A stretch of 64,000 bases of DNA, from the IMG/VR virus record IMGVR_UViG_3300009181_000044, positions 34,858-98,857 of that record; one strand, written 5' to 3'. Shown piece by piece: positions 1-64,000 of the stretch. The notes beneath the pieces were generated by a model. That model did no database searches. It was not told where the DNA came from and saw only the letters and a program-made list of their open reading frames with translations. The first letter of the stretch is position 1. Every line of letters starts with the position of its first letter. This stretch comes from a virus. The position numbers and the translations under genes were made by a program.

Positions 1-1856
1 CCTCTGCGGTTACCCCCGCAAGTACCCCCGCAACAGTTTCTACTACAGGAAATAGTACATACCCTACTAGTGGTACTTGGTTTACTACTAATTCAAACGG
101 TATAACTTGGACTGTAACCTGGTTAGCAAATGCTCCTAACTCTATTAGTGAGGGATATACCCTTTACCAAAGTGATGGTGTGTTTGTTACTAATGGCAAT
201 ACTAGTTGGGGCTTTCCATACATTAGTTCTTTAAAGGTAGGTAACTTAGCAGCAATCAGTGTAAATACTGGTGGTTTAACAATTTCAGATTACATTAAAG
301 GTGGTAACGCCACTAGTCTTACAACCGGTAATGGTTTTTATGTAGACTCAAGTGGGTATATTAGAGTAGGCACTCCTGGAGCTGCTCAACTAAAGTTTGA
401 TGCTAGTGGATTAAAAATATCGGACTCCACAGGTACGGATATTTTTACTGTAGTTAGTACTGCTAGTACAAATGCAACTACAGCACTACAAACTGCAGGA
501 AGTGTTACTTGGCTGGGCGATGATGCAGTACAAATAATTACCGGCACTCAACTAAAGAAAATAAGCGGTAATAATCTGGCTTGGGATTCCCAAAGATATT
601 CAGCCGAAAGTTACGTAAATGGTGCCTACATAACTTTTATTCCTGTTAGTACAGCCAATGATTTCATGATAGGTTTAAATGCTGACCCAACTACTAATTC
701 AAGTTACAGTACTCTTGACTTTGCTTGGTATTGCACTGTTGCCGGCACTTTAGAAATATATGAAAACAATACTGGACAAAGTTTTGACGCAGGTATACCT
801 GCTCAAACATATAATAGTAGCACAGTTTTAGGTATTGTATATGATGGTAAAACTGTAAAATATTACAAAGATGGAACAGTAATAAGAACAGTAACAAAAA
901 GTGCTAATATAAGACTTTATGCAGATAGTAGTTTTTGTACACTTAATGCAGAAGCTAAATCTATCAGATTTGGTCCTGTAGGTGCAGCAGGTACTGATGG
1001 CATTACTCCTACTATAGCAGTAGGTACAATAACTACAGGGGGTGCTGGCAGCTCTGCATCAGTTACTCCAACTACTAGTGGCACAAATACAACACTAAAT
1101 TTTACTATTCCTCAAGGATATAAAGGCGATAATGGAGTATCTTATTCATTACTAGCAAGTCAACAAGTAATACGTAAACTAGCAAATGGAACCTTTAGTA
1201 TCCCGTATGTAACGGGTTACATTAAAAAATCAGATGGAACTACTGTTAGTGACTACAACGGATATTTTAAAATTTACAATGATAGTACAGGCTTAGTATA
1301 TACTAGTGCCGCAGCAGAAAGTAATAAAACGTATAATTTTTCTAGTGTTCCCGCCACAATGGCAGTAGATATATACGCATACGTTGATAGTGGATTTACT
1401 CAACTAATAGGTAGAATATCTATACCTGTAATTAAAGATGGTGCAGACTCTATAGTTCCCGGAGATGCAGGAGCTCGAGGTAGTTTACAAGGTTACGGTT
1501 CAAAGTATGGTATTACCACAGATTCTTGGAATAATAACTTAGCTAATCGTGTAATTTTTAATCTTGTTAATGGTTCTGCCGCGACAAGTGAAGTAACTTT
1601 TACAAGTTACAATCAAATAGGTGATACGGTTACCTTTACAAATTCTGCACAAACAGCATCGTTTACTAAATTCTGGGATGGCACTACATGGCTAGATCCT
1701 GCCGTAATTATAAATGGCAACCTAATAGCTACTGGAACTATTGCTGCTAATAGACTAGCGGCTAACTCACTGTTAGTAGGGCACAGAATTGAAAATACCG
1801 CAGGCACTTTTGTTATGAATTTTGGTGCTACGCCATCTATCTCGATCTCAGTTTAA
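1..1856 (+). CDS. Tail tip / host-specificity (J-like) protein, C-terminal part
   Basis: The reading frame is open from the left edge of the window, so the 5' end is missing. The visible ~617 residues are rich in Thr, Ser, Gly and Asn. They contain a collagen-like Gly-rich stretch (GPVGAAGTDG) followed by a fibre motif ending in NFTIPQG, and the C-terminus has the NGNLIATGTIAANRLA pattern typical of the trimerising end of lambda J-like central tail fibres. It is followed 8 nt later by another tail gene in the same direction. I infer a tail-tip protein contacting the host surface; a generic long tail fibre is the alternative. Confidence 0.7.
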   Translation, partial: SAVTPASTPATVSTTGNSTYPTSGTWFTTNSNGITWTVTWLANAPNSISEGYTLYQSDGVFVTNGNTSWGFPYISSLKVGNLAAISVNTGGLTISDYIKGGNATSLTTGNGFYVDSSGYIRVGTPGAAQLKFDASGLKISDSTGTDIFTVVSTASTNATTALQTAGSVTWLGDDAVQIITGTQLKKISGNNLAWDSQRYSAESYVNGAYITFIPVSTANDFMIGLNADPTTNSSYSTLDFAWYCTVAGTLEIYENNTGQSFDAGIPAQTYNSSTVLGIVYDGKTVKYYKDGTVIRTVTKSANIRLYADSSFCTLNAEAKSIRFGPVGAAGTDGITPTIAVGTITTGGAGSSASVTPTTSGTNTTLNFTIPQGYKGDNGVSYSLLASQQVIRKLANGTFSIPYVTGYIKKSDGTTVSDYNGYFKIYNDSTGLVYTSAAAESNKTYNFSSVPATMAVDIYAYVDSGFTQLIGRISIPVIKDGADSIVPGDAGARGSLQGYGSKYGITTDSWNNNLANRVIFNLVNGSAATSEVTFTSYNQIGDTVTFTNSAQTASFTKFWDGTTWLDPAVIINGNLIATGTIAANRLAANSLLVGHRIENTAGTFVMNFGATPSISISV

Positions 1857-1864
1857 GGAACACC

Positions 1865-2686
1865 ATGGCAAACCTAAGAGTAATTTACAACAATTTGGCA
1901 GATGCGGCTGTTATTACAGCAAGCACAACTGCCTCAGGTTTTAGTGTTGATAACCTTAAAAATACTCAAAAAACCAGCGTTCATCGTAGTACTGGTGCTG
2001 CTGTAACTTATACACTAACTTGGTCAACCGCACAAAGCATTAGTTGTGTAGCCCTGCCTGCAACAAATTTGCAGGCAGGCGATACCATTAAAATTGTAGG
2101 GTACACAGAAACCGCAGACACTACGCCTATTTACGAAACTGACAATCTACCGGCTTGCACAGGTCGAGTAACAACACTGTATAATAAATACACGCTGCCA
2201 ACTTACGTTGATTTTGGTTTTGGCGGAGCTACTAAAACCAGTTTTTGGTTTCCCACAACTTATCAGCTTAAAAAGCTAGTAATTACCTTAACTAGTACTA
2301 CAGTTACAGCAATTGACTGTGCTAGACTTATTTGTGGCACATACTGGGAAAGCACTAGACAAGCTAGTAATGGTATTCAATTAGGCTACGAAGATTTAAG
2401 TGAAATTACTACAACTCGTAGTGGTAACACGTACGAAGACCGAAAGCCTATCTCAGAAACTATGCAGTTTGATTTAGAATACCTGCCAGACGCAGACCGT
2501 AAACAACTACAAACACTAATGCGTAGCTGGGGTTCTAGTGCATTAATATACTACTGTATATTTCCTAGCAATACTAATCCTGAGTTAACTCAAAGCTATA
2601 GTATATATGGTCGCAGTAATTCTAACAGTTTACAATATCAGTTCTTTAGTTTCTATAACACCAATCTTGATATAAAAAGTTGGTAA
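1865..2686 (+). CDS. Putative tail tip-associated protein
   Basis: A 273-residue beta-rich protein with no membrane segment. The N-terminus (MANLRVIYNNLADAA) leads into a domain that reads like a galactose-binding/discoidin-type sandwich, followed by a conserved-looking EDLSEITTTRSGNTYEDRK stretch. This layout is often found next to J-like proteins in siphovirus tails. An AGGAA ribosome-binding site precedes the ATG. A rho-independent terminator follows, so it closes the transcription unit of the tail tip. The precise function is unknown. Confidence 0.55.
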   Translation: MANLRVIYNNLADAAVITASTTASGFSVDNLKNTQKTSVHRSTGAAVTYTLTWSTAQSISCVALPATNLQAGDTIKIVGYTETADTTPIYETDNLPACTGRVTTLYNKYTLPTYVDFGFGGATKTSFWFPTTYQLKKLVITLTSTTVTAIDCARLICGTYWESTRQASNGIQLGYEDLSEITTTRSGNTYEDRKPISETMQFDLEYLPDADRKQLQTLMRSWGSSALIYYCIFPSNTNPELTQSYSIYGRSNSNSLQYQFFSFYNTNLDIKSW

Positions 2687-2692
2687 AATAAA

Positions 2693-2722
2693 AAATACCA
2701 GTCTTAGGGCTGGTATTTTTTT
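2693..2722 (+). terminator. Rho-independent terminator
   Basis: A nine-base stem (AAATACCAG / CTGGTATTT) with an 8-nt loop is followed by a T run. It lies just after the stop codon of the tail gene and before a strong promoter. Confidence 0.85.
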
Positions 2723-2725
2723 ATG

Positions 2726-2754
2726 TTGACATTAGCCTGCCCTTATGATATAAT
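2726..2754 (+). promoter_or_regulatory. Consensus sigma70 promoter
   Basis: TTGACA at 2726 and TATAAT at 2749 are separated by exactly 17 bp, a perfect match to the E. coli consensus. It drives the fibre gene array that begins at 2880. Confidence 0.9.
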
Positions 2755-2847
2755 AATACAAAATGTCTAGACGTGTCGAATTTTTTTCTTGACAGGCTTT
2801 AGACGCTAATTAAATTGGTTTAACTATGTTATAGCAGGTTGTTTATA

Positions 2848-2879
2848 GAATAAACCTCCTGATAGGGGAGATATATTTT
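2848..2879 (+). promoter_or_regulatory. Ribosome-binding site with possible sequestering hairpin
   Basis: The very strong Shine-Dalgarno AGGGGAG upstream of the 2880 start is preceded a few bases earlier by CCTCC. The two can pair into a small hairpin with a TGATA loop. This may tune translation of the first fibre gene; it is seen only as base complementarity. Confidence 0.4.
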
Positions 2880-3227
2880 ATGGAGCATACAAGTCCAGAC
2901 GACATAATACAAACACTTATGATGCTTGCTGTGGGAATAATTGCGGCTTTATTTGTATTTAAAAAGTTAATAAAAGATTGGCTTAGTAATGATGTTGAGT
3001 CAAATCTTATTAAACTTATGCATACTGAGCTAGAACGTCTAAGTGAGCAAAATACGGCTCTTAGCCTGGAATTAGGTCGCTTACATACTGAAGTAATTGC
3101 ACTAAATCACGAACTACAAAAGTTAACTGTAGAAAATCAGCGATTACAAACCGAGGTTATTGCTCTTACAAACGAAGTAAGTAGCTTTAAACTATTAAGA
3201 CAAGGGAGTATTTATGGCAAGATCTAG
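2880..3227 (+). CDS. Membrane-anchored coiled-coil protein
   Basis: A 115-residue protein with one transmembrane helix at residues ~12-30 (MMLAVGIIAALFVF) followed by a Leu/Glu heptad region up to the C-terminus, which indicates a coiled coil. Its last 14 nt overlap the next gene. It opens the transcript from the consensus promoter at 2726. Topology resembles small spanin- or anchor-type phage proteins, but its place at the head of the fibre locus gives no clear role. Confidence 0.7.
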   Translation: MEHTSPDDIIQTLMMLAVGIIAALFVFKKLIKDWLSNDVESNLIKLMHTELERLSEQNTALSLELGRLHTEVIALNHELQKLTVENQRLQTEVIALTNEVSSFKLLRQGSIYGKI

Positions 3228-3837
3228 ATTATTAGACCCCATCAATGATTTAATTACAGATGGTGGTGACGTACTTTGGAGTTTTGTGCGTGGAGAACAA
3301 TTAGAGTTTCCTATTACACTAAATTTTGTAGAAGACGCCCTTAGTTGGTATGGAAATGCTAATAACAGAGGATATGTTTACGAAGCTGTAGTAGTAGAAG
3401 CAAATAATACTGTCGGACAAATCACTACACCAACTACAATTAAACCAAACGGAATTACTAATGTATTAACTGTTAGGGTGCCCTCACTTATTGGTAACTG
3501 GGACGCAGCTTCAGCTTATAATAAAGAAGAAGTAGTCTACTACACTGTAAACGGAAAATACTATAAATTATTAACTGGTGCAGCCAGAACAAGCGCAGTA
3601 ACTCCAGTTTTAGATACTGCATTTTGGGCTGAAACCACAATAAATAAAGTTTACTTACAATTTCCAAAAACATTGGGCACAACTTGGACTCAAACACCAA
3701 CTGTAGAAACTCCAGTTTATGGCTTCTTTGAGCTACGTGTAACAGAACCACAAGATGCTACTTTTATACGCACTTGGAAACCTGTTAGAGGAATGGTAGA
3801 GCTTTTATTTAGTCCTACATATAGCTCTAACGATTAA
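3214..3837 (+). CDS. Tail protein with carbohydrate-binding-like module
   Basis: A 207-residue protein. Residues ~92-140 carry Trp, Tyr and Gly at positions resembling a CBM5/12 chitin-binding-type module: WDAASAYNKEEVVYY, then GKYYKL, then a G...P...FW pattern. Such modules occur in phage fibres and bind cell-surface glycans. The flanks look like beta sandwiches. It overlaps the upstream gene by 14 nt, suggesting translational coupling. The binding role is inferred from the motif only. Confidence 0.55.
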   Translation: MARSRLLDPINDLITDGGDVLWSFVRGEQLEFPITLNFVEDALSWYGNANNRGYVYEAVVVEANNTVGQITTPTTIKPNGITNVLTVRVPSLIGNWDAASAYNKEEVVYYTVNGKYYKLLTGAARTSAVTPVLDTAFWAETTINKVYLQFPKTLGTTWTQTPTVETPVYGFFELRVTEPQDATFIRTWKPVRGMVELLFSPTYSSND

Positions 3838-3845
3838 GGAAAATT

Positions 3846-5927
3846 ATGGCAGATATTAAACAAATTTCAGTATCTGCTTCTATTAATACTGCTCAAGATA
3901 ATAGTAGCACTACAAATATAGTAACAAGCGTATCTACAACTAGTGTATCTACAAGCACTTTAGCTAGTATTACACCTAATACTCTAACACAAACTGAAAA
4001 TACAGAGTTAAACGTAGTAGTTACAAATATGGGCGAGGAAAGTATTCCAGAACCCACCTTATTTAAACGGTTAGACGATACCTTTGGGTACAGCGAGCAA
4101 TTAATAAAGGTCATAGCTAAAGTACTGGTGGACTTAGCAGGTACACAATATCAAGTTAGCGCAGCAGTCACAAAAGTATTGGCTGACCCCGCTACAGCCT
4201 CAGAAATATTTAGTAGAGTTGTAGAGTACTATAGAACATATACAGATGCTACCACCAATACCGAACAATTGCAATTAGCCGTTGCAAAAGTATTTGCAGA
4301 TATTACCGCTAATACTGAAACACTATCAAAAATACTAGATAAAACAGCACAAGATTTAACAACTACTAGTGAGCAGCAAGTATTTCAAGCAGATAAAGTA
4401 TTAGAAGACTGGGTAGACGCCACAGATGACATACTTGGCGAAGCAAACATAGATGATGATGAATATGCAGATGTTGGTAAAACTTTATCAGACTACGCAA
4501 CTACCAACGATCAATTTGACAGAACTGTTACTTTTGACAGACAAGTTGCAGACGCAGATAGCGTTACAGATTTAGCACAATTTGCAGTTGATGTCAATAA
4601 AGTAGATACTGCAACTAATACAGAACAAAGAACACTAGCCGTAGATAAAATAGCACAAGATCAAGTTGCTACTACTGAACAAGCTTATTTAAACACAAAT
4701 AAAGTAACACAAGAAACTACAACTACTAGTGAAACTACGCAACTTGCAGCTGATGTTAGCAAACTTGATCAAGTAACTACTAATGAAACTAGTAGTAAAG
4801 ATATTTTTCCGGTTGTGGCGGATCAAGCAGTTACAGCTGAAACATTTGACAGAACCGTTCAGTTTAATAGAACACTTACAGAGTCTAGTGCTACCACAGA
4901 ACAAGTGCAAAAATCCGTTGAGCCTGTATTAACGGAAACTATAACTACAAGCGAGCTAACAACACAACTTGTAGATAAGGTCGCACAAGAAAATATAACT
5001 ACTACTGAACAACAAGTATTTGAAGCAACTAAAGTCTTAGAAGATTTAGTTGATGCCACAGACGATGTGCTTGGAGAAGCAAATGTTGATGATGATCAGT
5101 ATGCTCAAGTAGATAAAACAGTATCCGATTACTTGGCTACAAGTGATCAATTTGATAGAACTGTTGATTTTAATAGAACAGTTACTGATACTGATACTAC
5201 TGTAGATTTAGTAACATTTGCAGCTGAAATAGTGCGTCAAGATAACGCAATAACTTCAGAAACATTTGACAGAGTTGTTGGTTTTAATAGAGACTTTACT
5301 GATCAAACTATTAACGCAGAACAAGTGCAAAAAGTTGTTGCAACAGTACTTGCAGAAATTACTGCTATTACAGAAGTTATAACTCAATTAATAGATAAAG
5401 CAGCTCAAGATTTAACAACTACTAGTGAATACCAGGTATTTCAAACAAACAAAGTTTTAGAAGACTGGGTAGATGCTACAGATGATTTTGATGGTGCCGC
5501 CACGATCGAAGACGATCAGTATGCTCAAGTAGATAAAACTCTATCAGACTACGCAACTACTAGTGATTTAATTAGTACAAGTGCTAGTTATAATAGAACA
5601 GTTACTGATACTGATACTACTGTAGATTTAGTAACACTTGCAATTCAACCAGCTTATCAAGAAACTGTAAATAGTCAAGAACAACTTGTTAAAGATGTTA
5701 CAACAACTTTAACAGAATCAAAAATTTTATCTGAGGTATTCGCTGCTGCAACTGACAAAGCACTTTCAGATAATACAAACAGTAGCGATACTGTAACTCT
5801 TGTTGGAGCACTTTCTAAAACGGAAACTGTTTCAATATCAGAAACAAAAACACTTGCTATGCAAAGCTACTTCGCTACAGACGATTACGTAGAAGCTGGG
5901 TATGTGGGTGAATACTATACTTATTAA
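3846..5927 (+). CDS. Acidic, repeat-rich fibre protein
   Basis: A 693-residue, strongly acidic protein rich in Thr, Asp, Val and Gln and almost free of aromatic residues. It is built from degenerate repeats: a KVLED(W/L)VDATDD unit followed by a (D/E)DD(E/Q)YA segment and SDYA/LATSDQFDRTV occurs three times, at about nt 4378, 5013 and 5433. Between these lie many shorter units of the form TTSEQ...KVL. The pattern suggests an elongated fibre shaft. No enzymatic motif is seen. A short hydrophobic/aromatic C-terminus (AGYVGEYYTY) ends it. Confidence 0.6.
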   Translation: MADIKQISVSASINTAQDNSSTTNIVTSVSTTSVSTSTLASITPNTLTQTENTELNVVVTNMGEESIPEPTLFKRLDDTFGYSEQLIKVIAKVLVDLAGTQYQVSAAVTKVLADPATASEIFSRVVEYYRTYTDATTNTEQLQLAVAKVFADITANTETLSKILDKTAQDLTTTSEQQVFQADKVLEDWVDATDDILGEANIDDDEYADVGKTLSDYATTNDQFDRTVTFDRQVADADSVTDLAQFAVDVNKVDTATNTEQRTLAVDKIAQDQVATTEQAYLNTNKVTQETTTTSETTQLAADVSKLDQVTTNETSSKDIFPVVADQAVTAETFDRTVQFNRTLTESSATTEQVQKSVEPVLTETITTSELTTQLVDKVAQENITTTEQQVFEATKVLEDLVDATDDVLGEANVDDDQYAQVDKTVSDYLATSDQFDRTVDFNRTVTDTDTTVDLVTFAAEIVRQDNAITSETFDRVVGFNRDFTDQTINAEQVQKVVATVLAEITAITEVITQLIDKAAQDLTTTSEYQVFQTNKVLEDWVDATDDFDGAATIEDDQYAQVDKTLSDYATTSDLISTSASYNRTVTDTDTTVDLVTLAIQPAYQETVNSQEQLVKDVTTTLTESKILSEVFAAATDKALSDNTNSSDTVTLVGALSKTETVSISETKTLAMQSYFATDDYVEAGYVGEYYTY

Positions 5928-5936
5928 GGATTTTAT

Positions 5937-6404
5937 ATGTTATTAGAAAACATCAAAACTAAAGGTACGTTGACCCTAATTCTAACAGATGAATTCGGCA
6001 ACGTAAAACAACAAGCAGAAGAAAACTTAGTTGTTTCCACAGGTTTAGCTTATATTGCTAGCCGTATGAAAGATACTACACTAGCTGCAACAAGCTATAT
6101 GAGTATTGGTACAGGTTCAGTAGCAGCAGCTGCAGCAAACACACAATTGGGTGCTGAAAGCGCACGAGTTACGTTAACTTCTACTACCCTAGTAACAACA
6201 ACTGTAGCTAACGATGCTATTCAGTATGTTGCATCTTTCCCAGCCGGTACAGGTACTGCAGCAATTACTGAGGCGGGTCTACACGCAGGTGCTGCAACCG
6301 CAACCGTAAATAGCGGAACACTAGTAGCTCGCACCGTATTCTCAGTAATTAACAAAGGTGCACTAGATACCTTGACAATTACTTGGAAAATTACTGTAGC
6401 TTAA
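5937..6404 (+). CDS. Fibre-associated structural protein
   Basis: A 155-residue beta-rich protein (N-terminus MLLENIKTKGTLTLILTD) with an NLVVSTGLAYIASRMKD segment. This is a type often met in fibre loci of T4-like and related aquatic phages, where it is annotated only as structural. An AAGGA ribosome-binding site precedes it. Role unknown. Confidence 0.5.
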   Translation: MLLENIKTKGTLTLILTDEFGNVKQQAEENLVVSTGLAYIASRMKDTTLAATSYMSIGTGSVAAAAANTQLGAESARVTLTSTTLVTTTVANDAIQYVASFPAGTGTAAITEAGLHAGAATATVNSGTLVARTVFSVINKGALDTLTITWKITVA

Positions 6405-6422
6405 TTTTAACAGGGGATACTT

Positions 6423-6644
6423 ATGGCGACTATTATTACACGAGTATTGGGGGTTTCGCCAAAAAATACTCCCCTTACTAATTCAGAAGTTGATAATAAC
6501 TTTATTAACTTAAACACAGAACTTGGTGAAAAGTTGGTTAAAACGTCAAATTTAAATGATTTAAGTAACGTGGCAACCGCAAGAACAAATTTAGACGTAT
6601 ACAGTCAAGCAGAAGCAGTGGGTTTAGCTATTGCTTTAGGATAA
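6423..6644 (+). CDS. Small fibre protein
   Basis: A 73-residue protein with the sequence KNTPLTNSEVDNNFINLN, a motif very common at the start of phage tail-fibre polypeptides, where it forms a short connector helix. Here it stands as a separate short gene, perhaps an adaptor or the detached N-terminus of a fibre. Confidence 0.55.
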   Translation: MATIITRVLGVSPKNTPLTNSEVDNNFINLNTELGEKLVKTSNLNDLSNVATARTNLDVYSQAEAVGLAIALG

Positions 6645-6653
6645 GGATACAAA

Positions 6654-6980
6654 ATGGCTTTCAAATCAAAAATAACAGCAAATATTGGAATAGATGCCAG
6701 TCCTAGTACCATAACTCCTACCATTACTGCAGGTCAGACTGGTACCTTAATCGGTTTATCTATTGCCAACACAACTGCTGCAACAATTACCGTTTCAGCA
6801 CGTTTAGTAAAAAATGGTGGAACATCAGCATTTTTAGTTAAAAGCGCCGCAGTACTTCCTGGCGGCGCTCTTGCCATTGTAGGCGGCGATCAAAAATTAG
6901 TTATTGAAGAAGGTGATTCAGTCACAGCCAGCGCAAGCGCAGCAACTTCAGCAGACGCAATTATTTCATACTTAATATAA
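6654..6980 (+). CDS. Small beta-sandwich structural protein
   Basis: A 108-residue Ala/Thr/Val-rich protein with alternating hydrophobic residues and no membrane segment or signal peptide. Its size and sequence style match head or fibre decoration proteins that sit beside fibres in aquatic phages. No catalytic motif is seen. Confidence 0.45.
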   Translation: MAFKSKITANIGIDASPSTITPTITAGQTGTLIGLSIANTTAATITVSARLVKNGGTSAFLVKSAAVLPGGALAIVGGDQKLVIEEGDSVTASASAATSADAIISYLI

Positions 6981-6990
6981 GGAGTACACT

Positions 6991-9216
6991 ATGGCAGTCA
7001 TAGGAAATGCTCCATTTCAGGGCTTAGTCTCTGGTGGTGAGATTTTAGACGGTTCGATTGAAGGTGTAGACTTAAGTACTAGTGCAATTGCAGCTAGACT
7101 TGGTTATACTCCTGTCAATCCAGGTGCGGCAGCTATTACAGCTGGTTCAATTAATAACACTACAATAGGTGCCACCACAGTTTCTACAGGTGCGTTCACA
7201 ACCTTAACAAGCAATGCTGCAGTAACTTTCACTGCAGGCACTGCTTCTACTACTACCGGGACAGGAACACTTGTAATCACAGGTGGTTTAGGGGTAAGCG
7301 GAAGAATTAACGCAGCCAACTTTGACGGTATTGTTGGTGCTAATACGGCGGCGGCTGGTTCGTTTACTACGCTGAGTGCTACGAGTGCAACTACTATTAC
7401 AGCCCAACTTACAGCATCGACTGGTGATGGAACATACCCAATAATCAGCAAAGATACCAGAGCATTTAGTGCGGGTGTTACCGGCCCACAGTTAGGGTTT
7501 TTTGGGCTGGATTCAACCTCAACAAATAATTCACTTGGTGCAATTCGTGCGCTTGCACAAACCAGTCAAAACGGAACACTAGAGGCACGAGTTTTATCAA
7601 ACGGTTCCATAACCACTATCGGCACATTCTCCTCCACTGGCCTTGCAGTCACTGGAACGCTGAGTGCTACGAATACGATTACTCAAACAGGGTCAAGCGG
7701 CACATTAGCATTTAACCAAAATCAAACTATCACTGGGGCAATAGTAAATACAAAAACAGCGGTAGGGGCAAATTCCCTTGGAGCCTACGATCAATTTGCT
7801 ACAAAAGACAATACTGGAGCGACAAATACATGGGCTGTTGGTGTAAATGTTAATTCAGCCAATAGCAGTTGGGAACTCTATAACGGCGGCACAAAATTTT
7901 TAATAACTCAAGCTGGCAGTGTTAGTATTGGGGGACATTCGCCTAACGCACGACTAGATGTGCGGGGTGATACTGGTTCTAGCGTAAATGCAATTATGAG
8001 AATAAGAGGCACAAACACTACCTCAAGAACAACTAGGTTGCAGTTTGAAGATTATTTGGGAACACTAGCAGATGCTACGATCGATTTTAAAATACCAACA
8101 GCAAGTTCTGCCGCTTCAGCCCTATTGCAAATGGGTATTAACGGCGCTGCTGCACTTGCTATAGACGTTAATTCTAACGTAGGTGTTGGGACTACTGCCC
8201 CACAAAACAGATTACAAGTAGTGACCACAACAAGGCCTCAATTTTCTGTAAGTTATGACGGCACAACAGGTTTGTATCTTGAAGATTCAAGTAACTCAGT
8301 TGGTAAAAGTTGGAAAATTGCTACTTCTACAGCGGTGGCAAGCGCATTAGAATTTTATCAATCAACTGCAACAAGCGGTGTTCCTGTTTGGTCAGCATCA
8401 GCGGCAATGACCCTTGATGCAAGCGGTAGGTTGTTAATTGGAACAACTACTCCTACACAAACTTCTAACTTACTGGAAGTAAATAAAAGTCAAGGTGGTC
8501 AAACTGGTGCCCATGTTGTTAATACTTCAACCAGTAGTGCTTATGCTGAAGCCGTACTTACTACGTCTGCATATAATACAGGATTACTCATAGGATCTGT
8601 TGGAGGAAACGTTACCACATTCGGAATTGCAACTATTGCAGGAGTAGCACCGGCTGGCGTTAGTTATATAATGCAGTTTAGTGCGTATCCAATGGTTATC
8701 AATCATTATGCGGCACAACCAATTGTATTTGGTACCGGCAATGCAAACCGCCTGACCATTGGCTCCACTGGTAACATTGGTATTGCTACCACAGCTGTCT
8801 ACAACAGCGCAAAACTTTCTATTGCTGGTGACCTTGAGGCTCGTGGCAACATGAAGTCTTATAACGGAAGTAGAGGAGGTTTAGCAATTGGAGCATCGGT
8901 AAACTTATTTACTATAAATACTGGCTCTTATGGTACGGCTGTTAGCATGATTGCCTACGTTCAGCAACGAGACGATAACGTTGGTGCTTTAAGTAACTAT
9001 CAATACAGCATCACTGGCTGGGGTGGCTCTGGCGTAACCGTCAATGTTGCCAGCTCTCAAAATTACGGTGTTGCTTCTGCACTTACTGTAACTACCTCAG
9101 GTTCTAGCGGCGGTGCAGTCGTCACCCTCACAAATGCTTCAGGAAGAGCAAGCACCTCAGTGGCTGTGGTAGCCATCGTGCTGATTGGATATGAGTCAGT
9201 TAACTGGGGCTTCTAA
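6991..9216 (+). CDS. Long tail fibre protein
   Basis: A 741-residue fibre. The N-terminal ~130 residues have the phage-fibre shaft pattern (SINNTTIGATTVSTGAFTT). The middle holds repeated short units such as NVGVGTTAPQNRLQV and RLLIGTTTPTQTSNLLEV, which resemble trimeric intramolecular-chaperone-associated fibre repeats. The C-terminus (GYESVNWGF) is aromatic. Likely a receptor-binding fibre, as several parallel fibres follow. Confidence 0.7.
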   Translation: MAVIGNAPFQGLVSGGEILDGSIEGVDLSTSAIAARLGYTPVNPGAAAITAGSINNTTIGATTVSTGAFTTLTSNAAVTFTAGTASTTTGTGTLVITGGLGVSGRINAANFDGIVGANTAAAGSFTTLSATSATTITAQLTASTGDGTYPIISKDTRAFSAGVTGPQLGFFGLDSTSTNNSLGAIRALAQTSQNGTLEARVLSNGSITTIGTFSSTGLAVTGTLSATNTITQTGSSGTLAFNQNQTITGAIVNTKTAVGANSLGAYDQFATKDNTGATNTWAVGVNVNSANSSWELYNGGTKFLITQAGSVSIGGHSPNARLDVRGDTGSSVNAIMRIRGTNTTSRTTRLQFEDYLGTLADATIDFKIPTASSAASALLQMGINGAAALAIDVNSNVGVGTTAPQNRLQVVTTTRPQFSVSYDGTTGLYLEDSSNSVGKSWKIATSTAVASALEFYQSTATSGVPVWSASAAMTLDASGRLLIGTTTPTQTSNLLEVNKSQGGQTGAHVVNTSTSSAYAEAVLTTSAYNTGLLIGSVGGNVTTFGIATIAGVAPAGVSYIMQFSAYPMVINHYAAQPIVFGTGNANRLTIGSTGNIGIATTAVYNSAKLSIAGDLEARGNMKSYNGSRGGLAIGASVNLFTINTGSYGTAVSMIAYVQQRDDNVGALSNYQYSITGWGGSGVTVNVASSQNYGVASALTVTTSGSSGGAVVTLTNASGRASTSVAVVAIVLIGYESVNWGF

Positions 9217-9232
9217 TTTTTAAAGGAAAATC

Positions 9233-9565
9233 ATGACAACATGGACAATTGAACAACTGGAACGTGAAACTCAGACTGGTTTAGTAACTCAAGTGCACTG
9301 GCGTGCAACTGCCACAGACACAGTTGGAACTGGCGACGATACAAAAAACTACTCAGCTACCGCATACGGCTCACTAGGCTTAACAGCTGGCGATACCGTA
9401 ATCCCATTTGCTGACTTAACCAAAGATGTGGTAGTTGGCTGGGTAAAAGATAAACTGGGCACAGAAGCTGTCACAACTACAGAAGCCAGCCTAGCCCAAC
9501 AGCTTGCAGACCTAAAAGCACCAAAATCTACAGCAGGCTTTCCAACCAGTTGGACTGCAGTTTAA
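9233..9565 (+). CDS. Small conserved phage protein in fibre locus
   Basis: A 110-residue protein (N-terminus MTTWTIEQLERET) with a VHWRATATD segment, a VVVGWVKDKLG segment and a Lys-Ala-Pro tail. Proteins of this form accompany fibre genes in many phages of aquatic bacteria. Its function has not been shown and no motif suggests one. Confidence 0.5.
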   Translation: MTTWTIEQLERETQTGLVTQVHWRATATDTVGTGDDTKNYSATAYGSLGLTAGDTVIPFADLTKDVVVGWVKDKLGTEAVTTTEASLAQQLADLKAPKSTAGFPTSWTAV

Positions 9566-9583
9566 TATACCGGAGAACAACCC

Positions 9584-10000
9584 ATGAGTAAAGCATTAGA
9601 ATTAGCCAAGTTTGGTAGGGAAACTATTCCTGCTGGTGCGGTCGTGGGTGACTCTGACACGCAAACTTTAAGCAATAAGCGTATTACGCCAAGAATTTTA
9701 GCAAGCACTAGTAATAGTGCTACACCTACATTAAATACCGATAGTTATGACATAATGGTCATTACTAACCAAACTGTTGCTATTACGTCATTTACTACTA
9801 ATTTGACGGGTACGCCAACAAACGGACAAAAACTTTGGATTTCAATTACTGGTACTGCTGCTGTTGCTATAACGTGGGGTGCTTCATTTGAAGCATCTAC
9901 AACAGCATTACCAACTACCACAGTTACTACTGCACGTTTAGATGTAGGGTTTGTGTGGAATTCAACAACTACAAAATGGCGTTGCGTGGCAGCGGCATAA
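9584..10000 (+). CDS. Fibre-associated structural protein
   Basis: A 138-residue Thr/Ala-rich protein. The start (MSKALELAKFGRETIP...GDSDTQTLSNKRI) is a signature of tail-fibre N-termini, and the rest is a single beta domain ending in WNSTTTKWRCVAAA. It may be a short fibre or a fibre tip. A CGGAGA ribosome-binding site lies upstream. Confidence 0.55.
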   Translation: MSKALELAKFGRETIPAGAVVGDSDTQTLSNKRITPRILASTSNSATPTLNTDSYDIMVITNQTVAITSFTTNLTGTPTNGQKLWISITGTAAVAITWGASFEASTTALPTTTVTTARLDVGFVWNSTTTKWRCVAAA

Positions 10001-10011
10001 GGAAAAAAAGC

Positions 10012-10227
10012 ATGAAAATAGACTTTGAATTTGACTCAACTTACGGCGTATTTCGTGACGCCTTACACTTACCAGACAATCATACGTTTACAGATACAGA
10101 AATTAGCACAATGAAGCAACAACGTTTTGATAACTGGATTGCAGTAGTTACGGCTCCGCCACCAAATTACGTGCTAGATGCTGATGGAAATGTGGTGTTA
10201 GATGAAAACGGTAATCCTATAATTTAG
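10012..10227 (+). CDS. Small fibre accessory protein
   Basis: A 71-residue acidic protein starting MKIDFEFDSTYGVFRDALHLPDNHTF. The ATG at 10012 was chosen because AAGGA lies just upstream, and a longer reading would run back into the preceding gene. Residues DADGNVVLDENGNPII form a short acidic C-terminal repeat. Small proteins of this kind often serve as fibre chaperones; that role is inferred from position. Confidence 0.55.
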   Translation: MKIDFEFDSTYGVFRDALHLPDNHTFTDTEISTMKQQRFDNWIAVVTAPPPNYVLDADGNVVLDENGNPII

Positions 10228-10236
10228 GAGTAACAT

Positions 10237-13200
10237 ATGGCCAATAGATATTGGGTAGGTGGCACAGGTGCGTGGAGTAGTACAAGCACCGCAAACTGGT
10301 CTGCGGCGACTGGCTTGTCTTTTACCGCCAGCCGTACTGGTACTACTTTAACCACTGTTGGTTCGCCTGCACTTGCGGTTGGTATGACTGTTTGGGGTTC
10401 AACTGGCACTAATCTTGGAACAATAAGCAGTGGCAGTGTTAATACGTGGACTATGAACACAAGTGGAACTGTGTCATCTCAAAGCATGAGTGCGGCGACT
10501 ATTGGTGCATCTGTACCGACCGCGGCAGATTCTGTATTTTTTGATGCCAATTCAAATAGCAGTACTACGGCATTTACAGTAACAATGTCTGTAACGCCAA
10601 GGGTCTGTAATGACTTCACAGCGTCAGGTCTCGATGGGGTTATGACCCTTGCGGGTTCAGCTATTGGCTTGACAGTATCAGGCAGTCTTACATTTCACGC
10701 CACAAACTTTAGCCGCACCTATACGGGTACAACAACATTTAATGCCACGACAACAGGAAAAACTGTAACCACTAATGGTGTTGCTTTTGGTTCGGTGGTT
10801 ACGTTTGATGGTGTTGGCGGTGCATGGACTTTAGGTTCTGCGTTTAATTGCGGCACTAGCGACTTAACAGTTACCAACGGCACATTTGATACTTCAGCAA
10901 GTAATTATTCTGTAACTGCTGGCCGTTTATTTTCAAACAACGCAAACGTCAGAACGATAAATTTGAACGGATCAACTGTTGCTGTATCTAGTTCTAGCCC
11001 TGTCACATTTACTACAACAAACCTTACATTTAACGTAGGAACATCAACACTTAATTGTTCTAACGTATTTCCAACATTTTCTGGTAGCGGGCTAACTTAT
11101 TACAACGTATCTTTTACATCTACAACAGCATTACCAATAATCACAGGCGCAAACACATTTAATAATTTAACTTTTGCGGGTAGAACTACTGTTGGTGTCG
11201 GCGCAGTAAGTATTTATGCAAACCAGACAATTAACGGGACGTTTACAGTAAGTGCGGGTACTGCTTCTGCATACCGCATACAAATTAACTCTGACACTTT
11301 TGGCACAATACGCACATTAACTTGTGCGGCAGTATCTTTAACTGATGTTGATTTTAGGGATATAACTATTGCAGGGGCGGCGGCCCCTGCTACTGGAACA
11401 AGAATTGGAGATGGCAAAGGCAATAGTGGAATTACATTTCCTGCGGCTAAGACTGTTTACTATCGTGCACTTGTTTCTGCGGGTTGGGGTGGTACTGGTG
11501 GTGGTCTTTGGTCTGCTACATCAGGCGGTGCAGTAGACGGAACCATGTTCCCATTAGCACAAGACACTGCTGTATTTCCTGCGGATACATATCCTGCAAG
11601 TGGTTCAACGACAACTATCAATGATAATTACTACATTGGCACAATAGATATGTCGTTAAGAACGTCAAATACCATGACGTTAGCAACAGGCACAACTGCA
11701 CCATTTATTTACGGTAGTTGGATAAATGGTACGGGTATAACAATATCTGGAACAGGAATACTTACATTTGCAGGGCGCACTACACAACAAATTACAAGTG
11801 CGGGTATAACATTTACTCAGCCTATAACGATTAATAGTTCAGGTGGTTCGGTTACTTTACAAGATGCATTAAATATTGGCACTAACAACCTGTTAATTCC
11901 ACGGGGCACTTTTGATACATCGTCATCTGGAAATTATGCTGTAACTGCTGCTTCTTTGCAGCTGAATCAAACCAATCCAAGAGGCGCTAATTTAAACGCA
12001 TCTACTATTACGTTAAGCTCACAGTATCCAATTAGTATTCCTTCTACACTTGGTGGTTTAACATGGAATGCAGGAACATCAACCATAAATTGTACATCTC
12101 CAATAGTAGGTTGGTTCCCCGGTTCTACACAAACTTATTACAACGTAGCATTTACATCTACTGCACTAACCACTCCGCAATTGGGTGTAACTGCATCTGA
12201 TGCAAGCATATTTAATAATTTAACAATTACTGGTAGAGCTACTATTGGCATAGGTGTTTTATCCGTTGCTTCAAATCATACAATTAACGGAACATTTACA
12301 GTAAATGCTGGCGCGGTGGCATCATGCCGCATAGCCGTTTTCTCTAGCACTTTTAACACTACACGCACATTAACTTGTGCGGCTGTATCTTTAGCGGATG
12401 TTGATTTTAGAGATATAACCATTGCAGGGGCGGCATCTCCTGCGTCAGGAACTCGACTAGGTGATTGCAAAGGCAATAGTGGAATTACATTTCCTGCGGC
12501 TAAGACTGTGTTTTATGGGGAAACTGGGTCTAGCAGTTGGGGTACTGGAGGCATTGGTTCTTGGTCTGCTACGTCTGGTGGGGGTAGAGATTCAACGCAG
12601 TTCCCATTAGCACAAGATACTGCTGTATTTCCTGCGGCAACTTATCCTGCCTCTGGTTCAACGACAACTATTAACGCTGAGTACAACATTGGCACAATAG
12701 ATATGTCGTTGAGAACGTCAGACACGATGACGTTGGCAACAGGTGGAAATTCACTATCAGTTTATGGTAATTGGATAAATGGAACTGGGATTACATTAAC
12801 TGGTACAGGTCGAATAACATATTCGGGACGAACTACACAAACAATTACAAGTTCGGCTAAGACTTTTACACAGCCTTTTAGTGTTACCTCTCCAAGTGGT
12901 TCAGTTGTTTTGCAAGATGCGTTTACAACAAGTTCAACCCTTGCAACAAATTTAAACTATGGAACTTTAGACCTTCAGTCATACACATTAACTACAAGTT
13001 TATTTAGTTCAGCTAACTCCAACACTAGAACCATTGCTTTTGGTACAGGTCAAATATCTTGTACTGCTACAGGTACTCCGTGGGATACGCAAACAGTTAC
13101 AGGACTTACTACAACAGGAACACAGGTAGTTAACATAACATATACAGGCTCTACTACTATTACAGTATTTTCAGGTCCATTATCAGAAGCAAATTCAATT

Positions 13201-14136
13201 AGTTTTAACTTTACTGGAGGAACTTATGGACTGTTGTTTTTAAGTATCGCTGGATATACTGCAAGAAGCGTTAACTTTACTGGTTATGCCGGAGGAGTGA
13301 GCGTAATAGCCTCAACTATTATATATGGAAGTTTAACTCTTTCTGCAAGCATGACGCTTACTTCCTTCACAGGCGGACTAACATTTGGCGCAACAAGCGG
13401 CACTCAGCAAATAACAACAAACACAAAAACAATACCTTTTCCACTTAACTTTGATGGAGTTGGGGGCACATTCCAACTTCAAGATACGTTGACAATGGGT
13501 ACTAGTAGATCCATTACATTAACTAACGGCACATTAAATTTAAATGGTCAAACATTAACATTTACTGCTGGAAGCTTTATAACTGCAACAGGCACAAAAA
13601 ATTTAACCTTTAATGGCGGCACATTAGTTGTCCCATCCTCTGCATTTAACAACGCTGCACCCACAGGATTTACCACCACAGCAGGAACAGGAACAGGCAC
13701 AATTTCCATGACTAGCGCAACCGCCAAGACGTTTGTTGGCGGTGATTCTACATTTAATTGCACAATTAACCAAGGTGGTGCTGGTGCATTGTTTATTACA
13801 GGTTCAAACACTTTCAGCAATATCACAAACACAGTACAACCAGCGTCTGTGCTATTTACCGCAGGAACCACCACCACATTCAGCAATTTCAGTTTGTCAG
13901 GCACGGCGGGAAATTTGATAACGATTGGTTCTGACACTGCCGCAAGCCACACACTGTCAAAGGCAAGCGGTACTGTAAGCAGAGACTATTTGTCAATTAG
14001 TCAGTCCATAGCTACTGGTGGGGCCAATTGGTATGCAGGGGCAAATTCCACAGACGGCGGCAATAACTCAGGGTGGGTGTTTACTGTACCCCCTACGCCT
14101 ACTTCAAATGGCAACTTCTTTTTAATGTTTAATTAA
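10237..14136 (+). CDS. Giant beta-helical tail fibre with internal duplication
   Basis: A 1299-residue protein starting MANRYWVGGTGAWSSTSTANW. It is almost entirely Thr/Ser/Gly/Asn-rich beta sequence with repeated TINGTFTV, DVDFRDITIAGAA and GTIDMSLRTS units. A block of about 1053 nt (351 residues) is tandemly duplicated: matching segments lie at 11344 and 12397, and at ~11640 and ~12693. There are no membrane or catalytic motifs. It is the largest gene in the window and probably a side fibre or adhesin. Confidence 0.7.
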   Translation: MANRYWVGGTGAWSSTSTANWSAATGLSFTASRTGTTLTTVGSPALAVGMTVWGSTGTNLGTISSGSVNTWTMNTSGTVSSQSMSAATIGASVPTAADSVFFDANSNSSTTAFTVTMSVTPRVCNDFTASGLDGVMTLAGSAIGLTVSGSLTFHATNFSRTYTGTTTFNATTTGKTVTTNGVAFGSVVTFDGVGGAWTLGSAFNCGTSDLTVTNGTFDTSASNYSVTAGRLFSNNANVRTINLNGSTVAVSSSSPVTFTTTNLTFNVGTSTLNCSNVFPTFSGSGLTYYNVSFTSTTALPIITGANTFNNLTFAGRTTVGVGAVSIYANQTINGTFTVSAGTASAYRIQINSDTFGTIRTLTCAAVSLTDVDFRDITIAGAAAPATGTRIGDGKGNSGITFPAAKTVYYRALVSAGWGGTGGGLWSATSGGAVDGTMFPLAQDTAVFPADTYPASGSTTTINDNYYIGTIDMSLRTSNTMTLATGTTAPFIYGSWINGTGITISGTGILTFAGRTTQQITSAGITFTQPITINSSGGSVTLQDALNIGTNNLLIPRGTFDTSSSGNYAVTAASLQLNQTNPRGANLNASTITLSSQYPISIPSTLGGLTWNAGTSTINCTSPIVGWFPGSTQTYYNVAFTSTALTTPQLGVTASDASIFNNLTITGRATIGIGVLSVASNHTINGTFTVNAGAVASCRIAVFSSTFNTTRTLTCAAVSLADVDFRDITIAGAASPASGTRLGDCKGNSGITFPAAKTVFYGETGSSSWGTGGIGSWSATSGGGRDSTQFPLAQDTAVFPAATYPASGSTTTINAEYNIGTIDMSLRTSDTMTLATGGNSLSVYGNWINGTGITLTGTGRITYSGRTTQTITSSAKTFTQPFSVTSPSGSVVLQDAFTTSSTLATNLNYGTLDLQSYTLTTSLFSSANSNTRTIAFGTGQISCTATGTPWDTQTVTGLTTTGTQVVNITYTGSTTITVFSGPLSEANSISFNFTGGTYGLLFLSIAGYTARSVNFTGYAGGVSVIASTIIYGSLTLSASMTLTSFTGGLTFGATSGTQQITTNTKTIPFPLNFDGVGGTFQLQDTLTMGTSRSITLTNGTLNLNGQTLTFTAGSFITATGTKNLTFNGGTLVVPSSAFNNAAPTGFTTTAGTGTGTISMTSATAKTFVGGDSTFNCTINQGGAGALFITGSNTFSNITNTVQPASVLFTAGTTTTFSNFSLSGTAGNLITIGSDTAASHTLSKASGTVSRDYLSISQSIATGGANWYAGANSTDGGNNSGWVFTVPPTPTSNGNFFLMFN

Positions 14137-14174
14137 AAATACTTTGCAAATAAAAATAAATACGGAGGTAACAC

Positions 14175-14861
14175 ATGAGTTACATAGGAAATAGTCCAGG
14201 AGTAGCGTCACAAAGGGTGACTACTAACATAACAGCCACGGCCGGGCAAACTCAGTTTACCACCTTGTCCGGGTACATTTTAGGATACGTGGACGTATAC
14301 CTAAACGGTTCTAAGCTAATAAATGGCGTAGACTTTGAAGCTATTACAGGCACCTACATTACACTATTCACAGCTGCTGAGCTTAGTGATGTGGTAGAAC
14401 TGGTCAGTTATATACCGCGTGGTTTAACTGACGGATACACCAAAGCCGAAGCAGATGCTAAATTTTTAGACGTCGCTGGTGATACTGCCACAGGTACAGT
14501 TACCCTACCCACCCTAAACTTGACCAATGCGCTGGGTACGCAATATGGTGGTACTGGGGTTATTAATAATGTGGCAGCAACTGTTACCAGTTCTGGTAAC
14601 TTTGCGTATACCAGAACTCTTACTGCCACAACAAACGTAACATTTCCAACAACTGGTACCCTAGCTACTATAGCAGGTACAGAAACCCTAACAAACAAAA
14701 CTGTTAGTGCAGGTATTTTAACAGGTACTGTAACAGCGGGCGGCGGGGTGGGCACTAGTGGACAATTTTTACAGTCCACTAGTACAGGCGTACAGTGGGC
14801 TAGTGTTGTTTCGGCGCCTCCCATTACTAAACTACAAGCACAATCATTTGGAGGCTTTTAA
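14175..14861 (+). CDS. Tail fibre protein
   Basis: A 228-residue fibre. The N-terminus (MSYIGNSPG, then DVYLNGSKLINGVDF) is the classical attachment domain of many aquatic-phage fibres. It is followed by a shaft (TKAEADAKFLD...GTVTLPTLNLTN) and a LTNKTVSAGILTGTVTAGG repeat. It ends abruptly, so the receptor-binding tip may be supplied by the next genes. Confidence 0.7.
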   Translation: MSYIGNSPGVASQRVTTNITATAGQTQFTTLSGYILGYVDVYLNGSKLINGVDFEAITGTYITLFTAAELSDVVELVSYIPRGLTDGYTKAEADAKFLDVAGDTATGTVTLPTLNLTNALGTQYGGTGVINNVAATVTSSGNFAYTRTLTATTNVTFPTTGTLATIAGTETLTNKTVSAGILTGTVTAGGGVGTSGQFLQSTSTGVQWASVVSAPPITKLQAQSFGGF

Positions 14862-15284
14862 ATGGCACAAAATACAAACCCAATCTTTCCTTTAGTTCCA
14901 GTAGTAACATGGGTCAATGCGGCAGGTCTTGTTGCAAACACAACCACCGATTTAACTGCTGGTACTAACTACAATTCTAACTTTACTGCCAATGCAATAA
15001 ATGGTTCTAGAGTTGACTTTATCCGCGTAAGAACATTAGGTACAAACGTAGCAACAGTTATTCGCGTTTGGATTAACAATGGTTCAACTACAGCAACAGC
15101 CGCTAATAATACGCTATTTTTTGAAAGAACACTGGCTGCAACAACTGTTTCACAAACCGCAGAACAAATTGATACAGTTCTTCCAGTAAATATATCTTTA
15201 CCAGCAAGTTATAAAATTTACTACACATTTGGAACTGCTGTAGCAGCTGGCTATAGCATACAAGTAGTTGGCGGAGATTACTAA
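14862..15284 (+). CDS. Fibre tip or accessory structural protein
   Basis: A 140-residue beta protein starting MAQNTNPIFPLVPVVTW. It starts directly after the stop of the preceding fibre with no gap. Its C-terminal TAA overlaps the next ATG (TAATG). Proteins of this length and style recur in fibre loci of freshwater phages. The exact role is unknown. Confidence 0.5.
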   Translation: MAQNTNPIFPLVPVVTWVNAAGLVANTTTDLTAGTNYNSNFTANAINGSRVDFIRVRTLGTNVATVIRVWINNGSTTATAANNTLFFERTLAATTVSQTAEQIDTVLPVNISLPASYKIYYTFGTAVAAGYSIQVVGGDY

Positions 15285-16411
15285 TGTTTAACGGCTTTCC
15301 TACAACTGTTAGCCCATTAGTCCAGCAATGGGATTTTTCAAACGCAAATTCAGCGCAACTAAGTAACCCTAGTAATCAAGTTGCATTAGCAGACGACTGT
15401 GCACCTACGCAACTTTTTTATGTTGGCGGTAGTTATTACCCAGTAAGGGTAATACTCCCTGCTGCGTCTGCTCTTGGAAAAATCATAAACATAAGAGTTG
15501 AACAAGTTGGAAGTGTTGTTAATTCAGGTAGTAATGGAGTTTGGGTATATGATCTACTAGCCCATCCCAATTCAAATAATGAAGGTACTGTTGTAGCAAA
15601 AATTGGAACTCCTGGAGACTTGTCTTTTGTCTGTGTTGCATATTCAGTAAAGGATGCATCTACTCGTAGCAACTACAAATGGGCGGTTCTTAGTGGAAGT
15701 ACTTCATCTTCCAATGCATTAGGAACCTACTCAGGTACAGGTTCTGCTCAGTTTGGTTATAACACAGTTTCTAGCGTTGGCTCTTTTGCCGCAGGTTCGG
15801 GCAATACTGTTTCAGGTTGGAATAGTGTTGCTTTTGGGCAGGGCCACACTGTGTCCAGTTTATATACTGGCGCTTTTGGAGGAAACTCAAACGTAGTAGA
15901 TGCGGTAAACGCAACTGCTATAGGTGGGTTTTACGGAACAACAAACGGCGTAGCTTTTAAAACCGTATTTCCCGGCGATAGTCTTGGAACTTTTGGCAAT
16001 AGAGGTTTAAGTCAAGCAGGGCTTTTGTCTCTTGCAGTCCAAACAACAGATGCCACAGCAACTGCATTAAGAAGTAATTCAAGCGCCGCTGGGACAACAA
16101 ACCAACTTGTTCTTCAAAACAATTCTGCAATGTACGTATCAGGGAGCATTATTGCCAACGTAACGGCAGCGGGTAATACGGCTGCTTGGAGTTTTGAGGC
16201 GGTTATTAAGCGAGGGGCTAACGCAGCCTCTACGGTGCTTGTTGGTACACCAGTAGTAAACCTAGTTGCTCGAGACGCTGGTGCTTCTACATGGATTGTT
16301 GCACTTACCGCAGACACAACAAACGGAGCATTAATGTTTACGGTAACGGGACAAGCCGCAACGACAATTCGTTGGGTGGCTAATCTTCGCTCGAATGAAG
16401 TTGGATTTTAA
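15284..16411 (+). CDS. Fibre with YadA-head-like repeats
   Basis: A 375-residue protein. Residues ~145-220 show successive 14-residue-type units with SV..G and A.G..N patterns (SVGSFAAGSGNTVSG, NSVAFGQGHTVSS), which read like the left-handed beta-roll of trimeric autotransporter heads. The C-terminal ~130 residues form a separate domain ending TIRWVANLRSNEVGF. It overlaps the upstream stop codon by one base. Probably a trimeric adhesive fibre. Confidence 0.6.
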   Translation: MFNGFPTTVSPLVQQWDFSNANSAQLSNPSNQVALADDCAPTQLFYVGGSYYPVRVILPAASALGKIINIRVEQVGSVVNSGSNGVWVYDLLAHPNSNNEGTVVAKIGTPGDLSFVCVAYSVKDASTRSNYKWAVLSGSTSSSNALGTYSGTGSAQFGYNTVSSVGSFAAGSGNTVSGWNSVAFGQGHTVSSLYTGAFGGNSNVVDAVNATAIGGFYGTTNGVAFKTVFPGDSLGTFGNRGLSQAGLLSLAVQTTDATATALRSNSSAAGTTNQLVLQNNSAMYVSGSIIANVTAAGNTAAWSFEAVIKRGANAASTVLVGTPVVNLVARDAGASTWIVALTADTTNGALMFTVTGQAATTIRWVANLRSNEVGF

Positions 16412-16420
16412 GGAACAATC

Positions 16421-16690
16421 ATGGCAATAGAAACAAATATACAAGAAACAGGAATTGGTGTGTCTTTTCCAACCGCATACGCACGAATTGTTGAATTTCG
16501 TGGAGACAAAACCAGCGTTCAATATCATGTCGCTGTATATGCAACAGCAGAAGCTAGAGAAAAGAGTTTTTCTCCTATAGAGACTCACATGTTTGCATGC
16601 CCATTGCCGCAAGGAGCAGTAGAATTATTGCCATATCTTTACAGTAATTTAAAGCAACAAGCTAGGTTTGAAAACGCGGAGGATTGCTAA
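16421..16690 (+). CDS. Small conserved protein in fibre locus
   Basis: An 89-residue protein starting MAIETNIQETGIGVSFPTAYARI. Tyr/Val-rich strands are followed by an amphipathic C-terminal helix (LLPYLYSNLKQQARFENAED). Preceded by AAGGAA. Likely structural or a fibre chaperone, with no recognisable motif. Confidence 0.5.
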   Translation: MAIETNIQETGIGVSFPTAYARIVEFRGDKTSVQYHVAVYATAEAREKSFSPIETHMFACPLPQGAVELLPYLYSNLKQQARFENAEDC

Positions 16691-17008
16691 ATGCCTATTC
16701 CATTAAACCATGCAGGTGCAGGAACTGTAACTCTTGCAGCTCCTGCAAGCGGGTCATATACTTTAACATTTCCTACGGCAGTTGCTGCCGTAAATGGGTA
16801 TATGTTATCATCAGATACTAGTGGTAATTTAAGTTGGGTAGTAGTCCCTGACCCTGTAGCCACCAACGGTATAGTAGTGAACAGTTTAACGGTATCTACC
16901 AACTATACAATCGCCGCAGGCTATTCAGGGTCATCGGCAGGCCCCGTAACACTGGCTTCAGGAGTTACAGTAACAGTCGCATCCGGTTCACGCTGGGTTG
17001 TTTTATAA
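16691..17008 (+). CDS. Small fibre-like protein
   Basis: A 105-residue protein starting MPIPLNHAGAGTVTLAAPASG. This N-terminal pattern (repeated T-x-T-x with PASGSYTLTFP) also opens the two larger fibres downstream. It could be a truncated fibre or a dedicated tip protein. It abuts the upstream gene without a gap. Confidence 0.5.
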   Translation: MPIPLNHAGAGTVTLAAPASGSYTLTFPTAVAAVNGYMLSSDTSGNLSWVVVPDPVATNGIVVNSLTVSTNYTIAAGYSGSSAGPVTLASGVTVTVASGSRWVVL

Positions 17009-17018
17009 AGGAAAGAAT

Positions 17019-18257
17019 ATGAGTATTGTTTTACTCGGAGCAACAAGCGGAAGTGTTACCTTAGCCGAACCAGCCGTTGGTGGAAGTACCACTATTAATA
17101 TTCCTGCTGTTTCAGGCACTATGGCTGTGTTGCCCACTGCTACTGGGGTTCTTGCAGAAGCCAGTGGCGGCACTGGTACTGCGGTGGGTTATACAGGATT
17201 CAAGAATCGTATTATTAATGGTGCGATGGCGATTGACCAGCGTAATGCTGGGGCAATTATTAATAATGCTGGAAGCGGTGCTGGTGCATATACGCTGGAT
17301 AGATTTGTTATATTTGAAAATGGGTCAATGGCATTCTCTGTTCAGCAAACTCCAAGCACAACTGAAACTGGCTATGCTGTGCGTGTTGCCGCCGGATTTC
17401 AAAATTATTTAGCAGTAACTACAACAACTGGAGCAAGCCCAGGTACAGATGTTAGATCACAACTCTATCAAAGTATTGAAGGTTATAACATTGCAGATTT
17501 TGCATGGGGAACTGCTTCTGCAAAAACTGTTACTTTATCATTTTGGGTACGAAGTTCATTAACAGGCCAATTTGGTGGTACTCTACAAGGTGGGGCTGGT
17601 CAGTCATATCCTTTTATTTACACAATCTCTGCTGCAAATACTTGGGAACAAAAATCTATTACTGTACCAGGTGCAACAGCAGGAACCTGGGTAGTTAACA
17701 ACAACGCAGGTTTAACTTTAGTACTTGATCTTGGCGGCGGTTCAAATTTACTTTCGCCAACAAGCGGAGCATGGGTCACAGCAGATTATCGTGGTGTAAC
17801 TGGTGATACAAAAATAAGTGAAACTACGGGAGCCACCTTCTACATCACAGGCGTTCAACTGGAAAAAGGCTCAACAGCAACTGCGTTTGACTTCCGCCCA
17901 TATGGGACTGAGTTGGCTTTGTGTCAGCGGTATTATGAAAAATCATATGATATTGGAACTGCAATAGGAACAAGTTCAGCTGGAATAGTTGCTCCTCAGA
18001 TTACTACAACAAATTATTACAATAATGGTTTGCCTAGATGGATGGTTGAAAAAAGAGCTACACCAACAGTTGTAATTTACAACTCTAATACTGGTACAGT
18101 AAACTCTTTGTATAATACAGATAGTGGAGCAAATGTTACTATTAGCAGTTTAACTGGTGTGAATACAAAAGGATATCAGTATATTTACAGTAGTGCTGCT
18201 GTAGCATCAGCTGGACAACGATTGGAATATCATTACACGGTAAGTGCGGAACTATAA
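17019..18257 (+). CDS. Tail fibre, paralogue 1 of a pair
   Basis: A 412-residue fibre. The ATG at 17019 follows AAAGGAAAG and is preferred over an upstream start. After the adaptor comes [18 protein letters not shown], a strongly conserved entry into a beta-jelly-roll carbohydrate-binding domain. It is followed by [13 protein letters not shown] and [13 protein letters not shown], and LCQRYYEKS begins the tip domain. The gene at 18429 repeats the same layout. The tips differ, which is consistent with alternative receptors. Confidence 0.75.
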
Positions 18258-18261
18258 TTAT

Positions 18262-18426
18262 ATGTACAAATTAACTAATATAAATCCAAGAACAAATATC
18301 GTTGAGTGTTTAATACGTTTATCTGACGGAGCATTCATCCCATTTGCCCCCGACAACACAGACTACCAAGCCTTTCTTGCTTGGTGCGCAGAGGGCAACA
18401 CGCCTGAACCAGCAGAAGGAGCATAA
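18262..18426 (+). CDS. Small fibre-accessory protein, paralogue of 19674 gene
   Basis: A 54-residue protein ending with [24 protein letters not shown]. The gene at 19674 has a nearly identical C-terminal half, and each sits directly downstream of one of the two paralogous fibres. The pairing suggests a cognate chaperone or assembly factor. The ATG at 18262 lies 4 nt after the fibre stop codon. Confidence 0.6.
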
Positions 18427-18428
18427 CC

Positions 18429-19673
18429 ATGGCGATCACGCTAGACGGAACTTTGGGCATCACAACCCCAGGACTGACAAACACAGGCACAGAAATCCTT
18501 GTTAATTTAACTACAACAGGCAACACCATTTTAGGTGACGCAAGCACAGACACTGTGTTAATGACTGGAGCGCCTTCTATTGGCGGTGCTGGCTTGGGCA
18601 TGGGCATGGGGTTTCGCAATCGTATTATTAACGGGGATATGCGGATTGACCAGCGTAATGCTGGGGCGAGTTTGTCGCTTACTAGTGTTTCTGGATTTCC
18701 TGTTGACAGATGGAATCCTGTTATCAGACCAACGGGCGGCGGTACTGCTACCGGACAACAAGTCTCAGATGCACCAACAGGATTTTCTAATAGTTTAAAA
18801 CTAACAGTTGCAACAGCAGATACTAGTCTTGCATCACAAGATTATTATTTTTTGTGGCAAAAAATTGAAGGATTTAATTCATACGATTTTCTGTTTGGTA
18901 CCGCTAACGCATCTTCTGTAACCTTATCGTTTTGGGTTAAATCTAGCGTTACGGGACAGCTGAGTGCATTTTTACAAAACTCAGCAGAATCATATATATG
19001 CCCTATTTCATATACAATTAATGCCGCAAATACTTGGGAAAAGAAAACAATCACTTTTTCCGGTGCAACTGCTGGAACTTGGGTTGGTGCAACTAACGGT
19101 GATGGATTGCATGTTGGATTTTCATTAGCTAATGGCACCGGTCTACAAAGCACCTCTGGTGTTTGGACTGCATCTAATTTATATGGTTCCACTGGAGATA
19201 TTAATTGGATGGCAACATCTGGTAATACATGGCAAATTACAGGCGTTCAGCTTGAAAAAGGCAGTACCGCAACATCGTTTGACTTTCGTGATTATGGGAC
19301 TGAGTTGGGTTTGTGTCAGAGGTACTACTGGCAATTAAGCAGTTCCGACAAAGGCGGCTACACAAACGGGTTGATTTATCAAGGGTGGGCCGACACAGCC
19401 ACGAGTTCAATTGGCATCGCTCAGTTTCCTGTGACCATGAGAACTGCTCCAACGCTTTCTACAAGCGGCACAGTGGCTGACTATGTATTTAGAGCGCCAC
19501 AGAGCCAAGGCATTTCCCCTGTTTGCAATGGCGTCCCAACAATTTCAACTAGCGGAACAAATTACGTTCGCATGGGTGCAACAACAAGCAGTACGTTCAC
19601 TATTGGCGCTGGTCACTATTTTAGTTTTTCTGGCAACACAACGGGCTTTGTTGGTTTTTCTGCGGAGTTATAA
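18429..19673 (+). CDS. Tail fibre, paralogue 2 of a pair
   Basis: A 414-residue fibre with the same architecture as the gene at 17019: an adaptor, then FRNRIINGDMRIDQRNAG, a jelly-roll-like domain with VTLSFWVKSSVTGQ and [19 protein letters not shown], and the LCQRYYWQLS junction. The C-terminal ~90 residues are unlike paralogue 1. This indicates a conserved shaft with an exchanged receptor-binding tip. Confidence 0.75.
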   Translation: MAITLDGTLGITTPGLTNTGTEILVNLTTTGNTILGDASTDTVLMTGAPSIGGAGLGMGMGFRNRIINGDMRIDQRNAGASLSLTSVSGFPVDRWNPVIRPTGGGTATGQQVSDAPTGFSNSLKLTVATADTSLASQDYYFLWQKIEGFNSYDFLFGTANASSVTLSFWVKSSVTGQLSAFLQNSAESYICPISYTINAANTWEKKTITFSGATAGTWVGATNGDGLHVGFSLANGTGLQSTSGVWTASNLYGSTGDINWMATSGNTWQITGVQLEKGSTATSFDFRDYGTELGLCQRYYWQLSSSDKGGYTNGLIYQGWADTATSSIGIAQFPVTMRTAPTLSTSGTVADYVFRAPQSQGISPVCNGVPTISTSGTNYVRMGATTSSTFTIGAGHYFSFSGNTTGFVGFSAEL

Positions 19674-19841
19674 ATGACTACATACAAACTTTTAAAAGTA
19701 GATGGTGTTGAAATTGGCGTTTTTCGTAACGATAAAGACAGCATCCCCTTTGTTGAAGACAACACTGACTACCAAGCATATTTGAAATGGCTTGCAGAGG
19801 GCAACACGCCCCTACCAGCAGACACACAAGGAGCTGTATAA
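19674..19841 (+). CDS. Small fibre-accessory protein, paralogue of 18262 gene
   Basis: A 55-residue protein starting MTTYKLLKVDGVEIGVFRND and ending DNTDYQAYLKWLAEGNTPLP plus a short tail. It starts at the first base after the TAA of the preceding fibre, and the next gene begins right after its stop. It matches the 18262 protein over the last ~30 residues, so a fibre-plus-partner unit has been duplicated. Confidence 0.65.
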   Translation: MTTYKLLKVDGVEIGVFRNDKDSIPFVEDNTDYQAYLKWLAEGNTPLPADTQGAV

Positions 19842-21176
19842 ATGGCATCAATAATTAACGCAGCAACATCAGGTGGTTTAATTACCACCGCAGACACTTC
19901 AGGTATTTTAAACCTTCAAACTGCTGGAACCACAGCGATCACTGTAGATGGCTCACAAAATGTGGGTATTGGTACTACAAGTCCTTATCGTAAATTTCAA
20001 GTAGGAAACTACAGCGCAAACGCAGTAATGGCTCTTGGTTCATCACCAACTGGTACAGGCACGCTTGTTTTTTCAACATCAGATAGTGCGCCAGGTAGAT
20101 ATGTGGGGACAATTGACTACAACCACACAAGCAATTATCTAGCATTTACTACAAATGCTTCAGAGGGTATGCGTATCGACTCAAGTGGTAACTTGGGTAT
20201 CAACCAATCAACACCCGCTGGAAAACTTCATGTTGTCGGTGCAACAAATAACTGGACTCAAGTTGTTGCTGGTAGCACTACCTCTACACAATCTTATGGA
20301 TTACGCATACAAGCGGGAACTACTTCCGCTGACTTTTCATTTTTAATCAGAGATGCAACTAATGCCACTGATTATTTGACGGTGACTGGAAATGGTAATG
20401 TAGGTGTTGGAACCAGCTCGCCAACTGTTAAGTTCCAAACGGTTCAAACTATTGCTGATTGGACGGGAGATTTTAAAAATTACACAGCAGGGGCTTATGG
20501 GTTAAGAGTAGATTTATCGGGTTCGTCTGGCAGCCAAGCCGCTTTACAAGTATACACTGCGACAGGTAGTGGAATAATAGTAAAAAACGATGGTCTTGTT
20601 GGTATTGGGACTTTTACGCCTTATCGTCAATTTCAAGTAGGAAATTACAGCACAAACGCAATAATGGCCCTTGGTTCATCACCAACTGGTACAGGCACGC
20701 TTGTTTTTTCAACATCAGATAGTGCCCCTGGCAGATATGTAGGCTCGATTGACTACAATCACACAAGCAATTATCTAGCATTTACCGCAAATGCTTCAGA
20801 GCGTATGCGTATCGACTCCAGCGGTAACTTGCTTTTCAACTCAGGTTATGGGTCTGTTGCTACAGCCTACGGCTGTCGTGCTTGGGTAAACTTTAACGGC
20901 ACAGGTACTGTGGCAATTCGTGGAAGCGCTAACGTATCAAGCCTCACAGATAACGGGGCGGGTAATTACTCAGTTAATTACACGACGGCAATGCCCGATG
21001 CAAACTATGCAGGTCTTGCAACTTGCAGAAGGTCCGCAGCCTATACACTTTATGGGAATGCAACTTTTTTGCCAACATCTACATCTGCTGGACAAGTATG
21101 TACTGGCATTGAAGATTCTTACTCAGGTGAAATCCCGAATGACTCTGAGTGGGTGCACGTTGCAATTTTTAGATAG
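19842..21176 (+). CDS. Tail fibre with internal 636-nt-spaced duplication
   Basis: A 444-residue fibre. The segment YRKFQVGNYS...IDYNHTSNYLAF...RIDSSGN (~75 residues) occurs twice, from nt ~19983 and ~20619, with long stretches of identical nucleotides, so the duplication is recent. Repeats of NVGIGTTSP and NVGVGTSSP type mark a trimeric shaft. The C-terminal ~100 residues have an independent tip domain with LATCRRSAAYTLYGNA. Confidence 0.7.
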   Translation: MASIINAATSGGLITTADTSGILNLQTAGTTAITVDGSQNVGIGTTSPYRKFQVGNYSANAVMALGSSPTGTGTLVFSTSDSAPGRYVGTIDYNHTSNYLAFTTNASEGMRIDSSGNLGINQSTPAGKLHVVGATNNWTQVVAGSTTSTQSYGLRIQAGTTSADFSFLIRDATNATDYLTVTGNGNVGVGTSSPTVKFQTVQTIADWTGDFKNYTAGAYGLRVDLSGSSGSQAALQVYTATGSGIIVKNDGLVGIGTFTPYRQFQVGNYSTNAIMALGSSPTGTGTLVFSTSDSAPGRYVGSIDYNHTSNYLAFTANASERMRIDSSGNLLFNSGYGSVATAYGCRAWVNFNGTGTVAIRGSANVSSLTDNGAGNYSVNYTTAMPDANYAGLATCRRSAAYTLYGNATFLPTSTSAGQVCTGIEDSYSGEIPNDSEWVHVAIFR

Positions 21177-21184
21177 GAGAAAAC

Positions 21185-21376
21185 ATGAACTCAAGAATTA
21201 TTTATCCAACTGACGATGGTGGGGTTGCCGTCGTCATTCCAGCACCAGAGTGCGGTTTAACCATTGAAGAAATTGCCGCCAAGGATGTTCCTGCTGGCAA
21301 AGCGTACAAAATTGTGGATGTTACTGACATTCCCTCAGACCGAACATTTAGAGCTGCATGGGAGTACACAGCATGA
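21185..21376 (+). CDS. Small fibre accessory protein
   Basis: A 63-residue protein starting MNSRIIYPTDDGGVAVVIPAPEC and containing VPAGKAYKIVDVTDIPSDRTFRAAW. Proteins of this type directly follow fibre genes in many phages. The stop codon overlaps the next start (ATGA), suggesting coupled translation. Probably a fibre chaperone; this is inferred. Confidence 0.6.
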   Translation: MNSRIIYPTDDGGVAVVIPAPECGLTIEEIAAKDVPAGKAYKIVDVTDIPSDRTFRAAWEYTA

Positions 21377-21609
21377 TTATCATCAACATTAACAAAGCAA
21401 AAACAATTGCTCACGAAAAGCGTAGGCAAGCAAGGTCTGCTGAGTTTGCTCCGCTAGACATTAAAGCAACTATTCCAAGTGAAGCAACAGCCGCAGAAGC
21501 AGCTAGACAAGTTATCAGGGATAAGTATGCTACCATGCAAGTTGCAATTGACACAGCTGCCAATTTAGACGCAATTAAAATTGAACTAAATAGCCTATCA
21601 CCCACATAA
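21373..21609 (+). CDS. Putative fibre assembly protein
   Basis: A 78-residue mostly helical protein starting MIIININKAKTIAHEKRRQAR. Phage proteins with this start and an alternating Ala/Lys helix pattern commonly close fibre loci and act as assembly factors. The ATG at 21373 overlaps the upstream TGA by 4 nt. Confidence 0.6.
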   Translation: MIIININKAKTIAHEKRRQARSAEFAPLDIKATIPSEATAAEAARQVIRDKYATMQVAIDTAANLDAIKIELNSLSPT

Positions 21610-21636
21610 CCGCTTTGGAAAGTGCATAAATAAACT

Positions 21637-22053
21637 ATGTGGTTCTTTAACTTTATACCTGAAATCTTGTTTTATGTGTTATTTATTGCAGCAGCAATAG
21701 GCTATTTAGTTAGCTTATTGCTGCCCAATAGCATACTTAAAAAACAAGTAAAAATTACTAGTATAGTTGTGCTAGTAATATCAATATACTTACTTGGTAT
21801 GTTGAAAGTAAACAACTGGTGGAAAGACAAAGCGGCCGCTCTTGAACAACAAGTTGTTGAATTAGCGGCAAAAAGTGCCGAAACAAATGTGGTAATTGAA
21901 AAACAACTAGTAACTAAAACTCAAGTTGTTAAAGTGCGCGGCGAGGAAATTGTCAAGTACATTGACAGGGAGATCGTCAAGTACAACACACAATGCGAAA
22001 TTCCCAAAGAATTTATTACTCAGCACAATCGTGCTGCGGAGCAGCCCAAATGA
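21637..22053 (+). CDS. Inner-membrane spanin (Rz-like)
   Basis: A 138-residue protein with two hydrophobic segments near residues 8-30 and 39-57, then a charged periplasmic coiled coil (KAAALEQQVVELAAKSAETN...). It is followed at an ATGA overlap by a short lipoprotein and then by the endolysin. In Gram-negative hosts this arrangement marks the i-spanin/o-spanin pair that fuses inner and outer membranes at lysis. Confidence 0.75.
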   Translation: MWFFNFIPEILFYVLFIAAAIGYLVSLLLPNSILKKQVKITSIVVLVISIYLLGMLKVNNWWKDKAAALEQQVVELAAKSAETNVVIEKQLVTKTQVVKVRGEEIVKYIDREIVKYNTQCEIPKEFITQHNRAAEQPK

Positions 22054-22358
22054 AACACGAAGATCAAGGTGTTATTAGCTCTATGCTAACAGTTACCATT
22101 ATACTTTTACTTGTTTTAGCACTTTCTGCTTGTTCAACTGTAGTACCGGTTACCGCAAAATTTCCAGAAGCGCCGGCTAAACAAGCCTTAGTAGCGTGTC
22201 CACAGCTAAACACACTACAAGAAACTGCACAGCTTTCTGATGTAGCAAAAACTGTGGTAATTAATTACACAGAGTACTATACTTGTGCAGTTAAAATGGA
22301 TGCGTGGATTGAGTGGTATCAAAAACAAAAAATTATTTTTGAGGGATTAGGTAAATGA
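22050..22358 (+). CDS. Outer-membrane lipoprotein spanin (Rz1-like)
   Basis: A 102-residue protein with a signal peptide ending in a lipobox (LALSAC, Cys ~28 as acylation site). The mature part is Pro/Ala-containing (KFPEAPAKQA). It overlaps the i-spanin stop by 4 nt, and its own stop overlaps the endolysin start. A shorter start at the Met before LTVTIILLL is possible. Confidence in lipidation is high; in the spanin role, moderate. Confidence 0.7.
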   Translation: MKHEDQGVISSMLTVTIILLLVLALSACSTVVPVTAKFPEAPAKQALVACPQLNTLQETAQLSDVAKTVVINYTEYYTCAVKMDAWIEWYQKQKIIFEGLGK

Positions 22359-22975
22359 ATATAACTTTACAGCAATTACAGCAATTAATTCCTAAAAATC
22401 CTTATGTAAAGCAATGGCATAACGCCTTGTCACAGCTGCTTCCAGACTACGAGATCAACACTGCTGAGCGCATAGCTGCTTTCGTTGCACAGTGTTCACA
22501 TGAGTCCGGAGGTTTTACTGCACTAAAAGAAAATTTAAATTACAAAGCAGCTACCCTACGCAAGATATTTCCAAAATATTTTCCAGATGATGCTACTGCT
22601 GCACACTATGCCAGCTTGCCTAATAAGCAGGAAGCTATTGCTAACAAAGTATACGCTAGTCGTATGGGCAATGGTCCAGAAGAATCAGGCGATGGATACC
22701 GTTTTTGTGGTCGTGGCTTAATTCAGCTTACAGGACGCGACAACTATTCGTGGTTTGCAGCTAGCTTAAACATTTCAGTAGAAGAAGCATCACAATATCT
22801 TCAAACATTTGAGGGTGCTGCACAATCGGCTTGTTGGTTTTGGGAAACCAATAGTTTAAATCGTTGGGCAGATGCCGGCGACATACTAACATTAACCAAA
22901 AAGATTAATGGCGGTACAATCGGCCTAGAAGACCGTAAAAAACACTATGAGCATGCGTTGCATGTTTTAACCTAA
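22355..22975 (+). CDS. Endolysin, GH19 chitinase-like lysozyme
   Basis: A 206-residue protein of the GH19 family. Catalytic HESGGF lies at residue ~49, with YRFCGRGLIQLTGRDNY at ~110 and KKINGG near the end, all expected for phage GH19 endolysins that cut peptidoglycan glycan strands. No signal peptide is present, so release needs a holin. It sits directly after the spanin pair. Confidence 0.9.
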   Translation: MNITLQQLQQLIPKNPYVKQWHNALSQLLPDYEINTAERIAAFVAQCSHESGGFTALKENLNYKAATLRKIFPKYFPDDATAAHYASLPNKQEAIANKVYASRMGNGPEESGDGYRFCGRGLIQLTGRDNYSWFAASLNISVEEASQYLQTFEGAAQSACWFWETNSLNRWADAGDILTLTKKINGGTIGLEDRKKHYEHALHVLT

Positions 22976-23029
22976 TTTCGATTTTATAGAGGTTGCTTTA
23001 TCGAAACCACGTAACTATAGGAAACTAAT

Positions 23030-23080
23030 ATGTCTGACTCTAAACCGCTGTATTACAGCAAACTACAAGTAGTTTTGTAA
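23030..23080 (+). CDS. Possible 16-residue leader peptide
   Basis: A very short frame (MSDSKPLYYSKLQVVL) with a good AGGAAAC ribosome-binding site, ending 1 nt before the next ATG. It lies in a ~100-nt gap that also holds a 7-bp inverted repeat (TTTCGAT at 22976 / ATCGAAA at 23000). It could be a leader peptide or a gene remnant. Confidence 0.25.
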   Translation: MSDSKPLYYSKLQVVL

Positions 23081-23081
23081 C

Positions 23082-23846
23082 ATGGATCCCTTTACACTCT
23101 TTGCATTAGCCAATGGTGCTGTGTCTGCTGTAAAAGCAGGGTGTAAACTCTACAAAGATATAAAGGGAGCTGCTGGTGAGGTTAAAGATGTACTTAAGGA
23201 TCTTGACAAGCAGTTTAATAAACAATACGAAGGCAAGCCTATACCCAGGGAAGCCAAGCAGCAACTTCACGAAGAAAAAGAACGAATTGTTGAGTTAAGC
23301 AAAAAAGACCCTGGTGATGTGTACACACAAATTGGCGACCAATTAGGCGTGTACTTTGACAACATGGCTAAGTGCATGGCTATTTTTGCTGAAGAAGAAC
23401 GTCGCAGCAAAGAACTATATACAGGTGAAGAAAGTTTAGGCAAGCGTGCCCTGCAACGTGTGTTAATGCGTAAAAAGTTGGAACAGATGGCTAAAGAATT
23501 GCGCCAGCTGCTAATCTACGAAAGCCCTCCAGAACTAGGTGCCTTATACACTGACGTTTCTGAAATGATGGAGAAGATCAATAAGGAACAAACAACAGCC
23601 CTAGCTAAAAAAATGCGTGAAGATTACGCACGTGAGCAGCGTAAAAAACATAGAATGCGTAAATTATATGCAGAAGCTGTTTGGGGTATAGTAGCTGTTG
23701 CCGTTTGCTGTAGTGTTGGAATATTGTTTGCAGTTATAGTAGAAGATCGCATTAGAAAATATCCCCATCTTGGCACAGGATGGATCCCTAAATCAGAAGT
23801 TCAGCAGCGCACAGACGCAATACCACCAACCTATTTAGGACGTTAG
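23082..23846 (+). CDS. Conserved phage protein with C-terminal membrane helix
   Basis: A 254-residue protein with an MDPFTLFALANGAVSAVKAG start, a long charged helical middle (KRALQRVLMRKKLEQMAKELRQ) and one transmembrane helix near residues 205-225 (WGIVAVAVCCSVGILFAVIV). The MDPFT start and helical body resemble a protein widely conserved in T4-like cyanophages and pelagiphages, of unknown function. Confidence 0.55.
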   Translation: MDPFTLFALANGAVSAVKAGCKLYKDIKGAAGEVKDVLKDLDKQFNKQYEGKPIPREAKQQLHEEKERIVELSKKDPGDVYTQIGDQLGVYFDNMAKCMAIFAEEERRSKELYTGEESLGKRALQRVLMRKKLEQMAKELRQLLIYESPPELGALYTDVSEMMEKINKEQTTALAKKMREDYAREQRKKHRMRKLYAEAVWGIVAVAVCCSVGILFAVIVEDRIRKYPHLGTGWIPKSEVQQRTDAIPPTYLGR

Positions 23847-23854
23847 GAGATTGT

Positions 23855-24004
23855 ATGAGCGATGAAGATAAATCAACTACTCAGTCTTTTTGTGCTTGGT
23901 TGTTATCAATGAGATTTTGGCCAGCAATTTTAATTGTTTGGCTTGCAGAATTAATTGCAGCAGTTGTAACACTTTTATTAATGTGGTGGTACTTAAAACA
24001 CTAA
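23855..24004 (+). CDS. Small membrane protein
   Basis: A 49-residue protein (MSDEDKSTTQSFCAWLLSM...) with one long hydrophobic stretch covering residues ~20-46 (AILIVWLAELIAAVVTLLLM). GGAG precedes the ATG. Its placement between the endolysin and the holin-like genes makes a lysis-accessory role plausible. Confidence 0.6.
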   Translation: MSDEDKSTTQSFCAWLLSMRFWPAILIVWLAELIAAVVTLLLMWWYLKH

Positions 24005-24013
24005 GGAAATTTA

Positions 24014-24316
24014 ATGCACAATGATTTAAAACTATTTAAATGGGTAGTAATTTTGCTCATGTTACCCTTAGCACTGGCATTTTTTGGTAAAGAAAGTTTT
24101 CGCTATCCTTGCCAAGACCCCGCAAACTGGGACAAAGACTTTTGTAAAATACCTATTTGTGACGTTACCAGAACTTGTCCAGAACATATTTTTAAAGGTC
24201 AACGTGACCCTAGATTAGGACCCCCAAAAGATGGGCAAACTCAAGCACCTGTACCAGTGGCTCCAGCAATGGCATGCCAAGCACGACCAACACAAGGAAC
24301 CAATTGTGGAAAATAA
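24014..24316 (+). CDS. Putative exported Cys-containing protein
   Basis: A 100-residue protein with an N-terminal hydrophobic segment (WVVILLMLPLALAFFG, residues ~10-25) and then RYPCQDPANWDKDFCKIPICDVTRTCP with four closely spaced Cys. This Cys-rich motif recurs in lysis-region proteins of T4-like cyanophages. It is probably exported and disulphide-bonded. The Pro-rich tail overlaps the following gene. Confidence 0.6.
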   Translation: MHNDLKLFKWVVILLMLPLALAFFGKESFRYPCQDPANWDKDFCKIPICDVTRTCPEHIFKGQRDPRLGPPKDGQTQAPVPVAPAMACQARPTQGTNCGK

Positions 24317-24743
24317 TTCAATTATCTTTACTGAAGATCAGCTAATGGCTCGTCTTAAGTTTTTTATTGGTATTTGTTTAGCTCTTACCTTAACTGGTAT
24401 TGTATTTGTAGTTTTATACTCAATTATTTTTATTACCCAGCCCCTAAACGCAATCAGCCCAATTGACCAAAAGTTTTTTGAAATGATTATTCCAATTGCT
24501 ACTTTTTTAACCGGTACATTAAGTGGAATTATGTTATCTGGTGGCAGTAAAGAAGAAATGGAAATGAAACGCGACATGATTAAGCAAGCACAAGAAAATT
24601 CAAATACTTATGCTAAAGCTAATCCTGTTAAGATTGAACCGGTATTTCAGTCTGGAATGTCTACAACAGCAGTAGCGCCTGCCACAGTTATTATGATTAA
24701 CGGCAAACCAGCACCACAACAACCGCCCCAACCGGAGATTTAA
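24306..24743 (+). CDS. Two-helix membrane protein, holin candidate
   Basis: A 145-residue protein. I chose the GTG at 24306 because AAGGA lies 8 nt upstream and the product then begins VENNSIIFTEDQLMARL. An ATG at 24231 would overlap the previous gene by 86 nt. Two transmembrane helices (~residues 18-44 and ~60-80, FEMIIPIATFLTGTLSGIML) and a charged C-terminus fit a class II holin or antiholin. Confidence 0.55.
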   Translation: MENNSIIFTEDQLMARLKFFIGICLALTLTGIVFVVLYSIIFITQPLNAISPIDQKFFEMIIPIATFLTGTLSGIMLSGGSKEEMEMKRDMIKQAQENSNTYAKANPVKIEPVFQSGMSTTAVAPATVIMINGKPAPQQPPQPEI

Positions 24744-24962
24744 ATGAATAATTTAAAAGCTATGCTATCCGACGATACTGCCGTTAGCAGTAAACGTGTA
24801 ATTACTTTTCTTGCTTTTTTACTATGTGCTGGCGCTTTTATAGCAATGGTATATGGTTACACAGTAGATCAAAAACTATTTGATTCTATGATGTATATTG
24901 TAATTGCAGGAATAGGATTTACCGCAAGCGAAAAGTTTGCACCAACCAAGGAACCTAAATGA
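24744..24962 (+). CDS. Small holin-like membrane protein
   Basis: A 72-residue protein with two transmembrane helices (residues ~18-38 and ~45-62) and a Lys-rich end, a typical class II holin topology. It starts immediately after the stop codon of the preceding membrane gene and overlaps the next ATG. Together the two genes may form the holin/antiholin pair that times release of the GH19 endolysin. Confidence 0.55.
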   Translation: MNNLKAMLSDDTAVSSKRVITFLAFLLCAGAFIAMVYGYTVDQKLFDSMMYIVIAGIGFTASEKFAPTKEPK

Positions 24963-25180
24963 AGAATCTATTTTATTCAGTATGCGTAGTTCTAGGAGTT
25001 ACTTTCCTAACTTTAAACAACCCAGTACTTGCGGAAGCATCAACTAAACGGGTATGCGTTGATGTTAAAGATAAAGACGGCAAAGTTGCTAAAGATGCTA
25101 AAGGCAATCCAAAACAAAGTTGTAAAGATGTCAAACAGCATAAAAAGCTAGAAGGCACAGCAGTTCCAGAAAAGAAGTAA
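24959..25180 (+). CDS. Small secreted Lys-rich protein
   Basis: A 73-residue protein with a Sec-type signal peptide (MKNLFYSVCVVLGVTFLTL, cleavage likely after VLAEA) and a short basic mature part holding two Cys (CVDVKDKDGKVAKDAKGNP). Exported to the periplasm by inference. It is the last gene before a terminator. Confidence 0.6.
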   Translation: MKNLFYSVCVVLGVTFLTLNNPVLAEASTKRVCVDVKDKDGKVAKDAKGNPKQSCKDVKQHKKLEGTAVPEKK

Positions 25181-25193
25181 CTTAAATAAGCTC

Positions 25194-25219
25194 CCAGGGC
25201 TTATTTAGGCCCTGGTTTT
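25194..25219 (+). terminator. Rho-independent terminator
   Basis: Stem CCAGGGC / GCCCTGG with an 8-nt loop and a following TTTTATT. It closes the lysis gene block. Confidence 0.75.
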
Positions 25220-25240
25220 ATTAACTAACCAGGCGCAAGT

Positions 25241-25924
25241 ATGTCAAATTCATCAGGAAAAAAAGCTCGTAGATCTCAAACTCAACCAAATCCTATTGAG
25301 TTTGGATTCAAAGATGTTAAACCCTTAAATTATATTCAGGGTGAGTACTTAGAAGCAATCAAAAATAATGAGATTATATTTGGTATAGGTTCAGCAGGTA
25401 CTGGAAAAACATATGTGCCAGCATCATATGCTGCTGGCGAGTTATTTCACAGACGAATTCAAAAAATTATTTTAACAAGACCTAATGTAGAGACAGGGCG
25501 AGGTTTAGGCTTCTTGCCTGGAGAATTAGAGGAGAAATATGCTCCTTACTTAGATCCATTTGACCAAGTTTTCAGTCGCACGCTTGGCGCAGGTTTCTAC
25601 GAATACGCTCTAAAATCTAAAGCTATTGAACCAAAACCGCTAGGTTTTATGCGCGGTGTATCATTTGAAAACGCTATCCTTTTAGTTGATGAAGTTCAAA
25701 ACATGACTAAAACTGAGTTTAAAATGTTACTATCTAGAATTGGTAAAAACTGTAAAGTTATCCTTTCTGGAGATCCAGACCAAACTGATATTGCGGATAG
25801 TGGCTTACCAGACGCTGTAAATAGATTAACGGACATTCCTGGCATTGAAATTGTTAGGTTCTTAGACGAAGACATTGTACGTAGTAAAATGTGTAAACAA
25901 ATTATTATGGCTTATAGAAATTAA
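25241..25924 (+). CDS. phoH: PhoH-like P-loop ATPase
   Basis: A 227-residue protein. Walker A (GSAGTGKT) lies at residue ~48, the family segment RPNVETGRGLGFLPG follows at ~88, and the Walker B region (ILLVDEVQNM) with SGDPDQTD comes after. The length fits phage PhoH proteins. PhoH is a common auxiliary gene of aquatic phages, linked to RNA metabolism or phosphate stress, though the exact role in infection is unknown. A convergent terminator follows. Confidence 0.92.
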   Translation: MSNSSGKKARRSQTQPNPIEFGFKDVKPLNYIQGEYLEAIKNNEIIFGIGSAGTGKTYVPASYAAGELFHRRIQKIILTRPNVETGRGLGFLPGELEEKYAPYLDPFDQVFSRTLGAGFYEYALKSKAIEPKPLGFMRGVSFENAILLVDEVQNMTKTEFKMLLSRIGKNCKVILSGDPDQTDIADSGLPDAVNRLTDIPGIEIVRFLDEDIVRSKMCKQIIMAYRN

Positions 25925-25960
25925 AAAAGCCCCTAAGTAGCAATACTTAGGGGCTTTTTG
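25923..25960. terminator. Bidirectional rho-independent terminator
   Basis: A 16-bp perfect stem (AAAAAGCCCCTAAGTA and its complement) with a GCAA loop, A-rich on one side and T-rich on the other. It serves phoH on + and the - strand block that ends at 25975. Confidence 0.92.
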
Positions 25961-25974
25961 TTTTACAGCAAAAT

Positions 25975-26154
25975 TTATTGCATGGTAGCAGCTTCTGGAG
26001 CGCTATCTTGCTTTGGCAATTGTGCTTCAGCTTGCTCACGAACTTTTTGTGTCAAAGGATTAGCAATTTTGGCAGGCAGCTCTTGCAAACCAGCTAAAAT
26101 AGCGTTTATTTCGTCAACGGAAAGTTCGGTTAAGGTAAATTTAGTATCGTTCAT
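25975..26154 (-). CDS. Small conserved phage protein
   Basis: A 59-residue protein starting MNDTKFTLTELSVDEINAIL and containing AGLQELPAKIANPLTQKV. This helix-rich layout (a short beta start then L-Q-E-L-P) recurs in small phage proteins of unknown function. It is the last gene of the replication block before the bidirectional terminator. Confidence 0.65.
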   Translation of the reverse strand: MNDTKFTLTELSVDEINAILAGLQELPAKIANPLTQKVREQAEAQLPKQDSAPEAATMQ

Positions 26155-26172
26155 GTTTATATAGATAAAGGG

Positions 26173-28137
26173 TTATTTAATTGGGCAACTACCCATGGCA
26201 CAGTCAGCATCTAGAATTTCATCGAAGCTATTGGTGTTTTCTAAGTTGACTTCTAAGAGTAATTTTACATACTCACTATGGTCTTCTTCAGTTACTACTT
26301 CTTGTGGAAGATATAAGTAACCTAAGTCTTTAGCAGTTTTAGTTGGGTCTGTACGATAGATGAAACTAACGCCTACATAACAATCCCAGTTTTCAAGTAA
26401 CCAGTCAATAATAGCAGGTACTTCTTCTGTACCATAGCTAATTGTTACACTAGTGTTTTGCTGTGTCCAACTGGTTTGAATTAGTTTATACTTTTCTAGC
26501 TGTTCAATTGCGGAATCTAAATTAACTTCTTTTCCTTCGTGCTTATGAAATGGAACGTCGTCCCAACAAACTGGGAAAGTTACTAATACACCACTATCAT
26601 CAGTCGGATGATTAATTACCCTGTAGTTAGCTTCGCGAAGTTTATCAACAACAGGGTCATGCTTGGAGAACTGAACATTGTTGAAAATATACTTACCTAA
26701 CGGCTTATGAATACCTTCTGTAGTATCCATGATCTTTGATAAGGTACCGGATGGCTTAACACAAGTAATATTTTTAGGAGCTGGCAACCCTAGTTCTTCC
26801 GCCATACCTACAGCTGCAGCAGTTGCAGTACGCTTTAGGTACTCATAGTCATAGCCAGTCATATCAGGACGCTTAGCGATCCCCGTGAGACCGACTCCAC
26901 AAAGACGCAAGAAGTAATTGTTGAGGTGCCAGGATTCTTGTAAGATACCATCTTGTAAGTTAACACAAGTCTGTCTGTAATTTGCTCTAGCCGCCAGTCT
27001 AATGGCTTTGTGTAACCCTGCGGTGTCGCCCTTGAACTTGCCAATGTCCGTTTCCGTAAGGTTACAGAAACTTTTGTTTCCAAGCAAGATCTCGACACAA
27101 GGATTGGCACCCTTAAACCAAGGGGCTCTGCGTAACGCCTCAACTTCATTGATAAAACCTGGTTCACTTCCACCTGCCTCCAACATTAGTTGAAAAATCT
27201 TTTCTAGGTCGCTGCGATGCGGCTTTTCTTTGAATACTAGGCTATTATTTGATTGCTGACGGTGACTGTTATTATGTAACCACCAATCTTTTTTAGCTAC
27301 TGCAAATTCTTCCCATTCTGGTTGTCCGTAATCAAAGAGGGCGATCTCAGCGCTACGACGACTAGATAATATAGTGCCCAGATGATTAACAATATCCAGA
27401 ATATCCATCCGGCTAAGTAAGCTATCAGCACGACCGTTAAGAATATTGGCAATAGCAACATAAGCGCTACTAATCGCACTATCACCACTAGAAATCCAAC
27501 CATAGCCTTTTAACCTTTCGCCAGCAGGACGTAATTGTGAGAAGTCTAGCACTAATGTATCTGCTGGATATTTACCTGCTAACAACTTACCAATAGACTT
27601 TGCCCAAGCTTCTGCTGAGTCACCAATTTGCAGAGTCCACGTTTTGGTTTGTGAATCCCAAGTTTCGCTATTACTTTCTCGACCACCTTTAGCAGTGCGT
27701 TCGCTGCGTACTACACGAATATTTTTGATGGGATTTGAGAATCCGTTCAGTGTACCAACAATAGGTTTAAATCCTACTCCACAACCTTGTAACAGCAACC
27801 ATAGAACATCTACTACGTCATAGACTGTTTCAACTTGTGTAAAACTGCAATTAAATTGTGATGCTTCACGAGTCTGTGCTACGTTTGTGCCGCCTAACCA
27901 AAGTGTGCGACCACTCATTGAAACTTTACGATCTAGCATTAACTGCTCAAGATCATAGAGTTCTGCGTATTCTTTGTCATCAAGATCACGTCCAGCAGCT
28001 CGCTGCCACAACCATTCTTGGTGATCTACTACTCGGGCAACTGTATCTTGCCAAGTTTCAAATTGTTTTCCGTCGTCTGAAATTGGTCTATTATATGTAC
28101 GACGTGTTATTACTTGTGCTCTTGTACTGAATGTCAT
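26173..28137 (-). CDS. nrdJ: Adenosylcobalamin-dependent (class II) ribonucleotide reductase
   Basis: A 654-residue protein resembling the monomeric RTPR type of class II RNR. FNCSFTQ near residue 95 provides the first redox Cys and NPCVEILL near residue 345 carries the radical Cys with the catalytic Glu two residues on. CVKPSGTLSK follows, and the C-terminal shuttle pair is CAMGSC. It makes deoxyribonucleotides independently of oxygen but needs host cobalamin. The start at 28137 has AAGGAA; a longer start would overlap the dUTPase gene. The glutaredoxin at 32096 may re-reduce it. Confidence 0.9.
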   Translation of the reverse strand: MTFSTRAQVITRRTYNRPISDDGKQFETWQDTVARVVDHQEWLWQRAAGRDLDDKEYAELYDLEQLMLDRKVSMSGRTLWLGGTNVAQTREASQFNCSFTQVETVYDVVDVLWLLLQGCGVGFKPIVGTLNGFSNPIKNIRVVRSERTAKGGRESNSETWDSQTKTWTLQIGDSAEAWAKSIGKLLAGKYPADTLVLDFSQLRPAGERLKGYGWISSGDSAISSAYVAIANILNGRADSLLSRMDILDIVNHLGTILSSRRSAEIALFDYGQPEWEEFAVAKKDWWLHNNSHRQQSNNSLVFKEKPHRSDLEKIFQLMLEAGGSEPGFINEVEALRRAPWFKGANPCVEILLGNKSFCNLTETDIGKFKGDTAGLHKAIRLAARANYRQTCVNLQDGILQESWHLNNYFLRLCGVGLTGIAKRPDMTGYDYEYLKRTATAAAVGMAEELGLPAPKNITCVKPSGTLSKIMDTTEGIHKPLGKYIFNNVQFSKHDPVVDKLREANYRVINHPTDDSGVLVTFPVCWDDVPFHKHEGKEVNLDSAIEQLEKYKLIQTSWTQQNTSVTISYGTEEVPAIIDWLLENWDCYVGVSFIYRTDPTKTAKDLGYLYLPQEVVTEEDHSEYVKLLLEVNLENTNSFDEILDADCAMGSCPIK

Positions 28138-28145
28138 GATTTCCT

Positions 28146-28619
28146 TTATGTACCAGTACTGCCGAAGCCGCCAGTACCGCGTTCTGTGTCGTTCCAAATA
28201 TCCGTAAATGCAGGCAGCAGAACTGGGATAAGTACCAGCTGTGCAATTCTATCGCCGCGTTGAATTTTATACGGGTCTTCGGAAATATTTTTTAAGAGAA
28301 CTTTGATTTCGCCACGATAGTCCGCATCAATGACGCCTACGCTATGAGGCATAGTAATTCCCTTTTTTCCTTGACTGCTTCTGTTAAATATAAAGCCTGC
28401 GTAACCCTCTGGAAGTTTTATCGCTACTCCTGTACCAACAAGTTTTTGTTCTCCAGGATAGATTTCCAAATCTTCCATACTCATTAAATCTGCACCAGCG
28501 TCAGTGGGGTTAGCACGTTTTGGCAAGAATGCTTCGTCTTCTACTAGACAAGGGATTTGTTGTTTGATCGCAACTGCACGATTGTGGTCGTAGGTTTGGT
28601 TAATGTTTAAAAAGCTCAT
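28146..28619 (-). CDS. dut: dUTP diphosphatase
   Basis: A 157-residue trimeric-type dUTPase. Conserved motifs are AGADL, RSSQGKKGI, GVIDADYRGEI, GDRIAQLVLIP and the C-terminal RGTGGFGSTG arm. It hydrolyses dUTP to dUMP, keeping uracil out of phage DNA and supplying substrate for ThyX, encoded at 59433. Its start overlaps the end of the exonuclease gene by 4 nt. Confidence 0.95.
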   Translation of the reverse strand: MSFLNINQTYDHNRAVAIKQQIPCLVEDEAFLPKRANPTDAGADLMSMEDLEIYPGEQKLVGTGVAIKLPEGYAGFIFNRSSQGKKGITMPHSVGVIDADYRGEIKVLLKNISEDPYKIQRGDRIAQLVLIPVLLPAFTDIWNDTERGTGGFGSTGT

Positions 28620-29461
28620 TTTATATATAGTTCTAGGGTTTCGTCTATTTGTTTACAATTATCTGCACCAATGGCTTCTTCACAGTACGTGACCAAGTCC
28701 ATTAGTTGATAGTTTAGCATTAGTTGTTCTCGGCACTGGTTGAGTGCTTCAATATATTTATATTTACCAGTAAGTGGAATACTTGCAATAATATCGTAAG
28801 TACTGCCGTATTCATTAATAAGTCCCACGGCTCGTTTAGGCCCAATACCAGGTACGCCAGCAACATTGTCACCACTATCGCCTGTAAGACACTTAATACT
28901 AATGTAGTCTTCTGGCTCAAAATCATAGTGATCGTGCCAGTTATTAAAGGTCACTTCTTTTCTGGTAACATAGCTAAATCTTGAAATATTGTTTTGAACT
29001 AACAAGTCCCAGTCTTTATCGCTTGATACAAGCCAGATATTTTCTACAGGCAGTTTTGATTTTTTACTAACAATGTACGCAGCTATGTCATCTGCCTCAA
29101 CACCCTGAAACTTAATAACTGGATATTCTGTATTTTCTTGAATATGCGCTAGTGCTGCTTGAAAATCTTCAAAAAACAACTCAAACGCTGCTTTTTCAGC
29201 TTCAGTTTGAGTTTCAAATTTGTCTTTACGATTTTGTTTATATTGTGGATATATTGCTTTACGGTAGCTTGATGAGCCTTGATCGCAAGCTATAATAACT
29301 TTTGATGCTTTATAGCTTTTTTGTAGGCTAACTACTGTTCGTAGGTAGTCTTCAGCAAAATCGGTAGCGCCGCTATGTTTATAGCGAAAAGCTAAGTTTA
29401 GTGCATCCACAACCATTAGTGTATTTTCTTGTGCTGTAACTTGTTGAAAACTTTTGCTCAT
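28616..29461 (-). CDS. 5'-3' exonuclease / flap endonuclease
   Basis: A 281-residue FEN-family nuclease. The metal-binding residues lie in VDALNLAFR, GVEADDIAAY and SSDKDWDLL. A helix-hairpin-helix DNA-binding segment is in LTGDSGDNVAGVPGIGPKRA. It probably removes RNA primers, since the phage polymerase here has no linked 5' nuclease domain. A strong promoter lies upstream at 29493. Confidence 0.92.
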   Translation of the reverse strand: MSKSFQQVTAQENTLMVVDALNLAFRYKHSGATDFAEDYLRTVVSLQKSYKASKVIIACDQGSSSYRKAIYPQYKQNRKDKFETQTEAEKAAFELFFEDFQAALAHIQENTEYPVIKFQGVEADDIAAYIVSKKSKLPVENIWLVSSDKDWDLLVQNNISRFSYVTRKEVTFNNWHDHYDFEPEDYISIKCLTGDSGDNVAGVPGIGPKRAVGLINEYGSTYDIIASIPLTGKYKYIEALNQCREQLMLNYQLMDLVTYCEEAIGADNCKQIDETLELYIK

Positions 29462-29492
29462 TTTAGTGTTAATTTATTGTTTATTAGTATGT

Positions 29493-29521
29493 ATTATAAC
29501 TTAATTTACTAATAATTTCAA
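29493..29521 (-). promoter_or_regulatory. Sigma70 promoter
   Basis: On the - strand, TTGAAA and TATAAT are separated by 17 bp, just upstream of the exonuclease-dUTPase-RNR genes. It overlaps the end of the resolvase-like gene. Confidence 0.8.
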
Positions 29522-29970
29522 GTTACAAATTGTGGTTGCTCATTGACTAACCAGTCTTCTAGCAGTGCAACATATAGTTCGTGTTCGTCAATGCTTACAA
29601 ATATATATCTGTAATTACTACTAGGCATATCTAAAAATGCCGTAAATATCTTTGATCGGTCAAACTTAAATATTAGTAGTGGTTTTTTGTTTACTTGGTG
29701 ACCTTGACGCACTGACTGTTTCCAGAACTCTATTAATTGTGGGCTTTTACCCGTTAATAGAGCACTTGAAACATGGTCTTCTGCGTAGCCTTTTACTTCT
29801 ACACACCACAAGTTAGTTCTACCAGGCACGTATAAATCGCCCTTAAGTTGATGTTTAGGGTCAAGAGCACCTGATCCAGGTACTCTTTCCCATGCTAACC
29901 CTGTATGTTTTTTAAGAGCATCACGTACTACAGTTTCAGTGCGAGCACCTTTTGCTCTACTGTCTACCAT
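29518..29970 (-). CDS. Resolvase-like PD-(D/E)XK nuclease
   Basis: A 150-residue protein. KGARTETVVRDALK is followed by RVPGSGAL, then LKGDLYVPG and WCVEVKGY, which give the Asp and Glu-x-Lys of a PD-(D/E)XK active site as in archaeal Hjc Holliday-junction resolvases. It probably trims recombination or packaging junctions. It overlaps the start of the upstream gene by 1 nt. Nuclease fold is likely; the exact substrate is inferred. Confidence 0.7.
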   Translation of the reverse strand: MVDSRAKGARTETVVRDALKKHTGLAWERVPGSGALDPKHQLKGDLYVPGRTNLWCVEVKGYAEDHVSSALLTGKSPQLIEFWKQSVRQGHQVNKKPLLIFKFDRSKIFTAFLDMPSSNYRYIFVSIDEHELYVALLEDWLVNEQPQFVT

Positions 29971-30269
29971 TATTCAGCTGTTTTTGTTGGAAAAACAATA
30001 ACAGGTGTTTCTGCTGTAGCAGTAACTGTATCAGCTACTGCTACTTCTTGAGCTACAGGTGCCGGCACTTCTTCTTCCGCAGCCTTTACGCCAGGTACTT
30101 CAAAAGTACAGTTAGGGTCAACCCGTACTATAGCTTTTCCATTACCAACTACTGTTAGTGTTGCACTTTCGTGGTCACTGAAATAGTCGCCAGGACTAAG
30201 CTGTACTTGACCGACGTTTTCACGAGTAACAGTGCAGGTTACACTACCATCAATTTCTTCTAAAATCAT
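29970..30269 (-). CDS. Hypothetical protein with Ala/Val/Thr-rich tail
   Basis: A 99-residue protein. The first ~60 residues form a small beta domain (MILEEIDGSVTCTVTREN...), and the rest is a low-complexity acidic/Ala/Val tail (EEEVPAPVAQEVAVADTVTA). It sits one base from the gp46-like gene and overlaps the nuclease start, so it is co-translated with recombination genes. Function unknown. Confidence 0.6.
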   Translation of the reverse strand: MILEEIDGSVTCTVTRENVGQVQLSPGDYFSDHESATLTVVGNGKAIVRVDPNCTFEVPGVKAAEEEVPAPVAQEVAVADTVTATAETPVIVFPTKTAE

Positions 30270-30270
30270 A

Positions 30271-32109
30271 TTATACCTCTATTTGTGAGATGTTGTTGCG
30301 TTTCAGTACATTTACTTTTTCCAGTAAAGGATGGGTAAATCCATGTGAAACAAGGAAAGTATTTAGGTGCTCTTCTCTGAGCAATACTTCTACTAGTTTT
30401 TCTTTGCCGTCAACGTCTAGCGTTTCGACAGTTTCATCTAATATTAGAAGGTTAATTCTTGAACTAGATAAAGTTTGCATTAGCTTTCTGATAGCTAATA
30501 AAGTTGCCACGTTAACTCTGGCTTTTTCACCACCAGAGAGAGCTAAGATTTCAATATCTTTGCCATTATCAGTGATAACTACATTTAGTTTGTCACTAGC
30601 AGATATTTTAAATCCTATTTGAAATCTACCATCAGATAAGTCAATTAGATACTTATTTGTAATTTCTTCTAAGTCTTTTACTAAGCATTCTATTTTATAA
30701 GCTACTAAACCAGTAGTTGAGAATGTCTTTGTTAACACGTTAGTTATAGACATTTTTTCAGATAATTCATGCAGTTTTGAACTATAAACTTCAAGTTCTG
30801 CATTCATTTCTGTTAGTTGACTACTAATAGTTTCTACTTTAGCGTTATGAGCACTAACACTAGCATTTTTCTTTTCTGCTATAGCAATAGTTGACTTAAT
30901 ATTAGCAATCGCTGTTTGAAGTGCTGTAAACTTAGAATCTAGTTCGTTTTTATCAAGCAAATCTTCTTGTAGCTCAGAATTAATTAGCTGATGATACTTT
31001 TCCCACTCATCTCGTGATTTATTTGCTGATTTCCATGCCGCAGTTTTAATAGTAAACTCTTGCTCAATTGTATCTATTTCAACTAGTCGCGTGTTAATTT
31101 TAGCTATTTTTCCAGAAGCATTCACTATTATAGCATATTGTTCAGCTACTAAAGTGGCGATTTTTTCTTTGTCAATAGCTTGTAAACAAGTAGGACACGT
31201 ACCTTGTAGAGCGCCTATCTTTTTAATAAAAGCGTCTGAGTCTTTCACAGATTTGGTTAACTCAATAGAACTAGTGTTTAATTGTTTAATTTCTGGATTT
31301 AAACCACTAACCGTGTCTACTGGATTTTCTGGTAGTGGAAATAGTTTAATACCGGACTGTATCTGTTTATAAGTATTATTCTGAGTAATCTTTTTGTTTG
31401 TGGAGTCTAGCCCGCGTATTTGGCTATCAAGTTCCGAAGCCTCAGTCAATAAAGTATCTTCTATCACAGGTACTTCACAATAGTCTTTGTGAGATAAATC
31501 CATCTTAGAATATTTATCTAACCAACTATTAACTGTGTTAACTTGTGACTGTGCTGACGCAATGTCTTTGGTCAATTCCTGAGCTACATCTTTAAATATT
31601 TCTTGTACGCGAGTATACTTAGTTAGATTCAGTATTTCAATTAAAAACTTTTTACGTGCTGTATCAGCAGCAGTTAAGAATTCTAAACTGCTAGCATTTG
31701 ATTGGTATACAATTTGTGCAAAAGTTTTATGATCGAATCCAAGAATATCTTCAATCATTTTATAAGTTGCTGTAGCAGTATGCGCACTTATATCTACAGT
31801 ATTTTTATATAGTTTAACTGTTTGAGCAGCCCCACGCGATGTTTTAATTGTGTACTCTACACCGTCGCGTTCAAAGTCAAGTTCAATAGTATAAGTTTTG
31901 TCTTTTACGTATCTATTTAAAATATCTGCTTTTTTAATGCCTTTTGAATTCTTATTAAATAATACTTCTTCTAAAATAAGAGCAATAGAGCTTTTGCCGT
32001 GACCGTTACGACCCACTAACTGTGTTAGGGGTGAAGCAACAAAATCAATGACATTATCTTTTCCATAACTAAAAGCATTGCTCCAATTTAATTTTTTAAT
32101 TGTTATCAT
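30271..32109 (-). CDS. Recombination endonuclease subunit, SbcC/gp46-like ATPase
   Basis: A 612-residue SMC-like ATPase. It has Walker A (VGRNGHGKSS) near residue 33, a coiled coil, a zinc hook CPTC near residue 310, a second coiled coil, signature LSGGEKARV, and Walker B (LLILDETVETLD). With the gp47-like nuclease at 32331 it should form the Mre11/Rad50-type complex that resects ends for recombination-dependent replication. It overlaps the glutaredoxin gene by 14 nt. Confidence 0.93.
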   Translation of the reverse strand: MITIKKLNWSNAFSYGKDNVIDFVASPLTQLVGRNGHGKSSIALILEEVLFNKNSKGIKKADILNRYVKDKTYTIELDFERDGVEYTIKTSRGAAQTVKLYKNTVDISAHTATATYKMIEDILGFDHKTFAQIVYQSNASSLEFLTAADTARKKFLIEILNLTKYTRVQEIFKDVAQELTKDIASAQSQVNTVNSWLDKYSKMDLSHKDYCEVPVIEDTLLTEASELDSQIRGLDSTNKKITQNNTYKQIQSGIKLFPLPENPVDTVSGLNPEIKQLNTSSIELTKSVKDSDAFIKKIGALQGTCPTCLQAIDKEKIATLVAEQYAIIVNASGKIAKINTRLVEIDTIEQEFTIKTAAWKSANKSRDEWEKYHQLINSELQEDLLDKNELDSKFTALQTAIANIKSTIAIAEKKNASVSAHNAKVETISSQLTEMNAELEVYSSKLHELSEKMSITNVLTKTFSTTGLVAYKIECLVKDLEEITNKYLIDLSDGRFQIGFKISASDKLNVVITDNGKDIEILALSGGEKARVNVATLLAIRKLMQTLSSSRINLLILDETVETLDVDGKEKLVEVLLREEHLNTFLVSHGFTHPLLEKVNVLKRNNISQIEV

Positions 32110-32356
32110 GTTCCAATAGTTCTTTTTTCAATTCGTGCAATCCGCCCACATATTTTCCGTTTATAAATATCTGTGGAACACTCCTAGCATCTGGTACTTT
32201 TTGAACTAAGTCTTTCTTTGAGTACCCGTTAATGCCTATCATACACTCTACATAGCTAATTGCTCGTTGTTCTAGTAATCGTTTTGCTTCTGTGCAGGCG
32301 GGGCAGTTTGTTTGTGACCATACCTCGGCTTTAAAGTGACTCAAATTTTTCCGCAT
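32096..32356 (-). CDS. Glutaredoxin
   Basis: An 86-residue thioredoxin-fold protein with a CPAC active site (WSQTNCPACTEAKRLL) and the cis-Pro motif SVPQIFINGKYVGG. It is inserted between the gp46- and gp47-like genes with overlaps at both ends (14 and 26 nt). A likely job is to reduce the class II RNR; transcription with recombination genes probably only times its expression. Confidence 0.9.
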   Translation of the reverse strand: MRKNLSHFKAEVWSQTNCPACTEAKRLLEQRAISYVECMIGINGYSKKDLVQKVPDARSVPQIFINGKYVGGLHELKKELLEHDNN

Positions 32357-33287
32357 GATTTTGTAACTCCTTTAGTACAGATTCTATTGTTTCATCTGGT
32401 AGTTCTAAGATGTAAGCTAAATACTCTTTAACTTCTTCTACCAGACTCATTTCAGGATCTAGGATAAGTGCAGAGTCTGTTTCTCGTTTAATTACCTTAC
32501 GGTCAATTAAATCTGAATCTTCGAGTTCGCCAAGTTCTTGCATATCGCCTTCAACTTGGTAAATGGTGTGATCAAAAACTGTTGCCGGTTTAGGGTCACT
32601 AACCCCAACAGTTTTTCTGATAAGTTGAGGTAAGCTGAATTTGAGCCAAACATGATCCAAAGAATCTGAGTCAAGCAAAATAGCTCCAGTGTCCACGGAA
32701 CTTCTATGAAAGCTAGTAGTATAAGGACTACCAGGATACAGGATATTAAGTTGTGAATTTTCATAACTGTGTAAATCACCTGCTAACACTACTTGCCAGC
32801 GGTTAAATAGTGTTAAGTCAACTTCGGACTTAACGTGTGGAGGAATGTCGCCACGAACGTGAGTACAACATATATTTCCATATACTAAGTGAGGGGCTTT
32901 TTCAAACTCTTTTAGTTTATTGTACGGAATAAAATCAATGTTATTGTAACTGTAAAAATCATCAATAACTTGTACTAGTGAGTTTAGTCTATTAGTTGAT
33001 TTTTTAAGGTTAGATAAGAAAGTAGTGTCTTTCTTTAGCATTTCGTGATTACCAGAATATATAATGGTTGGCTTTGTAAAACTAGCCACAAAGTCAAAAT
33101 ATAACTCTACTTCATCCATTGTTGGTAGTCGGTCAAATATATCACCACCAATAATTACTAAATCAGCCCCTTCTTGCATTTGTTGAAACTGCTCAACAAA
33201 CATATGAAAACGATTTTTTGCCCACTCAATAGGTACGTTTTTTTGACCTAATTTTATATGCACATCTGCGGTAAATAGTATTTTCAT
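32331..33287 (-). CDS. Recombination endonuclease subunit, SbcD/gp47-like nuclease
   Basis: A 318-residue calcineurin-like phosphoesterase. Metal-binding motifs are DVHIKLG, GGDIFDRL, GNHEML and GDLHSYE. The ATG at 33287 was chosen so that the protein begins MKILFTADVH as in the family; an extended start adds eight unlikely residues. It is the nuclease partner of the gp46-like ATPase. Confidence 0.92.
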   Translation of the reverse strand: MKILFTADVHIKLGQKNVPIEWAKNRFHMFVEQFQQMQEGADLVIIGGDIFDRLPTMDEVELYFDFVASFTKPTIIYSGNHEMLKKDTTFLSNLKKSTNRLNSLVQVIDDFYSYNNIDFIPYNKLKEFEKAPHLVYGNICCTHVRGDIPPHVKSEVDLTLFNRWQVVLAGDLHSYENSQLNILYPGSPYTTSFHRSSVDTGAILLDSDSLDHVWLKFSLPQLIRKTVGVSDPKPATVFDHTIYQVEGDMQELGELEDSDLIDRKVIKRETDSALILDPEMSLVEEVKEYLAYILELPDETIESVLKELQNHAEKFESL

Positions 33288-33296
33288 TTTTATAGA

Positions 33297-33333
33297 CAAA
33301 ATAGCCCGCAAAGCATAAAGTTTTGCGGGCTAT
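33297..33333 (-). terminator. Rho-independent terminator or attenuator
   Basis: A 12-bp perfect stem (ATAGCCCGCAAA / TTTGCGGGCTAT), followed on the - strand by TTTTGT. It lies between the ssDNA-binding-protein gene and the gp47-like gene. No clear promoter is seen between them, so partial read-through may set a high SSB to gp46/47 ratio. Confidence 0.8.
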
Positions 33334-33337
33334 AATT

Positions 33338-33985
33338 TTAACCTAAGTCTTTAACGGCTTCACGCTCTGATTCTGAAGCGCCTTCATCTGTTTCTTCGTC
33401 ACTATGTGTAGTAACTTTGTTTAACAGGGCTAATACTTCATCAGCGGTAGGACGAGGATACTTTTCATCAATAGCTTTACTGGTAGTAACTAGTTCGCGC
33501 TCTGTATCTGACAGTGGGCGTGACTTGCAACGAAGTACTTGCAGTTGGTATTCAACGTTAAAAGGTAGAGGGCCAGTCTTAACTCGCTTAAAAACAACAT
33601 CCCAACCACTATCAAAATCAGTTGGATCGCCCAAATCTTCGGCGGCTGTCATAACTTGTTCAAACAATTTCTTTTTAAGGTTAAGTGCCTTAATTTTGCC
33701 ATCTTTAGGGTCGATACAGTTTACTGTGTATGACCAAGTGCATTTTAGTTCAGGAAAGAATTTTGGAACATGATCTACTTCTAGATTGTCAAATTTTTCT
33801 TTTTCTCTACTAAAAGCTAAACACTCAACAGGAATATCCTTGTTATTAGTGCCCTTAATCCAGTAAATGTAGCGAGGTAAGAGTCCACCAATTAAGCGAA
33901 CTGAATTTTCGCCATCTTTGTACTCGTATGCCTCTACTTTGTTTGATTGTGCTTTGCCTTTTGTATTCTTAAAGCTAATTGCCAT
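33338..33985 (-). CDS. Single-stranded DNA-binding protein
   Basis: A 215-residue protein. The N-terminal KNTKGKAQSNKVEAYEYKDG precedes an OB-like core (NSVRLIGGLLPRYIYWI...), and the C-terminus is acidic (DEETDEGASESERE), as in T4 gp32-like and other phage SSBs that recruit partners through that tail. A strong terminator after it suggests it is made in excess. Confidence 0.8.
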   Translation of the reverse strand: MAISFKNTKGKAQSNKVEAYEYKDGENSVRLIGGLLPRYIYWIKGTNNKDIPVECLAFSREKEKFDNLEVDHVPKFFPELKCTWSYTVNCIDPKDGKIKALNLKKKLFEQVMTAAEDLGDPTDFDSGWDVVFKRVKTGPLPFNVEYQLQVLRCKSRPLSDTERELVTTSKAIDEKYPRPTADEVLALLNKVTTHSDEETDEGASESEREAVKDLG

Positions 33986-34370
33986 TTTTAATATCCTCGT
34001 ATTTAAAGTGTATTTTGTTTTCTGTTATAGTTAGTAGCGGATTTGTTATTATTTTGCTTATATCAATATCTTTGAAATAAGATAAGTCTAAGTAATTAAT
34101 ATTGTAAAGTTTGTATGAGCTATAATCTCGTCTTCCGGCTAACTGTATATATTGTGATTTATAAATTACATCAGTTGTTTTATCTGTAAATAAATCTGCA
34201 GGGTTTACTAAAAAACTATTTCCAATTAAATTACTAATGGGTTTAATTTTAGTCAAGTAATTTTTTGGTATAGATTTTTTAGTAAAATGCAAACGAAGTT
34301 TTTCAACTATTAAGTTAGGATCGTTTTTAGTTTCAGATTCTAAAACTGAAAGGTTAAAGAAAAAAGTCAT
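33975..34370 (-). CDS. Hypothetical protein upstream of SSB
   Basis: A 131-residue protein rich in Lys, Ile, Asn and Tyr, with no membrane segment or metal motif. It overlaps the SSB start by 11 nt and is first in the unit driven by the promoter at 34390. Its codons are more AT-rich than its neighbours. I do not recognise a family. Confidence 0.6.
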   Translation of the reverse strand: MTFFFNLSVLESETKNDPNLIVEKLRLHFTKKSIPKNYLTKIKPISNLIGNSFLVNPADLFTDKTTDVIYKSQYIQLAGRRDYSSYKLYNINYLDLSYFKDIDISKIITNPLLTITENKIHFKYEDIKNGN

Positions 34371-34389
34371 ATTCTGTAACTTAAAGATT

Positions 34390-34418
34390 ATTATAGCAGA
34401 TTAACAACTGTAGTGCAA
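34390..34418 (-). promoter_or_regulatory. Sigma70 promoter
   Basis: TTGCAC, 17 bp and TATAAT on the - strand, directly upstream of the hypothetical-SSB-gp47-gp46 genes. Confidence 0.8.
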
Positions 34419-34428
34419 GTTAATTTTT

Positions 34429-35718
34429 TTATATGGTAGTTATTTGCCAGCCTTTACGCATATAAAGCCCAAGCCTATCATTGTTTTGTTTTTTATCAGC
34501 ATAACCAGCAAAGTTAATATCTATTACTAACGGATTCAGTTTTTCTGGAAAAATTCTTTGAATCCTGCCTATGATTTGTTCTAATAAGCTATCATTAGAC
34601 ATAGGCACTGCTAAAATAACGCACGATAAGGCATTAATAGAAATGCCTTCTGAAAAGATTTGTCTTGATCCTGCAATGGCTTTCTTTTCTCCATTGAGGA
34701 TTTGTTGTTTTGCTTGATCTCTGTCGCCTTCGGTTCCAGTAACCAACAAACACGTTTCTCCAACATATTCTTTGACCTTTTGTAAAAATTCAACTCTATC
34801 TGCAATAATCAATACAGAGTGACCATTATCAATTTCTATATTTGCTATACCAGCAACAAATTGTCGGTATTTATCGTTTTCACACAAATCATTGATTTTT
34901 TCTACCCAAGTTGCGCCAGTCTTTAGTGTTATACCACTTTTAACTATTCTGATCTTAGGAATAAGTGTATTAGCTTCTGGAGGCTTTAATACATGAGTAC
35001 CAAAATAATCAGGAAATAATATGTGCTTACCGTCTTTACGAATCATTGTACCCGAAAGAGCAATTCTGTATCTAGCGTAAAAACTGTCTACTGTTGTAGA
35101 AAAAGTAGTAGCAGGACAGTGGTGTGCTTCATCCATTATAACTGTACCAAATTCTTTTGATAAAGTTGCTAGATGTTTAACTACGGACTGTATGTTTCCT
35201 ACTACTATTGCCCTGTCTTCAATATCAAACTCGCCACCACCAATTACTCCAGCAGTCATACCAAATAAGATTTTTACTTCTTCTATCCACTGATCTCTTA
35301 GTGCAGCAGTATGTGTAATAACTAAAGTTCGTTGCCCAAACTTACGTGCTAAATGTAGCGCAGTAAAAGTTTTGCCCCAGCCTGGTAGTGCATTAATAAA
35401 ACACGTATCCTTTACTTCGTTATATATTAGTACTTGATCATCGCGTAAAGGATGTATTGTCTCAGGAAAGGGTACAGGTACTAGACTCCGCTTATCTATA
35501 ATTTCGAAATTTTCGGGAATCAAGTCCTGTCGTCCTTGAGGTATACTAACTATACCTTTAGGCAACATTTTGTAGTTTTTTATTGTTTCAACGGCAAAAA
35601 ATTTCTTTGAGCCAGTATCTTTTGCAATTTTATATGTTAGTGTTTTGATAATCTTTTTAAGGTAATCTGCACCTGGATTATCCATATATATTCTGTTTGA
35701 TATAATTGCTTTAGGCAT
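34429..35718 (-). CDS. SF2 DNA helicase (UvsW/DEAD-like)
   Basis: A 429-residue helicase. Motif I (ALPGWGKTFTALHLA) lies near residue 112, motif II is MDEAHHCPAT, motif III SGTMIRKDG and motif VI QIIGRIQRI. The order fits UvsW-type helicases, which remodel recombination and stalled-fork intermediates. It adjoins the start of the polymerase-proximal gene by one shared base. Role in recombination-dependent replication is inferred from family and context. Confidence 0.88.
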   Translation of the reverse strand: MPKAIISNRIYMDNPGADYLKKIIKTLTYKIAKDTGSKKFFAVETIKNYKMLPKGIVSIPQGRQDLIPENFEIIDKRSLVPVPFPETIHPLRDDQVLIYNEVKDTCFINALPGWGKTFTALHLARKFGQRTLVITHTAALRDQWIEEVKILFGMTAGVIGGGEFDIEDRAIVVGNIQSVVKHLATLSKEFGTVIMDEAHHCPATTFSTTVDSFYARYRIALSGTMIRKDGKHILFPDYFGTHVLKPPEANTLIPKIRIVKSGITLKTGATWVEKINDLCENDKYRQFVAGIANIEIDNGHSVLIIADRVEFLQKVKEYVGETCLLVTGTEGDRDQAKQQILNGEKKAIAGSRQIFSEGISINALSCVILAVPMSNDSLLEQIIGRIQRIFPEKLNPLVIDINFAGYADKKQNNDRLGLYMRKGWQITTI

Positions 35719-36284
35719 TATACTAGTCTCCAGCTATCGTTTGTAGCAGTCTCGCTAAGACCATATAATAAATATATTTTATTTATTACTAAGAATACTG
35801 CATAGCGGTGAAAGTCTTGTGGTCGTTGTAGGCTTTTAAATCTTTGAGATAGACCTTCTACTTCTAATACACACCCTATACCATCAGCAGGTAAAACTTG
35901 TTTGATCTTTTTTGTGGTAAGTTTGGCGCGTGTATATTTTTTCCACTGAAATACCTTGCCACTATTATCTATAAACCATGTACTGGCTTTGGCAAGTTTT
36001 ATTAAGTCAGCTAAAAAATATATTGCGGTTGATATTTTATGTAGTTTTATATTTGCGTCTTTTTGTAGTGCAAGCCTACGTAAACCCAGTGTTTTTTGTG
36101 GTAGATTTTTATCATCTATGATTTTAATTGTAAGACTACTAGTATTAGTATCGTCCACATATTCGGTGTGAAAGAACACCAACCCATTGTACTGGGTTGG
36201 CTCTTTTTCACTCAATTTAAATACGGGCCATGTTATCGCCTGTAACGCCGTAAACTTCGTCAAAGTGTCCAAAACTGTAGTCAT
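35718..36284 (-). CDS. Conserved hypothetical protein between polymerase and helicase
   Basis: A 188-residue protein if it starts at the ATG at 36284, which overlaps the polymerase 3' end by 68 nt. A TTG just after the polymerase stop would give a shorter protein. It contains LKKIKQVLPADGIGCVLEVEG-type mixed alpha/beta sequence with no catalytic motif I recognise. The stop overlaps the helicase start. Position suggests a replication-associated role. Confidence 0.6.
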   Translation of the reverse strand: MTTVLDTLTKFTALQAITWPVFKLSEKEPTQYNGLVFFHTEYVDDTNTSSLTIKIIDDKNLPQKTLGLRRLALQKDANIKLHKISTAIYFLADLIKLAKASTWFIDNSGKVFQWKKYTRAKLTTKKIKQVLPADGIGCVLEVEGLSQRFKSLQRPQDFHRYAVFLVINKIYLLYGLSETATNDSWRLV

Positions 36285-38496
36285 CCCCAATATCTTGATC
36301 TACGCCAATAGGTGTGTTAGGGATTTCGCAACCCCATTCGTGTTGTGTGTTACGCTTTAGAATTTCGCAATACTCTTCAACACATTCGTCCTTAACTAGT
36401 GCTACAACTGAGTCATGTACAAGCATAAAGATTTTAGCATCTAGCCCTTTGGCTTTAACTTCATTAGCAGTAGCCATAGCACCAAGCAAATTAATATCAC
36501 TAGCGAGAGACTGAACTTCAGCATTAATTCCGCTACGAACTTCGTGAGCAGCAATACCTTTATCACTAGAAAATACATTAGGTAAACGACGCTTGCGACC
36601 AAAAAAGCTATAAGTATAGCCATTTGTTTCAATAAATGTTTTACGTTCATTTAGCCACTTCTTTAGTTTACTAAATTTATTAAAGTATGCTTTAATATCT
36701 TCACGTGCTTGTTCAACTGGATAAGGTTGACCGGTTGCTTTTGATACAGTCTGAGATACTTTATTAGCACCTGAACCGTATAAAATGCCAAAAGAAATAG
36801 CTTTAGCCGATTGACGCATACTACCGTATAGCTTTTTAACATCCTCAACTGCACAGGGTAAGCTAAACACCATTTTTGCAATAGTTGAGTGAAAGTCACC
36901 ACCACTAGAGAAAACTTGTTGTAGGTTTTTATCTCCTGATAGCACAGCAGCATAGTACATTTCTGCTGTGGTCAAGTCTTGCGAAACAATTTTATAACCT
37001 TCGATAGCTTTGATACAGCCTTTGATAATAGGATTGTCCCTAGGTATTTGCTGAGCATTAAACTTACCAGAACTACTGAGGCGACCGCTAGTGGTAAAGA
37101 TAAGATTAAAATTTGTACGAATTCTACCGTCTCTATCAATTTCTGGTAAAATCTTGGAAATGTAGGTATTTTGAATTTTGCCAAGTTGTCTTACCTTTAA
37201 AATTGCAGCTGGCAATGGGTGTTCTTCGGATAACTGCTCTAGGACTTCGGCATCGGTTGAGATTGCTCCTGTTGCTGTCTTTTTTCCAGTTGGTTGTAAA
37301 CCCAAATAATCGAACAAGACGACACGCAACTGCAAAACACTATTAGGATTAAAAATTTTACCAGTGTCTTTTTCAAACCGCTTAACTTCGTCAAACCCAT
37401 AAACAACTTCCTTTGCTTGTGCAATCTGCTCGTCTAAATACATGTTAGCAGCAGCCATGCGTTCTTTATCTACAGGAATACCTACTTCTTCCATGTCCAT
37501 TAGAAACAAGGTACCTGGAATTAAGATTTCTTTATAGACTTTTAGTAGATTACCGTTCTTCTGAACAATGGGCCAAAACTTTTGAAACAAGTCAAATGTT
37601 ACGGCAGTGTCAATAGAAGCATAACGGCTAATAACATCAAAAGGTATGAGATCATACGTAAAGTCGTCTTGTAAAATTCCGTTCTTTGCACAGTATTCTT
37701 TCTTAAACTCGTCCAATTCAGCATCATAGTCCCCATAGTCAGTATATTTAAGTGCCAGTTGTTTTAAACCATGACTATCAATTTCGTCTAGTACATAGTG
37801 CATAACCATAGTATCGTGTACTTGGTTACGATTAAAATCTATTCCAAAATGATATTTAATCATCTTGTAGTCAAATTTCATGTTGTGAAATATAGTAGAA
37901 AAATTACTTATAATTTCTTGCATTAAATCTAAACACTCGTCATCTAAGCAGTCTGTTAAGATGTATCTGCCATGCTTAGATTTATAACTCATGGAAATAC
38001 CAAGCACATATCCGTCTCTTGGATAAAGTGCTGTTGTTTCCGTATCCCAGGCAACATAGCCCTCGGCATTGGCTAAGACTTCTCTAAAGAATTCTTTTGC
38101 TTCTTCAGTATCGTCAATGCCTTTAAAATCACCAGTTACTAGTGGCTGTAGTGAGCCTTTCACATATTTGTGAATTCTATCTACAGCACGATCAAAGTCT
38201 GGTTTGCCTTCTGGTTTAAACGCTAGCATGGCCGGATTTGAGATAGCAATAAATTTATCTGCTACTAATTGGCCTGCCATGTTTGTAACTGAGGATACTT
38301 TTGCGTATTCTTTTGCGGCTTCTGCGCCCACTAAGATAACGTAATTATAAGGTTCTAAGTCTACTACCAAGTCTACGTCTTTTTTCAAGAGTTTGGTAAT
38401 TGGCTTAGAACTCATATGATAGTGATCGTACTCAAATTCAAAATACTCTGAATAGCGGGTACGATTTGGGGCTTTGTCAATAATTGCAATTTTCAT
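36217..38496 (-). CDS. Family A DNA polymerase with 3'-5' exonuclease
   Basis: A 759-residue PolA-type polymerase. Exonuclease motifs are WDTETTAL (~150), FHNMKFDYK and YASIDTA. Polymerase motif A is SQDLTTAEMYYAA, motif B RQSAKAISFGILYG (Phe at the 762-equivalent) and motif C VHDSVVAL, with Ser where most PolA have Glu. No 5' nuclease domain is fused; a separate one is encoded at 28616. The ATG at 38496 has GGAAAC 8 nt upstream. Confidence 0.93.
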   Translation of the reverse strand: MKIAIIDKAPNRTRYSEYFEFEYDHYHMSSKPITKLLKKDVDLVVDLEPYNYVILVGAEAAKEYAKVSSVTNMAGQLVADKFIAISNPAMLAFKPEGKPDFDRAVDRIHKYVKGSLQPLVTGDFKGIDDTEEAKEFFREVLANAEGYVAWDTETTALYPRDGYVLGISMSYKSKHGRYILTDCLDDECLDLMQEIISNFSTIFHNMKFDYKMIKYHFGIDFNRNQVHDTMVMHYVLDEIDSHGLKQLALKYTDYGDYDAELDEFKKEYCAKNGILQDDFTYDLIPFDVISRYASIDTAVTFDLFQKFWPIVQKNGNLLKVYKEILIPGTLFLMDMEEVGIPVDKERMAAANMYLDEQIAQAKEVVYGFDEVKRFEKDTGKIFNPNSVLQLRVVLFDYLGLQPTGKKTATGAISTDAEVLEQLSEEHPLPAAILKVRQLGKIQNTYISKILPEIDRDGRIRTNFNLIFTTSGRLSSSGKFNAQQIPRDNPIIKGCIKAIEGYKIVSQDLTTAEMYYAAVLSGDKNLQQVFSSGGDFHSTIAKMVFSLPCAVEDVKKLYGSMRQSAKAISFGILYGSGANKVSQTVSKATGQPYPVEQAREDIKAYFNKFSKLKKWLNERKTFIETNGYTYSFFGRKRRLPNVFSSDKGIAAHEVRSGINAEVQSLASDINLLGAMATANEVKAKGLDAKIFMLVHDSVVALVKDECVEEYCEILKRNTQHEWGCEIPNTPIGVDQDIGDDYSFGHFDEVYGVTGDNMARI

Positions 38497-38516
38497 AGTT
38501 GTTTCCATAATACTTT

Positions 38517-38545
38517 ATTATAGCGTATTTAGCTAATCTTTTCAA
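38517..38545 (-). promoter_or_regulatory. Sigma70 promoter
   Basis: TTGAAA, 17 bp and TATAAT on the - strand, immediately upstream of the polymerase gene. Confidence 0.82.
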
Positions 38546-38547
38546 GT

Positions 38548-39402
38548 TCATTTTGTTATATACTCAGCAGTAGAGTCTACATCTTCTTGCGACAATTCAC
38601 CTGGGTCTACGTCGTCCGGTAGTGTTATTATTTGCACTATAAAACCGCAATCTTCAATTAGTGGCTTTAGTAACTCACTAGCTTTTCTGCCTGCTTCATC
38701 ACCATCAAACATTAAATAAACGTGAGTAATGCCTTGTGCTTTAAAAGGCAACATTTTTTGTTTTGTTGAATTTTGAAGTGTGTTTGTACCAAAAGCACAT
38801 ATAACATTATGTAAGCCCTTGTCGTACAAATTTAACATATCAAAAATACCTTCAACAATTACCATAGACTTGTAGCCTGCTGGTAAATGACTAGGAAATA
38901 CTGGTATCTGAACTCCGCTTGGGTAGTTTAAATATCTAGGATTGCCGTTTGATAGGGTATGTCTACCTACAAAAACTACTGTTTTACCAGTTATGTCCTT
39001 GACGGGAAATATAATTCGGTCTTGTAGTTTTTCTACTTGATTTGTATAAAAAGCTCCAAAATACTTTAAAGTTTGTGGGCTAATGCCGCGAAACTGTTTG
39101 GTATAAGGCGTATATCCTGTAGGCAACTCTAAGTCTAGTCCAAAGTTTTTTAGTTCCGCTAATTTTTCTTTTAGTGCTGCTATTTTAAGTGGAATTGGAT
39201 TTGTAAATATGCCGTAGTATTTAAATATGTTCGTTTTAAACCCACAACTAAAACAATGAGCAATCCCACTTACTCTGTCAACTCGGAAACTAGGGTTTGA
39301 GTCTTCGTGCTCTGAGTTTAGGCATTTGATTAAGTAGTCACGACCAGATACTGTAAATGCCAAACTATTTTTATTTAAAATATCTAATACTGGATCACTC
39401 AT
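38548..39402 (-). CDS. DNA primase (DnaG-like, zinc finger plus TOPRIM)
   Basis: A 284-residue primase. Zinc-binding residues are in IKCLNSEHED and HCFSCGF (~residues 26-54), and the TOPRIM motif VIVEGIFDML is followed by LMFDGDEAGRKA. It is shorter than cellular DnaG and lacks a helicase-binding tail. Its gene is two places downstream of the DnaB-like helicase, which is the expected primosome arrangement. Confidence 0.9.
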   Translation of the reverse strand: MSDPVLDILNKNSLAFTVSGRDYLIKCLNSEHEDSNPSFRVDRVSGIAHCFSCGFKTNIFKYYGIFTNPIPLKIAALKEKLAELKNFGLDLELPTGYTPYTKQFRGISPQTLKYFGAFYTNQVEKLQDRIIFPVKDITGKTVVFVGRHTLSNGNPRYLNYPSGVQIPVFPSHLPAGYKSMVIVEGIFDMLNLYDKGLHNVICAFGTNTLQNSTKQKMLPFKAQGITHVYLMFDGDEAGRKASELLKPLIEDCGFIVQIITLPDDVDPGELSQEDVDSTAEYITK

Positions 39403-39602
39403 GTTACTACTTTACTTAATTGCCAACTGTGTACTTCTGCTAGTATGCCATCATCATAACGTACTGTTACGTTTGGCCAATATTTTTCTGCGTCATGTTT
39501 GTAAGTTTCTACAACAGCTTGTTTTCTGGTAGTACTTACATATACTAAATCCCCTACTACATATTCGATTCTACGACCATAAGGTACATTTTGATTATGC
39601 AT
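39399..39602 (-). CDS. Small protein between helicase and primase
   Basis: A 67-residue protein starting MHNQNVPYGRRIEYVVGDLVYV, with the form of a small SH3-like beta barrel (KQAVVETYKHD...VRYDDGILAEVHSW). The ATG at 39602 overlaps the helicase stop by 8 nt and the gene end overlaps the primase start. Possibly a nucleic-acid-binding accessory of the primosome; unproven. Confidence 0.6.
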   Translation of the reverse strand: MHNQNVPYGRRIEYVVGDLVYVSTTRKQAVVETYKHDAEKYWPNVTVRYDDGILAEVHSWQLSKVVT

Positions 39603-40983
39603 TCCAGGGTAAGTCAGATTGTGAATCATCTTGTTTTACCTGTTCTTTTGGTTTCTTACCAGCTTTCTTAATAACTTCCTTATCGGCAGGCCTGTCCACA
39701 GACTGTGGGCTAATGCGTAAGGTATCCCAATCGATCGGGCACGTAAATGCCATTTCCTTGCCGCCACGAATTTTCGTGGTTTCAAAGCTGATTGCGTTCG
39801 TTTCTTTATCGTGTGCTTCCATCGTAAGAGCAATGTCCGCCGCATCCAATATACCTTTTGCGAACCGTGCTTCTCCGGTTGCATCGATCTGGTATGGCGA
39901 AACCATAACAATTTCATATTTTCGTGCAAGATTTTTAAGTTTCTTTGATACTTCAATTTGTGGTTTCCAGTCAAACTGATCGCTTCCTTCTAGTACAATT
40001 TGATTTAGGTAATCAACAACCGCTACTTTTAGTTTATCACCAAATCTAGCTTTGGCTTTACCAATATGCAAGTCGATACTGCTTAGGGTTAAGTCTCTGT
40101 CATCAACAATAATCATTTGATTATCTTCTTTTAGCTGATGCTGTCTTACTAGGTTTTCTTCAAATTTAAACCTGTCTCTATGACGCATAAAGTCTAGTAC
40201 TGTTTGATCTGCGTCTTGAAACATATCTGCTCTGACTTTTACTACCCTAAGTATTTCATCGTCAGTTAGTTTATGCTGTTTGAGATTCTGGAGATTAACG
40301 TTAGCTAAAATTGCTAAGTTACGCTCCATTGTCTCCATTGCTGTCATTTCAATAGAGAAATAAATACTACTGTTACCAGACTGATATTGATTAACAAAGA
40401 TGTTGCTACTAGTAATAGATTTACCGGAGCCTCGTTTACCCCCAATGAGTATGAGTTCTTGGCGAGCAACACCACCAAGAACAGCGTCAAAAGTATTATT
40501 AAGGCCAAGATATACACGTTCTTTCTCCAAATCTTCTGGGTGACGAAACATCATTATGTCCGCCATTGTAAAAACTTTCTCACTAGTGTGAGTTTTTTCT
40601 TCTATTGTTAAGGCTATACTTGCTAAATTATCTTTTATTTCTGCGGAATCGTAAAGCGGTAGTTTGTCTACGAATTTGTCTAATAATTTTACGGTTTCAT
40701 TTTGTGTATACTGATCGATTAACGCATCTAGCGCAACCTCAGCTGAAACGTCAGGAACCTCAGTTAAACGGAGAGTTGCTAACGTCTTGGACGCCGGACC
40801 CTCCCTTAAGGTTAATTCTAGGTCATCAAATGACGGTATAGCGCTATACTTATCATAGTACTTATTTATTACGCTATACAAGGAAGAGTACGCAGCATCT
40901 AAAAATACTAACTTAAGCTTTGCCCAAATATCTAAGTTTCGCTCAGTTAATAATTTATTTAAGACTACTGCTGATGTATCCAA
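39595..40983 (-). CDS. Replicative DNA helicase (DnaB-like)
   Basis: A 462-residue RecA-fold hexameric helicase. An N-terminal helical domain covers residues 1-150, Walker A is GGKRGSGKSITSSN near 195, Walker B is KVAVVDYLNQI, and later come VSPYQIDATGEARFAKGI and TTKIRGGKE. The C-terminus is charged (KKPKEQVKQDDSQSDLPWNA) and may bind partners. It moves on the lagging strand with the phage primase. Confidence 0.92.
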   Translation of the reverse strand: MDTSAVVLNKLLTERNLDIWAKLKLVFLDAAYSSLYSVINKYYDKYSAIPSFDDLELTLREGPASKTLATLRLTEVPDVSAEVALDALIDQYTQNETVKLLDKFVDKLPLYDSAEIKDNLASIALTIEEKTHTSEKVFTMADIMMFRHPEDLEKERVYLGLNNTFDAVLGGVARQELILIGGKRGSGKSITSSNIFVNQYQSGNSSIYFSIEMTAMETMERNLAILANVNLQNLKQHKLTDDEILRVVKVRADMFQDADQTVLDFMRHRDRFKFEENLVRQHQLKEDNQMIIVDDRDLTLSSIDLHIGKAKARFGDKLKVAVVDYLNQIVLEGSDQFDWKPQIEVSKKLKNLARKYEIVMVSPYQIDATGEARFAKGILDAADIALTMEAHDKETNAISFETTKIRGGKEMAFTCPIDWDTLRISPQSVDRPADKEVIKKAGKKPKEQVKQDDSQSDLPWNA

Positions 40984-40985
40984 GG

Positions 40986-41285
40986 TTACCCTACTTTCGA
41001 TTCATTGTCTATAATAACTTGGTCAATAATTTCACTAATTTTATAAGTTATAGATTCTCTTAGCTTTTTTAAATCTTGTTGATAGGTTGCACCACTATCA
41101 TATAACAAACTTAATTGTTCGTGGGTTATAAGTTGCTGTAACCCAAAATAAATCTGGTCATAAGCCATAGTAGATTCAGGCGTAATATCTACTTGTACGG
41201 CTTTACCATAATTGTGCATTGCCTGTTTAACAACTTCCTCTACCGTAAAGGAGTCGTTATCGTGGTATGTTAATGTTACTTTCAT
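40986..41285 (-). CDS. Hypothetical protein upstream of helicase
   Basis: A 99-residue acidic, largely helical protein starting MKVTLTYHDNDSFTVEEVVKQAM. It ends one base before the helicase start region and follows a terminator, so it heads the primosome genes. A helicase-loader role is conceivable from position but there is no recognised motif. Confidence 0.6.
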   Translation of the reverse strand: MKVTLTYHDNDSFTVEEVVKQAMHNYGKAVQVDITPESTMAYDQIYFGLQQLITHEQLSLLYDSGATYQQDLKKLRESITYKISEIIDQVIIDNESKVG

Positions 41286-41302
41286 GTTACGACTCTACAA
41301 AG

Positions 41303-41338
41303 TAAAAAAGCTCGGAAGCTTTTATGGACTTCCGAGCT
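41303..41338 (-). terminator. Rho-independent terminator
   Basis: A 10-bp stem (AGCTCGGAAG / CTTCCGAGCT) with a 10-nt loop and a T6 tail on the - strand. It ends the transcript of the DNA-binding-repeat protein. Confidence 0.88.
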
Positions 41339-41356
41339 AAATAGTATTTATACTTA

Positions 41357-42106
41357 TTAAGCAGCTGCTTTAGCTTCAGCTTTAGCTTTTTTAGCTGCGC
41401 CATCATAGTCAGCAACTTTGATACCACGACGAGTAAGCAAAGTACGAAGACCACGTTCTGTTTTGTCAACAGAGGCTGCAATTTCAGCAACAGTCATAGT
41501 GCTGAGTTTGTCACCCAAAGCTGTAACTGGATCAATAGATTCCTTAGCATGAGATTGCTTTTGAGCAGGAATCTTAGAAATTTGACCTTTGCGTGTCAGG
41601 CTAAGAGCCTTACCACGAACTGAGGCAACAGTTTTATTCAATGCAGTTGCAATGTCTTCAATGAAACTACCAGCTTCTGCCATGTTGATGAACTTGGCTT
41701 CTTCTGCGTCACTGTAAGTACGAGCAACTTCAACTTTTTCAGCAGGCTTTACTGAACCAGTCAATTCTAAGGCAAGTAACTTACCTTGAATTTGTTTGGC
41801 AGTAAACTTGGCATCAGCGAAATGTTCAGCAATTTGTTTGTAGGTTAAGTTACCAGCGTTTGCATTTACGAAGTCAGCAAGATCAGTGCTTTCGTCGTGG
41901 GTAAATGCACTAGTTTTTTCTTTAGCTAGTGAAGCAACTTCACGGTCTAGTTGACGCAATTTAGAAGCAACAGAGCGAGTTGTGAACCCAAGAACTTCAG
42001 CAGCGTGTTCAACAGACTCTACGCTAACGGGGCTTGAGTTACCAACGATATTCAAAAGTTGGCTAACAGTGTCGTCAGACCATTTTTTAGTGGCTTTTTC
42101 AGTCAT
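41357..42106 (-). CDS. Putative DNA-binding protein with tandem SANT/HTH-like repeats
   Basis: A 249-residue protein with three or four degenerate ~50-residue helical repeats. Each starts with an aromatic (KKWSDD, SAFTHDE, RTYSDAEE) and has an IA...L.KS/TxxSVxxKL ending, as in Myb/SANT or HTH domains. A Lys/Ala-rich tail (AAKKAKAEAKAAA) closes it and suggests DNA association. The terminator after it suggests high expression. A nucleoid or transcription role is inferred. Confidence 0.6.
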   Translation of the reverse strand: MTEKATKKWSDDTVSQLLNIVGNSSPVSVESVEHAAEVLGFTTRSVASKLRQLDREVASLAKEKTSAFTHDESTDLADFVNANAGNLTYKQIAEHFADAKFTAKQIQGKLLALELTGSVKPAEKVEVARTYSDAEEAKFINMAEAGSFIEDIATALNKTVASVRGKALSLTRKGQISKIPAQKQSHAKESIDPVTALGDKLSTMTVAEIAASVDKTERGLRTLLTRRGIKVADYDGAAKKAKAEAKAAA

Positions 42107-42860
42107 TTTTATTTTCTTTCAAGAAATTATTTAAGTTTGTGATTATGGTTATTCCGAGGGACTCGGCTTTTTTGCGTTTTGTACTACCTTTATCTTCTTC
42201 ATCAACTAAATAGTCTGTGGTTTTTGTTACAGACTCTGTTGCCTTGTACCCTGCAACTTCCAGTGCTTTATGTGCTTCTGCTTTAGTTTTAAATGAAGAT
42301 AATTTTCCTGTAATGCAAATGGTTTTTAAATCCCCAGTTACAACAGAATTTTTCTGAGAACGAAATGTGAAAGGCAAAAACTCTCTCATTTCGATAAAAT
42401 CAGTTTCTAGCCAAGACAATAGGTTTTGTGTAACCTTTTCGCCCAAACCTGCTTGTTTACAAGTTTCCTGATTAATTTCGTCTATTGAATTAACAACAAG
42501 ACAAATTTTTGTTGAAGCAGTATTACCTACAAGAGGTATTGAAAAAGATGCTAGAATAGTGGCTAAATCGGCGGATTTAGATTTTTCAATTTCTAAAAGA
42601 AGTTTTTCTGCTACTTTTGTACTACCCACTGCTTCAACTACTTGGTCTTGATCTAGATAATACAATTCAGTAATATCCGCTAGACTAAGTTTTTCTACTG
42701 TACGAGCACCCATACCTTTAATAGAAAGCGTCTTACAGAAGTGTTCGAGCTTTTTATTTAGTTGAGCACCGCAAGCTGTGTTTCTACAAAAGAGCTGATC
42801 GTTGACCAGTTCTAAAGTATAATTACAGCAGGGGCATTCGGTTGGTATTTCGATTCTCAT
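42099..42860 (-). CDS. NAD+-dependent DNA ligase, C-terminal part (zinc finger, HhH, BRCT)
   Basis: A 253-residue protein matching the C-terminal half of bacterial LigA. A C4 zinc finger (CPCC...CRNTAC) lies at residues 8-30, then helix-hairpin-helix repeats (LSIKGMGARTVEKL, IPLVGNTASTK), then a BRCT domain from ~178 (KTICITGKLSSF). It lacks the nucleotidyltransferase domain, which is encoded separately at 42946. It has its own promoter at 42886. T5-like phages also encode a two-gene ligase. Confidence 0.85.
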   Translation of the reverse strand: MRIEIPTECPCCNYTLELVNDQLFCRNTACGAQLNKKLEHFCKTLSIKGMGARTVEKLSLADITELYYLDQDQVVEAVGSTKVAEKLLLEIEKSKSADLATILASFSIPLVGNTASTKICLVVNSIDEINQETCKQAGLGEKVTQNLLSWLETDFIEMREFLPFTFRSQKNSVVTGDLKTICITGKLSSFKTKAEAHKALEVAGYKATESVTKTTDYLVDEEDKGSTKRKKAESLGITIITNLNNFLKENKND

Positions 42861-42885
42861 AGTTTCATTATCAATTTATAAGTAT

Positions 42886-42914
42886 ATTATAACCGATTAA
42901 GGAGGCTTTATCAA
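42886..42914 (-). promoter_or_regulatory. Sigma70 promoter between ligase genes
   Basis: TTGATA, 17 bp and TATAAT on the - strand, lying in the 85-nt gap between the two ligase genes. Confidence 0.82.
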
Positions 42915-42945
42915 GTGTAAATTTTACTACCCTGACTTCGTCAAC

Positions 42946-43899
42946 CTACGCATCTACTTTATGCAAGATGCAAGGAATAATCTCACCAGAGCGAATTACT
43001 GCTACAGTGTCTCCGATTTGGAGATCCAGCATTTCAATAAAGCCAGGATTATTAAGAGTAGCTCTGGAGACCAAAGCATCACCAATATAAACAGGCTCTA
43101 GAATAGCTACTGGAGTAACTTTACCAGATTTACCAACTTGCCACTCAACTCCGATAAGTTTTGTTTCAACGTGTTCGGCTCGCTCTTTTCTTGCATAAGC
43201 GCCCCTGGGATGTTTAGCTGTATAGCCCATTTCGTAAAATGTTTTATTGTCATTTACGCGAAATACTACACCATCACAAGGATATATTTTGTCTAGATCA
43301 GCTTCGTTGATTACACTAAATCCAAAAGACTTTAAGTCTGACATATCTTGGTTAAAAGTAGAAGCAATGCTTGGCTGTATCCCATAAGCAAAGAAACTAA
43401 TTGCTCTAGTTTTAAACTCGTCTGTATTTTTTAGATTTAGTGCACCTGCTGCATAGTTTCGGGCATTCTCAATATTTTTAGGGGCTACGATTTCGCCTGT
43501 AATTTGGAATACTCCCTTAACAGGTATTTCATGAGGCACAAGTTTAGTAGCTAACAACTTGTCAGTAATTACCTGACCTTCTATGCCATCACCACGCGTA
43601 AGACCTCTAACAAGATTACCATCAACATACAGTAAGCTAATAGCTGCCCCGTCCAGCTTAGTACTAACAACAATGTCTCGAATACCTTCCAAAGGCCGTT
43701 TTTGATTTTCGTCTTCATAGTATTTTTGTAAGCTGTACATTTGATAAACATGACGCTCTACATTGCCGTGTTGTTTTGCACCCACAGCATTGTAGCCAAT
43801 TGACTCAGCCAATTGGTCAAACTGAGCATCACTAATTACTGGACTACCGGCATAGTATGCTCTTGAAGCAACATTTAGATATTGTTCTAGTTTATTCAT
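42946..43899 (-). CDS. NAD+-dependent DNA ligase, N-terminal part (adenylation and OB domains)
   Basis: A 317-residue protein. The Ia-type N-terminus has AYYAGSPVISDAQFD, the adenylation motif is STKLDGAAISL with active-site Lys ~105, then GDGIEGQVIT, DGVVFRVND, and an OB domain ending in EIIPCILHKVDA. The ATG at 43899 follows AGGCAGGA. It needs the 42099 protein for the zinc finger and HhH region. Confidence 0.9.
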   Translation of the reverse strand: MNKLEQYLNVASRAYYAGSPVISDAQFDQLAESIGYNAVGAKQHGNVERHVYQMYSLQKYYEDENQKRPLEGIRDIVVSTKLDGAAISLLYVDGNLVRGLTRGDGIEGQVITDKLLATKLVPHEIPVKGVFQITGEIVAPKNIENARNYAAGALNLKNTDEFKTRAISFFAYGIQPSIASTFNQDMSDLKSFGFSVINEADLDKIYPCDGVVFRVNDNKTFYEMGYTAKHPRGAYARKERAEHVETKLIGVEWQVGKSGKVTPVAILEPVYIGDALVSRATLNNPGFIEMLDLQIGDTVAVIRSGEIIPCILHKVDA

Positions 43900-43920
43900 T
43901 AATCCTGCCTTTAAATAATA

Positions 43921-43949
43921 ATTATACCAGTTTAGGGTCGGCATTACAA
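43921..43949 (-). promoter_or_regulatory. Sigma70 promoter
   Basis: TTGTAA, 17 bp and TATAAT on the - strand, overlapping the end of the PC4-like gene and driving the ligase gene. Confidence 0.7.
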
Positions 43950-44221
43950 GTCAATTTTTCTGAATAGTGACGGATAATATCTTCGCCTTCTGCTTTTGAG
44001 CATATGTCAAATAGTCCGTCTAACATTGCATAAATATTTTCTGTTGACGCAGGTATTGATACACCTTCTCGACTAGGTATCCACTCACCTTCATAACTTA
44101 AAAAGTACTTTCTAAGTTGTATATAAGTTGTTTCCCTAAAGTCATTAACTACTAAACGTACCTGGTAGCCTTTTTCTAGATTTTCTTCAATTAGTTTGTT
44201 GTATTGTATATTTGAATCCAT
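43922..44221 (-). CDS. PC4-like ssDNA-binding protein
   Basis: A 99-residue protein. Residues ~20-80 read as a PC4/Sub1 fold: QVRLVVNDFRETTYIQLRKYF, then EGEWIPSREGVSIPAS with the Trp-x-Pro-x-x-x-Gly turn, then a C-terminal helix (ENIYAMLDGLFDICSK). Phage T5 has a PC4 homologue linked to recombination-dependent replication. Dimeric ssDNA binding is inferred from the family. Confidence 0.65.
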   Translation of the reverse strand: MDSNIQYNKLIEENLEKGYQVRLVVNDFRETTYIQLRKYFLSYEGEWIPSREGVSIPASTENIYAMLDGLFDICSKAEGEDIIRHYSEKLTCNADPKLV

Positions 44222-44278
44222 TTAGGCTCCGGTAAACTTTTTAACTTTTAAAATTTTGCTGGTTTGGCGCCTGTGTTT

Positions 44279-44899
44279 TTATATGCGTACACCCAGCTGT
44301 CGTAGGTGCTCTAGGCTAGCTAGCTCTGTGGCTTCTTGATATGCATTTTGTTGCCATTTTTCTGCCAACAACCACACTCTGTAAATCCAGCCGTGCCGCT
44401 CGCTAAAAGACTCCGCATCAATTCTAGCGGTAGAGTCATATCGAGCACTATAAACTACTTCACCAACTTTAAATCGATCACGCACTGCACCTTCTGGGAT
44501 TAGTTCTGGTTTAAAGTAGCTGCTTCCAGGTACACGAATAGGTACTGAGTTAGTTTCTAGAATATTCTTGATGAATGTGCTACTACGAAATGTAGCTTTA
44601 GAGATTGCATCTACAGTTTCGCCCGCAAGGTATTCAGAAATAATGTAAACGCGTTCTTCGTCAGTTACTGGCTTGCCTCGTTTCTCTGCTCTGCGTTCAG
44701 CATTCCTACTTTGTTTCTTTTTCCAGTCTTCGATGATTGTTCCAAGCCTGGTCGTATTATATGCCATGCCAAGAATTTGGCAAGCATCTTTTTTAGTAAT
44801 TGCTTTCGCACCTTGTTCAGGCTCTAGCAGTTTAATGACTTTTGCTATATTAGCATCCGTCATCAATTCTTCTTCACTAGCTGATTTTTTTCTTGCCAT
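44279..44899 (-). CDS. Conserved phage protein, putative DNA-binding
   Basis: A 206-residue basic protein. The N-terminus (MARKKSASEEELMTDANIAKVI) leads to TKKDACQILGMAYNTTRL, which reads like a helix-turn-helix, then a Lys/Arg-rich linker and a second helical domain with ISEYLAGETVDAISKATF, and the C-terminal EVVYSARYDSTARIDAES domain. The whole layout is widespread in large aquatic phages. A regulatory or morphogenetic role is not established. Confidence 0.6.
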   Translation of the reverse strand: MARKKSASEEELMTDANIAKVIKLLEPEQGAKAITKKDACQILGMAYNTTRLGTIIEDWKKKQSRNAERRAEKRGKPVTDEERVYIISEYLAGETVDAISKATFRSSTFIKNILETNSVPIRVPGSSYFKPELIPEGAVRDRFKVGEVVYSARYDSTARIDAESFSERHGWIYRVWLLAEKWQQNAYQEATELASLEHLRQLGVRI

Positions 44900-44913
44900 A
44901 ATGCTTCTCCAAA

Positions 44914-44938
44914 AGAAAAAGGCGGCACTAGGCCGCCT
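44914..44938 (-). terminator. Rho-independent terminator
   Basis: Stem AGGCGGC / GCCGCCT with a 5-nt loop and a T run on the - strand, after the 44942 gene. Confidence 0.85.
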
Positions 44939-44941
44939 CGT

Positions 44942-45304
44942 TTACGCTTTCAACACGCCCAAGAAATAAACTGCGGCTTTGCCAGTCAGTTTGCTCAAAA
45001 TGTCTTCGTCAATCTCAGCACCTTTAGCTTCGATTGCGGCTTTAAGATCAGCAATGCTAGACTCTTTGCTAACACGCTTACTACCTTCACCAGCAGGCTT
45101 GGCAGTTTTGCTAGTAGAAGCACCGGCTTCTTTCTTAACATAAACACCAGCTTGTACTAGTACCATACGAACGCCGTTAGGCGACATTTCAATTTCTTCT
45201 GCAATATCTTTGATAATTTCAGTTGAGGATTCAGGGGTTGGGCCTGCTCCTTCATACATTTCAATAACTTTAGTTTTCAGTTCTTCAGTCCATGCGCTTG
45301 CCAT
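44942..45304 (-). CDS. Small DNA-binding protein candidate
   Basis: A 120-residue protein. Residues 3-55 (WTEELKTKVIEMYEGA...IAEEIEMSPNGVRMVLVQAGVYV) read like a Myb/HTH domain, then comes a Lys/Ser/Ala-rich linker and a short C-terminal helical domain with LTGKAAVYFLGVLKA. It is followed by its own terminator, as for an abundant architectural or regulatory protein. Confidence 0.6.
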   Translation of the reverse strand: MASAWTEELKTKVIEMYEGAGPTPESSTEIIKDIAEEIEMSPNGVRMVLVQAGVYVKKEAGASTSKTAKPAGEGSKRVSKESSIADLKAAIEAKGAEIDEDILSKLTGKAAVYFLGVLKA

Positions 45305-45317
45305 ATTTGTTCCTTTT

Positions 45318-45590
45318 TTAAATATATTCTGTGTTGATTGCCGACATTTGTTTTGGAGAAAATCGGCGATAGTTGTGCTTTAGATCGTGTTTAGCCAATA
45401 GAGCCATAGTTGCTTCATGCTGTGCGGTCTTTAAAGTACGCATTTCATTGGCAAATAAGGCAAACTCATCTTCTGGCATTTTGGTAACATCAATGCCTTC
45501 AATAAATTCAGTGGGGGTAACCAACTCAACTATTGCTCGGTCAGAAACTGAGCCGTCAGCTTTAGTGTATGTAAATTCCAAAAGTTTCAT
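45318..45590 (-). CDS. Conserved phage hypothetical protein
   Basis: A 90-residue protein starting MKLLEFTYTKADGSVSDRAIVEL and ending LKHNYRRFSPKQMSAINTEYI. The beta-strand start with YTKADG...SDR recurs in aquatic-phage proteins of unknown role. First gene after the promoter at 45621. Confidence 0.65.
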   Translation of the reverse strand: MKLLEFTYTKADGSVSDRAIVELVTPTEFIEGIDVTKMPEDEFALFANEMRTLKTAQHEATMALLAKHDLKHNYRRFSPKQMSAINTEYI

Positions 45591-45620
45591 GATGTGCCTT
45601 TTCTAATTGATTAAGTATAT

Positions 45621-45649
45621 ATTATATACTATAACAGTGATTGATTCAA
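45621..45649 (-). promoter_or_regulatory. Sigma70 promoter
   Basis: TTGAAT, 17 bp and TATAAT on the - strand, upstream of the 45318 and 44942 genes. Confidence 0.82.
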
Positions 45650-45660
45650 ATAAAAAATTT

Positions 45661-45921
45661 TTAATCTTGTTTTAATATTTCTTTTGACAGTCCACGTTCA
45701 AACGCTTCCGCGTATTTTGTAAATAAAAGAGGCAGTACTAAAAATGGGGCAACTATAGTACTAATGATTATATAAATGAATATACTTAACTTAGGATTCT
45801 TTGTAAATCCGTTTTCTACATTATTAGATCGTGCTTTTTGTAATAGTGGATAAAACCATATATAACAAGCAGTAAAAGAAGTACTAAACGCAAATAGCAA
45901 ATAGTATTCTATTACATCCAT
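45661..45921 (-). CDS. Membrane protein with two helices
   Basis: An 86-residue protein with two hydrophobic segments (residues ~6-26 LLFAFSTSFTACYIWFYPLL and ~47-68 IFIYIIISTIVAPFLVLPLL) and a charged C-terminus. Overlaps the upstream gene by 10 nt. Unknown function; probably inner membrane. Confidence 0.65.
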   Translation of the reverse strand: MDVIEYYLLFAFSTSFTACYIWFYPLLQKARSNNVENGFTKNPKLSIFIYIIISTIVAPFLVLPLLFTKYAEAFERGLSKEILKQD

Positions 45922-46304
45922 ACCAGCCTTCCGTTCTTATCGTGAGCGCGTGCACCCAACTGGAAACTTACTCTGCCTTCTGGCACTTTTTTGTCAGGAT
46001 TACTACGAGCAGCTTGAACAGCCTCTGATTGTGTTTTAGGATTACTACTAAACAATGCTTTGTCTGCTCTGCCAGTAAACAGCTTAAATATTTTAGCTAA
46101 TCGAATATCAGTATGCGACCACTGTGGGTTGCTAGGCGTTTTTCTACGTGCACGAATATTAGTTAAAGCATTTTTAATTTGCTCATTGTTGGGCTGCTGT
46201 TTCAACAGCCGCTGCAACTTTAGTTTACGATTCTTTTCGTATTTGTTAGAGCTCTTATAAACTGCACTGTAGTTTTGTTTTGATTTACTAGCTGATTTAG
46301 CCAA
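45912..46304 (-). CDS. Basic hypothetical protein
   Basis: A 130-residue, strongly basic protein (KSKQNYSAVYKSSNKYEKNRKLK). It has no metal-binding motif. A VSFQLGARAHDKNGRLVWM end follows a helical middle. It could bind nucleic acid by its charge. Translation is coupled to the overlapping membrane-protein gene. Confidence 0.55.
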   Translation of the reverse strand: MAKSASKSKQNYSAVYKSSNKYEKNRKLKLQRLLKQQPNNEQIKNALTNIRARRKTPSNPQWSHTDIRLAKIFKLFTGRADKALFSSNPKTQSEAVQAARSNPDKKVPEGRVSFQLGARAHDKNGRLVWM

Positions 46305-46305
46305 T

Positions 46306-46560
46306 TTAATATCCTTTTCTTATTTTAAAGATGCCAGTATCTTCTACTGACTTGAGCTCAACAATTTTAGCTTGCTCTAAGTATTCTAAGACTGCAAATG
46401 CTTCACCAAAAGAAAAAATACGTTGCTGCTCTTGATTAACAAGATCAGCAACGTGATTTAAATACTCTAGGCTTACTAGCTTCCAAGTCTCAGTACTTAG
46501 TTCACCAACGAGAGTCTTGAAGGGATTCGTTTTCAAACTGGACTTCGTGGTATTCGACAT
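46306..46560 (-). CDS. Hypothetical protein
   Basis: An 84-residue protein from the ATG at 46560 (MSNTTKSSLKTNPFKTLVGEL). It has a helical core with LEYLNHVADLVNQEQQRIF and ends in a basic IRKGY. The gene overlaps the following upstream gene by 59 nt in another frame. No motif is recognised. Confidence 0.55.
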   Translation of the reverse strand: MSNTTKSSLKTNPFKTLVGELSTETWKLVSLEYLNHVADLVNQEQQRIFSFGEAFAVLEYLEQAKIVELKSVEDTGIFKIRKGY

Positions 46561-46834
46561 GGGCAGCCTCGTCACTTTCAGCAAGTATTTCTAGTTCTTT
46601 AGCCTTGAGCACTTTCATGTGAATATCGTAGCAGGCTTGCAAAGCTGTAATTAGATCAGGTACTTGTTCAATAGAGATAGGCATATAGCGACGGCAAGTA
46701 TCTGTAATAGCGATTTCGTCTAAGCCGCCAGCATTAGTACCATATTCAACATAGTTGTAGAAATAGCTGTCATTATATTCAAAGGTCTCGTCGGTGTCGG
46801 TGAGGTCTAGGACTTCGGAAAAGTAAATTTTCAT
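46502..46834 (-). CDS. Hypothetical acidic protein
   Basis: A 110-residue acidic protein (MKIYFSEVLDLTDTDETFEYND...) with a single-domain look and no known motif. First gene of the block driven by the promoter at 46870. Its 3' end overlaps the next gene. Confidence 0.6.
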   Translation of the reverse strand: MKIYFSEVLDLTDTDETFEYNDSYFYNYVEYGTNAGGLDEIAITDTCRRYMPISIEQVPDLITALQACYDIHMKVLKAKELEILAESDEAAHVEYHEVQFENESLQDSRW

Positions 46835-46869
46835 AGTTTGTTTGCTTTAAAGTTGTTAGTGAAGTTAAT

Positions 46870-46898
46870 ATTATACTAAAAAATACTCAGCAATTCAA
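46870..46898 (-). promoter_or_regulatory. Sigma70 promoter
   Basis: TTGAAT, 17 bp and TATAAT on the - strand. It lies between the tRNA-CAT gene at 46929 and the 46502 gene. Confidence 0.8.
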
Positions 46899-46928
46899 GT
46901 AAATATTTTTTAATCAAAGTAGAATAGG

Positions 46929-47003
46929 TGGTGCACTGACTAGGAATTGAACCTAGACTCGACCGATTATGAGTCGGCTGCTTTACCATTAAGCTATCAG
47001 TGC
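46929..47003 (-). tRNA. tRNA with CAT anticodon (Met or Ile2)
   Basis: Full cloverleaf: acceptor GCACTGA/TCAGTGC, loop CTCATAA on a CCGA/TCGG stem, T-loop TTCAATT, A73 and an encoded CCA. Elongator Met and lysidine-modified Ile2 both use CAT; sequence alone does not separate them. Its 5' 15 nt overlap the end of the 46989 CDS. Confidence 0.9.
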
Positions 47004-47519
47004 TTGTTTTTTAATTTGTTCTAGTGATATTGGGGTGTAATTAATTCTTTCTACTGATACATTAAAGTATCTGCGATCTGGAATTTGTGCTAATTGCATA
47101 CGAACTACATTGTTATGTAGGTGCCCGTGCACATTAAGACCCCAGCGTGCTAGGCTTTCAGGGTGAATGGGAATATGGGTTAATATAATTCCGTCAAACT
47201 GGTGCGATCCACGAATGTCTTTAAAGTACTTTAAGTACTGTTGAGCAGTAGCTAAATCGTGATTGCCTTTAACAAGAACTTTTTCGCCATTAAGTCTACC
47301 TAAGATTTCCAATCCTGTAGCATTACGAGTCATAGTTACGTCACCCAAAAAGTAAACTTTATCCGCAGGACGCACCATACTGTTATGGCAAACAACCATA
47401 TGTTCATTCATATGTTCAACCGAATCAAAAACGCGCAGGGGAGCGCCTTCTGAGTCTTTAAACGTCAAAATGTTTTGGTGATGAAAGTGATGGTCACTTG
47501 CGAAAAATATGTTTGGCAT
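46989..47519 (-). CDS. Metallophosphoesterase (calcineurin-like)
   Basis: A 176-residue protein starting MPNIFFASDHHFHHQNIL. Metal-site motifs are DHHFHH, FLGDVTM, KGNHDL, THIPIH and NVHGHLHN. This compact type acts on small phosphodiesters or phosphomonoesters; the substrate is unknown. The ATG at 47519 gives the canonical start. Its stop codon lies inside the D-arm of tRNA-CAT. Confidence 0.85.
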   Translation of the reverse strand: MPNIFFASDHHFHHQNILTFKDSEGAPLRVFDSVEHMNEHMVVCHNSMVRPADKVYFLGDVTMTRNATGLEILGRLNGEKVLVKGNHDLATAQQYLKYFKDIRGSHQFDGIILTHIPIHPESLARWGLNVHGHLHNNVVRMQLAQIPDRRYFNVSVERINYTPISLEQIKKQALIA

Positions 47520-47546
47520 AAATAAAAAATCCCTGAACAAGTATAT

Positions 47547-47575
47547 ATTATACTAAATTCAAGGATTTGTGTCAA
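47547..47575 (-). promoter_or_regulatory. Consensus sigma70 promoter
   Basis: TTGACA, 17 bp and TATAAT on the - strand, a perfect consensus, directly upstream of the metallophosphoesterase and tRNA-CAT. Confidence 0.9.
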
Positions 47576-47586
47576 GTTTAGATAAT

Positions 47587-47661
47587 TGGTACCTGGTGAC
47601 GGGTTCGAACCGCCGACCTTCGCCGTGTAAAAGCACTGCTCTACCGCTGAGCTAACCAGGC
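47587..47661 (-). tRNA. tRNA-Val (TAC)
   Basis: Acceptor GCCTGGT/ACCAGGT, D-stem GCTC/GAGC, loop TTTACAC giving anticodon TAC, T-loop TTCGAAC, CCA encoded. The anticodon stem is imperfect (GTGCT/GGCGA). Confidence 0.88.
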
Positions 47662-47733
47662 AATTCCAACTGTTACCTTACGCTAAACCGTTGGCGTTTT
47701 TGCGGCCTTTTTTAAAGTCACATAGGAACTGAC

Positions 47734-47807
47734 TGGAGCAGGGTGCGAGAATCGAACTCGCAACCGAAGATTGGAAATCTGCTGTTTTACCACTAAACTA
47801 ACCCTGC
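47734..47807 (-). tRNA. tRNA-Gly (TCC)
   Basis: Acceptor GCAGGGT/ACCCTGC, loop TTTCCAA with anticodon TCC, T-arm GCGAG/CTCGC, T73, CCA encoded. Confidence 0.92.
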
Positions 47808-47815
47808 AAAAAATC

Positions 47816-47890
47816 TGGAGCAGGATGTCGGGTTCGAACCGACGACATTCTCGTTGGCAACGAGACATTCTACCACTGAATTAATCCTGC
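47816..47890 (-). tRNA. tRNA-Gly (GCC)
   Basis: Acceptor GCAGGAT/ATCCTGC, stem TCTCG/CGAGA, loop TTGCCAA, anticodon GCC, T-loop TTCGAAC, CCA encoded. It lies 8 nt upstream of tRNA-Gly(TCC) in transcription order, so a tandem pair. Confidence 0.93.
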
Positions 47891-47891
47891 G

Positions 47892-47983
47892 TGGCGGAAG
47901 ACGGAGGAGTCGAACCCCATCCCTGTTAAGAGAACCTGGTTTTCAAGGCCAGTCGCAGGACCAACCCCGCTGCATCATCTTCC
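47892..47983 (-). tRNA. tRNA-Ser (TGA)
   Basis: A class II tRNA with a long variable arm. Acceptor GGAAGAT/GTCTTCC, G73, loop CTTGAAA with anticodon TGA, CCA encoded. One nt separates it from tRNA-Gly(GCC). Confidence 0.92.
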
Positions 47984-48065
47984 AAGACTAGTTATTTTTG
48001 TGTCAGGAAACTAGCAAACCCCGTGAGCGCAGCCCATCCTGTTTTCGCGTCAGCGGAGCCAGAAG

Positions 48066-48662
48066 CTAAGAAGCATTTGTAGACAGGTCTGGCAATTTTT
48101 CTTTGCGTGATTCAATCAATTTGTTGATACGCTCAAGCACTTGTTCTGAAGTCATCCAAATGTCTTTGTTGTGCAACATAGCTTGGATTTCTTCGGTAGT
48201 TAAAAAATCTTTGTATACTTCGGTTAAGAACTGTTCTGACCAAGCTCGTTCAAACTGAACTTGATCGTACATTTCTCCGCCTTTACCAAATACTCCAGCC
48301 GAATAGTTGTGAAACATAAATAAGCTGTGTGGAGTTATTTCGTAACTGTGTCCTGACAAAAAGATCATGGTTGCAGCACTCATACAAGCACCTTCTACAC
48401 TAGTGGTGATGTGCGCAGCACTTTCACCCATTACGCGTAAGAATTGAATTGCGCTATATAAGTCTCCGCCACAACTGTTGATATGAAACTTAATCTCATC
48501 GTACTGTCGTGCATTGCGGATAATATCAAACCAGCTAGTATAATTTTCCGGCTCTAGTAGTTCTCCAGACAAATAAAACTCGTAAGAATTACTTGTGTTT
48601 TTGGTAAAAAACTCTGTTGACCCCAATTTAGGGTCAAGTAAATCATCTAGGCTATTTGTCAT
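48066..48662 (-). CDS. clpP: ClpP-like serine protease
   Basis: A 198-residue ClpP-fold protease. HINSCGGDLYSAIQFL forms the oxyanion region, EGACMSAATMIF holds the nucleophile Ser aligned with ClpP Ser97, and FMFHNYSAG holds the catalytic His. Length matches ClpP (~190-200). Phage ClpP proteins may mature capsids or work with host ClpX/ClpA. It lies in the tRNA region beside tmRNA, whose ALAA tag is a ClpXP signal; cooperation is an inference. Confidence 0.88.
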   Translation of the reverse strand: MTNSLDDLLDPKLGSTEFFTKNTSNSYEFYLSGELLEPENYTSWFDIIRNARQYDEIKFHINSCGGDLYSAIQFLRVMGESAAHITTSVEGACMSAATMIFLSGHSYEITPHSLFMFHNYSAGVFGKGGEMYDQVQFERAWSEQFLTEVYKDFLTTEEIQAMLHNKDIWMTSEQVLERINKLIESRKEKLPDLSTNAS

Positions 48663-48674
48663 GTTATTTTATAA

Positions 48675-49217
48675 TTAGAAGCTAAACCCTACTCCGAGAC
48701 CATAAGCATTTTCTTGAATATCTTGATAGCTTTTGCTAGCATTTAAGTTTAATACAACGTTCTTAAGAACTGGGTAGCTATACGTACCAAATACAACTGA
48801 TTGTTTAGTTTCAGTTGTAGCAGTTGTGCCTACGCGAGTTTTTACACCAGCTAAAGCAAAACCAGGGCCAACCTTTAAACCAGCAGTTGCACCAACTAAG
48901 CCGTATTTATAGTCTGAGTTACGAGCACCATTAAGCCCATTGTCAAGACCAACACCAACAAAAGGTGTAACGCCAAACATGGATTTACCAGCTGTAACTT
49001 CTAGGCTATGAATCATGCCACCAGTTTCAAATGTGGCTGTACGGCCTTGTGCACCTAACTGAATGCCACTAACTTCTTTACCAGCACGAATATACTGAGC
49101 AGTACTGCGAGCACCAGAAGCCTGATCGTTAACACTATCGATGTCAACGCTAAAATAATCAGCAGCAGATGCCGCACATGATAAAGCAACTAAAGTTGCA
49201 GTTAAGACTTTTTTCAT
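48675..49217 (-). CDS. Outer-membrane beta-barrel protein
   Basis: A 180-residue protein with a Sec signal peptide (MKKVLTATLVALSCAASAA, cut before DYFS), alternating beta strands with Gly/Ala turns, and a C-terminal Phe (GVGFSF) as in outer-membrane beta-signals. The ATG at 49217 with AAGGAA is chosen over an upstream start. Size fits OmpX/Lom-like 8-stranded barrels. A role in superinfection exclusion or receptor masking is inference. Confidence 0.75.
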   Translation of the reverse strand: MKKVLTATLVALSCAASAADYFSVDIDSVNDQASGARSTAQYIRAGKEVSGIQLGAQGRTATFETGGMIHSLEVTAGKSMFGVTPFVGVGLDNGLNGARNSDYKYGLVGATAGLKVGPGFALAGVKTRVGTTATTETKQSVVFGTYSYPVLKNVVLNLNASKSYQDIQENAYGLGVGFSF

Positions 49218-49261
49218 AAAATTCCTTGTTAATGCCAACTTATTCTGTTACGAGGAAAGTT

Positions 49262-49526
49262 GGCGGAAACCCTAAGCAGTGTTTAGGCTGCTAATGCGAA
49301 CTGTGAGTCGTTTGCGTTTACTTTTTGTTTAGTTTTTACAGCTACTCTGCTGAGTTGTCCACTCGTTTACTTGTCGCCCTGTCGAAACTATGCAGGCCCA
49401 TCAAAAGCACATAATCCCCACTAGAGCCCTAAGAGGTTTCTTTCATCTAGGACAACTATGTGCTTATGGTGGACCTGGGGGGATTCGCACCCCCGTCCAA
49501 GACACTTTTCTGTTTGCTTCATACAA
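49262..49526 (-). ncRNA. ssrA: tmRNA, circularly permuted (two-piece)
   Basis: In transcription order the acceptor piece comes first: T-arm GGGGG TGCGAAT CCCCC, then CAGGTCC, A73 and CCA ending at 49467. An intervening segment with a 9-bp stem (TATGTGCTT at 49457 and its complement at 49405) follows. The coding piece starts at 49399 with GGGCCTG, which pairs with CAGGTCC and includes the G3-U70 pair that directs alanine charging. The resume codon GCA is at 49315, and the tag reads ANDSQFALAA, stop at 49283. A GCAG/CTGC helix flanks the stop, as P5 does. The outer ends are approximate. Confidence 0.93.
49283..49315 (-). other. tmRNA tag reading frame (ANDSQFALAA)
   Basis: Eleven codons, GCA AAC GAC ... 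GCC TAA, on the coding piece of the permuted tmRNA. The peptide ends in LAA, the ClpX recognition signal, and begins AND as in most proteobacterial tags. Confidence 0.93.
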
Positions 49527-49643
49527 CCATATTATAACACACTACCCATGCTAGGCTAAGCTAATCCTAGTTACCCGCGGAAGGTGTGCGTACGTTTACT
49601 CCGCATATATGTATTAAGTGGCGAGTAATGTGCTATAATATGG
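49527..49643 (-). ncRNA. Structured leader of the tmRNA precursor
   Basis: Segments 49625-49643 and 49527-49545 pair over 19 bp with two G-U wobbles, enclosing smaller stems (GCGGA/TCCGC at 49577/49600, CTAGG/CCTAG). It starts at the CCA of tRNA-Thr and ends ~28 nt before the tmRNA acceptor piece. It could be the precursor 5' part or a processing element. A shorter version follows tRNA-Lys at 53086-53146. Confidence 0.5.
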
Positions 49644-49715
49644 TGCCGACTATCGGATTCGAACTGATGACCTATCGCTTACAAGGCGATTGCACTACCA
49701 CTGTGCTAAGTCGGC
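49641..49715 (-). tRNA. tRNA-Thr (TGT)
   Basis: Acceptor GCCGACT/AGTCGGC, stem ATCGC/GCGAT, loop CTTGTAA with anticodon TGT, T-loop TTCGAAT, CCA encoded. It lies directly upstream of the tmRNA leader. Confidence 0.94.
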
Positions 49716-49719
49716 AATC

Positions 49720-49796
49720 TGGAGTTGGTGACAGGATTCGAACCTGCATAATACGGATTTGCAATCCGTTGCCTAGCCGTTCAGCTACACACCAAC
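49720..49796 (-). tRNA. tRNA-Cys (GCA)
   Basis: Acceptor GTTGGTG/CACCAAC, stem ACGGA/TCCGT, loop TTGCAAA, anticodon GCA, T73, CCA encoded. Only 4 nt separate it from tRNA-Thr. Confidence 0.94.
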
Positions 49797-49797
49797 A

Positions 49798-50025
49798 TTA
49801 AATCATTTTTCTATCGTGTACTAATGCACTAAAGGTATCAAATAGCTGACCAAACTTTAATTCGTAAATGGTTTCTAAGCCTAACAAGAAGTTGGAAATC
49901 TCATCTTGAGTTATTGGTCCACCACCAATTTTGCCTTCCAAAACATTTTTGTTTAAAAGCTGAATTTCATCAGTAATTCTCCAGCAATCAAGAATTTGTT
50001 GTTCAAGATCAAATCTGTCTGCCAT
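49798..50025 (-). CDS. Hypothetical helical protein
   Basis: A 75-residue helix-rich protein (MADRFDLEQQILDCWRITDEI, then GGPITQDEISNFLLGLETIYELK). Overlaps the short RHH gene by 17 nt and ends 2 nt before tRNA-Cys. It resembles small helical proteins common in T4-like aquatic phages. Function unknown. Confidence 0.65.
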   Translation of the reverse strand: MADRFDLEQQILDCWRITDEIQLLNKNVLEGKIGGGPITQDEISNFLLGLETIYELKFGQLFDTFSALVHDRKMI

Positions 50026-50155
50026 TTTGTTTTTCCTTTAGTAATTGTTTAATTGCGTTTTCTACTAATTGACTCAGGGTAATGTTTTGCTGTTTTGCTA
50101 AACGCTTGCACTGGTCTAATAATTCTTTATCAAAGTGTATTGTAACTGTTTTCAC
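50009..50155 (-). CDS. Small ribbon-helix-helix-like DNA-binding protein
   Basis: A 48-residue protein with a GTG start at 50155: MKTVTIHFDKELLDQCKRLA, then NITLSQLVENAIKQLL. A beta strand followed by two amphipathic helices is the Arc/CopG pattern. It starts 2 nt from the end of the upstream gene and overlaps the downstream ATG by 17 nt. A poor ribosome-binding site suggests coupling. Likely a transcription regulator. Confidence 0.6.
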   Translation of the reverse strand: MKTVTIHFDKELLDQCKRLAKQQNITLSQLVENAIKQLLKEKQNGRQI

Positions 50156-50156
50156 G

Positions 50157-50627
50157 TTAATTTGCAAGTATAAATTTTAATCGGTCTGCTGCATAACTAG
50201 CGGCAAATGCGTCTGGCTTTACCTGTGCAGTAATATTACAGGTGCCTTTAATATATCCAATAGCTTGACTTACTACTATGTTACTAGCATATTTATCATT
50301 AGGGTTAATATCTAAGTGAACCTCAACGTGTCTGTCTTCTAGCACATCTGCAAGCTGTTGAAATAGTTCTGATACTTTGTAAACTTCAATCATTAAGCGC
50401 ATTGCAGGTTTATTTGCTTTTTGGTCGTAGTCACGTTCACGCTGTATATCGCCAAAAATTTTGCAACCATGCTTGCCGTCTATATGAACAACAACTGCTA
50501 AAGTATAGTCTGCATACCAGATACCGCGAACATTTAAACGCTCTGAATCAGCGCCTAAGTATATTTTGGTTTCAGGGGATTGCTCTACGATAAACTGTTT
50601 TACTTGTTCAATGTCAAAGGGTTGCAT
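50157..50627 (-). CDS. RNase H-like fold protein (YkuK-type)
   Basis: A 156-residue protein. KIYLGADSERLNVRGIWYADY and the later DINPNDKYASNIV place acidic residues as in the YkuK/DUF458 branch of RNase H-like folds, whose activity is unknown. It heads a small operon with the RHH-like gene. Confidence 0.6.
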   Translation of the reverse strand: MQPFDIEQVKQFIVEQSPETKIYLGADSERLNVRGIWYADYTLAVVVHIDGKHGCKIFGDIQRERDYDQKANKPAMRLMIEVYKVSELFQQLADVLEDRHVEVHLDINPNDKYASNIVVSQAIGYIKGTCNITAQVKPDAFAASYAADRLKFILAN

Positions 50628-50640
50628 GATATTATGTGTT

Positions 50641-50717
50641 TGGTACGGCCTAAGAGATTCGAACTCCTAACCTTCTCGTTCGTAGCGAGGTGCACTATCC
50701 AGTTGTGCTAAGGCCGT
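50641..50717 (-). tRNA. tRNA-Arg (ACG)
   Basis: Acceptor ACGGCCT/AGGCCGT, loop CTACGAA with anticodon ACG on a CTCG/CGAG stem, T-loop TTCGAAT, CCA encoded. A34 would need deamination to inosine by the host enzyme TadA to read CGC/CGA codons. Confidence 0.93.
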
Positions 50718-50718
50718 G

Positions 50719-50792
50719 TGGCAGAGGGTACTGGGTTCGAACCAGTGATGACAGAGTCAAAGTCTGTAGTGTTACCGCTACACTAACCCCCA
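50719..50792 (-). tRNA. tRNA-Gln (TTG)
   Basis: Stem ACAGA/TCTGT, loop CTTTGAC with anticodon TTG, T-loop TTCGAAC, CCA encoded. T at position 1 is usual for Gln, but position 72 is T rather than A, so the first acceptor pair is open. Next to tRNA-Arg with a 1-nt gap. Confidence 0.88.
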
Positions 50793-50799
50793 ACTGTAT

Positions 50800-50875
50800 T
50801 GGCTCCCCAGGATGGGATCGAACCACCGACACGTTGATTAACAGTCAACTGCAACTACCGCTGTGCTACTAGGGA
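50800..50875 (-). tRNA. tRNA-Asn (GTT)
   Basis: Acceptor TCCCTAG/CTGGGGA, stem GTTGA/TCAAC, loop CTGTTAA with anticodon GTT, T-loop TTCGATC, CCA encoded. Confidence 0.93.
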
Positions 50876-50883
50876 ATGTGTTT

Positions 50884-51039
50884 TTACCAGTGGTGAATTA
50901 CACCGGCAACGATAAAACAGTTAGTTACTAAATAACTAACTACTATAATTGTTCTTATTATGGCAACTCGGTCAGCGGTTTCATTATCGCCTGATTTTTC
51001 GCCTAGGGCTTTAGCCCATAATGTCCATAATGTTTTCAT
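50884..51039 (-). CDS. Small membrane protein
   Basis: A 51-residue protein: a charged N-terminus (MKTLWTLWAKALGEKSGDNE) and one transmembrane helix (RTIIVVSYLVTNCFIVAGVI). It lies between tRNA-Asp and tRNA-Asn on the same strand. The ribosome-binding site is not obvious. Confidence 0.55.
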   Translation of the reverse strand: MKTLWTLWAKALGEKSGDNETADRVAIIRTIIVVSYLVTNCFIVAGVIHHW

Positions 51040-51043
51040 AATT

Positions 51044-51119
51044 TGGCGGGTCTAGGGGGTAACGATCCCCACTCTTCGGCAGTGACAGTGCCGTGTGCGT
51101 CCATGAACACTTTAGACCC
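51044..51119 (-). tRNA. tRNA-Asp (GTC)
   Basis: Acceptor GGGTCTA/TAGACCC, D-stem GTGT/ACAC, stem CGGCA/TGCCG, loop CTGTCAC with anticodon GTC, G73 as expected for Asp, CCA encoded. The T-arm is unusual: stem TGGGG/CCCCC with loop ATCGTTA instead of TTCRANY. Confidence 0.78.
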
Positions 51120-51123
51120 TTAT

Positions 51124-51207
51124 TGGTACGAGAGACGGGACTCGAACCCGTATGCCTTGCGACGAGAGATTTTAAGTCTCTTGAGTATACCATTTCTCCA
51201 CTCTCGC
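51124..51207 (-). tRNA. tRNA-Leu (TAA)
   Basis: A class II tRNA. Acceptor GCGAGAG/CTCTCGT, stem AGAGA/TCTCT, loop CTTAAAA with anticodon TAA, long variable arm, T-loop TTCGAGT, A73, CCA encoded. Confidence 0.93.
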
Positions 51208-51215
51208 GTATATTT

Positions 51216-51308
51216 TGGTGGATTAGGTTGGAGTCGAACCAACATTGTTTTCCCAGAGGGGACGGGTTTACAGCCCGCCGATGCACACGCCATAGCATCA
51301 ACTAATCC
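51216..51308 (-). tRNA. tRNA-Tyr (GTA)
   Basis: A class II tRNA of 93 nt. Acceptor GGATTAG/CTAATCC, D-stem GATGC/GCATC, loop CTGTAAA with anticodon GTA, long variable arm, T-loop TTCGACT, CCA encoded. Confidence 0.92.
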
Positions 51309-51364
51309 AGTGATTTTGAAAAGTAATTATAACAAAACTTGACCACAAAGTCAAGTTTAAAAAT

Positions 51365-51438
51365 TGGTATCCCGTGAGAGAATCGAACTCCCGCCAAGAG
51401 ATTTGGAGTTTCTTGTGCTACCATTACACCAACGAGAT
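51365..51438 (-). tRNA. tRNA-Trp (CCA)
   Basis: Acceptor ATCTCGT/ACGGGAT, loop CTCCAAA with anticodon CCA, T-loop TTCGATT, CCA end encoded. The anticodon stem has one A-C mismatch, and the discriminator is A rather than the usual bacterial G73. Confidence 0.85.
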
Positions 51439-51439
51439 A

Positions 51440-51619
51440 TTAAGCGTAAAACCACTGCTCATTTTCTTTTATTAAAGCTTGTTCTGTTGTGAGTATATCA
51501 TAGTACTCGTTTTTATCTATACCTGTATTATCAGGATTTTTTGCAAATGTTCGCGCCCAATTTTCGGCAACTACTTCATCTGCTACAGTTTGGGGCCTTT
51601 GTTTTGAACCTTTTGACAT
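51440..51619 (-). CDS. Small conserved phage protein
   Basis: A 59-residue protein starting MSKGSKQRPQTVADEVVAENW, of a small family with a basic KGSxxRP start that is widespread in aquatic phages; function unknown. A perfect AGGAG ribosome-binding site precedes it. It ends 2 nt before tRNA-Trp. Confidence 0.7.
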   Translation of the reverse strand: MSKGSKQRPQTVADEVVAENWARTFAKNPDNTGIDKNEYYDILTTEQALIKENEQWFYA

Positions 51620-51631
51620 AACTTCTCCTAT

Positions 51632-51706
51632 TGGTGGACATAAGTAGATTCGAACTACTGACCTAGGCCGTATGAAGACCGTGCACTACCGCTGTGCTAT
51701 ATGTCC
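51632..51706 (-). tRNA. tRNA with CAT anticodon (Met or Ile2)
   Basis: Acceptor GGACATA/TATGTCC, D-stem GCAC/GTGC, loop TTCATAC with anticodon CAT, T-arm AGTAG/CTACT, A73, CCA encoded. It has none of the initiator marks found in its neighbour at 51768, so elongator Met or Ile2. Confidence 0.87.
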
Positions 51707-51767
51707 TGAATCTGGTTGCACCATTCTCGAAACGATAGGCTGACTACTATCCCTGGCATGGGTTTAT

Positions 51768-51843
51768 TGGTTGCAGTGGCTGGATTCGAACCAGCGATTT
51801 TTGGCTTATGAGACCAAACGGATGACCACTTCCATACACTGCG
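51768..51843 (-). tRNA. Initiator-like tRNA-Met (CAT)
   Basis: Acceptor CGCAGTG/CACTGCA leaves position 1-72 as an unpaired C-A, the hallmark of bacterial tRNA-fMet. The D-stem has a purine-11/pyrimidine-24 pair (G-C), also typical of initiators. The loop is CTCATAA. The anticodon stem has only two of the three conserved G-C pairs (third is T-G). CCA encoded. Confidence 0.85.
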
Positions 51844-51849
51844 ATAAGT

Positions 51850-52011
51850 TTAATAACAAGTATTAAATGTTCTGCGATTTTGATATGCTTGCCAGATTGA
51901 CTCTAGACGTTGTATATCTTTGTGATCTTGAGGATTTGCATCATTCATGAAATCTTCTATCGTGTAAGGTTTGAACACTTCCCTTACACGCTGCATTAAA
52001 TCACTTAGCAT
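51850..52011 (-). CDS. Small hypothetical protein
   Basis: A 53-residue helical protein (MLSDLMQRVREVFKPYTIEDFMN...). Its ATG overlaps the stop of the 52001 gene, and no separate ribosome-binding site is seen, suggesting coupled translation. It ends 7 nt before the initiator-like tRNA. Confidence 0.6.
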   Translation of the reverse strand: MLSDLMQRVREVFKPYTIEDFMNDANPQDHKDIQRLESIWQAYQNRRTFNTCY

Positions 52012-52228
52012 GGGCAACAAAACCATATAGTTTTTGAGCTTGATCTAAGACTTCATCAAAAGTATACATTTTAGGCATATACTCTTTGTAGTCTGACTCA
52101 ACTTTTTGGCCTTGTTTAACCAATTCTTCAAAGGCTCGCTTTGCAAATTGGGTGTTAATTTCGTGTTGTGTTTCAAGGTACTCTTTAGCCATTTCTAGCA
52201 GTTGAGTACGAATTTCAAATGGATTCAT
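52001..52228 (-). CDS. Conserved small phage protein
   Basis: A 75-residue helical protein starting MNPFEIRTQLLEMAKEYLE and containing PKMYTFDEVLDQAQKLYGFV. This pattern is well represented in T4-like cyanophages and pelagiphages, with no known role. Confidence 0.7.
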   Translation of the reverse strand: MNPFEIRTQLLEMAKEYLETQHEINTQFAKRAFEELVKQGQKVESDYKEYMPKMYTFDEVLDQAQKLYGFVAHAK

Positions 52229-52240
52229 AATATTTCCTGT

Positions 52241-52296
52241 GTATTGTGTGTGAAAGAAGGTCGCGTCTTTTAGAGCCTTAACACGACTATGAGGGC
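52241..52296 (-). pseudogene. Possible tRNA-Glu 5'-half remnant
   Basis: On the - strand GCCCTCA-TA-GTC, then a GAC return and a CTTTCAC segment resemble acceptor, D-arm and anticodon loop (TTC) of a tRNA-Glu. The anticodon stem does not pair and there is no T-arm. It lies in the leader of the 52001 gene. Weak evidence. Confidence 0.2.
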
Positions 52297-52301
52297 TAAT
52301 A

Positions 52302-52511
52302 TTATTCTGACTTGCCTAAACGACCCATATCGCCATCATGGGTAATACCCTCGGTAGCGGCTACAATAGTAATTGGCATTAATTCGGTGCTTCCAGGTGC
52401 TAAATCGCCTACATCTGCTCCAGTTTTAGGGTCTTTGACTTCAGCATAGCCTTCGTCATAAGGTACGCCAATAGCTGTTGGTTTTGGCTCTATCATTGCT
52501 TTTGTTTTCAT
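52302..52511 (-). CDS. Small hypothetical protein
   Basis: A 69-residue protein from the ATG at 52511 with AAGGAA upstream (MKTKAMIEPKPTAIGVPYDEG). The region KDPKTGADVGDLAPGSTELM has no known motif. An upstream start would run into tRNA-Ile and is rejected. Confidence 0.6.
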   Translation of the reverse strand: MKTKAMIEPKPTAIGVPYDEGYAEVKDPKTGADVGDLAPGSTELMPITIVAATEGITHDGDMGRLGKSE

Positions 52512-52528
52512 ATAATTCCTTAAAAGTT

Positions 52529-52603
52529 TGGTATCCATGGACAATTCCGAGATGTCGACCTAACGCTTATCAAGCGTTTGCTCTGCCTCTGAGCTACACG
52601 GAT
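52529..52603 (-). tRNA. tRNA-Ile (GAT)
   Basis: Acceptor ATCCGTG/CATGGAT, stem AACGC/GCGTT, loop TTGATAA with anticodon GAT, CCA encoded. The T-arm is degenerate: stem GACAT/TTGTC with loop CTCGGAA. Confidence 0.83.
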
Positions 52604-52608
52604 ATAGT

Positions 52609-52684
52609 TGGTCCTGCCTCGTGGGATCGAACCACGTTCACTGGTTCTTCAAACCAGCGCTATGACCACATCAGCTAAAGCAGG
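52609..52684 (-). tRNA. tRNA-Phe (GAA)
   Basis: Acceptor CCTGCTT/AGGCAGG, stem CTGGT/ACCAG, loop TTGAAGA with anticodon GAA, T-loop TTCGATC, CCA encoded. The 5' end overlaps the last 14 nt of the 52671 CDS. Confidence 0.92.
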
Positions 52685-52889
52685 GATTTTCGTCTTGCCA
52701 CTTCTGAGCCTGATAGCTATTGCAATCAACTCGCCAGGGGCACTGTGAAAGAACAATTGATGAGCAATCGTCCATACCCCAACAACGTGGTGGAATACTT
52801 CCACGTATGGCAATAATTTGTTTTACTACCATGTCGTGACGATTGCTTAGGTTAGCTTGCTTGTCAAGCAGTGTTTGTAAATCTGACAT
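52671..52889 (-). CDS. Small Cys-rich protein
   Basis: A 72-residue protein from the ATG at 52889 with AGAGG upstream. Its C-terminal half carries five Cys (PRCWGMDDCSSIVLSQCPW, then DC and PC), which could bind metal or form disulphides. The TGA stop lies inside the 5' part of tRNA-Phe. Unknown role. Confidence 0.6.
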   Translation of the reverse strand: MSDLQTLLDKQANLSNRHDMVVKQIIAIRGSIPPRCWGMDDCSSIVLSQCPWRVDCNSYQAQKWQDENPCFS

Positions 52890-52901
52890 AAAACCTCTAG
52901 G

Positions 52902-52972
52902 GGTGGCCACTGGGAGTTGAACCCAGACTAAAAGAATCACAATCTCGGGTGCTGCCATTACACTATGACCAC
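52902..52972 (-). tRNA. tRNA-His (GTG), without encoded G-1 or CCA
   Basis: Acceptor GTGGTCA/TGGCCAC, loop TTGTGAT with anticodon GTG, T-arm CTGGG/CCCAG, C73 as for bacterial tRNA-His. The base before position 1 is T, not G, and the 3' end reads CCT, not CCA. Both ends would therefore need completion by enzymes. The anticodon stem is weak. Confidence 0.78.
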
Positions 52973-52986
52973 ACCTAAAAGTTTTA

Positions 52987-53078
52987 TGGCGGAACATATT
53001 GGATTCGAACCAATGGGGCAGCTTTCGCCACCCGCCGGTTTAGCAAACCGGTGCCTTAGACCTCTCGGCCAATGTTCC
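52987..53078 (-). tRNA. tRNA-Ser (GCT)
   Basis: A class II tRNA. Acceptor GGAACAT/ATGTTCC, stem CCGGT/ACCGG, loop TTGCTAA with anticodon GCT, variable arm of ~18 nt, G73, CCA encoded. Confidence 0.94.
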
Positions 53079-53085
53079 ATATAGG

Positions 53086-53146
53086 AACACACTACCTAGT
53101 TTTAACTTTTTGCGTAGGACTTTCGCCTGCAACGTAGTAATGTGTT
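53086..53146 (-). ncRNA. Inter-tRNA structured element
   Basis: AACACACTAC at 53086 pairs with GTAG-TAA-TGTGTT ending at 53146 (10 bp with a 3-nt bulge), enclosing a GNRA-type hairpin (AGGC GAAA GTCCT). It begins right after tRNA-Lys in transcription order and shares arm sequences with the tmRNA leader at 49527. Function unknown. Confidence 0.4.
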
Positions 53147-53152
53147 TTTATA

Positions 53153-53227
53153 TGGTAGAGGCACAGAGAATCGAACTCTGATTTACTGGTTAAAAGCCAG
53201 TTACTTTAGCCGTTAAGTTATGCCTCC
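53153..53227 (-). tRNA. tRNA-Lys (TTT)
   Basis: Acceptor GGAGGCA/TGCCTCT, D-stem ACTT/AAGT, stem ACTGG/CCAGT, loop CTTTTAA with anticodon TTT, T-loop TTCGATT, CCA encoded. Its 5' ten bases encode the end of the 53218 CDS. Confidence 0.93.
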
Positions 53228-53340
53228 AGGCTACGCTTCCATTTACCACGAAGCTGTTTGTGGCTTTTTTTATGCGAACCACTGCCGTTACACTTCTGTA
53301 AAGCTAAGGCAACATGGTTCCGTGGTTTGGGTATCTTCAT
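53218..53340 (-). CDS. Tiny conserved basic phage protein
   Basis: A 40-residue protein (MKIPKPRNHVALALQKCNGS, then GSHKKSHKQLRGKWKRSLEA). Proteins with KPRNxVALA, then a G-x-H-K-K-S-x-K-x-L-R pattern, are found in many phages of Proteobacteria; role unknown. It has a strong AAGGAAG ribosome-binding site. Its TAA stop is provided by the acceptor/D junction of tRNA-Lys. Confidence 0.75.
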   Translation of the reverse strand: MKIPKPRNHVALALQKCNGSGSHKKSHKQLRGKWKRSLEA

Positions 53341-53411
53341 AATACTTCCTTGTTTGGTGGCGGATTTACCTTTACGTCAGTTACTCTGACAACGCCAAGG
53401 CTTAAAACTAT

Positions 53412-53486
53412 TGGTGGACCGAGGGAGGATCGAACTCCCACCCGAGGCTTGCAAAGCCACTGTGCTCCCATTATCACTATCAGCCC
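53412..53486 (-). tRNA. tRNA-Ala (TGC)
   Basis: Acceptor GGGCTGA/TCGGTCC includes the G3-U70 pair, the alanine identity element. Loop TTTGCAA with anticodon TGC, T-arm GGGAG/CTCCC, CCA encoded. One mismatch in the anticodon stem. Confidence 0.92.
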
Positions 53487-53490
53487 ATTT

Positions 53491-53663
53491 TAATGTATAT
53501 ACTATTTACTACCCAAGCCGCTAAGCTTGTGACTCTAGTTTATTGTGTTCATGACGCACGCCTGTACTAGAGTTCAGTCTATACCCTATATCATTACTAG
53601 TAAATATAGGTTTCAAAACTGCAAGGTTCCAAACTAAATTGGCCACGAGCAGTATATACATTA
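53491..53663 (-). ncRNA. Candidate structured RNA in tRNA array
   Basis: A 173-nt interval bounded by a perfect 13-bp inverted repeat (TAATGTATATACT). Inside are four more stems: CCAA/TTGG, CCTATAT/ATATAGG, ACTCTAGT/ACTAGAGT and CAAGC/GCTTG. It lies between tRNA-Ala and tRNA-Pro. A 46-codon frame (53521-53661) also exists but has no ribosome-binding site. No known RNA family is recognised. Confidence 0.45.
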
Positions 53664-53666
53664 AAA

Positions 53667-53740
53667 TGGTCTCAGTGGCAAGAATCGAACTTGCGCTTCA
53701 TGTTCCCAAAACACGGGTGATGCCATTTCACTACACTGAG
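53667..53740 (-). tRNA. tRNA-Pro (TGG)
   Basis: Acceptor CTCAGTG/CACTGAG with C1-G72 as usual for Pro, stem CGTGT/ACATG, loop TTTGGGA with anticodon TGG and G37, T-loop TTCGATT, CCA encoded. Confidence 0.93.
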
Positions 53741-53747
53741 ACTAAAC

Positions 53748-53975
53748 TTATTTTGTTTTTTGTGGAAAAACTACTTTTGTTTCTTCTTTTTTGATTTCTG
53801 TATCTGCAAATCTACCTGTACCTAAGTTCCAACTATCTTCGGTAAACACCTTAACAGGTTTCCAGAATTTATGTATAATATTGTTAATTGCACAAATTCC
53901 AGCAACAATAACAATAAATCCTGCAACTACTAAAACTCCACCTGCTAAAAAGGTTGATGCTATATCTATATCCAT
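53748..53975 (-). CDS. Small membrane protein
   Basis: A 75-residue protein. One transmembrane helix (residues ~8-32, FLAGGVLVVAGFIVIVAGICAI at its core) is followed by a charged cytoplasmic or periplasmic tail (FTEDSWNLGTGRFADTEIKKEE). It ends 7 nt before tRNA-Pro. Unknown function. Confidence 0.65.
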   Translation of the reverse strand: MDIDIASTFLAGGVLVVAGFIVIVAGICAINNIIHKFWKPVKVFTEDSWNLGTGRFADTEIKKEETKVVFPQKTK

Positions 53976-53976
53976 A

Positions 53977-54978
53977 CTAAGTCCTTAAAAGTTGTTGTGA
54001 CGCTATGTTTTTTTCTTTTGATTCACACATTATATCAGACACTGACCTAAATGTCAAGGCCCAAGTATTTACTGCCTGATTCCAGTAAAGATCACTATGA
54101 GCACGTAATTTAGTGCTAGTAAAACCCATTGACTTTAATGCAGCTAAGTCAGGTTTTGTTAGAGGATCATGATCTACAAGCACATCTTCGCGTGACACTG
54201 AGTAGTGAATTACAGGACGAACACCGCGCCATGATTCTGCTACAGCTTGTACTCTGTCGTCGTCAGGCTCAATGTATTCGCCTGTTGCAATCCAGTGATG
54301 ATGAATGTCTAGCACTAGTGCACAGTCGTGCATAAGCTCAAGGGAACTATCAAGACCCCAGGTATACTCAGCATTTTCAATGGTTAAGCAATTGCGGGCT
54401 TCGGGACTCAGCTTTTTTAAAGCAGCTTGAATTCCAGCAGGTCCGCGTTTACCGCCGATATGTACGTTGCACTTAAAGTCTTGAAATTGCTTACCATAGC
54501 CCATATATCTAATAAGGTCACAGTGGTACTCAAACTCAAGGATACTGCGATCAACAATTCCATCATTTTCACTCGCTAAAACGCAAAATTGACCTGGGTG
54601 GAAACTAAGTCGCACATCCAGGCTACGGGCTAGTTCACCAATCTTTGAAAGATTGGTTTCTAGAAATTGTACTACATCGGGTTCAAAATAAAACCACATC
54701 CAGTCATCATGTGTGTAGGCCGTCAGTAGATCCGAGGAGATACGGAACATACGTTGGCTTCGATCTAGACGACCTACCCACACAATTTGGTTATAGAGCG
54801 CACTCATGTTATGGCCCATCAAGTCCCAGAGACGAGCAACGGCTACGTCTTTAGTTTGCTTGTTGAGCCAAGTTATGGTTGTGCCCTTAGTATTCAATTT
54901 AGGGTCGGCAACGCCTTCGGACTTTTGAATCTTACAGGCAAAGCCAACACGAGAAATAGTTTGGTCAAAGCTATACAT
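53977..54978 (-). CDS. uvdE: UV-damage endonuclease (UvdE-like)
   Basis: A 333-residue TIM-barrel nuclease. Family features are RVGFACKI at the N-terminus, LSFHPGQFCVL near 130, NVHIGGKRG, LTIENAEYTW, LVLDIHHHW and VIHYSVSRED, which place the metal-binding His, Glu and Asp. It incises 5' to UV photoproducts, which suits a phage of sunlit water. The ATG at 54978 starts 1 nt after the preceding stop. Confidence 0.92.
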   Translation of the reverse strand: MYSFDQTISRVGFACKIQKSEGVADPKLNTKGTTITWLNKQTKDVAVARLWDLMGHNMSALYNQIVWVGRLDRSQRMFRISSDLLTAYTHDDWMWFYFEPDVVQFLETNLSKIGELARSLDVRLSFHPGQFCVLASENDGIVDRSILEFEYHCDLIRYMGYGKQFQDFKCNVHIGGKRGPAGIQAALKKLSPEARNCLTIENAEYTWGLDSSLELMHDCALVLDIHHHWIATGEYIEPDDDRVQAVAESWRGVRPVIHYSVSREDVLVDHDPLTKPDLAALKSMGFTSTKLRAHSDLYWNQAVNTWALTFRSVSDIMCESKEKNIASQQLLRT

Positions 54979-54979
54979 T

Positions 54980-55339
54980 TTATTGCCAAGTTTTATGTGC
55001 TTCAGCAACGTGCTCAAGACCATCATATTCTACAATATGCCAGTCTATGTTATCAGGAATCTCAACAATTTTAATACTGGCATAGTGTCCATTAGCAGCT
55101 TCGCCCAGCTGTTCAATAACCGCAATCAAGTCAGGGTCATTGCGATCACGATAAAAGTCGTAATGATTAATATAAGTAGCGTCTGAGTGTGGACGGCCTG
55201 CCAGGTAATAGTCACTACCTCTCCAGGCTTTTTCAGTGTCTACTACCTCAAATGCAATGTTTTTGCGTGTAAGCAGTGCTTCAAACGCTTGATCGCTAAT
55301 GCCAAATCCGCCAAAATCTGTGTTAATTGCTATTTTCAT
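54980..55339 (-). CDS. Conserved phage hypothetical protein
   Basis: A 119-residue protein starting MKIAINTDFGGFGISDQAFEALL, a signature of a widespread phage family without a known function (MKIAIN.xxGGFGLS). Its stop is 1 nt from the uvdE start, so the two are coupled. The middle has RGSDYYLAGRPHSDATYINH. Confidence 0.7.
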   Translation of the reverse strand: MKIAINTDFGGFGISDQAFEALLTRKNIAFEVVDTEKAWRGSDYYLAGRPHSDATYINHYDFYRDRNDPDLIAVIEQLGEAANGHYASIKIVEIPDNIDWHIVEYDGLEHVAEAHKTWQ

Positions 55340-55359
55340 TTTGTGTGCTTTATGTTAAG

Positions 55360-55443
55360 TGGTACCCCAGAGGAGACTCGAACTCCTACGCCTTGCGACA
55401 TTGGCTTCTAAGACCAACGTGTCTACCATTCCACCACCAGGGC
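55360..55443 (-). tRNA. tRNA-Leu (TAG)
   Basis: A class II tRNA. Acceptor GCCCTGG/CTGGGGT (three wobble pairs), stem TTGGT/GCCAA, loop CTTAGAA with anticodon TAG, long variable arm, T-loop TTCGAGT, CCA encoded. Confidence 0.92.
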
Positions 55444-55448
55444 TTTGA

Positions 55449-55646
55449 TTATTGTGTTTGTTTATATATTTTAATTGCGTCAGCATCTAGGGATGCATAT
55501 ACACGAAATTTGTCTCGGCCAACCTTGTCGTAGAATTCGGCAGTAATTGTTTCAAGATGCTCTAGTTGTTCGATTGTGATTAAATTACAAGCAATATATC
55601 TGCTCATAAAAGCATCAATTAAAAATTCTCGTGTATACGCACTCAT
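55449..55646 (-). CDS. Small hypothetical protein
   Basis: A 65-residue protein (MSAYTREFLIDAFMSRYIACN, then VYASLDADAIKIYKQTQ), helical with no metal site. Proteins with this compact form occur in phages of several Proteobacteria. Preceded by GGAG and a promoter at 55670. Confidence 0.65.
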   Translation of the reverse strand: MSAYTREFLIDAFMSRYIACNLITIEQLEHLETITAEFYDKVGRDKFRVYASLDADAIKIYKQTQ

Positions 55647-55669
55647 ATTATTTCTCCAAATCAGACTAT

Positions 55670-55699
55670 ATTATAGCCTGATTTAAGGACTTAATGCAA
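55670..55699 (-). promoter_or_regulatory. Sigma70 promoter
   Basis: TTGCAT and TATAAT separated by 18 bp on the - strand, between tRNA-Arg(TCT) and the 55449 gene. It also covers tRNA-Leu(TAG) further downstream. Confidence 0.7.
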
Positions 55700-55713
55700 G
55701 TCTATAATTTTAT

Positions 55714-55788
55714 TGGTCCGGCGTAAGGGAATCGAACCCCTATTCGCACTTTAGAAGAATGCTGTCCTATCCATTGAACGAACGCCAG
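55714..55788 (-). tRNA. tRNA-Arg (TCT)
   Basis: Acceptor CTGGCGT/ACGCCGG, stem GCATT/AGTGC, loop CTTCTAA with anticodon TCT reading AGA/AGG, T-loop TTCGATT, CCA encoded. It is the first RNA of the cluster in transcription order. Confidence 0.93.
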
Positions 55789-55792
55789 AAGA

Positions 55793-56215
55793 TTAATAGC
55801 CTAGTGGCTTAAATAATTGTGCTTCAAAGAAACTTTGTAGTTCAGGAGCCATGTACTCAAAGTTGTCTGGAATACTAAGCACAACTTGTTTTTGTTCAAT
55901 CTGTTCTAGAAGGTCTTTGTGACCTACAAAATTGCTTTCCAACTGCCACAAGTTTTCTTTGTTAACAAATACAATCTTGTCAGCCCAGTTAATTAGGTTA
56001 GCGCTACAAGGTACTAACGCATAGTTAAAATTTGAGCCACATGAGCGACTGTTGATACCATGTTTGACAGCGAGTGCAGCGCCGGTTGGGCTTCGCAAGA
56101 GACCAGCGCTGCACACAAAAAGCCAACGAGAACGGCTAGTTTGATATGGGTTGCTGTATGGGGCATTAGTTTGAAAGATTGCGGCATTTTTTGTTCCAGC
56201 GCTAAATTCTTGCAT
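55793..56215 (-). CDS. Low-molecular-weight tyrosine phosphatase-like protein
   Basis: A 140-residue protein. FVCSAGLLRSPTGAALAV fits the CX5R(S/T) phosphate-binding loop of LMW-PTP. The Asp general acid near the C-terminus (FEYMAPELQ region) is less clear. ATG at 56215; an extended start would add 15 residues. It might dephosphorylate host or phage proteins; activity is uncertain. Confidence 0.7.
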   Translation of the reverse strand: MQEFSAGTKNAAIFQTNAPYSNPYQTSRSRWLFVCSAGLLRSPTGAALAVKHGINSRSCGSNFNYALVPCSANLINWADKIVFVNKENLWQLESNFVGHKDLLEQIEQKQVVLSIPDNFEYMAPELQSFFEAQLFKPLGY

Positions 56216-56240
56216 TTTGTTCTCTTTGTTTAAAATATTA

Positions 56241-56269
56241 TTATACACTATTGTAAACAATTAAACAAA
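56241..56269 (-). promoter_or_regulatory. Sigma70 promoter
   Basis: TTGTTT, 17 bp and TATAAT on the - strand, upstream of the phosphatase-like gene and tRNA-Arg(TCT). Confidence 0.7.
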
Positions 56270-56276
56270 TTGATTT

Positions 56277-56510
56277 TTATAATCCTGCAATTTGTTCACA
56301 GACTTTACATATAGGATTACCATCTAAGTCTTCAATAGGCTTAGTTGTCCAAATATTGCAGTGTGAACACTGATCTATGTGCTGTTGCAGCAGATCGTAA
56401 TCTAGTCTATCAGTGTCTATGTTAGCATCCGCACACAGCTGTGCCAGGCTTTTTCGCGTACCATTTAAAAGTTTAGTTAACTCTAGGTACTGGGGGTTTA
56501 TATCTGTCAT
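56277..56510 (-). CDS. Small zinc-ribbon protein
   Basis: A 77-residue protein. Cys at CSHC and at CKVC (C-terminal) form a likely four-Cys zinc site, preceded by a helix-rich N-terminus (LNGTRKSLAQLCADANID) that could be a degenerate DNA-binding domain. Overlaps the upstream gene by 38 nt. Unknown function. Confidence 0.6.
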   Translation of the reverse strand: MTDINPQYLELTKLLNGTRKSLAQLCADANIDTDRLDYDLLQQHIDQCSHCNIWTTKPIEDLDGNPICKVCEQIAGL

Positions 56511-56907
56511 CTAGGTGTTGGTGAGTTTTCTCAAACTCCAGTAAAAACATAATGCAGCAAGCTGCATGAGCAAGGTGTGACAATCCTGACTCAGGGTCTT
56601 TGTCTTCACCATCATTAAAAGCTGTAATATGTCTCATGGCTGCACTTAAGGGTCGTGACCACGTAAACCCATCACGCCAGTTGTGTGCGGCGTACTTTTG
56701 TGCACCAAATGCTAATACAGCTGCTGTTTGGTTCATGGCTTCAGTACTTAGTAGGTGAAGCGGTAATTTGTTTTCGTCAAACTTTATGGCAGTTGCTGCT
56801 AGTTTGCCAACTATAGCTTCAAGTTCAAGTTGTTGTTTGATTTCAGGATAATCATCCAAGGTGCTTCCACCGCCATGATCACCATATTGTTCGTCTAGTT
56901 TAGGCAT
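56473..56907 (-). CDS. dATP/dGTP diphosphohydrolase-like protein (DUF5664 type)
   Basis: A 144-residue all-alpha protein. KFDENKLPLHLL is followed by VLAFGAQKYAAHNWRDG, AAMRHITAFNDGEDKDPESG and LSHLAHAACCIMFLLEF, the pattern of phage MazG/DUF5664 NTP-pyrophosphohydrolases. It probably hydrolyses purine deoxynucleotides or modified NTPs and joins dUTPase, RNR and ThyX in pool control. Confidence 0.75.
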   Translation of the reverse strand: MPKLDEQYGDHGGGSTLDDYPEIKQQLELEAIVGKLAATAIKFDENKLPLHLLSTEAMNQTAAVLAFGAQKYAAHNWRDGFTWSRPLSAAMRHITAFNDGEDKDPESGLSHLAHAACCIMFLLEFEKTHQHLDDRYKPPVPRVN

Positions 56908-56938
56908 ATTAAAAGTAGTATTATAAGGTTAAGTATAT

Positions 56939-56967
56939 ATTATACCCTAAATCCAAATATTTTTCAA
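56939..56967 (-). promoter_or_regulatory. Sigma70 promoter
   Basis: TTGAAA, 17 bp and TATAAT on the - strand, upstream of the diphosphohydrolase-like gene. Confidence 0.82.
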
Positions 56968-56969
56968 CT

Positions 56970-57155
56970 TTATTTTTGCTTTGGTTTTAGCAAAGCAGGT
57001 AATTCAGCTTTTGTCTTTATTTGTTTTAATAACTCTGGATTAATACTTAAATTATCAGGATTTATACCTTTTTCTTTGCAGTGTTTATAATACACTGGTA
57101 AAAGAGTGTCTAGGATTAAAACTTCTAATTGCCTGATATAGCTTATATTTGACAT
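56970..57155 (-). CDS. Small hypothetical protein
   Basis: A 61-residue protein from the ATG at 57155 (MSNISYIRQLEVLILDTLLP), Lys-rich in the C-terminal half (TKAELPALLKPKQK). It is driven by the promoter at 57175. No motif is recognised. Confidence 0.6.
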   Translation of the reverse strand: MSNISYIRQLEVLILDTLLPVYYKHCKEKGINPDNLSINPELLKQIKTKAELPALLKPKQK

Positions 57156-57174
57156 GGTGTACCTCGTAACGACT

Positions 57175-57203
57175 ATTATATACGATAAGCAAATATTTTT
57201 CAA
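57175..57203 (-). promoter_or_regulatory. Sigma70 promoter (divergent pair)
   Basis: TTGAAA, 17 bp and TATAAT on the - strand. With the + strand promoter at 57261 it forms the divergent switch point of this half of the window. Confidence 0.82.
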
Positions 57204-57260
57204 TACAGTATTTTTTGTGGTTTGGCGCAGCCCTGCCAAAAGGCAACCAAAAATTTTGAC

Positions 57261-57289
57261 TTGCCAAGCTGTGGTTATTGTTATATAAT
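57261..57289 (+). promoter_or_regulatory. Sigma70 promoter (divergent pair)
   Basis: TTGCCA, 17 bp and TATAAT, upstream of the cell-wall hydrolase gene. Confidence 0.75.
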
Positions 57290-57316
57290 TAACGATTGTT
57301 CCTAACAGGAGAAACT

Positions 57317-57778
57317 ATGAATAAGCTAAAATTATTAGTGTATTCTACGTTGCTTGTTTTTTGTACTACTATTGGCACGCCTGCTATTAGTCGCCCTAAA
57401 ATTCAGGCTTTTCATAAAACGGATCTAAACTGCCTAGCACATAATATTTACCACGAAGCACGAGGTGAACCAATTGAGGGTCAAATTGCTGTTGCACTAG
57501 TAACTACTAACAGAGTACTTAGTGGGCTATTTGGAAATACCGTATGTGCAGTAGTTTATGCTAAACAACAATTTAGTTGGACAGACGACCCAACTAAAAC
57601 TATTGTAGATGCTAAGGCATTTAAAGCGGCTAAAGAAATAGCTGCTGGAGTATTAAGTCAAACTATACATTTGCCTGATTTTACTGCTCTTTATTTTCAC
57701 AATAAAACTGTAAGACCACAATGGCGAAAAAATAAACTATTAGTTGCCCAAATTGGTAACCACGTATTTTATAAGTAA
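57317..57778 (+). CDS. Secreted cell-wall hydrolase (SleB/CwlJ-like)
   Basis: A 153-residue protein with a signal peptide (MNKLKLLVYSTLLVFCTT). The mature domain has LAHNIYHEARGEPIEGQIAVA, then VVYAKQQFSWT and YFHNKTVRPQW, matching the Hydrolase_2 family, whose first Glu is catalytic. ATG with AGGAGA. It is a second peptidoglycan enzyme, far from the lysis cassette, that could act early or in the periplasm. Confidence 0.85.
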   Translation: MNKLKLLVYSTLLVFCTTIGTPAISRPKIQAFHKTDLNCLAHNIYHEARGEPIEGQIAVALVTTNRVLSGLFGNTVCAVVYAKQQFSWTDDPTKTIVDAKAFKAAKEIAAGVLSQTIHLPDFTALYFHNKTVRPQWRKNKLLVAQIGNHVFYK

Positions 57779-57779
57779 T

Positions 57780-57826
57780 AAAAAGCACAATAAGCTCTTA
57801 AAAACAGGCTTGTTGTGCTTTTTGTT
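57780..57826 (+). terminator. Rho-independent terminator
   Basis: Stem AAAAAGCACAA-TAAGC / GCTTG-TTGTGCTTTTT with a 12-nt loop. The descending arm and T tract overlap the next promoter. Confidence 0.85.
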
Positions 57827-57838
57827 TTGTGTTATAAT
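57810..57838 (+). promoter_or_regulatory. Sigma70 promoter inside terminator arm
   Basis: TTGTTG, 17 bp and TATAAT; the -35 lies in the terminator stem. It drives the metallophosphoesterase operon. Confidence 0.65.
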
Positions 57839-57861
57839 ATTAGCATAAAACAGGAAAAATT

Positions 57862-58617
57862 ATGAAAATCAGATTACTATCAGACCTACATACAGAATTT
57901 AGACTGCCGTACAAAACTGCTGATTTTGCAGAGTATCGGGGCGAGGATGTGCTCGTCCTGGCAGGAGACATTGCGTCAGGCAGTACTAATGTTATGGACG
58001 TAATTAAGTTTTTTAAAGCACAAGGATTTCCTAACATTGTTTATGTTCCTGGTAACCACGAATACTATGGTGGTAACTTTACAGAATTCAATGAAAAAAT
58101 GCAGGACAAGTGCGATCGCTGTGCTAATGTGTACTACTTAAACCCTGGTCAAGTAGAAATTGATGACGTGTTGTTTGTTGGTGGTACACTTTGGACTAAC
58201 TTTGCAGACAGCCCCACTAGTCAGTGGCACGCTAAACGCAGTATTAATGACTTTAAAATTATTAAAAATTTTGGAGTTAATGTTGCGTATGACACTTACT
58301 ATCAGCACGTAGACTTTATTAAAACAGCTTACGAAGCTCGTAATAACCGTAAAGTTGTAGTTGTTACTCACTTCTTACCTGCACGCGAGTGTATTGCACC
58401 TCGTTGGCAAGGGCCGGACTTACTAAATGATTACTTTGCTAATAATCTTGGGGAATATATTAGTGGTATGTCGGATACTACATGGCTATTTGGACATACA
58501 CACGATGCTACTGCAATTGAGCTTGGTACTACTCGTGTTATCGCAAACCCTCATGGCTATTATGGGGCCGTGAACGACGGTGTTGGTTTTGATCCTTTTA
58601 AAACAATTGAAGTATGA
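57862..58617 (+). CDS. Metallophosphoesterase
   Basis: A 251-residue calcineurin-like protein. Motifs are LLSDLHTEF, LAGDIASG, VPGNHEYY, VVTHFLP and LFGHTHDA. It is larger than the phosphoesterase at 46989 and not a close copy. The substrate is unknown; 2',3'-cyclic or mono-/diphosphoesters are possible. Its TGA overlaps the next ATG. Confidence 0.88.
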   Translation: MKIRLLSDLHTEFRLPYKTADFAEYRGEDVLVLAGDIASGSTNVMDVIKFFKAQGFPNIVYVPGNHEYYGGNFTEFNEKMQDKCDRCANVYYLNPGQVEIDDVLFVGGTLWTNFADSPTSQWHAKRSINDFKIIKNFGVNVAYDTYYQHVDFIKTAYEARNNRKVVVVTHFLPARECIAPRWQGPDLLNDYFANNLGEYISGMSDTTWLFGHTHDATAIELGTTRVIANPHGYYGAVNDGVGFDPFKTIEV

Positions 58618-58790
58618 TTACACCAGAAACATTAATGGCTAAATTAATTGAAGTGTACGGGGATAATTTAGCGGACGCTGATCATTATCCTGTACAATTC
58701 AATCATCAAGCTAAAGTACAGCTTTATTATATGCGTATGTCGGAGGCACAGAATGTATCAACTGATATTATTGACTTTACTAGCAACTAA
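58614..58790 (+). CDS. Small hypothetical protein
   Basis: A 58-residue protein (MITPETLMAKLIEVYGDNLAD) starting in an ATGA overlap with the phosphoesterase gene. The last 38 nt overlap the next gene in another frame. No motif is seen. Confidence 0.55.
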   Translation: MITPETLMAKLIEVYGDNLADADHYPVQFNHQAKVQLYYMRMSEAQNVSTDIIDFTSN

Positions 58791-58947
58791 CGGCAACCTT
58801 GAAATACATCAGACTAAGTTGGAAAGTTTTTATACTTTAACAGAATGTCAAGGTTTTAAGACTGCCATAGAAAGCAAAATACTACTAAAACTAAATCAAA
58901 ATACTACTAATGCCATAGTAATGTTTGAATGCAGACGAGAAATATAA
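58753..58947 (+). CDS. Small hydrophobic-start protein
   Basis: A 64-residue protein starting MYQLILLTLLATNGN, perhaps a signal peptide or anchor, then a charged region with two Cys (one in TECQGF, one in FECRREI). GGAG lies upstream. TAATG joins it to the next gene. Confidence 0.55.
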   Translation: MYQLILLTLLATNGNLEIHQTKLESFYTLTECQGFKTAIESKILLKLNQNTTNAIVMFECRREI

Positions 58948-59156
58948 TGATTAAAACTATAATTCACTGTGACAAATGTGACGGCACTGATGTACTACAC
59001 GAACTTAAACGCCAGCCTGTTCAAGAACAGCACAAAACTATGTCAGAACTAATGGAAGATTCCAAGAAAATGCAAACTACGCATGGAGTTTACTATTATG
59101 CTTACTGGATTTTATTGTGCAAAGACTGCGGACACAGATTGGAGTACTATGTATAG
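58947..59156 (+). CDS. Small zinc-ribbon protein
   Basis: A 69-residue protein with CDKCDG near the start and CKDCGH near the end, a four-Cys zinc ribbon with an intervening helix (SELMEDSKKMQ). It overlaps both neighbours. Could bind DNA or protein. Confidence 0.6.
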   Translation: MIKTIIHCDKCDGTDVLHELKRQPVQEQHKTMSELMEDSKKMQTTHGVYYYAYWILLCKDCGHRLEYYV

Positions 59157-59430
59157 CCAACAACATACTTACTATAACCAACAATTAGCAAAAATACGTA
59201 GAGGTGGTAGCCATCACTATGCTGAAATACTTGACTCTATTGGTGGTCTTGGCAGTTATAACCTTGGCCCTGTTAGTCCACCAGTTGTAATGTTTGGTCA
59301 AGACGATGACCCGCACTACACACAATACTTGCAAAACTGGCAAGAAGTCGATGCGCTTGTTAACAATATACTTGCTGCTGCTGAAAAGGCTTGGGGGCCT
59401 AACACTATTACTAATAACACAACAACCTAA
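59149..59430 (+). CDS. Hypothetical protein
   Basis: A 93-residue protein (MYSQQHTYYNQQLAKIRRGG, later VDALVNNILAAAEKAWGPN). The ATG at 59149 has GGAG 8 nt upstream and overlaps the zinc-ribbon gene. Unknown function, 2 nt from thyX. Confidence 0.6.
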   Translation: MYSQQHTYYNQQLAKIRRGGSHHYAEILDSIGGLGSYNLGPVSPPVVMFGQDDDPHYTQYLQNWQEVDALVNNILAAAEKAWGPNTITNNTTT

Positions 59431-59432
59431 AT

Positions 59433-60080
59433 ATGACGCAACAAGTTAACATTTCCTGGGCAACGCCCGATATTGACAATAAAATTGCTTACATTGCCCG
59501 AGTAAGCAATCCCAGCAATCAAGACAACCCTAACATTGCCGGACTACTTAAGTACATGGTTACTCATGGTCACGTTAGCCCATTTGAAATGGCTAACGTA
59601 TGCTTGGAGATTACCACTACTAGAGATATTGGGCGTCAAGTTCTTAGACACCGCAGCTTTAGTTTTCAGGAGTTTTCGCAGCGTTATGCAGCCGTGGACG
59701 ACTTGGGCGAGTTTGTGGAACGTGAAGCACGACTACAAGATGTAAAAAATCGTCAAAACTCCTTGGAGACTGAAGACTTACAATTACAAGCATTTTGGCA
59801 AGAGCGTCAATTACGAGTAATTCGTGAAGCTAAAGCAGCCTACGACTGGGCATTACACGCGGGCATTGCCAAAGAACAGGCCCGAGCTGTCCTGCCTGAA
59901 GGATTAACTCCTTCTAAAATGTACATGAATGGCACTATTCGTAGTTGGATTTTTTATCTTCAGCAACGCTTAGACCCAACTACTCAAAAAGAACATAGAG
60001 AGTTGGCAGAGTTGATTTTAAAAGAGTTGATACAAATTGCGCCAATTACTTTCAAAGCATTCTTTTCAAGAGAAGCTTAA
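59433..60080 (+). CDS. thyX: Flavin-dependent thymidylate synthase
   Basis: A 215-residue ThyX. The signature RHRSFSFQEFSQRYA is at residue ~72, and the N-terminus HVSPFEMANVCLEI and C-terminus LRELAELILKEL fit the family. It methylates dUMP to dTMP using FAD, NADPH and methylenetetrahydrofolate, with dUMP supplied by the dUTPase. Confidence 0.95.
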   Translation: MTQQVNISWATPDIDNKIAYIARVSNPSNQDNPNIAGLLKYMVTHGHVSPFEMANVCLEITTTRDIGRQVLRHRSFSFQEFSQRYAAVDDLGEFVEREARLQDVKNRQNSLETEDLQLQAFWQERQLRVIREAKAAYDWALHAGIAKEQARAVLPEGLTPSKMYMNGTIRSWIFYLQQRLDPTTQKEHRELAELILKELIQIAPITFKAFFSREA

Positions 60081-60210
60081 ATCTATTCTAGAATTTTTAT
60101 TACTATCACCACTATACGCAGCACTTGCGTTAATGTGGTTAGGAATTATGCCTGCCATATTTTATGGAATGGGCAAAGCACTACTTATTTATATTTGGGG
60201 ATTATTATGA
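60037..60210 (+). CDS. Small two-helix membrane protein (start uncertain)
   Basis: A hydrophobic frame (SILEFLLLSPLYAALALMW, then IMPAIFYGMGKALLIYIWGLL) ending in an ATGA overlap with the next gene. The ATG at 60133 gives only 25 residues; a TTG at 60037, inside thyX, gives 57. Two transmembrane helices fit the longer form. Confidence 0.4.
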   Translation: MRQLLSKHSFQEKLKSILEFLLLSPLYAALALMWLGIMPAIFYGMGKALLIYIWGLL

Positions 60211-60392
60211 CAGGATTTCAAAGCAAAAAGATGATGGCCCAAAGTCGAATTGTTGAGTTAATCGAAGATGGTGAAGACTTAATTCTTCCTTTAGGCGACG
60301 AAATATTTGACGAACTTGGCTGGCAGGTAGGAGACACTGTAAACTGGTCAGACAATGGTGACGGGTCTTGGACTGTTAGAAAGGTACTATGA
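60207..60392 (+). CDS. AbrB/SpoVT-like DNA-binding protein
   Basis: A 61-residue protein: VELIEDGEDLILPLGDEIFDELGW, then VGDTVNWSDNGDGSWTVRKV. The swapped-hairpin pattern of AbrB-type transcription factors or antitoxins; such proteins are common in T4-like cyanophages. Dimer and DNA binding are inferred. Confidence 0.6.
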   Translation: MTGFQSKKMMAQSRIVELIEDGEDLILPLGDEIFDELGWQVGDTVNWSDNGDGSWTVRKVL

Positions 60393-60745
60393 ATGTTATA
60401 TTGTATACTATAGACTTTGAGCCGCTAACTGTTTTAGAACTGCCAATAGACGTTTTAGAAAAAATGGAAGTGGAAGGAGCACTAAAAATAATAGTTGCTA
60501 AACCTCCTAAAACTATGAGCGAAGGTACCCTTACTTTCCCTATGCCAGAAACAATCACAATCTACTGTCAAAAAATGCGGTGGTTAGATAGCTCAATTAA
60601 AACCATTTTATTTACAGAAGACGAAGAGTTAGCATTAGCTATTAAACCTAGTTGGCTTCCTGGTCAAACAGCCAATGTGCAGCACTACAAAAGCACTATT
60701 AAACATTTAAACGAACAAATCATAAGAGTAATGAGAAAAAATTAA
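60389..60745 (+). CDS. Conserved phage hypothetical protein
   Basis: A 118-residue protein (MNVILYTIDFEPLTVLELPI, with AKPPKTMSEGTLTFPMPETI in the middle). Proteins with this start and length occur in several aquatic phages, function unknown. ATGA overlap with the AbrB-like gene. Confidence 0.65.
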   Translation: MNVILYTIDFEPLTVLELPIDVLEKMEVEGALKIIVAKPPKTMSEGTLTFPMPETITIYCQKMRWLDSSIKTILFTEDEELALAIKPSWLPGQTANVQHYKSTIKHLNEQIIRVMRKN

Positions 60746-60746
60746 C

Positions 60747-60775
60747 TTGAGTAGCCTGTCAATAAATTGTATAAT
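60747..60775 (+). promoter_or_regulatory. Sigma70 promoter
   Basis: TTGAGT, 17 bp and TATAAT, upstream of the zinc-finger gene and the following genes. Confidence 0.78.
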
Positions 60776-60799
60776 AATTCATTGATTAAAGGAAATATT

Positions 60800-61006
60800 A
60801 TGTTTAATTGCGTAAATTGTGGTGAAAGTGTGGCTAGCGCTCGCTGGCGGCTTGGCTTTCATCGTTGTTTAGACTGCGGAGAAAAACACGCCAAAGCCTA
60901 CAAACACACGATTGTGCCAATGCACAAGTCTAACTACGTTCCCATATTTAACTTAGCTGATTTAGTTGGCATCAACTCAAAAAGCGGAAACCACACGTAC
61001 CTTTAA
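60800..61006 (+). CDS. DksA/TraR-like small zinc-finger protein
   Basis: A 68-residue protein with CVNCGESVASARWRLGFHRC followed by LDCGE, a CxxC-(17)-CxxC zinc finger with the R/G spacing of DksA/TraR C-terminal fingers. AAGGAA precedes the ATG at 60800. It may bind RNA polymerase or nucleic acid; no coiled-coil domain is present. Confidence 0.6.
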   Translation: MFNCVNCGESVASARWRLGFHRCLDCGEKHAKAYKHTIVPMHKSNYVPIFNLADLVGINSKSGNHTYL

Positions 61007-61007
61007 A

Positions 61008-61211
61008 ATGAATATTATCAAACCAGGAACCCCTGTATGGGTTATGTATCAAGCCGAGAATCGCTCAGGCCGTGTTACCGGCGGAAAGTTTCAGTCAGAC
61101 AAGTTCAGGTATGAAGTTGTACTTGATGAGCCTATTGAACTACGCTGGAGACCTTCAGTGGTTAAATCAATTTTTGTTTGTCAAGAACTTGTAGAGGTTA
61201 AAAATGATTGA
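61008..61211 (+). CDS. Small beta-barrel hypothetical protein
   Basis: A 67-residue protein (MNIIKPGTPVWVMYQAENRS) with an SH3-like pattern (GTPVWVMY, then RYEVVLDEPIELRWRPSVV). The ATG lies 1 nt after the previous stop codon. Unknown. Confidence 0.6.
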   Translation: MNIIKPGTPVWVMYQAENRSGRVTGGKFQSDKFRYEVVLDEPIELRWRPSVVKSIFVCQELVEVKND

Positions 61212-61410
61212 ACTAGTTATTAAATGTGAAAGTTTAGAAGAAGCCAGCACTTATCTTAGTGCACAGCAATACTTAAATTTGTTACAAGACTTTTATAGTG
61301 CGCTGCGTAATTCTCGTAAACACGGGTCAGACGCCGATGTACTTAAAACAGTTGATATGTTTATGCCTGACCTAATTGCTGCTATTGCACACAACGAAGG
61401 AGCCTACTAA
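61204..61410 (+). CDS. Small helical hypothetical protein
   Basis: A 68-residue protein: a short strand (MIELVIKCESLEEASTYLS), then helices. Overlaps the upstream gene by 8 nt and the next by 1. Similar small helical proteins are frequent in phage nucleotide/accessory regions. Confidence 0.65.
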   Translation: MIELVIKCESLEEASTYLSAQQYLNLLQDFYSALRNSRKHGSDADVLKTVDMFMPDLIAAIAHNEGAY

Positions 61411-61733
61411 TGAAACGCGAACAATTTAACTTAGACCGTGAGTTTATTAAATGGTTTTACGAAGAACAGTACCCTGAACAGGGCAGCAATCGTTGCCAAG
61501 TTCATACAGTAAGTGATTTTTCTATTACCAATATTGATACTCGCGACTACTGGATGCGTCAAGCGTTCAAAGCAGGTGCTGAGTCAATGTGGTCAGATGT
61601 TAACTATACTCTGGCACAATACGCTTGTGCTTGTGAAGGGTTAGACCCTGAAATGGTAACTCCATCAGAAGTATATGATCGTGCTCGTGAAAGCTTGCAC
61701 AACTATGTTAACGAACAACTAGAACTATTTTAA
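61410..61733 (+). CDS. Conserved phage hypothetical protein
   Basis: A 107-residue protein (MKREQFNLDREFIKWFYEEQ..., Trp/Tyr-rich, with ALTQYACACEGLD-type helix). Overlaps the previous stop by one base (TAATG). Function unknown. Confidence 0.6.
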   Translation: MKREQFNLDREFIKWFYEEQYPEQGSNRCQVHTVSDFSITNIDTRDYWMRQAFKAGAESMWSDVNYTLAQYACACEGLDPEMVTPSEVYDRARESLHNYVNEQLELF

Positions 61734-61744
61734 GGATATAAAAA

Positions 61745-62395
61745 ATGAAAGTTGTAATTGGCCCCTACAAAAGCTGGATTGGCCCTTACCAGATTGCCAA
61801 TGCGCTTTGCTTTTGGGTTAAACCCATCAAGGATAAGTATGGTATGTCTGATAAGCCTGACTGGGTACACGACTTTGGTACTTGGTTGAGTGGCGGGGAA
61901 AACGGCGAATCTTGGCTGCTTAAAGTGTGTCAGTGGATTGAAAGCAAGCGTAAGCGTCGTGTCTATGTTAAGATTGACAAGTACGATACTTGGTCAATGG
62001 ACCACACTTTGGCATACATGATTGTGCCTATGCTTAAACAGCTGAAAGCTACCAAGCACGGTGCTCCCAGTGTAGATAACGAAGACGTGCCTAGCCCACT
62101 ACGTAGTACAGCACCTGGTGCTCGTGATCGTTGTGAAAATGACTGGGACATTGACGACAACCACTTCCATCGTTGGAACTACGTCTTGGACGAAATGATC
62201 TGGGCTTTTGAACAGCAACTTGATGACACTGCTGAAAACCAGTTCTATGATCATGGCGAAAAGATTGCTGGTGAAAGCATCATGGATTCTGTTGAACGCT
62301 TGAAAGTTGATGACGCAGGTCTCAAAGCTTGGGCAGACCGCAAACAGAACGGCTATCGCTTGTTTGGCAAGTACTACGAAGCCCTATGGGACTAA
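61745..62395 (+). CDS. Conserved phage protein of unknown function
   Basis: A 216-residue, Trp/Asp-rich protein with IKDKYGMSDKPDWVHDFGTWL, RVYVKIDKYDTWSMDHTLA and HRWNYVLDEMIWAFEQQ. This conserved core occurs in many T4-like aquatic phages. GC content is higher than in its neighbours. No catalytic residues are recognised, although the clustered His and Asp could bind metal. Confidence 0.7.
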   Translation: MKVVIGPYKSWIGPYQIANALCFWVKPIKDKYGMSDKPDWVHDFGTWLSGGENGESWLLKVCQWIESKRKRRVYVKIDKYDTWSMDHTLAYMIVPMLKQLKATKHGAPSVDNEDVPSPLRSTAPGARDRCENDWDIDDNHFHRWNYVLDEMIWAFEQQLDDTAENQFYDHGEKIAGESIMDSVERLKVDDAGLKAWADRKQNGYRLFGKYYEALWD

Positions 62396-62396
62396 C

Positions 62397-62543
62397 ATGA
62401 TTATATTTTTTATACTAACCTTTGTGGTAGTAATAGCACTGTTTTTGCAGAAGCAAAAAATGCCACCTGCTCCACCCCCACATCAACCGCCAGTGAAACT
62501 CAATGAAGCTAGCTGGCCTTTTCCACCTGCAAAGAAGCCGTAA
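62397..62543 (+). CDS. Small single-helix membrane protein
   Basis: A 48-residue protein with an N-terminal transmembrane helix (MIIFFILTFVVVIALFLQKQ) and a Pro-rich tail (MPPAPPPHQPPVKLN). ATG 1 nt after the previous stop. Role unknown. Confidence 0.65.
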   Translation: MIIFFILTFVVVIALFLQKQKMPPAPPPHQPPVKLNEASWPFPPAKKP

Positions 62544-62732
62544 ATGTACTTATTTAGAGAAACAGCAGAAAAAATCCTGTACGTTATGAATCAGTTGCCA
62601 GAGCATGACGCATTTTACATGGAAGTGACAGAGAGTGGTATTGGCACCTTAGTTACCCTAGAGGTCGACATTGTTCATAAGACCCTACCTGGCAAGTTTA
62701 GGGTCGAGGTTCAAGGCACAGAGAATTGGTAA
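62544..62732 (+). CDS. Small hypothetical protein
   Basis: A 62-residue protein (MYLFRETAEKILYVMNQLPE), a helix then beta strands (VTLEVDIVHKTLPGKFRVEV). Directly after the previous stop and followed by a terminator. Confidence 0.65.
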   Translation: MYLFRETAEKILYVMNQLPEHDAFYMEVTESGIGTLVTLEVDIVHKTLPGKFRVEVQGTENW

Positions 62733-62737
62733 TTAAC

Positions 62738-62773
62738 AAAGCCCTCAAAGTTTTAGACTTGAGGGCTTTTTGT
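62738..62773 (+). terminator. Rho-independent terminator
   Basis: An 11-bp perfect stem (AAAGCCCTCAA / TTGAGGGCTTT) with a 10-nt loop and a T run. The down arm is shared with the following promoter. Confidence 0.9.
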
Positions 62774-62788
62774 TTTTTGTGTTATAAT
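62759..62788 (+). promoter_or_regulatory. Sigma70 promoter inside terminator arm
   Basis: TTGAGG, 18 bp and TATAAT; the -35 is the start of the terminator down arm. It drives the operon of tiny genes to the right edge. Confidence 0.65.
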
Positions 62789-62811
62789 TGTTTTATTAAC
62801 AGGAGAGTACC

Positions 62812-63012
62812 ATGAATTTTGAAAAACGAAAAAGCGTATACACTGAACTTAACGACTACTGCCACCATGCCAAGAAACACGAAGTCATCGAAATCACAGA
62901 GTGGACAAACGGTGAAGGCTGGGACATTGCCATAGGTGACAAACACATCGCGTTGACCATGGGCGAACTGCAAGCCATTGAAGTCTTAACCAAAGTTGCA
63001 CACCCAAAATGA
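62812..63012 (+). CDS. Small hypothetical protein
   Basis: A 66-residue protein starting MNFEKRKSVYTELNDYCHHA, with EITEWTNGEGWDIAIGDKHI (antiparallel strands) and a C-terminal helix. Similar helix-strand-helix proteins are common in phages. AGGAGA precedes the ATG. Confidence 0.7.
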   Translation: MNFEKRKSVYTELNDYCHHAKKHEVIEITEWTNGEGWDIAIGDKHIALTMGELQAIEVLTKVAHPK

Positions 63013-63161
63013 ATGTGATTGCTATACTTGTGTATAACTTTTTGTTAGTTGCTGGTACTGCATACCTTGTGGTTGAGCACAACTGGTCCATGTGGACTTT
63101 TTTACTAACCCTTGCGTTCTTTATGATCAATAGGACTAAGACTAAAAAGGATGAAGAATGA
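63009..63161 (+). CDS. Small two-helix membrane protein
   Basis: A 50-residue protein (MNVIAILVYNFLLVAGTAYL..., then MWTFLLTLAFFMIN) with two transmembrane helices and a Lys-rich end. ATGA overlaps on both sides. Unknown. Confidence 0.6.
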   Translation: MNVIAILVYNFLLVAGTAYLVVEHNWSMWTFLLTLAFFMINRTKTKKDEE

Positions 63162-63301
63162 CTGAAACTAAAAAAGAAATAGATTGTCCTAGTTGTGCTG
63201 GTAACTGGTTCACGGATTTGGACGAAAGTGGTATACCTTATACTTGTTTTCACTGCTGTAACGGCACACTGCCATGCTATGAAGGAGAAGAGTGTGAATA
63301 A
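63158..63301 (+). CDS. Small Cys-rich zinc-binding protein
   Basis: A 47-residue protein with CPSC near residue 10 and CFHCC near 30, a zinc-ribbon pattern reminiscent of DnaJ-type CxxC fingers. ATGA overlap with the upstream gene. Role unknown. Confidence 0.6.
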   Translation: MTETKKEIDCPSCAGNWFTDLDESGIPYTCFHCCNGTLPCYEGEECE

Positions 63302-63491
63302 GCGACTTCAAGAACTAGCGACTACGGCAGGTATTAGCATAGAATACCTAACAAACACCAAGCAAATCACAACACTAGAAAAGTTTGCCGAATTGATTAT
63401 CCTAGAAGCTGCTGACATTGCAACCGTAAACCAACATCAGTGGCATTGCCCGGGTACATATATCAAACAGCATTTTGGAATTGAACCATGA
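63294..63491 (+). CDS. Small hypothetical protein, GTG start
   Basis: A 65-residue protein from the GTG at 63294 (VNKRLQELATTAGISIEYLT), chosen because GGAG lies 7 nt upstream; an ATG at 63279 is also possible. Helical, with KFAELIILEAADIATVNQHQ. Confidence 0.55.
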   Translation: MNKRLQELATTAGISIEYLTNTKQITTLEKFAELIILEAADIATVNQHQWHCPGTYIKQHFGIEP

Positions 63492-63619
63492 AAACATATG
63501 CTAGAGACGTGACCGTCAGCGTAACTAATAAGTTTACTTTATGGGAAGCACTTTTTATAAAAGAACTTATTGTGGCAATCCTTGAAGGCAGAAAAGTAAC
63601 TGTAGAGCCCAGAAAATGA
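63488..63619 (+). CDS. Small hypothetical protein
   Basis: A 43-residue protein (MKTYARDVTVSVTNKFTLWE, then ALFIKELIVAILEGRKVTVE). ATGA overlaps upstream and downstream genes, so the whole run is probably co-translated. Confidence 0.55.
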   Translation: MKTYARDVTVSVTNKFTLWEALFIKELIVAILEGRKVTVEPRK

Positions 63620-63816
63620 ACAACTACCAAGAAACCATTCACCAAACACAACAAGTGTTTGCAAAGTATCACAAAGCACCAGCCGGTGAGCAGCTGGCCG
63701 ATGACTACTGGCTGCTACACAAATGGCTAAATGAGGCTCAAACTCAGCCTGTCAACCGCCCAGCCTTAGCCAGAGTACTGTGGTATATTCAACAAAATCT
63801 CCCAAATGATCACTAA
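63616..63816 (+). CDS. Small hypothetical helical protein
   Basis: A 66-residue protein (MNNYQETIHQTQQVFAKYHK..., WLLHKWLNEAQ). Helical, no motif. It starts in an ATGA overlap. Confidence 0.6.
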   Translation: MNNYQETIHQTQQVFAKYHKAPAGEQLADDYWLLHKWLNEAQTQPVNRPALARVLWYIQQNLPNDH

Positions 63817-64000
63817 ACATAATAGCTACTATGGTGTTACTAAGACCAGGACTAATGCTTCATGGAACACAGAGTACTACCACGAAGTCATACAACACGC
63901 CATTTGGTACTGTGCAAACTGTAAGCAGTACATTACTGACCCTAAACTAGCGCAAACTCATGACCACCATACCCAGACCACTACCGCCACCGCCACCGCC
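63806..64000 (+). CDS. Hypothetical protein, truncated by window edge
   Basis: A frame of at least 65 residues (MITKHNSYYGVTKTRTNASW) with a CANC pair followed by a His-rich and then a Thr/Ala repeat stretch. The 3' end lies outside the window. The ATG overlaps the preceding gene by 11 nt. Confidence 0.5.
   Translation, partial: MITKHNSYYGVTKTRTNASWNTEYYHEVIQHAIWYCANCKQYITDPKLAQTHDHHTQTTTATATA

Follow-up and report, generated by a model that had tools for sequence, protein, structure and literature searches.

The window analysed here, a stretch of 64,000 nucleotides, is part of a virus record of 98,857 bases and carries on its minus strand what an initial annotation had described as a circularly permuted, two-piece tmRNA encoded by a phage. 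The purpose of phage tmRNAs is debated, with translation maintenance, recycling of host proteins and interference under discussion. The locus raises the question whether an intact and working tmRNA gene is present, and what the phage would gain from it.

ARAGORN reported a permuted tmRNA (tmRNA*) at 49192-49559 on the minus strand. The Rfam models tmRNA_permuted (RF04321; 49283-49528, minus strand, 113.2 bits, E = 2.6e-21, curated cut-off 47 bits) and beta_tmRNA (RF01850; 49227-49577, minus strand, 101.1 bits, E = 1.4e-29, curated cut-off 84 bits) both matched above cut-off. The covariance-model run that the initial annotation had suggested as a check thus agrees with its reading of a permuted gene. 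The conserved extent obtained from ARAGORN, Rfam and the alignment, from 5′ GGUUGU to the 3′ hairpin, is 49234-49528 (minus strand). The parts, every one of them on the minus strand, are given in transcription order. First comes the 5′ end of the acceptor piece (49516-49528, RF04321 alignment), starting with GGUUG (49524-49528), which pairs in the RF04321 structure with CAACU (49353-49357) of the mRNA-like piece. It is followed by the T-stem and loop GGGGG UGCGAAU CCCCC (49478-49494; Rfam alignment and pairing in relatives), and by the acceptor 3′ strand CAGGUCC (DNA CAGGTCC, 49471-49477) with the adjoining ACCA (together 49467-49477), the CCA being gene-encoded at 49467-49469. After an intervening segment (49404-49466) come the acceptor 5′ strand GGGCCUG (DNA GGGCCTG, 49393-49399), with its third base in G3-U70, the alanine identity pair of the seven-pair acceptor stem, and the conserved TTTCGACA / UUUCGACA of the tRNA-like domain (49380-49387; sequence and Rfam alignment). 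The tag frame GCAAACGACTCACAGTTCGCATTAGCAGCCTAA (49283-49315; Rfam alignment and sequence) and a terminal 3′ hairpin of 8 bp around UCCUCGUAACAGAAU (49234-49264; sequence and relatives) complete the gene.

The acceptor 3′ strand, CCA and T-arm precede the acceptor 5′ strand, as is characteristic of a permuted gene, and the short tag frame encodes ANDSQFALAA, ending in ALAA-stop. ARAGORN had called an earlier tag start, VKTKQKVNANDSQFALAA; alignment with relatives places the resume codon at GCA. The acceptor strands with G3-U70, the CCA and the tag lie where the initial annotation had placed them. Its base-level positions hold, and only its lower limit of 49262 has to be moved, since the gene reaches the 3′ hairpin. 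The window thus contains, at 49234-49528 on the minus strand, an intact circularly permuted tmRNA gene. A two-piece RNA is the expected product of permuted tmRNA genes, as established for Caulobacter, and the gene order predicts the same mature state here.

The claim that the gene is phage-encoded is borne out by the proteins of the record. They include a split NAD-dependent ligase, a D5-like regulator, a DNA polymerase, a DnaB-like helicase, an SbcC/SbcD-like nuclease and a ribonucleotide reductase; by these matches the record belongs to a T5-like phage, one with a tRNA array. ARAGORN finds 23 tRNAs in this array, and the tmRNA lies inside it; a further tRNA at 52532-52603 (minus strand, Rfam 47.8 bits) was missed by ARAGORN. 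The best-fitting tmRNA subtype is betaproteobacterial. The sole cultured match of the large window protein tested was to a Limnohabitans phage, and Limnohabitans phage DC31 was the closest proteome match; its ClpP is distant (28%), and a search of its genome gave no permuted tmRNA. A freshwater betaproteobacterial host is plausible. An assignment of the host via the tag was discarded: the genome collection gave a single exact match to the tag pattern, a contig of 3 kb (L002, CAIMDH010000093.1) binned into a bacterial metagenome-assembled genome (MAG), which looks misbinned. It carries a permuted tmRNA, an adjoining ClpP and tRNAs, and is probably phage DNA.

Permuted tmRNA genes in phages are already known and are common in aquatic viral contigs, so the initial annotation's view of such a gene as unusual in a phage is not supported. 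Fifty-three two-piece tmRNAs have been reported among 133 unique tmRNA structures from 402 tmRNA-bearing phages, nearly all of them aquatic (PMC9004378). At viral loci chosen by two short tmRNA patterns, 115 of 141 ARAGORN tmRNAs were permuted and 26 were one-piece. Cultured phages with a permuted tmRNA comprise Marzo, Mosig, BUCT-ZZ01 (ON615601.1), XacN1 (AP018399.1), which has two copies with identical scores, and Phosso (PV764938.1), which additionally encodes ClpX/ClpA-type proteins, IF-1 and peptide deformylase. The window gene resembles RF01850 and RF04321 in gene order, tRNA-like domain, tag position and terminal 3′ hairpin, and differs in being phage-borne; its intervening segment is longer than in the model, and the cassette within it lies outside the RF01850 consensus. 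As in Melnitz, Mosig and their relatives (PMC9004378), the phage is aquatic and its permuted tmRNA gene is complete. The tmRNA of Melnitz, however, is of the alphaproteobacterial type with a predicted glutamine riboswitch (PMC9004378), whereas that of the window is of the beta type, and in Mosig a late-transcription accessory gene and thyX are found downstream of the tmRNA instead of ClpP. Huge phages likewise carry a viral tmRNA within a translation-support set; these sets contain SmpB, unlike the window phage, in which SmpB was not found, and the main text of that report mentions neither Clp nor protease (PMC7162821).

Approximately 0.5 kb downstream of the tmRNA, on the same strand, a gene for a ClpP-type protease of 198 amino acids is located (48066-48662, minus strand), a neighbour that the initial annotation had not mentioned, nor had it noted the conserved cassette in the intervening segment. 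The protein matched phrog_1827 (E = 1e-61) and PF00574 (peptidase S14, above cut-off), and keeps Ser, His and Asp in the ClpP positions; among phage ClpPs this triad is present in 102/102 (Ser), 102/102 (His) and 100/102 (Asp) sequences. In an AlphaFold model (mean pLDDT 82) it adopts the ClpP fold: all 50 PDB matches listed by Foldseek were ClpP, with a probability of 1.0 and a moderate TM score of about 0.6. Fold and triad are thus as in the family, while the identity to solved ClpPs is only about 20% and the record has no ClpX/ClpA-type gene of its own. An assignment as head-maturation protease was rejected because of the weaker PHROG match (1e-27 versus 1e-61) and the location away from the head genes. 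Between tmRNA and clpP, an ORF (48675-49217, minus strand) starts with an ATG 16 bases past the terminal hairpin; it has an apparent signal peptide, may encode a small outer-membrane protein, and gave no match in Pfam and PHROG searches. Genes for a Gram-negative porin (PF13609) or for comparable small, secreted proteins occupy this place also in L203 (3853-4758), L103, L173, L198 and L064; in L064 a GroES-like co-chaperonin (PF00166; 5576-5839, reverse complement) between tmRNA and clpP makes up a small proteostasis island. SmpB was found in none of 36 phage records searched, including the 98.9 kb window record, and an AAA_2 (ClpX/ClpA-type) protein was absent from 39 of 40 records, that of the window included, the exception being the jumbo phage Phosso. 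Therefore, outside Phosso, tmRNA and ClpP would have to use host partners.

Among the best 80 ClpP relatives in IMG/VR, 43 loci had a permuted tmRNA, 38 by ARAGORN and five by Rfam, one of the latter being partial at a contig end. In all 38 ARAGORN cases the tmRNA was permuted, upstream of clpP and on the same strand. The two ends nearly touch in a T5-like group; in a second group they are 0.5-2.2 kb apart, with a cell-wall hydrolase gene among the small genes in the gap. So that the sample did not depend on ClpP, loci were also picked by tmRNA sequence alone. In this sample, ClpP was found at most 2.5 kb downstream in 12 of 115 permuted loci, always on the same strand (12/12), within 2.5 kb upstream in none, and at none of the 26 one-piece loci. 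The rest of the same DNA predicts 0.46 downstream ClpPs instead of 12 (Poisson, contigs taken as independent). If anything, these figures understate the contrast: of the three background ClpPs, two (L229, L262) are themselves located downstream of a tag match that ARAGORN had missed. The linked loci chosen by tmRNA include three ClpP subfamilies, and overall the linkage spans several subfamilies and phage types. This recurrent pairing of a permuted tmRNA with a phage clpP appears to be new.

The pairing suggests that the tagging RNA and the phage ClpP form one viral tag-and-degrade unit together with host ClpX/ClpA, a reading of the gene arrangement to which we assign slightly less than an even chance. 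Its main competitor, only a little less probable, is that the tmRNA is one more translation-support gene of the tRNA array and ClpP an unrelated neighbour in the same variable early region. This would fit with the tRNA array enclosing both genes, and with the porin, GroES-like or hydrolase genes that separate them in other phages. Moreover, the linkage may partly reflect a common neighbourhood, because related ClpPs adjoin tRNA arrays with no detected tmRNA (L131-L134, L136-L139). Cultured phages offer a mixed picture: AAS21 and RAS14 have ClpP and gave no permuted tmRNA, and XacN1, BUCT-ZZ01 and Phosso carry both genes far apart. An unrelated neighbour, however, does not readily account for an order and orientation that were constant in all cases found, across ClpP subfamilies, nor for the excess over expectation. 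By the ClpP tree, the label "tmRNA nearby" must have changed seven times or more, so the pairing is not a single frozen arrangement inherited from an ancestor.

In textbook tmRNA processing the intervening segment is discarded. In the window this segment (49404-49466, minus strand) holds a structured cassette, M1 (92.8 bits with covariance model R1), common to 40-odd other phage contigs; carriers besides the window are L007, L129, L155, L268, L308 and L317-L357. Wherever context suffices, M1 lies in the intervening segment of permuted tmRNA genes. The few exceptions (T5-like L160, L164, L165 and duplicates) have it between the CCA of the preceding tRNA and the tmRNA 5′ start, and their tmRNA itself has a different intervening segment. 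M1 thus always has a CCA end on one side and, on the other, the point where the next RNA piece begins. Measured only outside the exact search pattern, since the pattern forces identity of the core, its mean identity was 89% versus 64-72% for the mature tmRNA pieces, and exceeded theirs in 494 of 496 pairwise comparisons. Its fold comprises 22 base pairs, 99.4% formed, eight of them changed on both sides; none of 500 shuffles was equally good. Compensatory changes occur in the closing stem and one core pair, the core being otherwise unchanged. Besides tmRNA, the Rfam search of M1 returned only miRNA models far below their cut-offs. The segment 49404-49466 is thus a covarying RNA outside Rfam that is more conserved than the mature tmRNA, and it appears to be new.

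Several identities proposed for M1 were discarded: a known riboswitch or ribozyme (no Rfam match, neither for M1 nor for M2, described below), a hammerhead (by-eye comparison of the cores shows an additional base and an interruption in stem III), and a coding sequence (a stop codon appears and disappears at a variable K position). Searches of plasmids gave no M1; among cultured phages, Mosig alone showed a short, partial similarity, which the covariance model did not score as significant. The order of the L002 MAG, with genomes of 0.4-1.0 Mb that are probably the wrong hosts, gave no match. A second cassette, M2 (UAGGGUGAUAUGUAAG..GAGGAYUGGAAUUCCCGACCU), unrelated to M1, takes the same position in other phage permuted tmRNA genes (L099, L110, L130, L143, L298, L358-L385), the phages differing in ClpP type, and behaves like M1. 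Clustering the cassettes of 176 permuted tmRNAs gave clusters of 34, 23, 4, 4 and 3 members and 14 pairs; the two large clusters are inflated by pattern scans, the remaining ones are not. In nearly all clusters the cassette is more alike than the surrounding tmRNA. Since a neutral discarded spacer would be expected to diverge no more slowly than a working RNA, the cassettes are constrained or swapped as units, possibly both.

The intervening segment is most likely, though at no better than about even odds, a processing or regulatory element acting on the precursor; such a role is favoured by the location of the cassette between RNA ends. A less probable account, which we nevertheless take seriously, is that M1 has no function of its own and is conserved only via recombination at conserved flanks or as a mobile hairpin. 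Indeed, tmRNAs that are about 70% alike elsewhere do share cassettes, and many other tmRNAs have unrelated intervening segments. Recombination, on the other hand, does not readily explain the compensatory changes in closing stem and core pair around an unchanged core. Nor does it sit well with the divergent copies L129 and L268 found by the covariance model, in which the core strands GUCYUAGAURAAAGAAACC and GGGCUCUARYGKGG are kept and the apical loop differs. The exact-pattern copies in IMG/VR speak against a mobile palindromic repeat: where context is present, each is inside a permuted tmRNA gene or directly adjoins one, and none is away from them, although divergent copies may occur elsewhere.

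To assess selection on the tmRNA itself, 45 different phage tmRNAs were aligned. The acceptor stem forms 312 of 315 standard pairs (99%), with covarying C-G, G-C, A-U and U-A pairs, G3-U70 is invariant (45/45), and the T-stem is paired at 225/225 positions, again with covariation. When the acceptor partners were slid as a control, pairing dropped to 36-62%. A terminal hairpin is present in 41 of 45, with 23 different stems and a loop that is nearly always UCCUCGUAACAGAAU. Stem pairing, covariation and the invariant G3-U70 indicate that selection acts on the RNA, and the model E-values together with the covarying stems versus the slid controls argue against a chance resemblance. The permuted tmRNA gene of this T5-like phage, which is of the betaproteobacterial type and would yield a two-piece RNA, is therefore probably functional. 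That it acts as a decoy or inhibitor of host trans-translation, comparable to the tag-less tmRNA-like RNA of phage DS6A that inhibits host tmRNA (PMC11915505), is improbable: a decoy would need no tag, and here nothing is missing from the tag frame, its resume region or its stop, while the tags of relatives are varied yet ALAA-like. A passively decaying remnant captured from a host, for which the moderate beta-type score (101 bits versus 157 in some phage relatives) might speak, is most improbable, since all functional elements are intact and, from phage to phage, changes in the acceptor, the T-stem and the terminal hairpin are compensated.

With a functional tmRNA, the following course of events may be proposed. 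The tmRNA would be transcribed together with the tRNA array, and host tRNA-processing enzymes would cut the precursor into two pieces. Once the host AlaRS had charged it with alanine, the RNA would work together with host SmpB during infection to rescue ribosomes that have stalled on broken mRNAs, and ANDSQFALAA would be added in the process. The tagged fragments could then be passed to proteases including the phage's own ClpP, docked on host ClpX or ClpA, the host partner being assumed. A wider proposal combines a tmRNA-ClpP unit working on host SmpB and ClpX with an intervening segment that acts as an RNA in its own right, whether as processing element, self-cleaving ribozyme or aptamer, the cassettes being exchangeable among phage tmRNA genes; it is put forward tentatively, being less likely than not.

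If functional, the conserved cassette would give, within the literature searched, the first indication that the piece discarded from a split tmRNA precursor has a role; for tests of M1, a covariance model, the consensus strands and dozens of naturally occurring variants are available. For the purpose of phage tmRNAs, the repeated tmRNA-ClpP pairing suggests a testable answer, namely that the phage contributes the protease chamber as well as the tag for degradation.
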